The position numbers were made by a program, and so were the translations under genes. Positions 1 through 64,000 of a DNA stretch of 64,000 nucleotides are shown one piece after another. The stretch is from positions 6,076,001 through 6,140,000 of the forward strand of contig NC_003279.8 of assembly GCF_000002985.6 (NCBI RefSeq), in the 5' to 3' direction. Source of the stretch: Caenorhabditis elegans (Eukaryota; Nematoda; Chromadorea; Rhabditida; Rhabditidae). Each line of letters starts with the position of its first letter. Within the stretch, counting starts at the first letter, position 1. The notes beneath the pieces are model-generated. The model was not told where the DNA came from. It did not search any database and saw nothing but the letters and a program-made list of their open reading frames with translations.

Positions 1-17
1 CAATGAATTAAAATTAC

Positions 18-2847
18 CATAAAGCCTGGCAGCAATTGGTCTTGGTGCTCCTCCAATATCTGTACATCCTTCATCAGTCATTGTTCCTCTGTCCAAATTC
101 GATGAAGATGACTCTCCAACGTGGCTTGAAGAGCTCGATGAGCTGGGCGCCTCGTCGAGCAAATCGTCCATGTCTGGAATTACATTGTTTAAAAATAGAG
201 AACTTCAGGCATTACTGTAGGTGCCGGGAGTGCGCGGGAAACCTTTAAATATGGAAAATGTTTTGCATATCAATGGTAAGAGCCCTAACAAGTTTTCCAT
301 AGTGTTTACAATGTATTTTTTTGAAAAAATAACAAAAATGTTCGGCAATTCAGAAATTGCTACTATTATTCAACTGAATACAAAAAAATTAGGTTGAAGT
401 GGGAGACTGCGGCGCGGAGAGAAAGAGGGAGTGATATTATGGCTGATAAGCACGTTTGCGACTAGTTATCGTTAAAACGAAAGAGACGATGAAAGTTAGA
501 GACAGAGAGAAAAAGAAAAAATAGATTGGCATCGTGCCAACCCACAAAATCACAAACTTGTTGTTGCGTTGTAACAATTGGTTCTTTGAAAATCGAATAT
601 TTATATTTTGAAATTTACTTGTAATCAAATTCCTACTTTCAATATGTACAAGTCAAAGAAAAATCAGATATTAATGCTCACTTGAATGTGAATAAAGAAT
701 ACTTGCATATTTTCTAAAACTAGCTGTAAAGTTTCCATAACAACGATGTGCTGATTCAAAATTATTACCAAAACTAGAAATTCAAAAATCAACTGACCGT
801 TTTATTATCAACAATCGTTGCGTCAACCCTTTCAGAAGCTTCTTATCAATTTTGACATTCAAATCGTTCGAATTTGAATGTAATATGCAGGCTTCTTATC
901 AGTTGGGAAAATATTTGAAACGGAACAATTGAAAGAATTTTTAAAAATCGAACCATTGTTATTAATTGGATCACAAAATATATAGAACGATGACTTTTCA
1001 TAAAAAGAAACTATCTACAACATAATATAAAAACAAAGATTAATTAGTTTAGACTGTTGTTCCGAACATCTTTTTAAAAAAAAACGACGAGAATTCTAAA
1101 ATCATTGCGTGAAATTTTAAAGCATAGAGTTTTACTTCATATTTAATAGTATAACTTTTTCTAATATTCACTAGCAAAAAACTCCAAAACATACCTTACG
1201 ACACCTCCGGTCATTTCACTAATAAAGCTCACGTACAAGAAAATAGTATAGAGGTGTGAACACACGCCTGACCTGTATGCAACCGTCTAGAGAAAATGTG
1301 ATCGACGAACTATCGAGCGAACATGAAGAGATATAAGAGAAAATAAGTGAGAGAGAGAGAGGGAGAGAAAACAGAGAAAATGTCAATAGGAAAATGGAAA
1401 AGACAGAAGAGAACCCAAACAAAACCGTTTTCCTTCTACCAACAATTGTACAGTATCATCAGAGAATGGCCTGTACCGAGAGTAAATAGAGGAACGGTGA
1501 GTAGAGTAAGAAATAGAGAAAGGTAATTTGAAACCGATTACTTATGCTACTTTTGTATTTACTTAATGTACCCAAAAAACGTTAGAGCTTCTGATTTGTG
1601 GATGAATAGAAATTATAACTGATACTTGAAGTGTAAGTGCCTGAACGAAATTCAGTAACAAAGAAACAAAGACAAAATTCGGTTGAGTTGGAGAAAAAAT
1701 ATCTCAAAATCAGTAAAAATAAAACAATTTTTTTGAAAATGGCTCTGTTCGTTCCTTAATTTAATTCATTTTTCTTATTTAAAATACGAGAAGCAATTCA
1801 CATTTGACAATTTTTTTTTGATGACATAACTAGTAAAGATTTAAATTTTAAAATTTTCCTTTGGTTGTTTCTCTTAAAAAATGAAAAAAAGTTATGATTT
1901 GTAGGAAAGAAGATTGAAGAAGATCATAAAATGTTTAAGCAAAACTAATGAAACCACCAGATATCTTATAAGTTTGATTTAATTAAAATTAAAAATTATC
2001 TTTTTTTTTCGAAATTCCGTCGAATTGAATATAATAACATCAAATTACTATCAAATTTAAAGCTTGAATTGTTTTTTTGATTAAGAAATATGAAAAATAA
2101 TGAAAAAAAGATGGCGAAGTGAGAACGAAGAGTAAACTGGCGAGAAATGGGCAGAGGAGACAAGATTAATTGAATCGTACTTTGATTTTGAAGGTCAGTT
2201 TTAGTGAATATACATAAAAGGGAGAGGTGAACATATTTTTTGTGTATTTTTCAAAGTTTTGATAATTTTTTGGTTAAAACCTATAAATCAATATTTCTGA
2301 AACAACTCACTTCTTCTGTCATTTGCTGATGATCTCGAGTTTCGTTGCTTGCTTTTGATGATCTGAAAATGGAAATTTCAATTTTCAGACGACAACCGTT
2401 TTAGAACGATTTGATTATATAATACCGTATATCCTCTATTAGTAAGGCGTGCAAAACTAATTTTCGGACACCTAATTTGATGCAAAACTAATAGGGGGTG
2501 CAGAACTAATTTTCAAACAGATTTTTTCTCATGTTTCCCATTAAGTTATGGCAAATATCATCAATTTCAGTAACACCTTATGAACCAAAATGAACGCAAA
2601 ACTAATAGAGGCGCCTTACTAATAGAGAATATACGGTATATTTTTATTTGAAAACCCGTTGGGATTTTTTTTTTCGAAAATTCGAATATCTCACCTCTCC
2701 AAGAACTATTTCTCTGACAGAATCGAATGGAATCTCGTCGCGTGGCAATTTGATTGGACTGACCGTCGAAAGCATTTCAAACGCAGCATCCTCAAAACTT
2801 TTGGTTTTCACCTGAGCTGGATGTTCCAGCTTTTGATGTTCTTTCAT
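18..2847 (-). CDS. Unrecognised gene, 5' part (three exons, continues off left edge)
   Basis: I do not recognise this protein. Three exons join in phase on the minus strand: 2847-2695 (begins MKEHQKLEHP, 51 codons, donor GTGAGA), 2362-2311 (basic, KSKQRNSRSS, donor GTGAGT) and 173-18 (acidic and Ser-rich, MDDLLDEAPSSSSSSHVGE). Each junction keeps one frame, which is the main evidence that it is real. The last exon probably ends at a GTAATT donor at 17-16, but its frame is also open to the window edge. No domain, membrane segment or signal peptide is visible. The polar, low-complexity character suggests a disordered N-terminal region. Intron 2 is about 2.1 kb and could hide another small exon. 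The start could be an internal promoter of a longer gene, since nothing upstream fixes it. Confidence 0.55.
2422..2639. repeat. Inverted-repeat element (MITE-like) in an intron
   Basis: The arms at 2422-2449 and 2612-2639 are reverse complements at 27 of 28 positions and begin with ATACCGTATA. Inside, a short motif GCAAAACTAATAG recurs. The element sits in intron 1 of the unrecognised minus-strand gene. The same terminal sequence (ACCGTAT..CCTCTATTAG) occurs at 10431-10514, and in degraded form near 52.1 kb and 57.8 kb. It is probably a non-autonomous DNA transposon remnant. Confidence 0.6.
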
Positions 2848-5815
2848 TTTATATTGTTAATTCTTTAGTATGGACATCCGTTATTAATCTGCAAAAATAT
2901 TTTGTTATTGGATAGAAGAAAACGTGGGAATCGATGAGAAAACGGGAGAATAGAGCCAAGAAATCAATCGTAGAAAAAATAAAATTATCTGAGATCTTCT
3001 ACAAAAAATTAATTTTCAACAGCTCTAACTGATTTCATATGCACTGATAAGAATCAATTTAGAATTAATTAGTGGACAATTTGAGTGGTTGGAGGTCACT
3101 TTTGAAAATTAATTCATCAAGATTTGAAAGATAAGAGGTGATTTTGGGGTAAAACTTTTTCGGATTGTTGGTGTGACGAAAAGATTAATGTTGACGAATG
3201 AAACGATTAGAGAAAATTAATTTAATTGGCAGATTTTGAATTTCAAAAACTTTAAAAACCATTATACGAGTTTAATGTAAAAATAGGTGTAAAACTCTTG
3301 AAAAAAAAATAGAATGTATTACTTAATTTTGGTTAGCTAAGCATCAGAACACACTAATAAATTACCCGAAGTGGATTAGGCAGTACATTCGATTTAAATT
3401 TAAATTTAATTTTAAAATAAAAGTAAAATTGGAGAGAATGGAATCTATGTTTGGATAATTAGATTTTCGATGGCGGAAAACAAAAATGTTCTCATGCTAA
3501 TTATATACAACAAAAAATACACTTTGGGAAAAAATTAATGTGTTCTGAGCAGAAAAAAATGTGAACTAAAATAGAATACCTCCAATCAAGAAGTGTGTTT
3601 ACTAACTATAAATTATATGGAAATTCATAAATATAACAACGCTTTTGGCGACGACGACGTCGTTGCTAGTCGCTATTGAATAGAAAATGAAAAGAGAGAA
3701 ACGATGGTGTAGGGTGAACTGAGAGAGTGGTCAGAAGCCAAGAGACGCAGTATGTCAAACGAATGGCCGCACCCAGTTGGTGCCGGTCACCTCAGTCACG
3801 GAGAATGAGAGAAAGAGGAATGGACACACGGAATAGCGTGTTATTTGTTGGAGACGATGGCTGAATGAAGAAGGGACAACAACAAGAATTCGGGAGCAGT
3901 TTCGAGCAATTTTTTTCGAAAATTGAGCAAAAAAAAACTACGGGTTAAAAGGATTTTTTTCTGAACTGATTTTTAATTTTGAAACAAATATTATTTTACC
4001 AAAAAAATCTTCTGATTCTGATTTTTTCTGATTTTTTGATTTTTTTTGATCTTCTGATTTTTTAATGCGAAAACTGCAACTTTTCATTCAAAATCTTGTG
4101 CAATAATGAAAGTGTTTAGTAGAAAAATTATTTTGTTGACTCTCACTTGTTAACAAAGAAAATGAATGAGGAAATTAATTATTTAGGTCTTCTTTGGTCT
4201 TTTCGGGCCTTTTCAAGTCCTTCAGAGTAATTTAAAAATCTCTTACTTTTATTTTAATAATTAATTCTTCGAACTTTTAACTTTTAGACATAAATAAAAC
4301 ATAATTGTATATCGAGGATCAAAATGCACTCTGGATTGAATTTCCAACTGAATACACAAGAGAACATACCCGGCAGATGGGTGAAGAATAATCTTGCCAG
4401 CTGGCATTTATGAACCAGCTAGTCGGTTGCAAAATGTAGAATTTGCGTATGCAGCTTGTAAAAGGAAATCCGGATGAAAAATCTAGAGAAAAAAGACGAA
4501 AAAGTGTTCTGGAAGACCGAATGTCCAAACGCAACAAAAACTGATAAAATTCGGACGCGAAAACTATGAAAACTGAAGAGAAACGAACAACAACTACGTC
4601 GTCGTCCACGTACACATAACTATATGTACAACCAATTCTCCCATTTTTCTCTCATTCCTCTTCACATCCACACAATCTCTACACTTCTTGTGTTCATTCG
4701 TTCGTCCAGTTCAGCCTGCGGTCATCTAGAAAGACGACCTCGATTTCCGATTTCAATCTTTCCATCAGCTTCTGTGTCTCTTCAATTTAAATAGATTATT
4801 CATTTCTTCACTCTCGATGTCCGCGTTTAAACTGAACAAAAAACACTGGCGTGTATGCAAATTGGAAAATGCATCGATTTTTTGTTGGAAACAACTGATT
4901 TTCAGGTGAAATGTGGGTTGAAAGGAAAAACTACTAATTACGAAAAAGGGGGCCAAACCAAAATGGCATTGAGAAACGCGTGGTGTAGGAGGATTAAGGA
5001 GTATTTACTGAGGTAATCGGAGAGGTTGCATTCAGATATCGGAATAAAAGTGAGAACTTGGGGACAGTTGAGTTTGAAAATTCAATATCTAACCTTTCAA
5101 CGCTTGAAAATATGGTGTTTTCTTGATTTTTTCTAAACAAACCGAAAAGAGTTCACATTTTACGTTGGAATAGCGCAATCTAACTCAAATTCTATGAAAA
5201 CCAATGTTTTAAAATTATTTTACACAAAAAAAAACACTTTTCATGAGAAAAAGGAAGAAAATCAAGAAAAAAAATAAATAAGTGGAAGTTATCCGAGAGG
5301 AGTACATATTACTGCACACAATACACACGAAACTACGGAAAATTGCAGACGCGACGTGGTGTACCGTATCCTGCGCTAAAATTGTCGATTTTTTATGTCT
5401 GCAGACATGTCTGAAACTCTGAAAAATCCTGAAAACAAACAAAGATTCACATGCAAAACAATTCACCCCCGCAGAGCATCCAATTTTGCATCAAATTGGC
5501 AGTTACATGGTTGACAAGCGCCCGCAGCGCCTAATCACACTGATTATTTAGTTGAAACGAGAGAACGAGAGCCGAAGAGAAAGAATAATTCGTTATCTTC
5601 CCTGATTGTCCACCAGTAAATTGAAGAAAGCACTGCGGAGAGTTGCCATTCTCCTAAAATTCACTGATAGCAAATCACGGTTATCAATAAAGAGTGGGAC
5701 AGAGTTTCCATTTTTCGGTTTTCCTAATTCGTTTTTTGATACTCCAAAAAGTTACATTTCTAGTTACTTTTTTCTTTTTTTAAGCAATTTTGAGAAATTC
5801 GAGATTTTCAGAAGA
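2848..5815. other. Non-coding interval upstream of haf-9
   Basis: Nothing gene-like is supported here. There are purine-rich stretches (about 3680-3860) and a degenerate TCTGATTTTT direct repeat around 4007-4060. The open frames, for example on the minus strand at 4319-4615, have no splice context or domain signal. The interval presumably holds promoter sequence for the divergent pair, the minus-strand gene at the left and haf-9. Confidence 0.5.
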
Positions 5816-8800
5816 ATGAGTTCTTCTCTTTACACGGGTGGCCAGGCCCTTTTCATATGCCTGGCGTTCATTGGCCTCGATCTTCTGGTCAATGTATTCG
5901 GACTTGCTTGGAATGGAAAAGTATGAAAATATGTTCAAAATTCGAACCAAAATCTCTTTTCAGTACTTCACGTTCGACAATATCGCTCACTGGTTTGATT
6001 TGGCCAACTATAGTTTTTTGAAAAATCCAGTAGATTTTTTGGTAGATCAGAAAATTTTGTTCAACCACCATAAATTGAGTATTTTAGGCGGTTGCGTTGA
6101 TTCGTGACAGTATTTTGCTCGGCGGAGCAGTTTCAGCATGGGCTTCACCTTCCGGATTCTCACAAGTCGCCGAAAATGTCAAGTAAGTTGCCAATTTTGA
6201 GAACTTCAAGTGGGAAAAATCAATTCAAAGAAAATCAAATTTGTTACAGTACTCGTCGTTTGAAGGCGCATTCCAAATTCCCGAATAACAAATCATTGAA
6301 ACTTTTTGTTAACATGATAATTTCCAGGAACGTAGTTTTTGCAATGATGCTCTTGATTGTTGCATTTGCTCCATCGAAACTTCTAGCATTCTATGAAGAT
6401 GACAATATCCGGTTGGCAGTTGGTGATTGGATTCTTATGATTTGGTGTATTTTCGCTTCACTTCTTCTTCAAGGAATCTGGACTTCTGTGCTTGCTCATG
6501 TAACAGAAGTTGCAGCAGGAACAGGAGATTCTCTTCTTTTTGGAGATGCTGAACACGAGGAGAGACTCCGTCAGGAGGAAGCTGAAAAAGCTGCAGAGCA
6601 AAGAGAAACCTTCCAATTGTTGTTCAGACTTTTGGGCTACATGGGAAGGCAGTGGAAATACTATGGAATGGCATTCTTCTTCCTTTTCTGCTACTCCCTT
6701 AGTAAGTTCTCTATTCAAAAATTAAAAAGTTTTAAAAGCCATCATACTTTCTTGTCATCATGAGAGTTAATCAAGAGTAGCAAATAAACCTAAATCACGT
6801 GGCGTGGAGTTGAACTCGGGAGCGGCGAGCGGCAGCCGGCCGCGTTAACCACTAGGCCGCGAGTGAAACAAGTCGAGACAAGCGAGAAGGGCGCTTTTAT
6901 TTGCGAGAAAGAAGGAGAGTTGTTAGTGAAGTTTAAAGAAAGAAAAAATCAATTGATAAAACTCGTAATTGGTCAATTATTATACAGGTCGAGTGTTCAT
7001 TCCATATTACACTGGAGAAGTAGTAACAGCAGTATTCGGTGATAAAGCTTCATATGAGAAGCTTCACAAAACCGTTTTCATAATGGGAATGCTCTCATTG
7101 GCTTCGTAAGTTGTACAATAATATCCTTTTGGAAAAAAAATGTTCAGAACTGTATTTGGTGGTCTTCGTGGAGGATCATTCACCTATGCACACGCTACAA
7201 TCGATCGACAGATTCGAAATGACCTATTCCGTTCTGTTGTGAAGCAAGAGATTGGGTTCTTTGATATGAATAAAACTGGTTCGTACTTAATGTGGAGGAG
7301 AATAGCAAAATAATGGTTTTCTGTAAGAAATGTAACTTCTTTCAGGAGAGATTTGCTCTCGACTGTCAGCTGATTGTCAAACAATGTCGAACACTTTGTC
7401 CCTCTACATGAATGTTCTTACCAGGTGAGATATCGAAGATAAACTTGAAAATTAAAATTTTTAAAGAAACTTGACAATGCTCTTCGGGTCTTTAATCTTC
7501 ATGTTCACACTGTCTTGGAAGCTCTCAATGATCACTTTGATCAATATTCCGATCATTTTCCTCGTCAATAAAATTTTCGGAGTTTGGTATGATGTAAGTT
7601 GGGAACTAGTTGGAAGAAAAATCAAGCAATATCTAAGTTAATCTAAGTCAAATTTTAAGATTTTTGGAGTATAGGTATTGGGGGATTTTGTATAAATATA
7701 CTGAACGCTGGTCAAAAATACTGAATATATTCATGTCAAGCATGTTGAAATATTTTAGGTTTTTCAAAGCAAACAAAAAATATTTTCAGATGCTCTCCGA
7801 AGAAACTCAAAACTCTGTGGCAAAGGCCAATGACGTGGCAGAGGAAGTACTTTCCTCGATTAGAACTGTCAAATCGTTCGCATGTGAGAATTATGAATCT
7901 AGCAGGTGACATTTTTTCAAGTAACAATATTTTTCTTGAATTCCAAAATGTTTAGATTCATGACTTTCCTCAACGTAACTCTCAAAATTGCTACTCGCAA
8001 AGTCTTCGTCGTTATCGGCTTGATTTGGTCAAATGAGGTTAGTGTTATTGTAGTTATGGTACAGTAACCCAAACAAATATTTCCAGCTTCTTCAAATGGG
8101 AATCCTCACTATTGTCTTGTGGTATGGAGGACATTTGGTAATTGAGAATAAAGTAGAATCAGGACTATTGGTCTCGTTTCTTCTGTATCAATTCCAGCTC
8201 GGGGAGAATTTGAGAGTAAGTTTATCACCAGGAAATCCAGTTATAAATTACCAAATTCCAGGAACTGGGAGAAGTTTGGAACGGACTTATGCAAGCCGTC
8301 GGAGCATCTAGAAAAGTATTTGAGTTCATTGATCGTCCACCACGTGTCGAAAACACTGGAACCTATGCACCTGACGGTATGACAGGAAAAATTGAATTCC
8401 GTCACGTGGCGTTCAGTTATCCAATTCGGCCAGATCTGCCAATTATGGAGGATTTGACATTTACTGTCGAACCTGGAGAGGTTGTTGCACTCGTTGGGCC
8501 ATCTGGTGGTGGAAAGTCATCATGTATTGCAATGCTAGAACATTTCTATGAGCCAACAAGTGGAGAAGTTCTAATTGACGGAGTTCCGGTTAGGTGAGAG
8601 CACAAAAAACCACACAAGTTTTTGAAAAAATTTCTGAAGTCCTTTGAGTTTGCCATATAGTTCTCGTTGGGAATCTCAAAAGATTTGATGATTGAGCAAC
8701 CTTTGAGCCACTTATGACAATGGCCCAGCTTTAGTTTTTGTTCTATGGTCAATCAATTTTCCAGAGAATACGATCATAAATTCTTGCACACCAAGGTAGC

Positions 8801-9832
8801 ACTTGTGGGACAGGAGCCCGTACTATACGCTCGTTCGGTCACGGAAAACATCGGCTATGGATTAGACAAATACGATGATGATATGGTACAAAATTCAGCG
8901 AAACTCGCAAATGCTCATACTTTTATCATGAATGACACCACTGATGGATATAATACAAATGTTGGAGAAAAAGGAAGCCAAATGTCAGGTGTGTATTCTA
9001 ATTCTTTGAAATTTAAACTTTGAAAGCAAGTATTTGCAGGAGGTCAAAAGCAAAGAATCGCAATTGCCCGTGCCCTTGTCCGTCAACCAGTTGTACTTCT
9101 TCTCGATGAAGCTACATCTGCTTTGGACGCTGAATCAGAACATACTGTTAGTTTTTTCGATCCATTCATACGAAAACTACATCTTTTCAGGTCCAAGAAG
9201 CAATTTCAAAAAACTTGAAAGGAAAAACTGTTATCCTAATTGCACATAGACTATCTACTGTCGAGAATGCAGATAAGATTGTTGTGATTAACAAAGTTAG
9301 TTTTGAATATCTACAGTTTTTGGAAAGTAAACACTTACAAAAAAGAGAATTTTGAAAAATTCAAGAAATCCATGAGTTAGGTCAAAGATGTTCGTTTTTG
9401 AAAAATTATCGAATTCACTTAATATACGATAGGGATATATTTTCACATCTCCTCGTAATTTTACCAAAAAAGAGCAATAAGAAAATATGGGAAAATCCTA
9501 AAAACTCGCATCGCATCACTGTTTCCCAGGTTCAAGCCATTTTCAGCTTTTGTATAAGAAATATAACTAATGCCCAAAACTTTCAGGGAAAAGTTGAACA
9601 ACTTGGAAATCACAAGACCCTAATGGAACAAGAAGGACTCTACAAACAATTGGTCCAACGACAAATGATGAGCGGAGAGGATGGTCTTGATGACGAAATT
9701 GAGGAGCCCGAACCAGCCCGCGAAGGAGGTTCAGGCCGTAGCACTAGAGCCGGAGCACGTAGAATTAGAAGTCCATCACAGTCTGTTAGCCAGTCATTTT
9801 TGGGTACCTCATTTGCAAGCAGCTATTTGTAA
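5816..9832 (+). CDS. haf-9: HAF-9, half-size ABC transporter (TAP-like, ABCB9 type)
   Basis: Sixteen exons in one frame give 815 residues: 5816-5920, 5964-6041, 6088-6182, 6328-6701, 6988-7105, 7148-7278, 7346-7424, 7467-7593, 7790-7905, 7956-8037, 8087-8215, 8262-8593, 8765-8988, 9040-9146, 9191-9295, 9587-9832. A hydrophobic N-terminal TMD0 region (residues 1 to ~150) precedes the membrane domain, then one nucleotide-binding domain: Walker [10 protein letters not shown] (557-565), signature SGGQKQR (663-669), Walker B VLLLDEA (682-688), H-loop His718. The start follows a TTTTCAG at 5811, as in spliced-leader genes. The tail is Ser/Arg-rich. From established knowledge, HAF-9 pairs with HAF-4 on intestinal lysosome-related granules and resembles human TAPL, a peptide transporter. 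The length matches my recollection of HAF-9. Confidence 0.93.
6799..6862 (-). pseudogene. tRNA-like relic in haf-9 intron 4
   Basis: On the minus strand an A-box-like stretch, CCTAGTGGTTAACGC (inside 6843-6861), is followed about 30 bases later by GAGTTCAACTC (6806-6816), a weak T-arm. The acceptor-stem halves do not pair and the T stem is only about three base pairs, so a working tRNA is unlikely. It is probably a decayed tRNA or a tRNA-derived repeat. Confidence 0.4.
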
Positions 9833-11429
9833 ATCTTATTTCTAGCTCGCGATTTTATTGAAATGTTTCTTGATCTATTTTAAATCTGTTGAGTAGTGTT
9901 CTTAAATCTGAATTACACTTTTTTTTGCTCATGTTGTTATCTATGAAAGGTTTTTTGAAATGTCTATATATTTTTCTAGCCTAGAAGAAGGAAGAGGAAA
10001 TTGAAATTGTTCTGATCTGAGAATCGGGATACGGTAGAGATAACATGTTTGAAACGAAATTGAAACAATCATGGTTGCAAAAATACCTTCAGTCTACACG
10101 GCCTCTCTCAATTTCATTTATTTCAAAATTCCTCTTTTTCTCTCACACTCTCTCACGTGAGATTGAAAATTGAATAATATATGTGTTTTTAAATTAAATT
10201 CAAAATATTGACGAAGAAACAACTTTGGTAATATAAATACCGATTTGTTCGGACTGATACCAAATGGTAATTTTCGGACATATTTGATCTCGTAGACAAC
10301 GGCTCACTATTTCAGTTATCTTTAAAGTAATAAAAAATTCTTCAAAGTTTGGTACAGAGAAACTGAAGTAGTTACATTTGTAGAAACTTACATAACGTAT
10401 AAACCTACCGTATTCCTATCGTACCCAATTACCGTATTTCCTCTATTAGTCTTGAATGCAAGACTAATTTTCAATTGACCCGTAGGGGTGCAAGACTAAT
10501 AGAGGAAATACGGTATATTTTTGTCGTACACTGGTGGAAAACTGATGAGACTTTCCCGACAGGGTTCACAACCTGAGTTATTCATTGCTGGCCTCGGTTT
10601 CAGTCGGTTGCCGACTGTAAAGACGGGATCCCGTACGGGAGAAACAAAAAGTGACATATGAAAAAGGAATCAGACGGTATTAATCCATACTTTGTTATTT
10701 TGTGCTTCTTTGAGTTGATTGTGCTAACGGATGATTTCGAATACCTTCGTGGCTTCTCTATCTAAGTTTTTTTGTGATTATTATCAATCTTTCTATGATG
10801 TTTGGGCCTTAACTTATTCATGTCTATTCACTATTTATTTATTTATTTTTTTGAGATCACGATTTCAATCGTAATAAATACAATACAATACAATTGACAA
10901 TATATTAATAAAAAATTGAAAGATTTATCAGCGAATCGCCGGCTTTAATCAGTTTTGTCTGGAAAATCACTAATTTTGAACTTTCACATGTGGGCGTATT
11001 CACATTTTATTAGATTATTTTATTAGATGAGGCCGTGAGTCTATAGTAAATTCTGCATTGGGATGGATTTTTAAGCATGATTATCACCATTAGTTTGATA
11101 ATGAAACTAATTTTCAATAACTCCACTTGAGCAGGAAATGTTGGAATAATGTCGAAGAAGGTAACTTTTTAAAGAAAACCTGAAAATTGCGAAAAAACTA
11201 AAGCGAAATTTACAGAATTTCACAGAAGGACAAACGACCAAGGGAACAATATGCCGTTTTCAAACTTTTGACAAGTTCGGCTAACTGGAAATTTCTACGG
11301 ATTTTTGCTCACCGACTTTTGAATACAACTGGAGATCAAAGACAATTTAACAAAAAACAACTACAAATAGTACACGAGTTTATTCAGAACTGAGAGTTGT
11401 TGGAGACACTTGACTTTCGGCAGACTTCT
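9833..11429. other. Intergenic region after haf-9
   Basis: This holds the haf-9 3' UTR and then spacer. The only structured item is the perfect inverted repeat at 10431-10514, listed separately. A TTTATT at 11379-11384 reads AATAAA on the minus strand and suits the 3' end of the small gene at 11430-11729. No further gene is seen. Confidence 0.5.
10431..10514. repeat. Perfect 24-bp inverted repeat, MITE-like
   Basis: The arms 10431-10454 (begins ACCGTATTTCC) and 10491-10514 are perfect reverse complements over 24 bases, separated by 36 bases. It shares the terminus of the element at 2422-2639, so both appear to belong to one repeat family. Confidence 0.65.
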
Positions 11430-11729
11430 TCACATAATGCCGGCGAGAACAACTGTGGAAATGGCTCCAAGAGCATGGAATACCATAGATCCTTTTGTCT
11501 TGGCTTCTGGTGAAGCTTCAGTTTCACTACCTTCTTTTGGTGCCTCATCCTTCACCTCATCTTTTGGTGTTTCGGTTCCGTTTCCAGCAGGTTGGGCTGC
11601 TTCAGAGTCCGGAGCAGGGCTGACGACTGAAGCTGTATTCTTCTCTTCTTCAGCAGCAGCAAATCCATGGTGGACAAAAACGGCAAGGATCGAGACGATG
11701 AGGAGGAGAGCAGTTGTCTGACGGTTCAT
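11430..11729 (-). CDS. Small secreted, probably GPI-anchored acidic protein
   Basis: This single-exon frame encodes 99 residues. Residues 1-24 are a clear signal peptide (MNRQTTALLLIVSILAVF...). The middle (25-78) is acidic and rich in Glu, Pro, Thr and Ala, so likely disordered and possibly O-glycosylated, with one NGT sequon. The C-terminus (about 81-99, ending VVLAGIM) is hydrophobic with no charged tail, as in GPI-anchor signals. A TATA-like sequence lies about 50 bases upstream, and an AATAAA about 50 bases beyond the stop. I do not recognise the family and infer no function beyond a cell-surface location. Confidence 0.75.
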   Translation of the reverse strand: MNRQTTALLLIVSILAVFVHHGFAAAEEEKNTASVVSPAPDSEAAQPAGNGTETPKDEVKDEAPKEGSETEASPEAKTKGSMVFHALGAISTVVLAGIM

Positions 11730-11780
11730 CCTTCTCAGTAGACCGATGTTGATTTATGATTCTCTTTATGTTTTTGTCCG

Positions 11781-11790
11781 TCTTTTATAC
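11781..11790 (-). promoter_or_regulatory. TATA-like box of the small secreted protein gene
   Basis: The minus strand reads GTATAAAAGA about 52 bases before the ATG at 11729. This is a usual place for a core promoter in a gene with a short 5' UTR. Confidence 0.5.
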
Positions 11791-11999
11791 GGTTTTCCTT
11801 GACCTCTGCCCCACTTACTGACACAGGTAAGTCACGTCAAAACTTTAATAGTTTTTTTTTTTGAAAAAATGAATAAACGGGTGAGAATGATAAATTTTAA
11901 ATTCGTGAACTTAATCTATACCAGTATGCAGTATAGCTATCAGAAAAAGTCATATAATAGGGGAAAACTTTGCATAATGCGGCATCGGTCTGCCTATTT

Positions 12000-13404
12000 G
12001 GCAAATACTGTTTTACTACTTGATCTTTTACTACGCATCTCTTTTACTACAGGATCTCTTTTACTACGGAATCTCTTTTACTACGAATTCCACATCTAGA
12101 TCTTTTACTACAATTGGATCTTTTACTACGGAATCTCTTTTACTACGAATTCCACATCTAGATCTTTTACTACAATTGGATCTTTTACTACGGAATCTCT
12201 TTTACTACGAATTCCACATCTAGATCTTTTACTACAATCTGCTCTTTTACTACGGAATCTCTTTTACTACGGTTTACCAACATAGCTCTTTTACTACAGT
12301 ACGAAAATTTTCAATTTAAGAATTAAATTTTCAACAACATTATGCCGGCAAACACTCATTGACTACCTTCTCATTGACTACCTTTGCTCATTGACTACCT
12401 TTGCTCATTGACTACCTTCAAATGCTCTTTGACTACCTCTATCTAATAAAATTTTCCAAAATTTTTTTTGAAAACTTTTCAAAATTTGATCAGAAAAATG
12501 CAATGTTTGTAGTTTTTTCTAGTTTGGATGCACACGATTGCAGACGAAAACCTGAGGTTTAGTAGAGCACCTAAGCTCAAAAAACGCACTCACTTCGGAT
12601 GCTGATATCTCCGTGGAAAATTTAATTTTTTTATGACAAAGGGATCAACTACAAAGTTGTTTATCTTAATCTAAAGTACAACTTTGTAGTTGATTGTTTT
12701 TTATCAAAAAATTTGTTGGTCGAGATAAAGTTGTGTAAAGTTCGGCACCTTCATGCTTGTATTTTCTTCTTCTTTTTCTGTTCATATCTCAACCAACAAA
12801 TTTTTTGATAAAAAACGATTAACTACAAAATTGTACTTTAGATTAAGATAAACAACTTTGTAGTTGATCCCTTTGTCATAAAAAATTTTTCCACGGAGAT
12901 ATCAGCATCCGAAGTGAGTGCGTTTTTTGAGCTTAGGTGTTCTACTAAACCTCAGGTTTTCGTCTGCAATAGTGTGCAGAACATCCAAACTAGAAAAACT
13001 ACAAACATTGCATTTTTCTGATCAAATTTTGAAAAGTTTTCAAAAAAAATTTTGGAAAATTTTATTAGATAGAGGTAGTCAAAGAGCATTTGAAGGTAGT
13101 CAATGAGCAAAGGTAGTCAATGAGCAAAGGTAGTCAATGAGCAAAGGTAGTCAATGAGAAGGTAGTCAATGAGTGTTTGCCGGCATAATGTTGTTGAAAA
13201 TTTAATTCTTAAATTGAAAATTTTCGTACTGTAGTAAAAGAGCTATGTTGGTAAACCGTAGTAAAAGAGATTCCGTAGTAAAAGAGCAGATTGTAGTAAA
13301 AGATCTAGATGTGGAATTCGTAGTAAAAGAGATTCCGTAGTAAAAGAGATCCTGTAGTAAAAGAGATGCGTAGTAAAAGATCAAGTAGTAAAACAGTATT
13401 TGCC
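12000..13404. repeat. 1.4-kb palindromic repeat element with internal arrays
   Basis: The left arm (12000 to ~12731) and right arm (~12785-13404) are inverted copies around a spacer of about 53 bases. Outer parts are built of repeats ending CTTTTACTAC; further in are copies of CTCATTGACTACCTTTG. The left arm carries a 62-bp unit (with GAATTCCACATCTAGATC) about three times, against once in the right arm. The right arm has one more copy of the ~17-bp TCATTGACTAC unit. No transposase is visible. It is a foldback-type non-autonomous element or satellite-like palindrome, and I cannot name the family. Open frames across it are repeat artefacts. Confidence 0.85.
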
Positions 13405-14087
13405 TAAATATTTTAAATGAAAGAAAAACAAACAAATGTTTGCAAACAAATTTCAAAGTACGGTTTGAAAAAAGGCGCATGCCACTATCTTAACTATAGG
13501 TCCTGCAGCGATTTTCTTTTAAATACTACGGTCACTTTGAAATTATTTTCTTTATTTATTTTATTTTTTTAATTTTGCTCTGGGATTCCTTTTTTCGTTT
13601 GCGATTTGAGTTTTACTGAGGCGAAACTGAATATTTTCCTCAAAAGTTGACATTGCTAACTGCTCAAAATGTAAAAGCTTCAAAAAACTTCAAGTTCAAC
13701 TTCAAGTTCAAAAAATGTTTTACAAAATAGTGAAGAATCAACATTTTTGGTAATCGAATGTCTTCAGGGCTATGCAGGTATTTACAAATAGTTATTATCG
13801 GTATATAATATCATCAGCAGAGCCAAAATTTTTGGTAAAAATCGAATAATTTGTATGTAAAGATCCACCAATCGTACGATCACAATAAGAAAGTGGAATA
13901 GTATTCAGATCCGAAAACCGTTGTAACAAGGATGCAATTCTATCGTCGCTGAGAATCGTGCGAATAGATTTTGAAGATCAAAGAATCTTAAATTATTGTG
14001 CCAAGTTAAAAGCTACATACAAACATTTTATTCGATTCTAAAAGATCAATCGGTTAAGTTTTCAGATTCCATTCGTCCATTGAGATG
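13405..14087. other. Spacer between palindrome and mutase-like gene
   Basis: I see no gene or RNA in this stretch. It has AT-rich runs and a short local repeat near 13680-13710 (CTTCAAGTTCAA). Confidence 0.4.
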
Positions 14088-14857
14088 CTAAGCTTGTGGG
14101 GCTGCACGTGGCACAATGACCTCATCCTCGAGCAGATCACCCTTCTGAGTCAAGTGTTTCTTGTCCGACCAGTAGTCGAGACGGAATGACTGTCCATACA
14201 TGTCAGTGACCTTGGCTGTAAAATTTGAATTACTTAAAATACCGATTTGGCTGTGCTCATTGAACTCACAAATAGTGCACTGTCCAACATACTTCCAGTG
14301 TCCCTTCAAGAAAGCGTGGATGTTTGCCAGTGGAGTACCATGGGAAACAATAATGATATTTCGGAAAACAATAATGATATTTCGGAAATCGGAAGCTTCT
14401 CGAACACTGGTTTGTAGCTTTCGTCGACTTGAGTAGAGTATTCTCTGAAAACCTCGATTTCTTGATAGTACATTTAAAATTGGAAATACTTGATCTTGTC
14501 CATAGATGGGATGGTTGGTGGGTTCTTGCAAAGATACAGCGGCTCCATGAGCCCTGGCTCAACACAAATCTTCGCCTTGTTCTCCATCATTGCAACGATT
14601 TGAGCTGCCGTCTCGATGCATCTTGTGAATGGAGAAACCACGATCGCCTCGATATTCATGTTGGCAAAGTGCTTTCCAACCTCATGGGCTTGTTGTTTCC
14701 CGCGGAGACTGAAATCGTAATTATCTAAAACCAAACCCTTCATAACACCATACGTGAGCTCCGGATCATCCCATTTGGCATCGTTGTTCGCCTTCCACTT
14801 CTTGTCCACATTGTCCACGCGTTGTCCATGTCTCACCAACCAAATTGTACGACTCAT
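14088..14857 (-). pseudogene. Histidine-phosphatase (phosphoglycerate-mutase-like) gene with broken frame
   Basis: Exons 14857-14754, 14708-14490, 14444-14270 and 14215-14088 are bounded by good splice sites with tiny introns (45, 45 and 54 bases). The N-terminus has the RHG catalytic motif (LVRHGQRVDN), then LTLRGKQQAHEVG and the SPFTRCIETA arginine block. Near the C-terminus the second histidine motif, IIIVSHGTPLA, is clear. Between EKLP in exon 3 and IIIVSHG the frame shifts: the exons sum to 626 bases, not a multiple of three. About 20-25 residues usual in the family are missing there, and a 21-bp tandem duplication (TTCCGAAATATC repeated) lies just before VSHG. No alternative canonical splice restores the frame. 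It is therefore probably a pseudogene by local deletion, or has a splice form I cannot see. The family is close to UBASH3/STS-like phosphatases of unknown substrate. Confidence 0.6.
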
Positions 14858-17345
14858 GGCTCTTTTTCGTTGCGATTTTCGTTGAAATTCGAACTGATTT
14901 TTTAAAACTCTGGTGGAGAAGATTGACTTGCAACGTGGTATATTTTACATTTTTGATCAGCAATGTCACGTTTCTCTTGTAGTGGAAAAATTATTTTATG
15001 TTTTAACGTTAAAATTCTGATTCCGTTGGCGTTCTGTTTTTTTCCAACTACAGTAATTTGGTCTTAGAATTCATTAAAATCTGTTTCGAAAAAATCCAAA
15101 AGCGAGAATTGCGCCAACGACTTGCTGGCGCACTTCGCATTTTAGCTTGCGCGTTTCTCGTTTTCTTATCTCTCTCTCTAGAAAGTTTTTGAATGCATTT
15201 TTATAAGGATTCACTATTTTTTATGCTCTTACCACTGTATCCTTGTAAATCGTTTTTTTTGGTGAAGACCTCCTATCCCTTGAATTGCCGTTGATTGATT
15301 GTTTTGACCAGAAGCTGCACATCCAACTTCCGCATTTTTTAAGAAAAGAAAACAAGATCACATGGCCACCCGTGTCCTCCGAAGTTTTTCTGATTTGAAA
15401 AAAGTTGTTTGATCTATTATTTTAATTTAAAAACATTATAGCTGTTAGCTATAGATCTCAAACCCGATTTTCAAACATTGATAAGAACATTTCGGAGTTG
15501 GTAACATATCCCTTCTCTTCACGTTAAGACAACTTTCAAGATAAATATTTCAAATCCGTGACCATTCCCAATTCTTTGCTCTTTTCCCCTTGGAATTCGC
15601 CCTCCGAACAGCTGTGAAAACCAAAAACACGAACTTGACGCTGTTGAGATGTTTTTCGTCGTCTCGGTCACACAATCTGCGTCTCTGGCCTCAACCGCCG
15701 CCGCCTTCCGTCAATCAATGAAAAGCAAAGATAGATTGTATAAAGTTGAGAGATTCAGAGAAATTGCTGCTTCTCTGTTCTCTCCGTCAGCGCTTAAAAG
15801 CAGTGAAACGTGCCAATAGTTCTCCTTGATAACGACTCCCTTTTCTGGTTTTCTCTGTATCATTAGTACTTGAAAAGAAAGGAACTACGTACTCAATCTT
15901 TGATAATTGGTTGGTATACTGTCGTAATTTGTTGAATGATTTCGTAATAATTTAATTTTTATTTCTGGTTTCTGGTTTCTCTTAAAACTTACTCAAATCA
16001 TTAATATTCCTATGCTCACATAAACTTAAAAGTTTTTCTTATCTGATCACAATCTAAATTAGGTCTGCAAATCATCTATCGAAAATCAATAATTATTTCG
16101 CAATAAAATAGGCGAAGAGCAAGTCTTATGACACTGTTATCTTTCCGGGAACATTCTCGGTCCACAATAGATAAGGCATCCAAATCATTCGATTCACTGT
16201 TTACACGTCGATCGATCTTGTTCTCCTTCTTCTCTATCTTCACTGTTTCACCTTCATTTTGCCTCAATAAGCTGTAGTGAAGTCATATGATTTTCTATTC
16301 TTTGTTGTCGAAATCGATTTTAATATAGAGTAGTTTCTAGTTTTACATTACTAAATCCACTCATTGATTCTATTGATCTCTCCTTTTTTAGGCGCAAATG
16401 TTTTGATTAATAATTACTTTCGATATCACAAGGCGCTGTTTGTCTGGTAATATTATGTTAGCTCCAGTTCTGATTAAAAATTTCCGTTAGAAAAAAGGTA
16501 TTTTCGGAAAAGTATCCTAATGGCGTGAGTATACCAATTATTTGTATCATGGCAATTGAGCAGAACTGATAATCGAGTCCCACAGGGTTTACGATTTCTA
16601 TTTGGATCTGATTTTGAAATGTGCAATAAGAAATAATCATCCCTACTTTCACTTTTGTAACGACCCATTTCGTCATTACCATATGACTTTCAAAGATCTG
16701 CGATGTGCACGTCACATATATTCATTCAAAATGGCGCCAGCAAGCCATTGAGCCAGAAAGAGCGTTTCTCTGTCGTCTCGCAATCTTTATGTCCCTCTGT
16801 TCCTCCGCCTCGCACTTCATTTATCGCCTGGTCACATGCTTCTTTGTGTTCACTCAATGTTCGTTCTGTATGTCTTGTGACAATTTACTTTAGAGGTTAA
16901 TAACACAGAAATATAAGACAGTTCATTACTATGTCTGTTCTATAGATCTTCTTTGACATCAATACAACATTTTACGCTTTTAAGAATCAAAAGCCTCTAA
17001 TTTCTATTTAAAAGCCACGAAGTAAATCAAATAATTGAACGAATCAAAAATCTCTTCTGACATGCTTTAATCTTTGGCATAAACTAATCGAATTATTCTA
17101 ATTTATTTCTAGCATATTTGATTATAGGACACCGTAAATGTTGAGATTGGTTAAAATCAATTTTTAAACATCTGGGATACGAATCAGTTCTCTGGAATAA
17201 TTTCTGATCACCACAACTATATTAATTTGTATTTCCGTTATGCTTCCTCGCCCTCGCCCACTCGTTCACTTTGCTTTTAAATCGATCTAATTCTTCTTAA
17301 TTTCAGTTTCCCACCACCCGCTTCGTACCTATCAAGAGAGACAAG
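14858..17345. other. Upstream region of oaz-1
   Basis: No gene is supported. Open frames here (for example plus 16703-16900) lack splice or domain support. The final part ends in TTTCAG at 17301-17306, used to start the oaz-1 first exon and probably a spliced-leader acceptor. Regulatory sequence for oaz-1 likely lies here. Confidence 0.45.
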
Positions 17346-17991
17346 ATGTCGAGTATTTTGAGTAGTAATTTTACGAATAAATCGAATCAATTGGTCAACG
17401 AGTCTGCCGTCGACAGGTGAGAATACAATGTGAAGGCAGTTTAAACAATAATATTTCGATTTTTCAGCTCGTTGACCGCCTCCCCATGCTCGACCCAGCC
17501 CGGCGACGTCGGATGGTGTTTTTGACGCCCCCCATGGCGTGCTCACCAAATTGCCGAACGAAACTCGCGCTATCGTATCGGCCGTTTCTCCAAACTGGCG
17601 CGTGACATCGATTGGCGAAAAGACATTGGCGATCATGATTCCACACGATCAACCGGTGCTCGGCATCTCTAAGAAGAACTTTGTGGACCTCTTGGAGTTC
17701 GCTGAAGACAAACTCGGTGAGTTCTATTTCAACCATTTCTAGATTTTCTACAAAGTTGTGTTTTTAAACGGAGAAATCCTGTTAAAAAGTTATATTCCCT
17801 GAGAAATGTTTGTAAACTTTTTTATTACAGAAATGGAGCGTGTTTTGGCTGTATTTGAGAAGGCTCGTATTAACCCAACGGAAGGATTCCCACGTACTCT
17901 TCGTTACGTCGGATTCCGTCCATATGCCATCGACGAGCATCCAGTTCATCTCCCAGCTGAAAAATACTTCATCATGAGCTACAAGGTCTAA
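17346..17991 (+). CDS. oaz-1: Ornithine decarboxylase antizyme, decoded by +1 frameshift
   Basis: Exons are 17346-17416, 17468-17716 and 17831-17991. Frame 1 (MSSILSSNFTNKSNQ...) runs 42 codons and stops at TGA 17523-17525. One base further on, the +1 frame encodes 117 residues of antizyme domain: NFVDLLEFAEDKL, then a C-terminal part with FPRTLRYVGFRP and EKYFIMSYKV. With the shift the product is 159 residues. Antizyme binds ornithine decarboxylase monomers, sends them to the proteasome without ubiquitin, and blocks polyamine uptake. High polyamine raises frameshifting, closing a feedback loop. Most animals use UCC-UGA, whereas nematode antizymes are known with UUU-UGA, as here. The 3' UTR is long, with AATAAA at 18400-18405. 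Confidence 0.92.
17517..17540 (+). promoter_or_regulatory. oaz-1: Programmed +1 ribosomal frameshift site
   Basis: The site reads TGT TTT TGA C: frame-1 codon TTT at 17520-17522, stop TGA at 17523-17525, and frame-2 codon GAC from 17524. Directly downstream ACGCC (17525-17529) can pair with GGCGT (17536-17540) around a six-base loop. The shift site is certain from the two frames. Whether this short hairpin helps is inference, because it lies very close to the stop. Confidence 0.85.
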
Positions 17992-19130
17992 TGGATTCAT
18001 CTCACCAATTTCTTTTCGTTTTATCGATTTCTCGCCGCTTTTAAAAATGTTATTTTTCTTTCTCTCACCTTTTTCTATACCAACCCCTCGAAAAAATGCA
18101 CTTTAAAAACTTTCAAAAAATTTCCTCCTTCAAGAATTCTCTAGTATAATTCTCTAAATCTCTGTGTTCATGTAGTGTACAAATTCTTTAATTTTCCAGA
18201 AAAAATCCTTTTTGGCTATTTCTCTGATTATTTTTGCCCACCACACCCACTCCCATCCACAACCAGCTCATTCCTGTTTCTAAGAGATATTAGTGACCGA
18301 TGCTTCCTGAGAAATTCTCTTTTTTTTAAAACATTCTTTAAATTAATCCCTCCTTTCCCACCACTTTTCTGTCCACGCGCCAGCTTTTTTGGAGAAACGA
18401 ATAAATTGTCAAAAAAAAAACGATTTTGTAGAGAAATGTTCAAAATGCTCCGCCCATCATGAATTGGGTATCGTTAGGTCGATTACGCAAATGCGAAATT
18501 TTGAGACTATCTTACAAAAGTACGAAGCAAAAATACACTAGCGGGTCTCGACATGATCAATTTTCTTAAATTTGAAAGTGTGCGCCTTTAAGGAGTACTG
18601 TACGTGCAAGCTTAGGTTGCTCCGGAATTTTCATATTTTTTCCATAGTTTTGCTATACTATCAATTTATCAACAAAAAAAAACTATTTTTAGAAAAAGCT
18701 TGGAAGCATGAGAAAAACTATAATCAATGAAAATTAGGCAGAAACGAGAGTTTGATAATACAGTACTCTTTAAAGGCGCACACTCTTACATTTAATAACA
18801 AACAATTTTTGCGTCTGGGAATACCACTAGACCAGCATGGTAAAATAAAATATCGCAAAACAAAAAAAAGTTAGCGATTTTTTTGTGTTTTAGAAAAATC
18901 AGCCTGGTGAAACTCTCTGTTTGAGTTTCGAGACGAGAACTTCAAAAGGCCTCTTGGGTCCAACAATTTTAATTTTGAAGAATAGTTTTCCACTTCAAAA
19001 GATAGAATTAAGATTCTTTTCAGAGTTGGTGAACTTTCATTTCAAACAAAAAACTTTTCGAAAGGTAGAACTTTTTTATTCGAATACGAGACTATTTGGT
19101 AGTTCAAGAATTGTAAGACGGCAGGTATAT
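17992..19130. other. oaz-1 3' UTR and spacer between convergent genes
   Basis: This contains the oaz-1 3' UTR to about 18.42 kb, then an inverted-repeat element (18577-18784, listed separately). The plus-strand frame at 18921-19244 overlaps the last phosphatase exon on the other strand and is a shadow. No other gene is seen. Confidence 0.5.
18577..18784. repeat. Inverted-repeat element, GTGCGCCTTTAA family
   Basis: The arms 18577-18602 and 18759-18784 are reverse complements with one mismatch and contain GTGTGCGCCTTTAA and AGTACTGTA. A related pair lies at 31126-31338 and single arms near 22.29 kb and 28.58 kb. A GGGTCTCGAC motif precedes the left arm here and at 31.09 kb. It is a dispersed short palindromic repeat. 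Confidence 0.6.
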
Positions 19131-20516
19131 TTAGTGAACGGACTTCATGTACTTCTCTGTGAATGCAAGATGAGCCAGCTTCACATCAACATCAAACATC
19201 TTTTTATCCAGACAATAGTTCAGGATTACTTGATGCACGAATAAATATTGTTGGTCTGTCTGAAAATAATATTATTTAATTTTTAAGCATATTGCAGTTG
19301 CAAACCTGAATAGAGTTGTTCCGCTGCTCACGGATCTTTTGCAAAATCTTGTCGGTTTCTTCGATTTGCTGACCACCAAGCAATTGATCCAAAATGTACT
19401 CGATCATGACCACTGAGCCGGTACGACCGATTCCTGCCGAGCAGTGGACAACGGTGGGACCCCTGAACAGAGCGATTGGCATGAGTATACTGGAACAACA
19501 CTTACTTGGAAGGTCTTGTTTTCGCCAGAAGCTCCACAATTGCCATATCAGCAGTTGGCACTCCACGATCGGGCCAATCAATCCAGTGATACTGGGTGAC
19601 TTTCTGAGCGAGTCCACCGGGTCCTTCTACTGTGAAAACCGTCTCCGTGATCTTGGCGTCAGTGTTCTTTTCGAACTTCATCTGAAATGAAAACCTATTA
19701 AAATTTTACAACAAAATTCAATCGAACCTTCCCAGTCGACTCGAATTTGACAATGATCTTGTGCCCCTTCTCCTCAAACTCCAACACAGGCTTATCCTTA
19801 CAAGCGAAGTAGTCGCAGCACTTCTTAGCTCCTTTCTCCATAATATTGCACAGCATGAAGATCGAATCTACTTTTTCCTGAAAACATCAAACCTATAACC
19901 TTTCAGAAAAATAAATGTCTAACCTGCAGGCACATGTACCAAAAGTCAGCACAACTCTTATCCAACGGCGCCTGTGTGCATATGAAGCGTCGAGGATTCG
20001 ATGGAGTCGACACGAAGTTCGCGTGGATGTAGTCGTGAGGCCACGGTGGATGGAGCTTGACTCGATTGTGGTCCAAACATCCGACGTCCTTATATCGGTT
20101 CTTCCCATGCTCCTGAGCCTCTTTGAAGGCTTTCATCTTCTCAAAGTCGTTGAAGCGCTTCATTGCAGCGAACTCTGCGCGAAGGCCAGCTGGTCCTTTC
20201 TCCAGAGCATTCTTCACAAACTTCACGATCTGAAAGCAGACAAGAATTTAAAATTATCTGTGTCCAGGTTGTAATAGAAACTGAGCACACACCTGCTTTC
20301 TATGAGTCTTCTTCTCTGCAGTTGTTCCTTCATCAACAGTTCTTTGACTCACTTCCTTGCTCTTTTGCGTACTCTTTTTAGTTCGTCGTTCTGAAAAAAA
20401 AAACTTTCTTTCTAATACTAAAATGCTTAAGCATAGACTATATATCCAGTGTCTCTTCGAGGCCAGAGAATAATAACCCTTTATATAATAAACTCACTTT
20501 GAATCACAGACGACAT
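19131..20516 (-). CDS. Single-domain protein tyrosine phosphatase
   Basis: Seven exons give 344 residues in one frame: 20516-20498, 20390-20293, 20229-19924, 19877-19728, 19681-19506, 19462-19306, 19259-19131. A short Lys-rich N-terminus (about 40 residues) leads into one classical PTP domain: KNRYKDVGCLD (82-92), the YIHANFV substrate region, WPD loop WIDWPDRGVP (Asp229), catalytic P-loop HCSAGIGRTG (Cys257, Arg263) and Q-loop QTDQQYLFVH. All catalytic residues are present, so it should be active. It has no membrane segment or signal, so it is cytosolic. Worms have a large expanded set of such small PTPs, many expressed in sperm. The neighbouring sperm-type genes suggest the same here, which is inference. 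Confidence 0.9.
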
Positions 20517-21578
20517 TGATTGCAGTGACTTTCCTTTTCCTCTACAGCTTCGTAAATCGTCGAATCAGTATAAATTCGATTTTTAAAATAATTGATTTTG
20601 AGATCTTGCAAGTCGATAAGCAACTAGCCACGTGGCACGTGTAAAAATTAGTGTGGCACGTGGGAGGTTCAAAACGTGCAATTCTTCAATGCTATTCAAA
20701 CTTTTTGTAAATTTTTAAAGCTGAAATCCATCATCAGGAGTTTTCAGGACAACACGTTGACATTATACAATATTTCAATATTTCCAATTATGTTATAGCT
20801 TTTTAGCAAATTTTAATTGAGTTCATTTTAATTAAGCAGTTGTGAAAAATGCGATTTTTGACAAAAGACTACGGTAACTGGTCTCGAAGCGACAGAACAT
20901 TTTCTGGGCAAGAATATGCGCCTTCACAGATCTCTGTAGTTGCTAATATCTGTTTTCTCAATTTCGTTGCAAATAAAAAAATATTTTCGGATATTTTAAA
21001 AGCAGAGTCGATGAAAAGTAGATACAAATTCGAAAAAGGAGGGTGTGGGGAACTATTTAACGTATACGAGTATACTGTTCAGAAACGCACCTTTTTTCTT
21101 GAAAGTGTCTAGTTGTGACTGGATACGGTGAATTTGGGACATAATGCGAATTTTTAGCATCTTTAAGATTCATTAAAAAAAAGACTTTATAGGCAGACGG
21201 GTTTTATGAGTGGGTCTCAACACGATATCAGGTGGACACTCCAAATTCAACACCACCGTTGCGAATGTGGTAATTAAAATTTTGTCACGGTTACCAGCAG
21301 CTTAGCAAAAATGTACTTCCTTCGGAAAGGCTTCCCGAATAATGAAAACATTCTCATAACTTGAAAACATTCTCATAACCTGGAAAAACTATTTTTGAGT
21401 TCGGTTGATGTGGTGATCAATGGATACGTCACGATATAGGGACACAGTTTATAAAGTTGACAACTGTTGGCTTTTTAAACAAGAAAAACAAACAAGAGAA
21501 TACAAAACTTTTTATTGGGTACAATATGGCCGGAAGAGTTGAATTCTGGCTGAGTCTTCACATTATTCGAGCAGCTAC
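20517..21578. other. Intergenic region between phosphatase and Gly-rich gene
   Basis: No gene is supported. Near 20630-20665 the block GTGGCACGTG occurs twice, about 30 bases apart, upstream of the phosphatase start. It contains CACGTG E-box cores. An AATAAA on the minus strand (21516-21511) fits the 3' end of the Gly-rich gene. Confidence 0.4.
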
Positions 21579-21791
21579 TTATGGCCCAAGGTAGCACGAT
21601 TGATCGGTACGGGCCTTGAAGACCTGTCCTCCTGGGTTGGTGTTTCCTCCGTTTCCCTGGTTTTGTTGTTGTCCGCCTCCATTTCCTCCTTGTGCATAAT
21701 CTTCGCGGGCATATCCCGACGATGAGGCGTTGGATCCCATGTATCCGGATCCATAGCCACCAGCACCCATGTACGCCGACTTGTCCGCCAT
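21579..21791 (-). CDS. Tiny Gly/Asn/Gln-rich protein (NSPD-like?)
   Basis: One exon encodes 70 residues beginning MADKSAYMGAGGYGSGYMG, with Gly, Ser, Tyr, then a Gln/Asn/Gly stretch, and ending SCYLGP. It has no signal peptide or membrane segment and is likely disordered. An AATAAA lies about 65 bases past the stop. The composition and MADKSAYMG start recall the nematode-specific NSPD family of sperm proteins, but I cannot confirm that from sequence alone. It sits among other sperm-type genes. Confidence 0.65.
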   Translation of the reverse strand: MADKSAYMGAGGYGSGYMGSNASSSGYAREDYAQGGNGGGQQQNQGNGGNTNPGGQVFKARTDQSCYLGP

Positions 21792-22018
21792 TTTTTTCGC
21801 TTGGAGTTGTTCCGAGAAACTTGCTCAGAATTCTGATAAACTTACGATTTCTCTCAGAATATATAGGAAAAATCTAGGGCAAAGAAAAAAAACTTCACGG
21901 AAAGGGCACGCAGTATATATGCATTTTTCAAATTTTGAAATATTCTTTTAAAATTCGAAAATTATTTAATTTAATTTAATTCAGAAAAAAAAACCAAACT
22001 GATAGACTGTTATTATAT

Positions 22019-22112
22019 GCTCTATATATATGCTTATATATGCTATATATGCTATATATGTGCTATATATGATTTGATATCATATGATATGATTATATAT
22101 GATATTATATAT
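22019..22112. repeat. TATATATGC-type microsatellite
   Basis: A run of imperfect units such as GCTATATAT and GATATGATTATATAT. It is a simple AT-rich repeat with no coding potential. Confidence 0.75.
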
Positions 22113-22925
22113 GCTCCTCTTCTTTTAGTACCATTTCTGTACAAGAGATGATAGCTTCGCTTTAACTAAACGATTTTCAATCAATTTGAAGAGCCCATGT
22201 TGTTTTACCCAGATGCGAAACTTTGCAATTTTCGTCACAACAATACGGTGCCAGGTCTAGAAGCGACCGATTTTCGAATGCGAAAAGGTGGGCGCCTTTA
22301 TAAAAAAAAACTAAATTATAACACTAAAATTATAAAAACCCATATTTTGCAAAAAATGACGCTTTTCATTCTACAAAGCAAAAAACAAATAAAAATTCAC
22401 AGCCCTGATTCGGGCGACACTGCTTTCAGATCAATAGCAAAAGTTAATCAAATTGACAGTAGGTATCTTTGAAGTCGCGGAACACAAGTTTAATATCGGA
22501 CATAATAACTTTTGTTCAGTATTCCAAGAAATCAGCAGTTATTCCAGCCGGTATAGAAGAGGAAGGCATGTTTGTCATTATTAAACAAGAGTTTGTTTCA
22601 GGATCGTGATCACATAAGATTTTCTGCCCAAGTCTTTCATTATTTTTCTTCCTAATTTGAGTTATGTAAGTTCCGGTAAAGCCAGTTCAAGTAGGACGTC
22701 ACCTATACAGTGAGACTCCTGAAGGAACACATGAATGACGTCACAGTGAGTTGGCATAAATTTTGAATAAACACCAAGCATTTCATGAATAAAAATTATT
22801 TTTCGAACAATTAAATCAGAATTTTAAAAAAAGACAAAAACAAACATTTTAGACAAAAACTTTTTAAACAAATACGTGACACAGACGTGGTTAATCTCTT
22901 ATCTCAAAAGGTCATCAATGCTCAC

Positions 22926-22933
22926 TATAAAAG
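22926..22933 (+). promoter_or_regulatory. spch-3: TATA box and nearby GATA site of spch-3
   Basis: TATAAAAG lies about 75 bases before the start codon. A GATA-type site (TTATCT at 22899-22904) is about 20 bases further upstream. GATA sites near the start are common in worm sperm-gene promoters, so the arrangement fits spermatogenesis expression. Confidence 0.5.
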
Positions 22934-23007
22934 CTGAAGATTTTCCTTAAAAATCAGTCTAACCCTCGTCTTCTCTACTAGATAGACCATCAAACAATCA
23001 ACCGGAA

Positions 23008-23672
23008 ATGCCGAAGTCGAAGAGTCAGAAGAACAAGCTTCGCCCTCGTGACTCAAAAGGGCGTTTCACTCCGCTTGCCAAGGCAAAGAGAACCGTCGTG
23101 AGCCGTTCCCGCTCCAGATCCAGAAGCGCTTCTCGTGGAGCTCGTCAAAGCCGTAGCGTTGGAAGACCAATGAGTCGCAGAAACTCAGTCCGCTCGATCT
23201 CAACCCACACTGCCAAATCGCCGAGGTAAGCAGAAATACATCAATTTTTTCAGTGTAAATATATACTTTCTTTTTCAGTTTGGTTCTCGTCATCAGCGGC
23301 TCTCCATCACCTCGTCGTCGTCGTCCGTCAACCCGCCGTTCGTCGTCTCGTCGCTCGGTTGTGAGAAGCGTCTCCCGTGGATCCAAGGGCCGTCGTTCAT
23401 CTTCTCGTGGATCGGTGTATGGACGCACAGGACGCTCTCGTTCGTCCAAGCGTTCTCGCTCCAGAAGCCGCCCAAGGACTCGCTCAGGATCCCGCTCTTC
23501 ATCACGCTCTCGTTCCGGCTCCCGCAGAAGCTCCCGCCGCCGCTCTCGTCATCGCTCATCTTCGAAGGCTCGTGGACGTCGTGCGTCGACTGCAAAGAAG
23601 ACTCCTGCCAAAAGACGTAGCCGCAGCAGAAGCCAGCAGAAGGTGAAACGCTCGATGAGCCGCAAAGGTTGA
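23008..23672 (+). CDS. spch-3: Arg/Ser-rich sperm chromatin protein (protamine-like)
   Basis: Two exons, 23008-23225 and 23279-23672, give 203 residues. The first opens MPKSKSQKNKLRPRDSKGRF. The rest is dominated by RS, SR and RRRS runs with a Lys-containing tail (KKTPAKRRS). This is the make-up of a DNA-packing sperm nuclear basic protein, though an SR splicing factor would have an RNA-recognition domain, which is absent. I identify it with SPCH-3 by composition and by its place beside ssp-16. The exon 2 acceptor TTTTTCAG brings in a short hydrophobic stretch (LVLVISG). A second AG 18 bases downstream, in the same frame, would remove most of it. AATAAA is at 23710-23715. Confidence 0.82.
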
Positions 23673-24379
23673 ACGGATTGAGATGGAACTGAATAACTTG
23701 TGAAAAGAAAATAAATGTATTGTGTGATGTGTTTTTTTGTTGTTCAATCTTTCATAGCTTCACAGGGAGAAGCAGATCTATTTCAGATTTCAGTTGAAAG
23801 CATTTTTCCTTTCCAGTTTGGTTCTGTTATACAACAAAACCGCTTTTCACATAGCCACTAATTCCTTCTATCACAATTTTCGAATCTGAATTCAAGATTT
23901 TAAACTGAATCTAATATTAAGCCAAAAACCTTTATGGATTTTCCTAGCTAAGAAAACATGCCTCTTTATGCTTGGTATGTGGCCGGAGTTTCCAGATGGG
24001 ACATGCAATTTTCTTTTTTGGTCCGGCCCCCCTATTCCTTTCTACCCAAAAATCAATGTTCTCTAAACGAGTATATCTTATTCTTAAAGGAGGAGTAACA
24101 GTTCTGAATATTATGAACGCATTTGAAACGCAAACTTCAAAAATATTTTTCAAAATGTTCGAAACCAGTTTTGATACTATTTTACTTGTTAATCCCGAGT
24201 CATACCTATTGTCGTAATATTGTATACTACGACTATTTTGTGGGTAGATCAAAAAATGAAGAGAATACCAAACTAATTTATTACCATAGAAAAACACGAG
24301 GGAATAATTTACAATACTATAGAGAAAGTGTGTTACGATTGATGAAATTGTCTAGTTCTTGATAGTGTGCTGGGGATTC
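23673..24379. other. Spacer between spch-3 and convergent phosphatase
   Basis: After the spch-3 poly(A) signal nothing gene-like is visible. The frames here on both strands (for example minus 23944-24297) have no splice context and look like chance. Confidence 0.4.
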
Positions 24380-25681
24380 TTATCCATTTTTCGTCGCGAT
24401 GACCTTGTCGTACTCGGCTACAAAGGCGCTCAATTCCGGGCTTGTAATCTGAAAATTGTTTCTAATTAGATTAAATTGAGTGGCTCAACAAACCTTTCTA
24501 TTCTCCGCCAAAGCCAGCAATACACGATGCATGAAGAGGTACTGAGCATCTGTCTGCACGGAACCATGACGTTGGTTACGAATCTCCTTGACAATATCCT
24601 TCAGAACAACCTTCTCTCCTGCACAGAACTTGACCAATGCAATCTCAAGTCCAACAATTGATCCGGTACGACCTATTCCAGCAGAGCAATGAACTACGAT
24701 GGGACTTGCAGTTTTAAGCTGAAAAAATTAAGAAATGTATAGGAAAAATGTGGCTGGAACTTATTCTAATGAGAAGTCTGAAAACCGCCATCGGAAGTTC
24801 AGGCACTCCACGATCCGGCCAGGCTTTCCATTGCCAATGCTCGAAGTTGTGGGATGTCTGAAAATTAATCGGTCCAGCTTTAAAATCTTCTTATCACAAC
24901 TCACCCCCTTATCATCAATGACAGTTATCTTCATGAGAAGAATGTTCTGTTCCACTTCCTTTGCCGGCTCCGCAATCTTCACCGTCAACTTTCCATCCAT
25001 CAAGATCATCTGCCCATCTGCAGTTTCCGGCCAATACTGCTCACATTTCTTCTTTCCACACTCCATAATGTTGCAAAGCATCACAACACATGGCGCCTTT
25101 TCCTGCCAAATGAGACGGTAGAAGTCATCGACTGTCTTTTCAGTGGGTCCTTGTGTGCAGATAAACTTGTTGGCACCATTGATTTTCACCCAATTTGCAT
25201 GGATGTAGTCACTTGGGCTGTCCTCAGGCCACTTCAAAACCACACGGGTATCATCGATGCAATAGACATCTGAAAACCCATCGTAAAATGTTTTCTTTCT
25301 AGAATTATGTAGTTGCCTACCTTTGTACCGATTCTTCTCCGGATGTCCTTCATGCCCAGTCTTCGGCTTGTTACACGGTTGAGTTTCCATTTTGAGATTC
25401 AGAAACTCCGTGCTCAACTGCTTAACGCCCGTTTGAATAGTCGCCTTTACGAAGTCTCGGAGGATTGGCTCATTGACATCTCCATATTGAGCAGCACGCC
25501 TAACCACTTTACTCCGCTTCTTTGCTGGGCGCTTTTTAGGGCGATCAGCTTGGGTACCATCTTCGGTTTCGATAGCTGAATGGTATATTGAATATGGAAA
25601 TCCTTTTTCTGAAAACTTACTCATATTTGAAGTTGGTTCCTGATTCTTTCTCGCATTTCGTTTCTTGTTGACTGACGTCAT
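24380..25681 (-). CDS. Single-domain protein tyrosine phosphatase, one odd splice
   Basis: Exons: 25681-25621, 25575-25321, 25269-24905, 24857-24786, 24718-24494, 24448-24380 (348 residues in this model). The Lys/Arg-rich N-terminus is followed by a complete PTP domain: KNRYKDVYCIDDTRV, DYIHANWV, WPD loop WKAWPDRGVP (Asp242), P-loop HCSAGIGRTGS (Cys262, Arg268) and QTDAQYLFMH. The exon 4 end is uncertain. The GT at 24785 keeps the frame but drops eight residues (VFRLLIRI) that give the family's usual WPD-to-Cys spacing, matching the neighbour at 19-20.5 kb. The only other GT (AA|GTTCC, near 24760) gives a frame that hits a stop at once. So either the shorter form is made, or a mutation damaged the donor. 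It is a paralogue of the 19-20.5 kb phosphatase and likely germline or sperm. Confidence 0.8.
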
Positions 25682-25999
25682 CTTCTGCTCACTGATGTCA
25701 AATTCAAAAAGACAGACGGTTGATTTTCAACCAAGGACAAAACAGAAATAATTTGTTTTTGGAAGGGAAGGGTTGGAGGAAGAAAAAAAACAAGAAACCA
25801 CGCATTTGAAAAATAAAATAAAATAAAGTTCACGTATGAAAATTGTATATATCTTGAAACAGTCACTATTTTTTGCTTAAAATTTACTTATTTTCAAAAT
25901 TTTACGTGGCATTATTTTTTAGCAAAAAAAACGAAAATAAAATATGAAAATTTTACACGCAATTGACCTAGGTTAGTAGTACATCTTGATAACAACTAG

Positions 26000-26005
26000 T
26001 ATAAA
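26000..26005 (+). promoter_or_regulatory. ssp-16: TATA-like box of ssp-16
   Basis: TATAAA about 60 bases before the start codon, with a TTGATAAC GATA-type site just upstream (about 25986-25993). This resembles the layout at spch-3. Confidence 0.45.
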
Positions 26006-26066
26006 TTCAAAGCAAATCGCATCAAAAAATCAGTCTTCAATACGAAACAACAACCAAAGCTTTACC

Positions 26067-26396
26067 ATGTCGCTCACTGCTGATCCACCAGCCTGCACTG
26101 TGCCAGCAGCCGGAGGCTCCTCTACTCACAAGCTTGTTAACGGAGGTGCCGATAAGCTCATCTTCAAGATCAAGTCATCAAACAACAATGAGTACCGTAT
26201 TGTCCCAGTCTTTGGATTTGTCGACCCATCTGGATCCAAGGACGTCGTGATCACTCGCACTGCTGGAGCACCAAAGGAGGACAAACTTGTCGTTCATTTC
26301 GCACCAGCCCCAGCTGATGCTACTGATGCTCAGGCCGCGTTTGCTGCAGTCACTCCAGCTGGAACTGTGACAATTCCAATGTCGGCAACCGCCTAA
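26067..26396 (+). CDS. ssp-16: Sperm-specific MSP-domain protein (SSP class P)
   Basis: This intronless gene encodes 109 residues (MSLTADPPACTVPAAGG...), almost entirely one MSP (major sperm protein) beta-sandwich domain. Typical pieces are the ADPPACTVPA start, STHKLVNGGADKLIFKIKSS, the NNEYRIVPVFGFVDP strand and DKLVVHFAPAP. The length equals the SSP family norm. MSP-domain proteins assemble in or regulate the crawling apparatus of nematode sperm. The in-frame ATG at 25986 lies upstream of the TATA-like box and GATA-type site and would add residues unlike the family, so the ATG in TTTACCATG is preferred. AATAAA at 26443-26448 ends a short 3' UTR. Codon use is strongly biased, as in highly expressed worm genes. 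Confidence 0.9.
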   Translation: MSLTADPPACTVPAAGGSSTHKLVNGGADKLIFKIKSSNNNEYRIVPVFGFVDPSGSKDVVITRTAGAPKEDKLVVHFAPAPADATDAQAAFAAVTPAGTVTIPMSATA

Positions 26397-28804
26397 TAAT
26401 CGAATTTATTAGCATTGTATTCATACCTATCATAGAAAACCAAATAAAGTTTTTTTGAAGCTCTGTTTTGTTGTGTTGAATTTGCTGTTTACCATATAAG
26501 CTAAATCATGACCACTTTACTCCTTTTCCTCTTCCGGTGGTCGTTAGCCTGAGGTACATTTTTTCCCGGCTTTTCCTTCTGAAAGTTCATTTAATGTTGC
26601 ATTAAAGTTGCAATTTGTCGCTCTGGTTTAAGAATCTTAGACTTTTCGTTTTGGTTCAGTTCATTTGATTCCATTTTGGTAAAGTTCGGCAATTTAATTG
26701 AGCTAATTCGAATCAGTTAGGACTACAAGATATTTTGTGTAGCCAGAGGAGAACGCACGTGAGACACTTGAGAGATTCTATATAAGCTCATCTCTTGACT
26801 AAATTTCAGGCGCTTCTGGTTTCTAGACCAAGCTATGGGCTTTCAACCTTTTTCTTTGGATTTCTAGAATATCTTTTAACTAGGTTTGCTGTTCTGATGT
26901 TTTGAATTTTCTAGACTGTTTTTACTTTTCATATACTTGATCACTTTGGATCATTTTTACCATTAGGGTTTTAGTTTTAGACCTCCTTTAAACATTTTAG
27001 ACCATATGTGGGTTTCTAGACTCTTTCACAGATGTTCTCTTCATTTTTAAGATTTTCTGACTTTCTAAGGACGTTTCAAGGTTTCAAGATCGCATCTCAA
27101 CCCATCCTAACTAAATTTTTTGCAAGAACAAAGATGAATGATTCAAGATCTTCAGTTCACTTCCAATTTCTCTCCGATTCGACCGCCACGTGATATTTCT
27201 TGATTCCAAAGGCCACGACCACATGTTAATCTTTGTGGAACTTCCTTTATCATTTCTTTTTCTTCTTCTTATCATTTTCTAGTAAATGTTGTTTGCTTCG
27301 GCGGTTTTCTTTATTCCCGCAAAAATAGAAATGTTTACTCAAATGATCTTTGATTACTGTGTCAGAGTTTGCCCTTGCCACGTGTAAATCCCATACGTCA
27401 CAAGTATGATGTGATCTTAGTGATCTCAAAAGTACACAAAAGTGTGATATTCAATTAAAAGTGCAACAATGTTTTTTTGGGAGACTATTCTTGTTTTTCT
27501 TTTTTCCAGTTGAAAAGGAAAAGTGAATGATAAGTGTTAAGATGGTGTTAGTCAGAACATTGCCGGGACTTACCTGCAACGTTTTTAAATCTATTTTTTA
27601 TAGCCACGCTGTCACCTTCATGACCTAGTGATAATTTTATTCAAATTTGAAAACGGCGATAAAAAAATGGAGTACACACATCTATAAACACATACTACAT
27701 GGGTTTTTATGACTTGTGTGCAACAGCTGTTTGTTATTTCAGTATTTTTTGCAAGTATTTAAGACCGCCGAGAGGTCAATCTATTTATTCGTTTTTCAAG
27801 GTTTCTGGAGTTTCGAATTTGCATTTCTTTTCGAGCTTGCGCCACATTCCGCCATGGGCTTGTTTTTACACTTCAATAATGCAAAGTTCAATGATTGATG
27901 ATAGTATAGTGGGCGGAGCTAACAAATCAGTTTACCGAAACTGGACGATTTTCTCATTTCCCTAAATTCACTTGTTTCCATTTATTGCAACCTTTCAGAA
28001 ATATTTCTTTAAAAGTTTCAATGATTAATATTTTGCTTATCAACCTTATCACTCCCCACCAATAAACACTTCCCTTCTGATTTCATTTGTTTACTTATGT
28101 AACAACTTTTTTTTTCGTTTTTCAAAGTTCAGTTTTAGAAAATAAATTGAGAAAATGTGTGAGCATATAACAAATAACTTTTTTTAATGGTTTTAATGGT
28201 GGTCAATAAAATTCTAGATGGATTTTATCACGTTTAGATCTCAGCGGCATGTACACTCAAGTTATTTTACTGTAAATTAGGGTGACATTCTTTAAGAGGC
28301 TGCAGATAAGCGAAATTTCAATAACGTAGACTTTTTGACAGTCTGAATCAAGGGGTAGAGCCCCAATGAGCACCAGGCTCCAGAAAATGGGCGGGTCTTG
28401 TACAGCAACATTTTTATGAGAAAAATTGACTACATTTTGTAGACGTGGCTGGCAGCAAATTCAAAAAAATCTGATAATTTGAAAATTTGAGGTTATGTAT
28501 AGCTCATTCTGCAACAATTATTACCCATATGTGAAACTTTTAAATTTTTGCACCCAAAACTCGTTATCACAAAAATGTGTGCGACTTAGAGAGTACTGTA
28601 ACTTCCAACTATAAGTTTGTCTTTTTAATTGGTATTTCATTGATTTTCCATACCTTTCTCCCGTTTCTTTTTACATGTTTTAGGTTTCTTTTCAAAAAAT
28701 GCATATAATCCTCTTTAATATTTTCCATACAATTTCTTATTTTTTAAGATGTTCACCTCATTTCTTTTAAAATCAAATTATCAACATTCATACGAGTTTT
28801 TTAG
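26397..28804. other. Gene-poor interval after ssp-16
   Basis: No coding region is supported. A single divergent arm of the GTGCG...AGAGTACTGTA repeat lies around 28.38-28.62 kb, with GGCGGGTCT about 180 bases before it. Frames on the plus strand at 27.7-27.97 kb lack support. Confidence 0.45.
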
Positions 28805-29312
28805 ATGATTTTCCTACCAGTAAAACTCGCCTTCCTCACTTTTTCCAGTATTCCATCATTCATCGCAATTCATGCAGCTCCTGTGATAAGTGTAAGTTAG
28901 ATAGATCTGTAGGCCCGAAGATAGTTGCCTGCCTACCTCCTGCTACAATAAATAATAAATGAATGATGTTTGAAATTTGACTTTTTCGAATTACGGGATG
29001 AAACATGTTTTTTTTTGCAAAACAGTCCTAGCAAACTTTGTGAGATCTCGTAGCTATCAGTAAGAAACTGTTGTCATTTTCTCCCAACTTTACTGTATTT
29101 TCTATACATATCATTTGAATTTTTTGAAAATAGTTTTCCTTCAAAAAACAGTAACTTTAGAAAAATGTATTTACCGTTAAAAAAAATCGCGGTTACGGTA
29201 GTTAGCAACGTTTTAGGACCACGAACCTTATGTTGATTCTGAAAATTGTCCTGTTCGAGAAATTATAGAATATCTTGAGATTTTTATTCTAAATGTTTCA
29301 GTTTATCTGTGA
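28805..29312 (+). CDS. Possible small secreted peptide gene (weak)
   Basis: ATG at 28805 opens MIFLPVKLAFLTFSSIPSF, a plausible signal peptide ending near HAAPVIS, and the exon ends at a strong donor GTAAGTTAG (28892). An acceptor TTTTAG at 29216 starts an exon in the matching phase with coding-like sequence DHEPYVDSENCPVREIIEYL, stopping at TGA 29310-29312 (60 residues). The same frame is open again and looks coding-like from 29313 to 29396 (IPSSITSYHPNDVISQLLM). So the stop may be a disabling mutation, or a short intron may be missed. I do not recognise the family. Confidence 0.3.
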
Positions 29313-29744
29313 ATTCCTTCTTCTATCACTTCATATCACCCGAATGATGTTATCAGTCAGCTTCTTATGGATGTGGGAATTGGCGATAAACACTGAATTA
29401 TTGGATTTTCTTGGTATAATTATTTCAATTGTTATATCTACCAAAGTTCTTTTGCATATTTTTTCTTATGGTACACTTTTCCAAAATATTCCAATTTTAA
29501 AAATTATTTTCAGAAATAGTCTTCACTTTCAATTCGGAAGAATACGAGCAGCAAGTTGACTTGAATTGATGCTTTAAGAAATAGCATACGATGATTCAAA
29601 TGGGTTGTATCTACGGGAGCCATGTATTAATGCAATAAATGATTTTCAAACAAAATTTTATAGAATAAAATGAAAAACTAGTCTCGGAGTGTTACCATAG
29701 TCTTTTGTCCTCACAATCATTCAGACAGGGATAACTCTTGGTCG

Positions 29745-29825
29745 TCATCGACGGCTGGGGGTCGAACCAGCGACCCGCTGCACACAAAACACACACGCTA
29801 CCGGTGACACCATTCATGTCAGGTT
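29745..29825 (-). pseudogene. tRNA-like relic with intact T arm
   Basis: On the minus strand GCTGGTTCGACCCCCAGC forms a T arm with a five-base stem, and GGTTCGACC matches the B box. Upstream GGTGTCACCGGTAGCG resembles a D arm. I cannot fold a seven-base acceptor stem or a clear anticodon arm, so it is more likely a tRNA-derived repeat than a working tRNA. Confidence 0.4.
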
Positions 29826-29984
29826 CTCTTTGAAAAGAAGTGCAGTTATGAGGCGAAGGAGAAAAAGAAAACATTTATTCTCTAAAATTCTAGCTAGCAA
29901 GTTCATCTATTCAAAAATGTACAATGTACATATCACAAATAAGCTCATATCCATAAAAATTATAAAAAACATCTTCAGATTAAA

Positions 29985-31715
29985 TCATTGTTTTGAATCT
30001 TCGATATTTGATTTCCAAACTCCGTCCACTTCTCCATTCGAGTATTCTTCGTATTTAAAGATTGGTGCATGCTCCTTCAATAAATCAATACATTTTTCAG
30101 TGGCTTGAATTGCAGTCTTCCGATGTGGTGAAGACGTGGAAATTATCACAGATGACTCTCCGATGTCTACTTTTCCTAGACGATGAAAAATCGCGATTTT
30201 CTTAACATCCGGATATTCCGCTCGAATTTCTGCACAGATTCCACGTAGCTTCTTGTATGCCATCAAGTCGTGACAATCGTAGGAAAGGTTGCTGACGTCA
30301 CGACCTCCATGGTTATCACGTGTCACACCGTTAAAGGTGGATATTGCTCCACAGGAAGGGCTGAAATAGGAGAGGTTATTGTTGTTAGTTTGAAAAGATT
30401 AAAACATACTGACTAACAAGCTGATCCACAACCTTCACATCTATCACTTCATCAGTCAGTTTTATATGATCATCAAGGATTTGTTGTCTAAAGTTAACTA
30501 TCGACTTGTTCTTGTCATCAAATTTGGACTCCGAGACATCGATGAATGTTAATCGGGAATCTGTGCGACCTTAAACAAAAAATGTTTAATTGGAAATTGG
30601 AATCAGACTCATACTTCTTTGCCTCGCCCTTTCTAAATGTCTAACATAAGCAGGAAAAGCGACGTTGACAAAATATCCAGGTGTGTCTGCAGGCACATAA
30701 TCTGTTCGAGCTTCGCGTCTTCGTTTGCAGGTTTTCTGAAAAAGTTAGAAATTTTAATAATATTAATCGAAAGAATCTTACAAAATCCAGTGTCATCACA
30801 ACTATCCGATCACACAGATCCACGATTTCGTCCATTTCGGTAATCATATTCCCGTCGATTATCACATTTTTATAAACTTTCGATTCATTGAGAATCCGTT
30901 GTCGAAACTGATCTATATTTATCGCTTCTTTTTCGTCAAAACTCCAATAATATCCCTCATCGGTGAGATGCTCAGCGTCCGGGTGGTAAATTTTTTCAAC
31001 CTGAAATAACGTTTTTTTTTTTTGAAAAAAGTTTCTGAAACCCCAGACGCGAAATGTTGAGATTTTTCCGCTGAAAACACGGTACCCGGTCTCGACTAGA
31101 CAATTTTCGTTCAATACAAACGGATGTGCGCCTTTAAAGAGTACTGTAATTAAAAACTTGTAATTTTCATTGATTTTTCATAGTTTTTCTCACAATTAAT
31201 TGCAATTTTCTAAAATGTATTTGTTTTCAATTTTTTATTTTAGTTGTTTGTTACAAAACAAAGCTTAAACGACAAACTACAAAATCGATTAAAATTTCCT
31301 AGAGAAAAGTTTAAAACTACAGTACTCATAAAAAGGCGAGTCGAGCCCACTCTTTCTCTGTACGGAAATAAAGTTAATTCTGTGTTTTGTTTGTGATGGC
31401 TTTTTTTCGGATTTTCTAAACCAACCTCGTTTTCAGTTTTGTAAAATTCGTCTTGATTTATTATTGTAGTCTCGCCGGCACCAAACTGAAAATACAATAT
31501 ATTAATCGTTGTTGGACAGCCTCACAGAGTCTCAAATTTTGATGTAAAGTGTGAAGCACGATGAATTGCATATAAACTGCGTCTTACGAGAAAGCTAACA
31601 TTGTTCCGACTTCTTTGTTTCAACTTACAAATCGTTGAAATTCCTTTGCTAACGTGGATTTCCCGGAATTTGTGCAACCGGCCAAAGCCAAAACATAGGC
31701 TTTTGTTGAGGTCAT
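29985..31715 (-). CDS. nmrk-1: Nicotinamide riboside kinase fused to molybdopterin synthase large subunit (MOCS2B)
   Basis: Six exons in one frame give 340 residues: 31715-31629, 31485-31426, 31000-30782, 30735-30615, 30569-30410, 30360-29985. Residues 1 to ~185 are a P-loop kinase of the NRK type: Walker A GCTNSGKST (13-21), NQDEFYK, a VIIDGN strand, and the signature DYVPADTPGYF followed by VAFPAYVRH. NRK phosphorylates nicotinamide riboside to NMN for NAD synthesis. Residues ~197-340 match MoaE/MOCS2B: SHPSCGAISTFNGVTRDNHGG, KIAIFHRLGKVDIGE, and the active-site lysine region HAPIFKYEEY. MOCS2B, with the sulfur carrier MOCS2A, turns precursor Z into molybdopterin. The start ATG directly follows TTTTACAG, suggesting spliced-leader addition. 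Intron 2 carries an inverted repeat. The symbol is from memory of gene order. Confidence 0.88.
31126..31338. repeat. Inverted-repeat element inside intron 2 of the kinase/MOCS2B gene
   Basis: The left arm GTGCGCCTTTAAAGAGTACT (31126-31148) is complemented, with mismatches, by the arm starting TACAGTACTCATAAAAAGGC (31318-31338). It belongs to the same family as 18577-18784 and also has GGTCTCGAC upstream of the left arm. Confidence 0.55.
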
Positions 31716-32295
31716 CTGTAAAATTCAAAAGTCTTCCAAAAATTGAAGCAGAAAAAAGCAAGCGGCTAGAAAAATGCAATCAATTCGAACAATAAAATCA
31801 ATTGAATTATCAGAAAAAAATCGATGAATTTATCTCTTGCATTCTCGTGTGACGGGCCCGGTAGAAAACACAATGATAAGCAGAGGAAAGAGGAGATTAA
31901 AACTTTCAGATTTTCAGGTCAAAACCAGCAATTTCAGATTTAAAACGTGGTTATATCGGGAAAATTACATTCTAAAAAATGTTTCATTGAAGATGTATGC
32001 ATGAAAAATGGGATGAAAATCGCGGGTGGGAAAAGTCAGTGAACCGGAGGGAAAAGGTGAGGTATTTGACACGTGTGTGGGAAGGTAGGAAAGTGAAGAG
32101 GGATGGATTCGGATTAAAATGCAGAGAAATAGGAATAAAAACCAGTCTACAAAAAACGATAGAAAAGGGAAAGCTTTAACTGAAAAAAATGTCTGTATTT
32201 CAAAACATCGTTTGGCAGAAAATAAAAAACAAAATCCAAAAAAATAGTCCAAAAAGAGTACACAGCCGAATTTTTTAAATAGAAATCCCTCTGCT

Positions 32296-33647
32296 TTATT
32301 CACTGTCACTGTCTGGAACTCGCTGGTTCCGCTTCCCTCTCGTCGGCCTAGGAGTTATGGTCATATCATCGTCAGAATCAACTGGAGCCGGCGTTTTCGA
32401 TTTAGATTTCGCTCTTTGTGTCCTTGAAGGAGCTTTCGGAACATCTGAATCTGGTGAAGGGCTTCTAGCCACGGTGTCTCTCGATCGTGGAACACCTGTG
32501 GCCTTCTTGGTATCAATTTGCTTGAGAACCTCATTCAAAGACAGATTTTGATTGCATTTCTGACATTCAACGTTGTCTTGGTGAGAAATTATCGTTGCAC
32601 TGAAATCCATTGTTTTTTTTGCTTTTCCCGGCAAACAACCTACTTTTTGAAGCAATTAAAATGACACAACGCATGACATTTCTGACATTCAGCAGTGTAA
32701 ACCGATCGGGAAATGATTTTTCTGCACAGTTCACAAGTTTTGAGGTCTCCTGTAAACTTGGCACGAAGCCAGGGCTCCAGTTCGACTAGAATGCGTGGTG
32801 TGATCTCTGCAACTTCGTTTTCGTCGGTCTGAAATGCAAAATGCACTGATAACTATTATTGAATTCTTATTACCATTAAAAAATACCTTTGTCTCATCAT
32901 TTTTGCCATGAAAATGTCGCATTTAGGGCCAGGCATTTTGCATGGTTCATGCCGAATTTGAGAATGAACCCAATCCATTTGAACGGTTCCATCTGAGGAA
33001 ATCATTTCTTCGAGAATAACGAGAAGAAGAGCTCGCTCGACTTTTCTGCAACTTTCAATTGGAAACTTTATATTCAAAAAATTCTTACGTCAAATCGCTG
33101 GCTTCACTAATAACTGAAGAATTTCTTCCGCATCCTGTCATTGTGACAAACTCCGTTGGAGATTTTTCATCCGTAGAAATTACGAATCGCCACGGCCGGA
33201 ACGGTTTTGGCTAGAATTTCAACTTTAATATCTGTTTCCCCATAAAAATTGCTCACCCCTTTTCCTTCATCGTCATTCATAGTTTTCACAATCAATTTCG
33301 AAAGTTGACGTGCTTCCTCTCGATTTGTCTGAATTTGCATTACAGTATCTGGATGTCCTGCAAACAAATTGTTTATTCCAATATTATTTCCCTTCTTAAA
33401 ATTACAGACTTTTCCAGATAGCAGTGGTCAAATGCTTGGCGAACATCAGGTTCATCTTCTTAGCGCTCATCGATGGTTCCAAGATGAATTTATTGATTAG
33501 GTGGCGATGACTAGCTCCAAACTTTTTTGCGGCTTTCATGACTTCTTCCATTTTGGGTACTTCTTTGTTGAACTTCTCGAAAAGCAAAGTGTAGTCGAAA
33601 TCACCGTGTGGTTCTTCAAATGAGGTGTCGCTACCGTCATCTGACAT
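32296..33647 (-). CDS. nse-1: Nse1, RING-like subunit of the SMC5/6 complex
   Basis: Six exons in one frame give 373 residues: 33647-33410, 33357-33257, 33210-33089, 33045-32874, 32828-32644, 32599-32296. The N-terminal ~235 residues fit the winged-helix part of Nse1 (…AKHLTTAIWK, ALLLVILEEMISSDGTVQMDW, ITPRILVELEPWL). A variant RING follows with CELC (243-246), CQKCHALCH (259-267), Cys270 and CQKC (285-288). Beyond this is a tail of about 85 residues, Ser/Pro/Lys/Asp-rich and likely disordered, longer than in vertebrate NSMCE1. Nse1 works with Nse3 as a ubiquitin ligase module in SMC5/6 DNA repair. A TTTTCAG just before the start suggests spliced-leader addition. The stop codon lies inside an AATAAA (32300-32295). 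Confidence 0.88.
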
Positions 33648-34138
33648 TGTTTTGGCTGAAAATTGTTTTAATCAAACTTTTTCTTTTAAAAAAGTATGTT
33701 TCGGAGGAAATAGTAAATACAAAACTGAAGATGAAAAAAAAAACATAATCTGAAATAGCGCCAAAAATGTTTGTTTTTTTCAACGAGTCCGCAATGTTTA
33801 CCGTGTGTGTTTACGGACTTTGCCGTGAAAGTTACGAGCAAAACAACAGGAAATATATTTCAAAAATCATCATTTTTGTTTTCTTCTTCGATCTCCGCTT
33901 GTTATTCTGAAGTTTCAGCGTTTAAAATAAATATGAATTATACCATTCTTGAGCCTGCAAATTTATTTTACGATGTAATAACAGTTCATGAATTAGAGAC
34001 AGTTTCAAAATTATTAACAAGTCTAGAAGTCTAGAATCATCTGTTCTAAGAAGCTTGCATGTTTTTCTTTTTACATATTTTCATGTATATCCTACTTTAA
34101 AATTCGCATTTATTAATTTATCTTTCATTTCAGGTAGT
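33648..34138. other. Shared upstream region of nse-1 and usp-5
   Basis: About 490 bases separate the divergent starts of nse-1 (minus) and usp-5 (plus), so it is presumably a bidirectional promoter. TTTCATTTCAG at 34133, six bases before the usp-5 ATG, is a likely spliced-leader acceptor. The frame at 33771-34034 has no support. Confidence 0.5.
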
Positions 34139-37100
34139 ATGGACGTCGAAACCGCCGTTCGTTCTGCTGTTGATGCCGGCGCGTTCATTCGTCCAACTTT
34201 CGACCAGAAAATCTTCAAGGATCAGTGCGCGTACTGTTTCAAAGACCCACACGGAAAAGGTATTTACTGAACAAAATTGAAAAAACTTATGTTTTTACAT
34301 TATTTAAATTTTCCAGATGGTCTCTACATTAGTCTGAAGAACTATCACGCTTTTTGCCGCGAGCACGCAGAAATCTACGGAACAACCTCTGGAAACACTC
34401 TTTTTGTACAATTTGAGTCCACAAAGGTACTTCTGGCTGTAAATATTGGAAATTTAATTAAAATTTCAGAAAATAATTGAAGAAAGAACCGATGGGGAGC
34501 CAACGAGCAAGATGACCAAGCTCACAATCGATTCAGATCCAAAGTAAAATACAAAGCTTTTTAAAATTATAAAATTCCGATTCCAGGTTTGAATTTGAGG
34601 ACAAATACTGTGTTGTTGTTCACCCAGAATACTCGCAGCAGGTGAAAAATGTGCAGAATCTTCCGGAAATTGCTGAGTTAGTGAAATAGACTTTTCATTA
34701 AACCAAAGTCTAAATTTCCAGAGCAATTGCACAAATTGCCAACACGACAAGTGCCGAACGCCTGTCACTTCTCTCATCAACCAGTAATGCGTGGGATGCC
34801 GAGATCAAGCTTATCACTAAGCATCAAAATCTCGAGCAACAAGACAACGGAAAGCACCTCGCTCTTACTGGATGGACTTGTGAAGTTGAGGGATGCGGAC
34901 TTAATGATAATCTGTGGCTCAATTTGACCGATGGAGCTGTACGGTGTGGGCGGAGCCAATTTTTGTCCGATGGGAAGAAGACGAATGGAAATGGACATAT
35001 GCAAGATTATTTCGATTCTACGAGGTGTGGATATTGATTTTTATTTTCTGAAATAAGCAAAGCAAAGTGAAAAAAGAAAAGTGACAGATTGTTTAGAGAA
35101 CAATTAAATGTTTATTTTCAGATTCCCACTTGTGGTAAAGCTCGGGACAATCTCCTCAAACCTTGAATTGATTGATGTCTACAGTTATGATGAAGACGAT
35201 GCAGTTATTGATCCAAATTTGGAGAAGCATCTGAAACATTTCGGACTTGACCCAACAAAAATGGAGAAAACTGCGAAAAGTACGATGGAGATGGAATTGG
35301 ATATGAATGAGAAGTGGGAATGGTCAAAATGCACAGAGGATGGTCTTTTATTGGAACCAATATTTGGACCAGGATATACGGGACTTGTGAATACTGGAAG
35401 CAGTTGTTATATGAATTCAGTTCGTTTTATTTGTATTCAGAAAATGTTAACTGATCAAATTCTTCTATTTTGACCTATTATTTTGCAGGTTCTTCAAGCT
35501 CTTGTCACAGTCGACTCATTCCAAACTCGTTACGGTGAGCAGGGTCTCGAGACGCTTGTCAACTGTCCACTTGACAAACTTCACAATGATTTCAACGCTC
35601 AATTTTCAAAAGTTGTCCGCGCGATGCTCAGTGGTGACTATTCATCCGAAATGGATCCGACTAATAATCACATCAAACCGCTTCAATTCAAACGAGTTGC
35701 TGCTGGAAATCATCGAGATTTCTCCACTTCGAAGCAACAAGATGTTGAGGAATATATTCGGTTGGTATCAAAATTCACATTATTTCTAATTCTCAAGACT
35801 TTTGAAAAATATCACCAATTTTGGTGAAATTTCAACTTGAATTACCGCACGTTTTCATATTTTTTATATTTCTCCTCTCATTTTTCTATTAAAGAAAAAG
35901 ATTCTACAAAATATTGATTCAAAAATACTCCAATTTGTTATTACATACTATAAACTGGACGTTTCGCGGAATTCTTTATAGTTTTTTCATATTTTTTGAG
36001 TTTTTTTATATTTGAGTGTGAAATCTTTTTGAAGAAAATTTTTCTCTATTAGAAACCAGAAAAAAAGAGGGAAAATATACGAAAGTGTGTTAAAAATAAT
36101 GAAAACCAAAGTGCGGCACGGAAAAATGTGCGTGGTTTAGAGTGAAAAGCGCGGTAATTCAAATTAGGATATTAGCAAGTTGAAAATTCACCAAAATCAG
36201 TGGGTTTTTGTCTTATTGCATTTTTTCGTTTTTTTTCTTGTATCTCGATATTTGGGACCACTGTGCACATTTTAAAGTTAAATCCCCATTGACAAAATTA
36301 AATGAAGTTGTGTGAAATATACAATTTAATTAAATTTCCAGTTTCCTCTTCGAGAAAATCGCCGAAAACTCGAGAACCGAAGTGATTGACCCAACCGATT
36401 CGTTCAAATTCAAAGCAATCAATCGCTTCGAGGATAGAGGAACTCGTAGAGTCAGATACACTGATCAGGAGGAAATGCTCATTCGTCTTCCAATTTCTGG
36501 GGTAATTTAAATAATCTCAAAATCCATTTTTCAACGCAAAAAAGGTTAAGGATCTTCTACGCCCGATTCCGGACACTGAAAATCGTTATTCGGTCGACAT
36601 GAAAGCTGCAATTCATGCATATTTTGATGTTCAAAAGATTGATGTAAGTTTTAAGCGAGAAACGAGTCAGCTTTTATTAATATATATCATTTTATTTTAG
36701 GACTATATATCACCAATCACTGGAGAACCAAAAGGAGCCACCAACACTATTTCTATGAAGACTTTCCCCGATTATTTGTTCTTCCAAGTTTCGGTAGGAA
36801 TACGAAAGTTTGATAAACCAAAAATTTCCTCAAAAATCGGGTGTTCACAAAAACCGAAAATCTAGTTTTTGAAAATAGATTTCCGCAATGTTTATTGATA
36901 ATTTAATCCGAACAGACTTGAAACTTTTCATTACTTCCTGATTGCAGAAATTCGCTTACAACGTCGACGGAACTCAAAAGAAACTTGACATGGAGCTGGA
37001 AATCGAAGAGGAATTGGATCTCAGTGGATATCGAGGACATGGAAAGTTGGAACATGAGATTGCTCTTCCAGATGAGGAACCAACTGCTCCACGAACAACT

Positions 37101-38322
37101 CCAGATATTCCAGCAAGTGTTCGTTTTGTTGCTGGAGAGCTTATGTTGATGGGATTCTGTGAGAATGCGTGCTACAGAGCAGCTTATTATTCCAATGGAA
37201 ATGTGGAGGTTATTGGAATACAGTTGACAGTCTCAAATTTAATACTTCCAGATTGCATCAAACTGGCTCATGGAGCATATGGACGACTCTGATATCAATG
37301 ATTTGTTTGTGATTCCATCTGGAACTCCATCAGCTCGTGGAGAAGTCGATCCGAATCTTGTCGCGTCGATTGTTGAAATGGGATTCTCTAATCATCAAGC
37401 AAAGTATGCTTTGAAGCAGGTGCCGACTGTTGCAGAGGCTGTTGAATGGCTTTTTGCCAATATGGATAGTGTAAGTAGTAGAATTTGGAAAATATTTTTT
37501 AAAAAAGGTGGTGAAAAAAAGAGAAATCCGTTTTTTCTAATAAAATACTTTTTCCATGATTTTCAACTTGAAAAAACTGAAAACTTAATAATAAGAAAAT
37601 ATGAATGTCAGATCATTTTCTGTCAAGATTCCCTTTCTTTTCAGATCCCAGTAGAGTCAGCCGCCGTCGGTCTAAGCTCGGATGCTCCAGAGCCGTCTGT
37701 CACAGAATCGGCAACTCAAAAGACATTCAAGGATGGTGGAGAGAAATATAAGTTGATTGGGATGATTTCTCATATGGGATCACGTCCTGATTCTGGTCAT
37801 TACGTAGCTCACATGCTCAAAGAGGGAAAATGGGTAAGTATCAAGACCGGGATCAGAACATCGAACCAAAAACATTAAAAAAAACAATTCATCTAGAGAT
37901 TTGTTTTTAAAAAAGCAAAAAAGTCGATTTTGGATTTTTTAAAGACTTTAAAAATGAAATCATAAAAACCACATTTAGCTGTAGAATATTATTGCAAATT
38001 ATAAAACGTTTGAAGTACAAAAACAGTATTTTTTTTGGATTTTTTGGTGTTAAAAAATAATTTTTCGTTAAAATACAAACAAAGAAAAACGAAGAAAACA
38101 AAAAACAAAAAATGCCCAGTCCTGGTTAGAATGCCTTTGTTAAATTAAAAATTTCTACAACTTTTTCCTAAATCAAGAGAGAACTTATATTGATTTATTC
38201 AAAATTCAGTTCCCCTTGAAATATAAGATTTTCAGGTTCTCTTCAATGACGAAAAAGTTGCACTCTCCCAGGATCCACCAAAAAAGTTGGCCTATGTCTA
38301 CCTGTACAAGCGAATCGCCTAA
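34139..38322 (+). CDS. usp-5: USP5/isopeptidase T, deubiquitinase for free ubiquitin chains
   Basis: Fourteen exons in one frame give 791 residues: 34139-34259, 34317-34426, 34470-34543, 34587-34676, 34722-35024, 35122-35419, 35489-35760, 36342-36501, 36545-36643, 36701-36793, 36948-37208, 37252-37470, 37645-37833, 38236-38322. Order: N-terminal zinc-finger-like region (CAYC 30-33, HAFCREH), ZnF-UBP (Cys185, Cys190, Cys207, His224), catalytic Cys box GLVNTGSSCYMNS (Cys328), two UBA domains (~590-695) and the His box SGHYVAHM (His752). This is the full isopeptidase T layout; human USP5 is about 858 residues. The enzyme binds the free C-terminus of unanchored polyubiquitin through ZnF-UBP and recycles it. 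The acceptor before exon 9 is weak (AAAAAAG), and an AG six bases on would drop two residues. Confidence 0.93.
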
Positions 38323-39251
38323 TTTTAATTTTAAAATCCCCCAGCCATTTCCCCGCTTTTCGTCCTGCTATTTAATTTTCCTACTTTCTGTGAAAAAGCT
38401 TATTTATTTTCCATTTATATATTTATGTTTATTAAATCCCGAATTCCCCCCCTCGATTTCCCCCAACTCTTGCATACTTGTGTCCCTCTCAACTTATTTT
38501 ATTTGGTAATTGCAATTTCATGAATCGAAACAACCTTGGACACTGACAACGCACCCATCTCTCCATCGGAAACTTCTGATTAATTGAATGGAGATATATC
38601 AACTTCATCACACGGAAACCTCCAACATTTTCTTAATTTTCATGCAAAAACCTCCACTCTCATCATAGTTTCCACCCATTTGGCCAAGTTTCGTGACATT
38701 TCTCATATGTCTTTTTTGAGGGTCGAGGTAGATTTTAATCTTCTAATTTTCTTTCTAAAATTTTTATTTGATAGGAATTTTAGTTCGAAAGTTATTTTAA
38801 ATATGACATTTTGAAAGATAGGGTAAAATGTATGTTTAACCCAAATCCCCAATCGGATTTTAAAACAATTCGAAGCGACAACTGCGGCGAACACTTTTTC
38901 ACACTTGGCTTGTGTCAGGGATATCCCTCACTATTTAAAATCAAAGTACAGTTTTCGTGAGACTCAGACAGTTAAAGGTACTGTAGATTTTTTGTTCAAC
39001 TTTTTTCAAATCGCCCGCTTAAATGACATCATAATTCGGTCGTGGTCTAGTATCATGAGAAAGCAAAAATGAATCATTCTCTGATTTTTCTAATATTCGA
39101 TTTCTCTAATTCTCCCAATATTTTTTGACATCTAATTAATTTCTCTAATTAAAGAGAACGTTGTCCACGAGTAGTTCACAATCTATTTGTCGACAGAGCG
39201 CACTTGCCTCATCGATGCACCATCTTTATTACCTAGAACTACCTTTGTAAA

Positions 39252-40313
39252 GTGGCCATCACGGCGTGTAAATTGGTACCTCTGGCCTAGAAAAAAGCTT
39301 GAAAAACAAATGTACGCAATTATGAAAATGCGCGTGGTGTTTGCGGACTTGACTACCGTAGTCCACATAAATTTTAGCAATTAATACTTCCCGGTTTCGT
39401 TTTATATGAAAATATCCTTGAATTCAAGCAAAAAATGCATTATCTTTTTGGAAAAGAATAAAAGAAACACTAAAATTACATTAAATTCAAATACAAAAAA
39501 AAGTGAACTACGCAGAAAACGAAACAAGGCAGTTTGAAGCTGCATTAATGAACAGCAATTTTAAGTGTAAACTTGTGACGGTGGGTATACATTTTATGTA
39601 CTTAAATTGTTCAAAAACCTTCATTTAGTCAATTGGTGAAGTTTCAAAACCTTTGTGGATCTAGTTTTTGAAAAAATTTCAAATTGGTGCCAATTTCACT
39701 GATTTTTTGTGAATTTCCGAGCTAAAATTGAAAAATTCAATGTGAACTTGTGACGGTGGGTATGGTTTTTATGCACATAATTTGTTTGAAATACTCTACC
39801 GAGTAAACTGGTGAAGTTTCAAAAACTTTGTGGGCCTAGTTTTTGAAAAAAGTTCAAAAATGTGCCATTTTTGTCGAATTTTAGTGGTTTTCGGAGCTAA
39901 AATAGAAAAATTCAATAGGAACTTGTGACGGTGGGTATGAATTTTTTGCACACAATTTGATTAAAGTAGTCTACTGAGTAATCTGGTGAAATTTCAGAAA
40001 ATTTGTGGATCTAGTTTTTGAAAAAAGTTCAAAAATGTGCCACTTTTGACGCATTTTCCTAATAATTGCCTAATAAATCGAATTTCCACTTTTATTTAGG
40101 AAAATAATCGTTGTTATATGTGATTTATTCATTTTAAAAACAATTTTGTTTATATTTTTGTAGTTTTATCCATTATAATGCCTCATTCATCGAATTTCAA
40201 TGATATTAAAAATTTAAATTCAAATTTCGCGCGCTTTGCAGCGGCCATGGCCTAGGATTCTCACTTTTCACTTTTCGCTAGGCCAGATGTCCCAATTTAC
40301 ACGCCGTGGCCAT
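39252..40313. repeat. 1.06-kb inverted-repeat-bounded element
   Basis: The arm at 39252-39290 (GTGGCCATCACGGCGTGTAA…CTGGCCTAG) reappears inverted at 40278-40313 with a few differences. It encloses the 175-bp tandem array. The shape suggests a non-autonomous transposon. No transposase frame is present. Confidence 0.6.
39570..40064 (+). repeat. 175-bp tandem repeat, about 2.8 copies
   Basis: Units start with AACTTGTGACGGTGGGTAT at 39570, 39745 and 39920, a regular 175-base period. All share GTGAAGTTTCA or GTGAAATTTCA and CTAGTTTTTGAAAAAA. Copies differ at many positions, so the array is not recent. Confidence 0.8.
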
Positions 40314-43300
40314 GCAATTGAAAACTCGGCCATTCTCATTTTCTTCAGTATTTTCCGAGTTACATATTTTTTCTAGATGAAATAGCAAATCCTGCTCTGC
40401 ATTTCCTCATCAATATTTATGCTTAAGAACCAGGTGTCTTTAAAAAAAAAATTTGCTCAAACTTTTTCCAGCGCTCATGTTTTAATATCGAGTGTGTGGA
40501 AGAAGTCAGCTGTTCTCCAAATCGTCGGAATATTTGATGGATTAGTTTTCTGATGAGTTCCTTCTTTTCTCATCCTACAAATTAAAAGTTATTCCTTTCG
40601 ATCAATTCGGTTGTCCACGTGGAGTACACATCAGGTTTATCAATAGATTCTATAAAGTTATTGCATGTCTACCGGGTTTCATTATTTATTCAACTACGAC
40701 ATGGTGCATCGATATCATTTATCTGCACTTTGCCAGTAATGAGGTACGCATGTTGGTACAAGGAAAGCGTAGGTGTTCTATGAAGGTATCCAGACAAACA
40801 GGGATTTGGTTTTAAATGACAGACTTAAGTGTAGACATTTCCATTTTCCGTAAAATTGTTAGTCAGATTTCCACGTTTTAGTATATTATTGATTGAGCGC
40901 ATTTACTCCCTTGGTAGATTCAAATCAAACCGTTTTCAAAGCAGCTCCTGAACCACTTAAAATTCCTATTTGTAAATGGATACTTTAGTTTATTACTGCA
41001 GTGTGTTTGGAGTGTAATTTATCTTCTTTCTTCGAACTTTGAACAAGAAAAATGGCAGAAAGAAGAACAAACTATCATATTAATCCACACGAAAAGTTTG
41101 AGATCTCAAAAGATTCCTGAGATTTCGCACGAAATTTTATTAAACATTTTCTTCGTTGGTTAAGTTAAATAATAAATTGGTCTATCAGCAGCCTATTGTG
41201 TACTTCCCGTGGACACCTGAAATTGTATATTTCAGAAAAAAAACTAATCGCTCTCTATGTTGAATGTGGGAGTTTGATAACTAAAACAAAATTACAGTAT
41301 AACAAATGTAGGAAACTTTTTTTTTGGTCGACTTCCGACGTTTTGAGTTGCAAAAACTGCGTATTTGTCTCTTTTTGACAATAAATAAAAATTTTTTGAC
41401 AAGTTTTATTATGATATTCGGCCATTTTGGCACCATAGAAGTAGTTTTAACACACTGGCTCTCCAACCTTAAAATGCAAGTCTGCATTCCACACGGAAAA
41501 CTCAAAATTCATTTTTTTTTCTTAAATTTCACGAAATTAATATTATTTTTCAGCCAAATCCGGTTTCACCTAACCTATTCCACTCTCTTTCTCTCTATAA
41601 ATCAAACCGTAATAACAAATAAAATAAAGAATATTCTTGCCCGCCAGGCCAATTTCATAAAAAGCAACGGTCTGCGTTGATTTATGAGAAGACCAATTTG
41701 GAAATGGACTTGCTTCTATGCGGAATCGTATTGTAGAATATACTTTACTGGACCGAGATTGTCTTTTTACCTGACACTTTATTCCAAAAACTACAAGAAA
41801 CGGGCGACTGTACACTTTCCTTGCTACGTGGAAAGCAATTCGGCCACCTTTCAAAAATGACAAAAACGCATTCACTGGATTATTTTCTGCCTTCATGAAA
41901 TGTGCAATAAAAATGAAAATCTGCAATCTTCAACGAAATCCATGCTAAGGTTTTAGGAAAACTTTTAAAATCTTGCGATTTCACATCCGTTGAGGTTTCA
42001 AAAACAAAGATGAGCAATTTCGTCCACGTCTCATCCTACAGTAACCTACAGTAACCCATACCAATTTTTGAACTTTCTGCTCCTCGCCACTTTTCTCTCT
42101 ACACCTCTTTCTCTCTCCCGCCTTCCCTCATTCCAAGTGATACGACACGATGTAAACGAGACAAGAGAATAAAACGGGCGGTTTGAATTTGTGAGATTGT
42201 GTAAACGCGAGAGGGTGAGAGATGCAGACAACATTGTGGCGCCCCTCATCATTGGCGGCTGCTGTTTCCTTCTGAAGAGAAAGAAGAAGAGCACTCTCTC
42301 CTTTTTTATGTCTACGTCTCTTCAGCTGCCAGTACACTATCTCTAAACGCTCTTCTCGGATCCCTCACAAGTTTTGGGGGTCCCTTTTGCGTCATTTTTA
42401 CTTTTTCGAGCTTTTTTTTTGGAATGTTTGGGACAAAAATCCAGTTCGTTTTTGGACATTTACAAGGACTGTCTAGGGAATTCTTGATTTTAAATACAAA
42501 AATTCCAAAAATTTTAGTAATTATTTTATTTGCAGGCAATTATAGTTTTTGCCACTCATAATCTTCGAATCCGACCAAAAGAATAGGTGTCTTCCTAACT
42601 ATGTCTTTATTTTTTGTATTTAGAGTAAGATTTTAAACTTGCTGCAATGCTCGATTCTAAGATTCTAAAAAGTCAACATTGTTTTGGCAGTTTGCCAAAA
42701 TTCTAACAAACTGAATATTTTATAAAATGTATTCGCTCATTTTGGACTATATTTTAAAGTGTTTTTTATTGGTTTTTTTTCCTGTGTTTAGGTCAAGCAA
42801 TACCGATCTATCTGAATAACTTGTTGCAAGTATGATTTTTTTTGCTCTACAGTAATCAGGCATCTTCGTTTGAAAATTTAGAAAAACATCCACTATAGTC
42901 TATAGACTACAAAGTTCTGCAGATCTATAAAAAACTCACTTCTCTCCACTTTCCATAAAACTTGGACCCTTCCTTGCCGTCGTACTTCCTCTTACATCAT
43001 GGTCCTTATTTGAAATTGAAGTTTTGGAGCAACTCTTATGAAATATCTCCATGATGTTTTTCTAGGGTTGCTAGGAGTACTTTCACGATAAGAGAGCATG
43101 CAAATTCAAAAATGTAGACTTTCTGCCCAAAATAGGTGGTAGGTAGGCAGGCAGAAAATATATGCCTACTCTGTACCAAAATGACATAGAAATAGCAAGA
43201 ACTCGGCCATCAATTTCATGTTGATTTTTTAGGCGGAAATTTCAGAAACTTAAAAAACGTTATCATATAGGTCAGGACTTTGAAGTTTTCTAGGCCATTC

Positions 43301-46300
43301 TGCCTGCTAAACCTCAATATTTTCGTTTTGAATCAAGTGACTCCATTAAAAAAGTTTTCCTTCCTCGCCGTGTTCCCACGAATCATGTTTTTTTTTCTCG
43401 CGGAATCATTTTTCCACCACTCACTACAAAACTCTCATTCTTACTATTTTGCGCGCTTCATTTTGATAATGCTCAATGTTTTGAAGATCGTACATATTGC
43501 AAATGAGCTCTGATTATACGTGTGCCTTTAAACAATTTATTCCGAACTATCCCTTTGATTTGTCCCGTCCAAAACTAATATAAAAATGTTAGTTTTTGTA
43601 ACTATTTTGTGCTTCTTCCAGAAAAAAAACAACCACTGACTCAACGTGAACATTCAAAAATCCGGTTATCAGTCTTTTCTATTCTGCGTCTCACTTTCTA
43701 TTCACATTGCCTCCTACCTCATTTCCTCCCTCGCTTCACTGATTACTTGTGATTATCTACGTCAGATTAGAAATGAAGATGCTGAAAACAAAAGTATTGA
43801 GAAAATTGATTTAAAAAACAATTTCAAATAAGACAATTATTTTTTCGAAAAAATTCTCGCTGATAATCTGTTCAGCTGTTCATATCAAATTCCTCTTCAC
43901 ATTTGACCTCGGAGCTCCTTTTTGCAGAAAAGATCTCTTTTATAAAAGAGAAAGAAAAAAGCCTGCCAGTTGTCACCCGATGCCTTTTTATCAAACCTTT
44001 CCTCTATTTTCCAGAACAAATTGTTTTTTCTGTTTCTCATAACATTGCCTTCAACTAGGAACATTGAATTTTTTAATTTAAAAAAAAATTAAAAATTGGG
44101 AAGTTCGGCCACCAATTTTTGTTCGCGACCACGTAGCAAAGTAGCTACATTGATGACCAAAATTTCTAATTTTTCTCCAATTTTTTGTATTTTCGCCGAA
44201 TACAATGCTCATTCACCAGACAACAACGTGTTTTGTCTGCCTGCCGGTGGGAGGAATGCTTTTCAATTTATTTTTTGTAGTTAATCAAAAAAAAAGAAAA
44301 GGCGCAGAAATCGAGAGCAAACAGAAAGAGCTCTCCAACAATATGCTGTGCTCCACGCCTTGTGATTTTTTTTTCCTTTGGACAAGAGAAGCTGAAAAAT
44401 GTCAAATGGTTGCTTACAATTAGGAGTAATCTAATTTCTAATAACGGATCCTTATCTAACTACAAAATGTTATGCTGACTCAACATTCAACCCGCACAAA
44501 CCAATTTTTTTTTCGAAATTTTAGTTCAATTCATTGTGAGTAATACTAATAATATTTCTACGTGGTGCTAAGTACTGATTTTCCATGGACGTTTTGGAGC
44601 AATTGTGAGTTTCCTTCAAATCGTTTTCTTTATCATCTAGGTCGCCAAATTTTCCAGCTCGACGCGCCTCAAGTGACACCCCCTCTAAATATCATCCAAT
44701 TTGTTTGTAGTGTTCACCTTATCAGTGTCATAGCCTCTAACGTGTCTCTTCCATCAGAAATTAAGCAATTTATTTGCAATTGCAATGTTTTACTTTCAAA
44801 AACAAAAAAGGCTCATAAGCGATCGATACACCCAGAGAAGCTCCTTTGAAGTTGACGTCATTCTTCCCCATTATTGTTTTCTTCTCTCCTCCATCTTCCA
44901 AAACTGTTGCTAATTTGACCCATTATTTCTGATTTCCATTCTTCTTCACTGCCACATGATGAGACCAGATTAAAGTGGGCGACTAACTACTAATTTTCGA
45001 TTTTGTTGCGGAACGTTTTTCTGTCTCTTTTTTTGTTTCTTACCTTTTCTGATGTAAAGCCATGTGACCTTATAACCGCAACAAGTTCAGAAACTAGGGA
45101 GTAAATCTAATAATTCTAATAATGAAAATAGTCATTTTACTATCAGACTTTAAAACGAGACATGTCTTATTATACTAGAACTCTTTTTTAGTTTATGTAG
45201 GTTATCACAGGAAACTGCGAAACCCAACACCTACCTCCAGAATTTTTAATCTCAAAATTTTTCAGTGAATGTTGTTTTTAGGAGCCAGAAATGTTTTTTA
45301 TAACACTTTTTGGGAATTGATATTTTCTCGGAAAAAAAATCAGAATTGTTTGGACTGTGTTGTGTGAAAAATGTTCTATCAGTTTTATTCAAAAAAGATT
45401 TCAAAAATTTTGCACTTCTCTGAGCAACATTTCAGTTATGAAGAGTCTGCAAAAATCCATTGTCGGGGTAATTCTGTGGTGATTAAAATAAGTAAAGTTC
45501 AATTAAAAATTTAAGGGATAGGTATTTTGTCGTTTAAATTTCTCTGATAATCCACTCTAAAAATACGATTCCAAATATGACCATCTTACTTTGAAGTCTT
45601 GTGGATAAACCTACATCCATTTGTTGCAAAACCGAAAAACGAAATGTTACGTGTAGTTTTTTGTTAACCTTGAGCATTAGTTTTCACACCCATGTGTTCC
45701 GTTTTTCAAAGCCCGCCTTTTTGAAAACCCTAAAATACATAAAAGATACCGCAAATAAGTGACTACCAACAATACATGTTTACCCATACTACCCCCATGT
45801 CTTCCAATTTCCTGTCGCTACACATTGTTTAACCATTCGCACGTCTTACCGTTTCATGGTGAGAAGTTGTTGTAGTTTATTACGATTTTGGAGCGTGTCC
45901 CATCATGGTTGACTCCCAGGAAGAAGAGTGACGTCACCAGGCGGCCACATCCATCCTTTGACAGAGGGTGAGGCTAGAAGGACAACCTTTAACATTACGA
46001 TTTTCGCACCTGACCTTCTCATGCTCCTTTTCGCAAGCTGTCATATGGCTTGAGGATTTGTTTAGCTAAACTTGAGCACCTCCCTTCCTCAACCACGACA
46101 AACCGACACCTATCCCCCTCTTTTGATTTGAATATAATATATTCGTGTGCGTTTGTTTGTGTGCTTAGGAATATGTATAGGAAAGCCGCTAAATTTCTAA
46201 GTTTCGAGCATCAAATCAAAGAATTTATCTGAAACGATAACCAGAAATTCCCGTAGCCCGAACAGAACGTTTCCGCATCATTCACCCACTCCTGCTTCTT

Positions 46301-47149
46301 AGTCACAATGTCTGTCTCATCTTCCCATTTTCATTCAAAAGCTATTCGGATTTATAAGGATTAGTAAAGAAAGCTATGCTGACGAGGTGTTTTCTTCTTT
46401 TTTCATTTTTGTTGTATTTTTTATCGTGAAAATACAAAAATATGAAAAACCCTGAATTTTCGACAAAGTAAGTTGCACCACTTTGGCAGTGAACATGTTT
46501 TGTTATATCAAAAAATTTTACCTGAAAATTAGAAAAAAACCGTTGTACCATATATAGGGTTGTAGTTAATTATTTTTGATCTACACAAAATGAGCCAAGA
46601 TAAATACGGTATTAATTTGAAAATGCAATCTTCTCATTTTATGATAGTGGCAAAGTTCTCTATTTTCTCGGATATTCTCGGTGGGTTGGAAACACTCTGT
46701 GCGATATTTGGCATATGTCGAAAATTGCGAAAAGCCGCACAGGCCTGGCTCTGGGAATGAATAGAATTAAACGCATGAAAGTCTTCTTTATATACCGTTG
46801 TTTTTCTTCCAAACGACTATTAAAATTATAATCAAACACATGTTCGTTTCCTCTCTCTTTTCCTCGATACCTTTTCACTTAACGGTACTAAAAGTACAAA
46901 CATACATTCTTTCTCTCACAGTCAAACAGTTTGAAAAAGAAACAATGAGTATACCTTTCCTTTCCTCCCATTTTTTCTCTAATTCTCTTTCACTAGTGCC
47001 GCCCGTCCGCTTTTATCGTTTTTTCTTGAGGTTCTCCCCCTTGATTTTTCGTTTTCCATAGATCAAATTTGATAACCATTTTATCTTGAATCCTTTCAGT
47101 CTAATAGTTTTTATTTTCCAGATTTTCGAATGTTTGGGCTGTCAGCCGA

Positions 47150-50100
47150 ATGAGCCCAACTCCAACTCGAAACTCCTCTCCACTTGATCCGTCGTGTGCT
47201 CTCAACGAGCTCGACTGCAATGGTCTCATGGTTATTTTAGAAAAGGTATGCCTTAACTTGTTCTTATTTCAAACTTATTTTAGTAATCGAAAAAATCGAA
47301 TGGTAAAAATTGTAGAGTAAACATTGTGAAACAAAGAAATATAAAATGTTTTCGATTTTATTTTTTAGTATTGAATTCATGATCTTCAACTATTAAAACA
47401 TGTTTTTTTCAGAAAAATCACGATCTTGAGCTTGCGGCTAAGATTGGCCAATCGTTGTTGGAGCAGAACAAAGATCTTCAGACAAAGTGAGTGTTTTCTA
47501 ATTAAGCCCACCGAGTTCAAGTATCAATTACACTTGTTTTAATGACGAGTGGAGGGAAGATAGGATTAGTATGCGAATAAAAGTTCTAGAAAATAGGGAC
47601 TATTTCCTTGTTCTAAAAATAAGCTCTAAAAATCAATGTTTTCAGAAATGAGTTCCTCGAGGAGAGTGTCAACAAGAACCTGGACACAATTGTTCAACTG
47701 AAACATGAGCTTAATCAACGAATTGAGCTACTCAGGGTCTACTCACATTTAGATGATGATGGTTTACCAAGGTAAGATTTTTGTTTAAAACTTTTCGACA
47801 AGAAAGAGCCGAATCACAGTTGGTCATTGTGTTAATATTCGTTGTGGAATAAACAACTTACTAAATTTATATCAAGCGTGGCGTGGAGATCAAAATCTTG
47901 TTCTCTTGCTTCTTCGTTTTTCAAAGTTAAAAAAACTCAATTGCAGGTCAAACAGCGACGAGGCACTCCGAGAACGGCTTAAATCCACAAAATCGGAAAA
48001 CGAGAGGTTTGTCAAATAATCAAATAAGCCAGCGTAATTGATAGTGGGTGGGCGATCGAGTTCAAAATTGTGCAGTTTTTGGATAAGGGGAACGATTGAT
48101 AGTCTAAAAAACAAAGATCCTGATAATGCCATCATTATTGCTCTCAGAGCCTCTCAAGCTCCGTTGCCACGAATAACTTTGGGTTTTTGGTGATTGCTCA
48201 ACTGAAAATCCTATGTTCTTTTTTTTTTCACACTCTCACTTCACGCTCTTGCCGCTTGCAGGCTCACTTATGTTCTGAAGCACATCCATATGCTAGGAAC
48301 GTGCTCTGACCAAAATTTCACATATTCACAATTTAAGACTTCGCCAAGAATGTGATCTTCTCCGGCAAGAATCCGCTATAGTCACTGCTCAGAAGAATAG
48401 TTCATACCTGCTAGAAAAACAGTTGGATTACACAAATGACAAAGTGATCAGCTTGCAAAAGTTGATTGAACAAAAAACAACAGAACTCAATCAACAATAT
48501 GAGAACACTGGAAAGCTGATGAATGAACTGGCGGATAAGGATAAGAAAGAAAGAATGGTAGGTTCTTAGATGCTTTGCGAGCTGCAAGAAACGATTTTTT
48601 ATTGCAGATCTCAATGGAAAAAGAAGAAATGGGTGCGATACTCATTGAGATGATCCAAAGACATGACACAATGCAAGCTGAGCACAAAGAGATGCAGGAT
48701 CAATACGCGGAGCTCATGGCTAATTTTGCGGAAACTGAATCCGAGTTGAATAAGCTCAGAAGTACCGGGAACTTAAGAAGTAAGATTTATACAACATCAA
48801 CTTGACTGAATTCTTCAAATTTTTCAGTGTCTTATGACTCTCTCTATGACTCCCTTGCGTCTGAAATGGAAAACTCCGAGTTTTCACCAGCGGGTCGCAC
48901 AACACAATTGACAGTTCTTACGGGGAGAGATAGCTATGCAAATGATAGTGGAATTGATGCAGGTGGTCCAATGAGCTTGGCAGCTGAGATTGAACACTCA
49001 GAAAAGGTACAATTTCGACTTACACAACTCGAATAATAATATATTCTTCCAGTATCAAATTCCCTCGATCGCAGAGCCTATCTTTGCTACCTCATCAAAA
49101 CTGGCGGCTCTCTGTGATGCGAGCACTTCATGCACAGATATCTATCGTGATTCTACTCCAACGATACAGGACGACGATGTCACAACTCCTTCGGTCTCTG
49201 GCATTAACGCACATTATGCTGAGGTAAAACTTATTAGGCAAAAAAAATTTTCAAAAAATTTTTTTTTAGACCAACCAACTTAGCTTCCCCAGCGAAGAAG
49301 CCGTGTCCACACCGATTGTGGCACGAAAGTATATCCCGTGTAGCAGCCCGAGTAAGAGCAATTTGAGCAAGTTACAACGGTTGCATATAGGTGAGTAAAT
49401 TTTCTTATTTTGCGTCGATTGACATTAGTCATGTCTATTTTCAGGTAATCGTCCACATGCTCAAAGTTTCGATGTTCCATCTACAACTATTTATGACGCA
49501 TCGTCTTACGCAGAGTCAAAACTAGGACAACCGGGAATGCCTGGAACTCGTGATCTGGATATCTCCTTGAAAGTAATCAAGGCTAGGGAAGAGGTGATTT
49601 GCACTTTAACCGAGCTTTATACTAACTCTAATCGGATATGTTAGTTTCAGGTGCAAAAAGAGTTTGCGGCGTTTTGTCAGCGGAAAGGTATCGATCAGCA
49701 ACAGTTTTTCGGTTCTCAGGTAGTCTACTTCTTTCCTTTTCTATCAATTATCAAATGAGGGAGGTTTGAAACAAAGTTTTGATTATTGGAAGTCCAAACC
49801 TCCCCTCAAGTACATTAACTTTTCGGTAGCTGCCCTGTCATGTTAACAGTTTTTATTAAAATATTGATTGAAGTGCTTATCTAACCAAACTCTCTCATTA
49901 CAGGACCGTCGTCAATCAAATGAAACATCATGGATGGATTTCAGTGCTGCATACGGAGTCAGAATGATTCAGAGTCTGAAACCAAGACATGCCGAACAGT
50001 CATTAGCATTGGGTCTCAGACAAGGAGTGTTGACGAGAGCAGAGGTAAGATATGAATTAAGTTTAAAAATTTGGCATTTATTACTTACAATTAGTAAAGA

Positions 50101-50532
50101 AAACTTTTGATTAATTCATGCATAAAAAGGAATACTATAGACAAACCAAAGGAACGGAATCACTAGTTTAATTGACAGTTAGAAATTAACTAACACTGAC
50201 ATTTTGCCAATTGTTTGGCACTTGGTATTAGTCGAATTTTCCAAAAGCCGCACATCTCTATTACAGACATTCATTTAAAATTGGAAATATTTCTTTACTA
50301 GGTTTATTTTGGACTATATTTTTGACCTCTAGAATTATGTTCTTTCTATCCAACCAAAATACTTGCCCGCCCCTCTTAGTAACATTTTTTAAACAATTGT
50401 AAATTCCAGCTTCTCACGTCTCCATCAACATCACCTCAACATCGAAGTTTATCACTCTCATTATCACCTGGAACATCTGACGGTGGTCTCACGAAAATTG
50501 GTGCAATCCACGGTGTTTTATCAAGAAGATAA
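47150..50532 (+). CDS. trak-1: TRAK/Milton kinesin adaptor
   Basis: Thirteen exons in one frame give 566 residues: 47150-47245, 47413-47486, 47646-47771, 47947-48006, 48338-48557, 48608-48779, 48828-49006, 49053-49223, 49270-49390, 49445-49593, 49651-49719, 49904-50044, 50410-50532. Residues ~25-245 are rich in Leu, Glu, Lys and Gln with heptads (KNHDLELAAKIGQSLLEQN, LKHELNQRIELL, LEKQLDYTNDKVISLQKL), the HAP1 N-terminal coiled coil of TRAK/Milton. The C-terminal half is Ser/Thr-rich and polar. TRAK proteins link mitochondria, via Miro, to kinesin-1 and dynein. The frame is open upstream of the ATG to an acceptor at 47121, so longer isoforms with upstream exons are possible. An optional 39-base exon may lie at 48262-48300. 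Confidence 0.9.
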
Positions 50533-53500
50533 AGGAAAATGGCTTTTACTTTAACAAATGTTTCCTCTCAATTTCTGAATACATGTACATTTTTTAAAAT
50601 GATTCGATTTGTTCTACCCCCACTCCACCTAATTTTTGAATTGAAATTTCACTAATACTTATTTGAAAAATACTTAAGAAATTAGAGCTTTTAACTTGAT
50701 TTTTTTTGTTTTTATTTGTTTTAAACAGCTAGAAATTTAGTGTCTTGAAATGTGTGTAAACCGGTTTTTGCTTTTAAGCCAAATGTTTGACTTTTTTGGA
50801 ATTTAAATTGTATTGAAATTATGTATCGTTAATAAATTTCGAATTTCTCAATGAAAAATGGCGAAAGGTGGTAATCAGTTTAAGAAGGAGAATAAGAAAA
50901 AAAAACGCTATAATTTCTTAAAATCAGCAAACGCGACGTTTGTCAAAAAAACATTGTGAACCATCAAAATTGCTGGAATTTTTCGAAAACGCCAAAGTTA
51001 TCAAATTTTGGATAGTTTTTCAGGAAACATCTGTCACTTTTTTCATACATTATGAGATATTTTCAAATCCCAGACTATTTGCATGCGGTATTAACAATTA
51101 AAACCAAACCTTGCCAAACCAAAACATTTTGGCAACCGCTGGAGCGCAGTTGAATAAAATTTGAAGATATACAGTCTGCCCATATGAAAAAATATATTCA
51201 CCAGCTTTCACTGACATTTTTGAGGCTTGACTTCAGGAATATATATAAAAGATATATGTAACTTCCTTTTTCAGGTACAACGCCCAAGTTTGAACTTAAT
51301 GTTTTTTTTGTTGTGGTAAACATACTTTTTCCTAATTTTTTCGGCATAAAGCCATTGTATGTGTCATTTATTCCATTAGTAACCTAATCCCAATTGATGT
51401 CTTCTCATTTTGTAAATGACAAAAACCGAAGAGAGACGACTCTAATTCATTTCTTTTTGTTATGTCTTTCCCACCATCTCTGACACACAAAAATAAAATT
51501 GAAACGGAAATTTGCATGGCGAGTTTGTTAACGTGTCACGCGACATATCCGCGCGCAGTTTCGGGGCATTTTCAATGTAATTTTGATGTTTTTTTTCTGT
51601 TAAATGTTTTGGTTGAGTGGATAAAAAAATACTGCTTCATTGTGAGCTCGTCTTGAACGAGCCATACAATAATGGTCTAAACTCTTTTTGGTTTTTGAAC
51701 ATGTTTCTTAATAGACAACAACTTAAAAACTGATTGTGAGCGTTTCAGTTAGATAATAACATTTTTCACAAATTTTAGGTGAATTAATGTTTTGCCCGAA
51801 ATGCGCATATGGAACTCAACTTGCCATGAGCAAAAAAAATCGTAGACAACATTTCACAATAAACTTCGCAACAAAAAAGTTATGTTTTCCAATTACAATC
51901 CATTCACAATCCCGCTCAAAATTGAATCGCTGTAACTATTTTCAGAGTGAAGTTGTGGAGAATATAGAGTAAAGAATATTGGAACATGGAAACTGTAGAG
52001 CAAAGTTATAATATTTTTTTAGTTGAAAGGAGCTTGCTGACGTTTTAACTCGGTACAAGTAAAAACATCCTTCGCTGCAAATCAGCTCTACTATGACAAT
52101 GGGATGTTGGGGACCCCAACTTGGGGTGCAGTACTAAAATACATATCAGAGGAAATACGGTATTTAATGTAATACTTTGTGACCTTATGAAGATTTAAGG
52201 GATTAGCTTATTACTCAATGAAATCATCGATCTTTATAATTTGTGTTCAGTGAATATAAAAAAGTGAAGTGAAAGTGACCATGGGCATGCCAATATCTTC
52301 ATCTCATCCCCTCACTTATTCTTATTTCTCTTATTTTTCTGATAAATCATGTCTGATATTACTGATAACATTGATAAGGATACAAGAAATAATCAATGAC
52401 ATAATCTTCGTTTTTTGGGGACGGCTTTCCCTAGATTGGATTTGTATTTCATTCTTTTTAGCTTTTGGTTTGTTGCAAATTCTCGTTTTCCTTATTTACC
52501 CTTTTTATTAATTTGTTAGTGTAACTGTATAGATATGTTTTTGGTGAATTTGAAAGGAGAAACTGGAACGAGAATGCAAATAGTTTATTACAAACAGTTT
52601 CAGATAGTTTCAGATGGTCTTAGTTTCAGTTGTAGTTGCAGTGATTTTCTATTTTTCATTTTGTTTGACTTTTACTTATGATTGATATTTTGCAACACCA
52701 TTCCAAAAATGTTTAGTAATTCGACAATTCGTCATTTGCTGATAATATGAATTTTGATAAGTTTCGAGATTTTAGTTTTTTGTAAAGAAAAGAAACAAAA
52801 ATATATTTTAAAAAAATTCGTTACTAAAATATAAAATTTAAAAACTCCTAAAATTCGAAATGCAAAAATGAACACCTTATAATTTTTCTTTAAGGCAAAT
52901 AAATTTGGGAGTTCAATTTTATCCACTTTTTCATTTATTTTCCTAGTGTTCAATAGCACAGTATCTTCGATGAAATTATAACTTGGCTCACAAAAATTGC
53001 AATGTATCGAATAAGCCCTTAGAAGAAGCGTGAATACAAATAAAGTCGACAGTAGTTATAGTAAATTATAATTCCAGGTTCAAAAATTGTTTTTTTTCCG
53101 TTCAACTAAATTTAAAAAAGTTTCGATTATAGTCTAATCAACCCCACCAGACACCAAAAACCATCAATTTTTATTATTTTATTTTCCAAACCTAAAAAAT
53201 AACCAAATCTTCCATGTCATAAGTTAAACGCTAAACCCATTATTGTTTAATCACATGGCCCTTCGTTAAGATTCAAGAATCTCGACCAAATGTTCGTGTT
53301 CGCGGTCTTCATCTCAAAATAACTGTTATCGCCATTAGACTTTCCTCATTCCATTCTCCTCTTATCAAATATATCCTTATCATCATGCGCAGAATCTCCT
53401 CCTCTTTTGAATCAGCTGTGTGTCACACATTGCCGTTTTTTTCGAACATCTTCACTTTGTTCTATTCCTGAGAGAATCCAGAGGTTCTCCAAATTATGAA

Positions 53501-56500
53501 GTTTGAAGTTTTAAACGTCTTTTTTCATTCATAAGTTTGTTATTGAGAATGCAGAGCGGCAATTTAAATTTCGAGTAGAGCCTTCGGAGATTTAACTTCA
53601 AAAGTCAGAAAATTAAGTCGTAATAATCGACTCAAAAATCAAAAACAAAATCACAACAAAAATGAGAAAAATGTGAATTCATAGGCAGTTTAAATTAGAG
53701 CACTAAATGGTTACTGTAGTCTGAGTCCATTTGTACATTTTTTTTTTGCCGTTTCTTGTTCGTTGCCAAGTGTATAGAATGCAACTGATACATTTTAGTT
53801 GGTTAATTTACACTAATATTCGACATAAAATGTACATTTATTTACGGTGAATAGTGTTGTAAAACTTGAAAATATGTTAAAATAAATAACAGCAAAATAA
53901 AAAAACAGACCCAAAAAGGTGAAAACCAAAAATATTCGTGGTCATCAGTTTTCTCAAGAGAAATCAATATTTGAATGCCAACGTGAAGGCACTTCAAGCT
54001 TAACAAAAGAGAAATAAACTATTTTGCATGTTTCAGATTCCAATATTCTCCTCTAAGAATTTCTCACAAAAAATCATGAAAAGTATCATAAAACACATTT
54101 TTATGTCTAGTAAAAGGATGAGATGCGTGTTGGTAGATGAATGACATAATTTTGAAGTAATAAATAACCACATAGAAGACGTTTTTATTTGCTTCAAAAA
54201 TCTAGAATAAGATTTTCTATAGTTTTCAATTGTTTTTAGTGGAATGGACATGCTTGATATGGTCAGCGTCACAATGGCCATCACATGTGCCGCGAAAGTG
54301 GAAGAAAAAATATAAAAAACATAGGCTACCAATTTTCGAAATCGAACCGAGTTAGGTACCAGATACTATAATCATTTTAGACACTCAGAGGCCTCAAAGT
54401 AAAATTATATAAAATAATAACACCGTAATTCTTGAATACAAAGGTAATTCAAATCCTGAAAATTCAAGAACTATCCTACAGCCAAATCTCGTTCCTTTTC
54501 TTTTCTCGTAAATGTTTTTTACCTGTCCATTCATATATATATCTGTCTATTACTCTTAACGTCTAATGCCCTTTTGATCCGATAAAAATAACAGAATTAG
54601 TAAGAAGGTGGGAAAACATTGTCCTCTTTTCATTCAAAGAACATATTAGATAAACTTTGAATTTTTGGAAAATGATTTCTGCTGAATTTTTAAAGATATC
54701 TTCTCTGTTAAAACAAAAAGTATTCCTTTGGTGTTTTTGAGTATGTATGTGCATTTTGAAATTTCATACTACAATATTCCAATGTACTAAAAATTTTGGA
54801 ATTCCCTCGATCCTCTTCTCTCTCAACTTGCATTGGAAGAAAAAAGTGGACCTAATCAACCGTACCAATTTCTTCCCCAATTTTCTGACCATTTTCCATC
54901 TAATTACTATCTATTTCTTCTTTTTTCTTTTATTTTGCAACAAGAAAATTTTGAGAAATTTTCAATTTCCAAAAAAAAATTCTCGCCAAAATTGGAAATT
55001 GTAAGTTTTCGTACAGTAAAAAAACATGATTGTTGTTCTTTAGAATATGCCTACAGGCAGTATGAGTGTCTATTTCTCATATAATTTAATTTGGCAGAGA
55101 AGACTTTTTATGTGTTCTAGAAGTGGGAAAATTAGAAAAAAAACCTGCAGTTTTTCCCAGAAGTTTTTCTTGCATAGTTTTTATTTCTGTATTATATAAT
55201 AATTACCTTGTAAATCATATTTTATATGTATGTGATTTCTACAAAAATATGCTTTTGTACGAGCCTGCAAAACAAGAGTATCGTATTCAAAAACTATTGC
55301 TAGTGTGAAGTTATTAAACAGCAAAGTGAGTGTTTCAGCTCAATTTTGAATTTTCTAATAAAGTCTATGTATTTTGTAAGAAACCCTCTTCAAACAGGCT
55401 TCTACAAAACGTTTGGTTGCAGAGAAGAACCTGGAACAGGAAAAAAAAGTCGATCTAGAATTTTTTAAGCTTGCAAGAGCCTCCAAAGTAGCAGAAACTC
55501 TCTGAAAAAAGTTAGTTCAAAGTTCTCTTCTTTAATTTTTTCTGAATTTTATGTAAGACTGTTTCCAAAATTTGCTCTTTCGAATGAAAAAATAATAATT
55601 TTTAAAAAGCAAAAGTGAGCTCAGATATGACACATTTATGTAGATAGAGAGTTTCCAAAAACAGTTCTTTCTTTTTTTAAAAGAATTGTCGAGAAAATGT
55701 TTTTATGTTCATTTTATATACCCTATTGAGTCACTTTTCCCTTGATTTATAATTCATCAAACGCACACATTTTAAAATCAGAATCAGCGGGGGTTACGAG
55801 AAAAGATTCAATAGGAGAGGGGAACTGCTGGTGGCAGAAAAGTGACGTCAAGCGCGGCCGTGGTCCTGAAAGGAGGTATTTTTCTTTGTAGGATCACATT
55901 TTCGAACCTAGCTCTTTCAATGGATAAGAGCTTTTGCTCGTCCAAGATCCGCCGATAGTTTTTAATACACCCACCCCCTACAGACAGACTGCAGCTCCCA
56001 GTTTCTGCCTCCGAAATCACTTTTTCATTTGATTTTTTCTTTTATTTTCGGATCTTCCTTTCTCCTTCTGCCCTTTTTCGTCTGTCTTTTATGTTAAAGG
56101 ACATAACAAACAGAAAAGATGAGTATGTTTGCACACACATTCCCAAATACGGGAGGAGCTTTAGAAGAAAAATGATTGAGATTTTGAGCATCCAAGGATA
56201 TTTTCTTTGGTCTTTTATGGACTAAGCTTTAGTTTTAGGAATGTATTTACTAGTTTTAAATAATATACTTCTTCAACAAGGACAGAGGTTTCAGTAAATA
56301 GTTTTATTGAGTAACTGTGGGCACACGTTTTATTTTGCTTCAATGACATAGACTTAAAGTTGAAGTAATGTCGGTGGGTATTTTATCTGAATTTTGAAAA
56401 AATGATGGTTGATTTTTATAAAAGTACAGTTTCGCAAGAACTTCTACAATGCAATCAAAATAAAATAATCTGCATATAAAATTGGCGAACATTTTTTTTG

Positions 56501-57284
56501 AAACGATTTCCTAGTCCACACCTCGAATGTTTGATAGGTTCTCCCAAAAGCTGTACCTACCACCACACACATCAGACAGTTTCCCATATTCCAATTTTAT
56601 GACTAGAAACCACCTGGGAAATATGAAAAATTTTATTCAATTTTGTAAAAGCTCTTCTTTTTTCCCCCTTATTTGAGTACCCTCCCGCTTTCATTTTTTC
56701 GTCTAGTACTCCTCATACCTTTTTATGTCGGAGTGAAGAGGGTCCAACCGAATTTCTACTAAATTTAATTTTCCGTCTCTTTTTCTTCGTTCAGTTTGGC
56801 TTAAAGGTTCCGGGTGAGGGTGCTGTATTTTGAAGGATTATCTTGCACAGTCCCGGTTTACATATTCAATTAGTCTATCTTGAATAGGACAGCAAAGTAT
56901 AATTTTTAGGGATCCGTTAGAAAATTCAATGAATAAATTGTAACCATTAATGTATACAATTTTCTTGGACTGTATTTTTTGCCTCATAGTGTTGATCAAG
57001 TCAATGCCATTAGCCGAACTATAAAATTAATTCCGCCTCTCCCGTGTCTGTCGTCTCCTCCGTTTTGAAGTACTATTTCTCACCAATCACCGTTGGTTTT
57101 TTTATTCGCCTGAACTTGACGTTCGAGGACATCTCATGCCTCTTATAGTATTCCCATCTTCCAATGGTTTTACTGTTTGTTGTACGACATTTTGTGGTTT
57201 TCTCATTAAATTTAAAATTTAAGTTTAAAGTTGAGTATTTTCAGATTTCCTAGGAGCTTGGAGCAAAAGGAATCTCAATTAACC
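50533..57284. other. Gene-poor 6.7 kb between trak-1 and pept-3
   Basis: No exon chain, RNA gene or large repeat is supported. A degraded relative of the ACCGTATTTCC terminal repeat lies around 52.10-52.17 kb (GAGGAAATACGGTATT). The open frames are short and AT-driven. The right end presumably holds the pept-3 promoter. Confidence 0.4.
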
Positions 57285-60200
57285 ATGGAGGAGAAAAGTT
57301 TACTGCAGAAACTGCGGTCGTAAGTTTTTAGAAATAATTCTACCATGTTCAAGTAATGTTATTTCAGATACCCACCAGCGGTATTTTTTATGCTGGGAAA
57401 TGAGTTTTGTGAGCGCTTCTCATTCTACGGTATGAAGACCATCCTTTTCATTTATCTCATCACAGAACATGAATTCTCGCCCAGGTACTGCATAATTTAT
57501 TACGAAAAGAGAGCAAAGTTTAAAGTATTCCAGCAAGGCGACATTCATCTATCATCTTTTCACCTGTATTGCCTATCTTACCCCATTAATTGGATCAATT
57601 ATGGCGGATTCGGTGTTTGGACGGTTCAAGGTGAGTTTGGATACTGTTAATGATAAAATTAGGATTACTGTAACTGGGAAGAAATGAAAATCTGTAACCT
57701 CTTGTGAGTATCGCAGTAAGATTTAGTAGAATAAGACTGAGTATGCTGGAAAGTTGAGCAACTGAGATACCGTATCCGATTATCCGACTAGTTTTCAACG
57801 AATAGAGGCTTCAAGGCTGACAGAGTAAATACGGTAAAAATATAGATTTGAAGATTTTTATTCAATTTTTGATATTGAGGGCTGAGAAGTGGATATTAAT
57901 ATTGGAATATGTTGAATAATTGTGTTCGAAATTAAAACGTTCGAGAATAAATGTTCAGATAATATAATGTTAAGCCTAAATGTATAATGGGTCTAATTCA
58001 CACGTACATATATACTTCTTCCTCTTCAGATCAATAGCTTTTTACAACTCACCTTGTAATCAATTTACAGGTTATTCTCTATGGCTCCTCCATTTACGTT
58101 GTCGGACACGTTCTTCTATCACTTGGCGCTGTACCATTCCTTTCCTATCCCATCCGATCATCACTTGATTTCTCGGGACTTTTTGTCATTGCTTTTGCAA
58201 CTGGATGCATTAAACCTTGTGTTTCCGCATTCGCAGCTGACCAGGTACCGTGTTGAATATGCTTATTTAAATTACAGCAATTTCCTTGCAGTTTACCGAA
58301 GACCAAAAAGATCTTCGCTCGCAATTTTTCTCGTTCTTCTACTTTGCAATCAATGGAGGATCGTTGTTTGCTATAATCATTACTCCAATCCTTCGTGGTC
58401 GAGTTCAATGCTTCGGAAATGCACACTGCTTCCCATTGGCTTTTGGTGTTCCAGGAGTCTTGATGTTGTTGGCGTTGATTCTATTCTTGATGGGATGGTC
58501 AATGTACAAGAAGCATCCACCAAGCAAGGAAAACGTTGGATCCAAAGTTGTCGCTGTTATCTATACTTCGTTAAGGAAAATGGTTGGAGGGTGAGGCTTT
58601 TTTCCAATAATTTAAAATATAAAAAAGAACGGTATGATATATATAGTTCAATGAATCACTATTGAATTCCCAAAGACTATACAAATCAAAGTTTAAAGTT
58701 TAAAGAAATTTTGAATACATGATTGAACATTGAAACATTTACTTTACTTTGTAAGAGGTTTTTAAGATGGAGTAGTGGATGAGGGAAATCATTTAAATGT
58801 ATAGTACATATACATATATAAATACTCGCTGCAATATCAAAAGAATATCATGTTGTTTTCGTAATCAAGGTGGAAACTAACTCGAAAGCGCTTTTAACCT
58901 TGAATTTCGGCGCAAAATTGTTATACATTCTGCAGCCCAAAACATTTCGGAGGTGTCAAGACTGGCTATCGTAACTTTTCATCATAAACAGCGAAATTTT
59001 ACATCTGAGTTATAAAAGTTGTATCTGTAATATTTAAATAATGCAATATGTTGATTCTTTTAGAATGATTTTAGGAGATTCTGCTCTTGACCGTGCAGAT
59101 CGTAATTTATAAAACAATTCGTTAATAGTCAAAGTTCCAGTGCATCTCGTGACAAGCCGGTGACTCATTGGCTCGACCATGCAGCTCCAGAACATTCTCA
59201 AAAGATGATTGACTCAACTCGTGGACTCCTGAATGTCGCTGTTATCTTCTGTCCTCTCATTTTCTTCTGGGCTCTTTTTGATCAACAAGGATCCACGTGG
59301 GTACTTCAAGCTCGTCGTCTTGACGGAAGAGTCGGACATTTCTCCATTCTTCCTGAACAAATTCACGCAATTAATCCAGTCTGTGTCCTGATCCTTGTTC
59401 CAATTTTCGAAGGATGGGTCTATCCAGCATTGAGAAAGATCACCAGGGTCACACCTCTCAGAAAAATGGCAGTTGGAGGTCTTTTGACTGCATTTTCATT
59501 TGCTATTGCTGGAGTTTTACAGGTGTTTATGAACAGGCTTTGATTTTATATAAATTATGAGTTTCAGCTAAAAGTTAATGAAACTATGGAGTTCCCACCT
59601 TCCCTTGGACGAATTTATCTGCAACGTGTTGGAAACGAAAGCTTGATCAGTGACTTCAGATATAAAAGTGATGGAAGACTTATTGGAGGTAACTAATATT
59701 TTCAAAGTGTTCTCCTTTCTGAAAATATCATGGACCCCCGGAGTGACGTCACTCCTCCTCTGCTATCATTCTTTTCTGTCTTGTCAATAAAGACACTTTT
59801 AATTGCCCTCTAGGCGCCTCTGTGCCGTGCCGTCGATAGCTCAGTTGGTAGAGCGGAGGACTGTAGAGTTCGCAGATATCCTTAGGTCACTGGTTCGAAT
59901 CCGGTTCGACGGATTTTTTTCCATTTTTCAGACGGAATGCTTCCAAAAGGCCGAACCGAGTTGGACGCAGGAATATATACGTTTAACACAGGACTTAAAA
60001 ATGAATCTCAAGAAATTGACATTTCCACTCCAAATAAAGGTTATGTGATGGCAGTTTTCAGATTAAAAGATGCTGTGTAAGTTACTTCAGGGAAATTTCG
60101 ATCGAAATCTTAGATAATTTCAGAGAAGTAGTGAAGTTCGACTATAAAGTTGAGAAAACAGATAATGGAGCAACGCGTGTGTTTGTTGTCACTGCTCGTG

Positions 60201-61682
60201 AAGATGCTGACACATTGGTCTATGCAATCAATAAGAAGTTAGCGACTTCTCATACTAAAGATACTATTTTACTAACATATTTCAGGGGTAAAATATTGAG
60301 CAGTTGTGAGCTTAAATCCGGATCCTACGTTGATGTGATTCCTGGAATCATCAGTGATCCAAATGTCCGGTTATATTGGGGACCTAAGAATAGTTGTTCA
60401 GGAGTTGACTGCCCTAATACTGTTACATTGAATGTATGCTGAATTGTGGAAAAAAGGAAACGACAAATGATTTTTTCAGGCCCAAATGGGAGCCGTCCAT
60501 GTCCTCCACATTCACCCTTCAACAACAGAGGGTGACTTCAACTTGTTGGTGAGTGACTGCCGTCAGGTCTAGGCCACGAAAACATGTTGTGTCGCCGCCC
60601 GGTTAGCTCAGTCGGTAGAGCACCAGACTCTTAATCTGGTTGTCGCGGGTTCGAGCCCCGCATTGGGCTCATCTTTTTTGTTTTTTAGCGGATTAAGAAA
60701 GAAATACATTTGAAATTTTGCATATGAAACTTGTTATTGTCGTGTTAAAGAGGACGACGAAACGGAAATTGAAAACGATATGGTGGTGTCGGTTTGTTGA
60801 CGGTTTGTGCTACTACATATTTCTTGTCGCCAGGAGCCAAATCTTCATAGACCGAGAAAACGAGTGCCTAAAAAGATAAATAAATCAGTTTTTTGTTTGA
60901 AAATTTTTTTAAAACTCACGAAGGAGGCAATTATCATGCTCTTAGGTTCTAGTCAAAAATTTTTCGAACTGATCAAGGCCTCCCGTTTTTTATACAAATA
61001 GTATATAATAAAATTAGGAATTAGGAGAATGTCACGGGATCAATTAGATAATTTTTTTTTTGAAAAATGAAGCTCAAAATATTATTAAATCAGATTGGTT
61101 TTTTTTTGAGTTTATCGGAGAAGTCAGCGATTTCAAATCATAAAAAAACTCCCTTTATTCGATATTCGAAACAAATGAATTTGATCAAAAGGGATGTCAA
61201 CTGGATTGTTAATAATCAAAAATATTTCCAGGTACGCCCCAACTCTGTGAGCATTCTGTGGTCACTTCCACAATATATTATAATCACCCTTGGAGAAGTT
61301 TTGTTGTCGGTGACTGGATTGGAATTTGCTTATTCTCAAGCTGCTCCAAACATGAAATCCGTGCTCACAGCAATGTGGTTACTGACTGTTTTCGCTGGAA
61401 ACTTGATTGATATGATGATATCCGGTACTCGACTTATACCACATCCGGCATTGGAGTTTTTCTTCTACAGTACTCTTATGGTTATTGTTATGGGAGTTTT
61501 TATTCTTTTAGGTACGTAACAAAAGGGTATATATTGTTCAATTTTAAATATTTTCAGCCATGCAATATACCTACGTGGAAGATAATGACGATGAAATTAC
61601 AATAACAGAGTCCGAAAAGAAAGATGTAATTGCGTTAACTGAAATTGAATCAGGAACTGCTACTTCGGATAAGAAAGAATAA
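57285..61682 (+). CDS. pept-3: Proton-coupled oligopeptide transporter (POT/SLC15)
   Basis: Thirteen exons in one frame give 703 residues: 57285-57319, 57368-57484, 57534-57630, 58071-58244, 58292-58590, 59135-59522, 59568-59688, 59932-60076, 60124-60237, 60286-60433, 60480-60548, 61232-61511, 61558-61682. POT signatures are visible: GNEFCERFSFYGMKTIL with the proton-coupling ExxER-type motif, and the FYFAINGGSL motif after QKDLRSQFFSF. Multiple membrane segments flank a large extracellular loop (exons 7-11, with NETMEF and other N-glycosylation sequons), as in PEPT1/2. The acidic C-terminal tail is cytosolic. It imports di- and tripeptides with protons. The exon 6 acceptor (GTCAAAG) is weak but required by phase. 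Two tRNA genes lie in introns. The symbol pept-3 rests on remembered position; other PEPT paralogues are similar. Confidence 0.9.
59830..59913 (+). tRNA. tRNA-Tyr (GTA) with an 11-base intron
   Basis: The acceptor stem CCGTCGA (59830-59836) pairs with TCGACGG (59906-59912), with A as the discriminator base. The A box TAGCTCAGTTGG, B box GGTTCGAATCC, anticodon GTA (59863-59865) and a short intron just after position 37 (about 59867-59877) are all as expected for tRNA-Tyr. A T run (GATTTTTTT) terminates Pol III. It lies in pept-3 intron 7, same strand. Confidence 0.92.
60597..60669 (+). tRNA. tRNA-Lys (CTT)
   Basis: The acceptor stem GCCCGGT (60597-60603) pairs with ATTGGGC (60662-60668) using two G-U pairs. 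The A box TTAGCTCAGTCGG, anticodon loop CTCTTAA with anticodon CTT, and T arm GCGGGTTCGAGCCCCGC are intact. The discriminator is T rather than the G I would expect, so check for a near-functional copy. TTTTTT follows as terminator. It lies in pept-3 intron 11, same strand. Confidence 0.88.
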
Positions 61683-62155
61683 TTTTTATAAATTCCCATT
61701 CAATTCAATATTTTTGTGCTTTAATTTGTTCTTATGTTTACCAAACTCCCCTTCCAAAATGAGATCTAGTCATCCGCGTGACTTTAAATTATTTTTTTTT
61801 TCGGTTTTCGGCATTTTAGAATCCCATGTAGACATTGTCATCCAATCATCCACATTCCTTGAACGGTATTTTCTTTTTTTTGACAAAATTGTTTTCCTTT
61901 GCTCGCTTTTTTTCTTGAGCATAATTCTACGTTTCTGCATAATTTGATTAAAAAGTTTGAATAAAATTTGATAAAATTCAGATTAATCCGCGAATGCAAA
62001 TAATGGGAATTTCTGAGAGTTGCAACGTCACCTCAAATCACTTCAATGAGAAGTTCAAACTCCTGATATTCCACAATAATTATTCACAAAAAAGACTGGA
62101 TTGCTACGATTTCGTTCGAAGTTTCGATGTATAAGTAAGAATTTACATTGCTACA
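61683..62155. other. pept-3 3' region
   Basis: This holds the pept-3 3' UTR, with AT-rich sequence and AATAAA-like signals near 61.96 kb. No gene is seen. Confidence 0.4.
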
Positions 62156-62560
62156 ATGAGCAAGCAGGCGTTCTTCATGACTTCGAAAGAGTTGATGCCT
62201 TATTCTTGCCTACAGCTAATGTATTCAGTTTCTCAATTGAACTTCAACAAAAATAACTCAACTCTACAAATATATACTGAGAAAAAACCAAACGTCGGAG
62301 TTCATTTCAAAATTCAAAAAATAGGCAAAGTTTACGTCCATCACCTATGCAACTTCACCGACTTTGCAGTAAAATATTTGCATTACAATACTTCAAATTT
62401 TTTGAAATTACTTCAAATTTCTACTTTTCCCTTATTAAAATTAAATTGTTCATTTTCCGTGACCGTAAACAAGTTCTTATATCATTTCTATCCACGTGTT
62501 CAAAATGTTCAAATGAAACTATTCGTTGACACTTCTCATGGACACCACAATGGAGAATAA
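62156..62560 (+). CDS. Hypothetical single-exon ORF, 134 residues
   Basis: An uninterrupted frame starts MSKQAFFMTSKELMPYSC and continues through KKPNVGVHFKIQKIGKVYV to a polar end (DTSHGHHNGE). For sequence this AT-rich, 134 codons without a stop is more than chance usually gives. I recognise no domain, and it has no signal peptide. It overlaps the next gene's start by 23 bases in another frame, so both are unlikely to be translated from one simple mRNA. It may be a real orphan gene or a relic. Confidence 0.3.
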   Translation: MSKQAFFMTSKELMPYSCLQLMYSVSQLNFNKNNSTLQIYTEKKPNVGVHFKIQKIGKVYVHHLCNFTDFAVKYLHYNTSNFLKLLQISTFPLLKLNCSFSVTVNKFLYHFYPRVQNVQMKLFVDTSHGHHNGE

Positions 62561-62955
62561 AGCTCTGCCGATTAAGAAGAAACGATCGAGAAATGTTCCA
62601 AAAGAATAGTAAGTTTTAGAAAATAGCTGAAAGATGAGAAAGGCAATTTTAAATTTACAGTTTCCAAATGGATCTTCCACTCTACGTGATCGACGCTGAA
62701 ATCGACGAAGCAGTTTGGCAAGGATATAAAGATGAAGAGAAGAAAAAGGAGCTTAAACGAAAACTTGATGAAGTAACAAAAATAGTAGAGCTTCAAATTG
62801 CTGAAAAAGAACAAAATGGGCTGAACCATAAAGAAGCAAAGAGAGAAACAGATGCGGCAAGAAGGAAATTGTCAAAAGAAATCAAGAAATCCAATAACAT
62901 GCAACATAAATATAAGTCGACGAGCCGTGAAACTGTGAAAAAAATAAAAAAATAA
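62538..62955 (+). CDS. Small Lys/Glu-rich coiled-coil protein
   Basis: Two exons, 62538-62608 and 62661-62955, give 121 residues in phase. The start may be ATG 62538 or the in-frame ATG 62550. The N-terminus has a basic KKKRSRNVPK patch, possibly a nuclear localisation signal. From ~residue 43 on it is almost all charged (EKKKELKRKLDEV, EAKRETDAARRKL), a predicted coiled coil or single alpha helix. The intron has a good GTAAGT donor and a TTTACAG acceptor. I know no family. A hairpin repeat begins 32 bases after the stop and may supply the 3' UTR. Confidence 0.65.
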
Positions 62956-62986
62956 TTAGCAATGAAAAAAAAAATTATCAAAATAA

Positions 62987-63156
62987 ATAAACTGGCATGT
63001 GAAACGTGGCTTATTTTTTATTTTATTTATTATTCAAGCTCCTCCCATTTTTTAAAATAAACTAATAAATGAAAATTTCAACGAAAGGTCAGGTATGGGA
63101 GGAGCTTAAATAAAAAACAAAATAAAAAATAAGCCACGTTTCACATGACAGTTTAT
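62987..63156. repeat. Long hairpin repeat at the 3' end of the coiled-coil gene
   Basis: The left arm 62987-63048 (with GCATGTGAAACGTGGCTTAT…CTCCTCCCAT) and right arm 63095-63156 are nearly perfect reverse complements over ~62 bases, around a loop of about 46 bases. It is likely a MITE-like insertion. Confidence 0.75.
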
Positions 63157-63346
63157 ATATTTTGATAATACTGTTTGATTGAATTTTAGTTTTTAAAGTA
63201 ATGAATATTTGAAAGTTATAAATGTTGCCATCCATCCTTCTTGTCCATTGGACTACCCAATCCTACGCGTCTAACAGTTATTCTGAGCAGTTATTTTAGA
63301 ATACTAAACTCTTTGCGAGTCTTTTTTCTTTCAGCACTAATTTCAT

Positions 63347-63963
63347 TCAATATTTTCGAGCAGAGGCATATTCTTCTGTGGTAATCAAACGGATGAACGT
63401 ATCCTCAAGTGATGCTTGGGTCAACATGTAGTCTTTTGCATTGACTTTCTTTGCAAGAATTTCCACTTGATTGTACTTTCGGACCATTTATCAGATTTAG
63501 ATTTTTGAAGCTGAAACATTTTAATTCAAAATGGATCACTTGACAATAACAAACCTCCCAAACAATACTAGTAGTCAAACTTGATTCTGGAGTTTTCAAC
63601 ACTGCATCTGGCTTCTCTTCACTGACAATTGCAATAACCGATGTCAAACCTTCCAAACTGTTGAGAACAAGAGTCATCATGTACGTGTTACCATATTGAG
63701 ATTTCAATGATTGACTAGTTCCTAATGCAATCATTTCTCCTCTATGAAGAATTCCGATACGTGTACACAAAGCTTCACATTCTTCCATTGAATGAGAAGT
63801 AAGAACGATTGAGCATTTCCCCTGTTCCCGCATCTCATGAATGATATCCCAAATTTCACGGCGAGCACGCGGATCGATTCCAGCTGTTGGCTCATCAAGA
63901 ATGATACACGAGGCACGAGACATTAACGCGATTCCGACCGAGATCTTCCGTTTTTGACCACCG
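63347..63963 (-). CDS. ABCA-type ABC transporter, 3' end, with frame break in last exon
   Basis: Only the end of the gene is inside the window. Exon 63963-63555 encodes most of a nucleotide-binding domain: SGGQKRKISVGIAL signature, Walker B CIILDEPTAGIDP, the ABCA-type R-rich RARREIWDII and the H-loop LTSHSMEECEALC. An intron (GTTTGTT donor) leads to a final exon beginning at 63510 after TTTCAG, reading LQKSKSDKWSE. The expected ABCA C-terminus (YNQVEILAKKVNAKDYML…TLEDTF-like, ending ASARKY, stop 63349-63347) is present but one base out of frame. A single missing A in the run 63477-63479 would explain it. A poor alternative acceptor before TAC (63475) would also restore frame while skipping about 12 residues. 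ABCA proteins export lipids. Confidence 0.75.
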
Positions 63964-64000
63964 CTGAAAGTTTCAAGTGAAGAGTGATAAACCATTCAAA

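Follow-up and report, generated by a model that had tools for sequence, protein, structure and literature searches.

The window analysed, a stretch of 64,000 nucleotides of Caenorhabditis elegans DNA (NC_003279.8, positions 6,076,001 to 6,140,000), contains on its forward strand a gene with two overlapping reading frames, ORF1 and ORF2, spread over three exons. All coordinates below are those of the window unless a genome contig is named. ORF1 starts in exon 1 at ATG 17346 (coding part 17346-17416, by translation), and an acceptor-like TTTCAG ends at 17306, 39 nt 5' of this ATG. Intron 1 (GTGAGAAT...TTTTTCAG) occupies positions 17417-17467. Its acceptor agrees with the worm consensus at 8 of 8 positions and its donor at 6 of 9, and intron 2 (17717-17830) has a 7/9 donor and a 6/8 acceptor, these scores being plain counts of matches to the consensus and not the output of a trained model. 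ORF2 remains open over the join made by intron 2. The remainder of ORF1 (17468-17525) ends in PGDVGWCF followed by a stop codon; its full translation is MSSILSSNFTNKSNQLVNESAVDSSLTASPCSTQPGDVGWCF, a product of 42 residues.

The 3' end of ORF1 reads UGG-UGU-UUU-UGA. UGG-UGU (17514-17519) adjoins the shift codon on its 5' side, in the place of the antizyme 'module A', and the shift site UUU_UGA covers 17520-17525, with T17523 skipped. In the surrounding sequence (17517-17540, TGTTTTTGACGCCCCCCATGGCGT), TTT lies at 17520-17522, TGA at 17523-17525 and GAC at 17524-17526. ORF2 runs in the +1 frame from GAC 17524, first through exon 2 (17524-17716) and then through exon 3 (17831-17991), to TAA 17989-17991, which gives 117 residues after the shift. 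Translation of the unshifted frame meets more stops within the same stretch. An antisense stop-to-stop open frame of 123 residues lies opposite the antizyme exons at 17277-17648 (-) and is probably a by-product of coding composition.

Elsewhere in the window, a Caenorhabditis snoRNA, ceN61, was found at 29681-29752 (-), and a tRNA-Lys (CTT) at 60597-60670 (+). At 59830-59913 (+) ARAGORN also reported a tRNA whose anticodon would have four bases, 'gtag'; judged by eye, this is probably a normal tRNA-Tyr (GTA) that carries a short intron and was misread under the bacterial setting.

Identity of the gene

The 117 residues of ORF2 match the Pfam family ODC_AZ (PF02100) with an E-value of 6.6e-18 and 65.1 bits, above the curated cut-off of 24.2. 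The match spans ORF2 residues 31-117 and profile positions 25-114 of 114, whereas the 42-residue ORF1 product matched no Pfam family at E-values up to 1. At a threshold of 0.001 only three PDB sequences were matched, all of them antizyme 1, the best at 6.4e-5 with ORF2 as the query. A profile search with ODC_AZ through the whole genome (100,286,401 bases, 7 contigs; 3 candidates scored) returned a single place above the cut-off, and this place is exon 3 of the present gene. A change of frame at this point is therefore far beyond chance, since it is ORF2 that matches ODC_AZ. Because the Pfam match starts only at ORF2 residue 31, our placement of the exact junction relies on the open frames together with the ORF1 peptide known from the literature. 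That peptide, PGDVG, is printed as the C. elegans antizyme ORF1 residues beside the shift site in a 2016 review (PMC5009743), and it is the same as the ORF1 peptide encoded here; we saw no difference between the published antizyme and this gene. The same text gives C. elegans one antizyme, and PMC2375905 reports one as expected in this species and one as predicted there by the gene-finder OAF.

The arrangement of the locus is that of an antizyme gene. ORF1 and ORF2 overlap, ORF2 lies in the +1 frame and the first base of the stop is U; T in this position is described as universal at antizyme sites (PMC2375905). UGG, a trait of the family, is present as the second codon 5' of the shift codon, and the shift codon UUU is among those known at antizyme shift sites. 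We thus conclude with very high confidence that the locus is the C. elegans ornithine decarboxylase antizyme gene and that it is decoded by a +1 shift at UUU-UGA. A sequence-only reading of this DNA had proposed such a shift, with ORF1 ending at TGA 17523-17525, the antizyme domain continuing from GAC 17524 in the +1 frame alone, and UUU replacing UCC in the P site. The frame boundaries proved exact to the base, the TTT stands at 17520-17522, and UUU has been published for nematodes. The frameshift itself is already known for the worm antizyme and is a textbook case that uses the second commonest shift codon. The accessible part of PMC3500957 holds nothing on the worm antizyme. A pattern search for relatives in viral contigs returned 13 fitting stretches, none of which was confirmed.

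Sequence motifs and RNA structure at the shift site

The shift-site motif proves nothing by itself, because TGGTGYNNNTGA occurs three times in the window (mean of 0.95 in shuffled sequences, with at least three copies in 5 of 100 shuffles) and TGGTGYYYYTGAY is no commoner in the genome than its reversed control (160 versus 178). On these genome and window counts the motif was rejected as proof of an antizyme. The core of the shift site, TGGTGTTTTTGA, has a second copy in the window at 54729-54740 (+), in AT-rich surroundings, that looks like chance. Among the matches listed, antizyme-site-like words cluster at C4:7735025-7736072, C1:10851796-10854742 and C4:4822671-4824984. Also among these, TGGTGCTCCTGAT (one copy being TGGTGCTTCTGAT) recurs with spacings in multiples of 45 bases. 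TGGTGTTTTTGAC forms two clusters, and in the C1 cluster its copies are spaced by multiples of 163. These clusters look like repeat arrays.

At the stop codon, ACGCC (17525-17529) can pair along its full length with GGCGT (17536-17540), a complementarity that the sequence-only reading had pointed out and to which it had tentatively assigned a role. The resulting five-base-pair hairpin, ACGCC-CCCCAT-GGCGT (17525-17540), has a folding energy of -6.2 kcal/mol taken alone. Exon 2 (249 bases) contains no other perfect 5-bp hairpin with a loop of 3-10, the five pairs of this one have probabilities of 0.90-0.92 in the fold of 17490-17640, and in mammalian antizyme 1 the stimulator lies just 3 nt past the site (PMC5009743). 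We nevertheless consider it very unlikely that this hairpin stimulates the shift from the 3' side. Stems of 5 bp with a loop of 3-10 starting at 17523-17529 were counted in three controls of 3000 sequences each. Such a stem arose in 676 sequences when ORF2's own synonymous codons were permuted, in 181 when synonymous codons were drawn evenly and in 149 when single nucleotides were shuffled, so that a comparable stem is found in 5-23% of random controls and the hairpin is not clearly above chance expectation. Nor does the region show any excess of folding stability. Compared with 200 dinucleotide shuffles, 75 of which fold as well, the segment 17526-17600 has a z-score of -0.35, and its z-scores are 0.47 and 0.18 against two synonymous nulls; against the same nulls the values are -0.0 and 0.07 for 17526-17575, and -0.5 and -0.8 for 17526-17640. 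When the fold is begun after the stop codon, four pairs are left, with probabilities of 0.45-0.78. While UUU occupies the P site, the 5' arm of the hairpin lies within the ribosome; the stem includes the A of UGA and would therefore have to be open at the moment of the shift. Most 3' stimulators begin 6-9 nt past the site (PMC5009743). The hairpin most likely arises incidentally from the Asp-Ala and Gly-Val codons and probably has no function. These tests lend no support to the role once proposed for it.

A longer, imperfect stem-loop at 17548-17587 (-10.8 kcal/mol) is a weak candidate that was selected after the fold had been seen. Its stability slightly exceeds that of its synonymous recodings, which were as stable or more so in 24/300 and 13/300 cases under the two nulls (z-scores of -1.55 and -1.73). 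It is also highly improbable that either structure, 17525-17540 or 17548-17587, is a nematode-specific element after the stop through which starvation, and not polyamines, sets the rate of shifting.

Alternative routes into ORF2

A spliced transcript that joins ORF1 to ORF2 would remove the need for a frameshift. Such a junction is available in principle: donor 17417 paired with AG 17498 keeps the frame and enters ORF2 ahead of the shift site. We scanned GT dinucleotides at 17380-17522 (those in the interior of intron 1 omitted) against AG dinucleotides up to 17716, requiring a distance of 30 nt or more, and found 18 pairs that bring ORF1 and ORF2 into register. However, 13 of these bypass the TGA at the cost of at least 99 bases from the start of ORF2, with acceptors that match the consensus at only 2-5 of 8 positions. 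The other five enter before the shift site, but three of them, with their AG inside intron 1, then run into the in-frame TGA 17473-17475. The last two use AG 17498 (CGACCCAG), which scores 3/8 compared to 8/8 for the acceptor at 17467. As far as splice-site quality in the sequence can tell, a splice that bypasses the shift is extremely unlikely, and we rejected it.

Independent entry into ORF2 fares no better. A TGA at 17473-17475, after the first 5 bases of exon 2, shuts its frame and thereby bars ORF2 to any upstream exon joined to the acceptor at 17467. The frame contains no ATG until 17635 (codon 38), and with the stop ahead of it, translation begun at an upstream AUG cannot lead into ORF2 either. 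Initiation inside ORF2, at ATG 17635, would yield a product short of 37 residues and is a poor rival to the frameshift. We found nothing to suggest that a sequencing error caused the frame break or that it marks a pseudogene. Either is practically out of the question, as the antizyme-type site has intact exons before and after it and the identical ORF1 peptide is in print as that of the C. elegans antizyme (PMC5009743).

Probable shift mechanism and relation to other antizymes

In the +1 shift that we favor, ribosomes reading ORF1 would come to its final UUU-UGA with the P site occupied by tRNA-Phe (anticodon GAA) and the A site by UGA, whose next base is C. UGA followed by C is a leaky stop. 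While UGA awaits the release factor, a share of the ribosomes may slip one base forward, the tRNA-Phe presumably re-pairing on the overlapping UUU at 17521-17523 (U_UUU). Translation would then resume at GAC 17524 and proceed into the antizyme domain, and the product, by analogy with its family, should bind ornithine decarboxylase (ODC) and lower polyamine synthesis. We infer the re-pairing step, the efficiency of the shift and its control by polyamines or starvation. All 15 tRNA-Phe-like sites in the genome carry the GAA anticodon and none carries AAA, as counted by exact matches to an anticodon-arm pattern that would miss diverged copies; UUU is therefore probably read by wobble. The sequence-only reading had called polyamine control of the shift established, which holds for antizymes in general and is a weaker side point for C. 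elegans specifically. Control of the C. elegans antizyme is reportedly the subject of Stegehake et al. 2015, to judge by its title.

The genome also contains an ODC gene (C5:6899129-6899818, 1.6e-73) and a second, weaker ODC-like gene (C1:3832432-3832866, 4.0e-15), the latter perhaps an antizyme inhibitor. Both genes fit the familiar circuit in which the enzyme is joined by antizyme and perhaps by an antizyme inhibitor.

According to published work, UUU is the second commonest codon at the antizyme site, occurring in certain fungi and in nematodes, and in human OAZ1 it is the only replacement that gives a signal similar to wild type. The antizymes of Agaricomycetes, such as Coprinopsis cinerea, resemble the worm gene in having UUU-UGA, a +1 shift, the ORF1/ORF2 layout and a 5' module A, the latter comprising the 6-7 nt that abut the shift site. 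In PMC4505036, the 35 Agaricomycete and Dacrymycete sequences studied have UUU-UGA. In the Agaricomycete antizymes, though, the nascent peptide provides a conserved signal and an RNA structure lies 19 nt 3' of the site (PMC4505036). Mammalian OAZ1 shares with the worm gene a homologous domain, a +1 shift at the UGA terminating ORF1, and UGG as the second codon 5' of the site, a position where UGG is strongly conserved (PMC5009743). It differs in its UCC-UGA shift site and in the pseudoknot 3 nt downstream (PMC5009743), whereas the worm gene has UUU and no significant structure was found at the positions described above. A 3' RNA stimulator is not universal among antizymes (PMC2375905). Antizyme frameshifting is a classic case of regulatory recoding, kept from yeast to mammals, and the locus described here confirms its known example in the worm.
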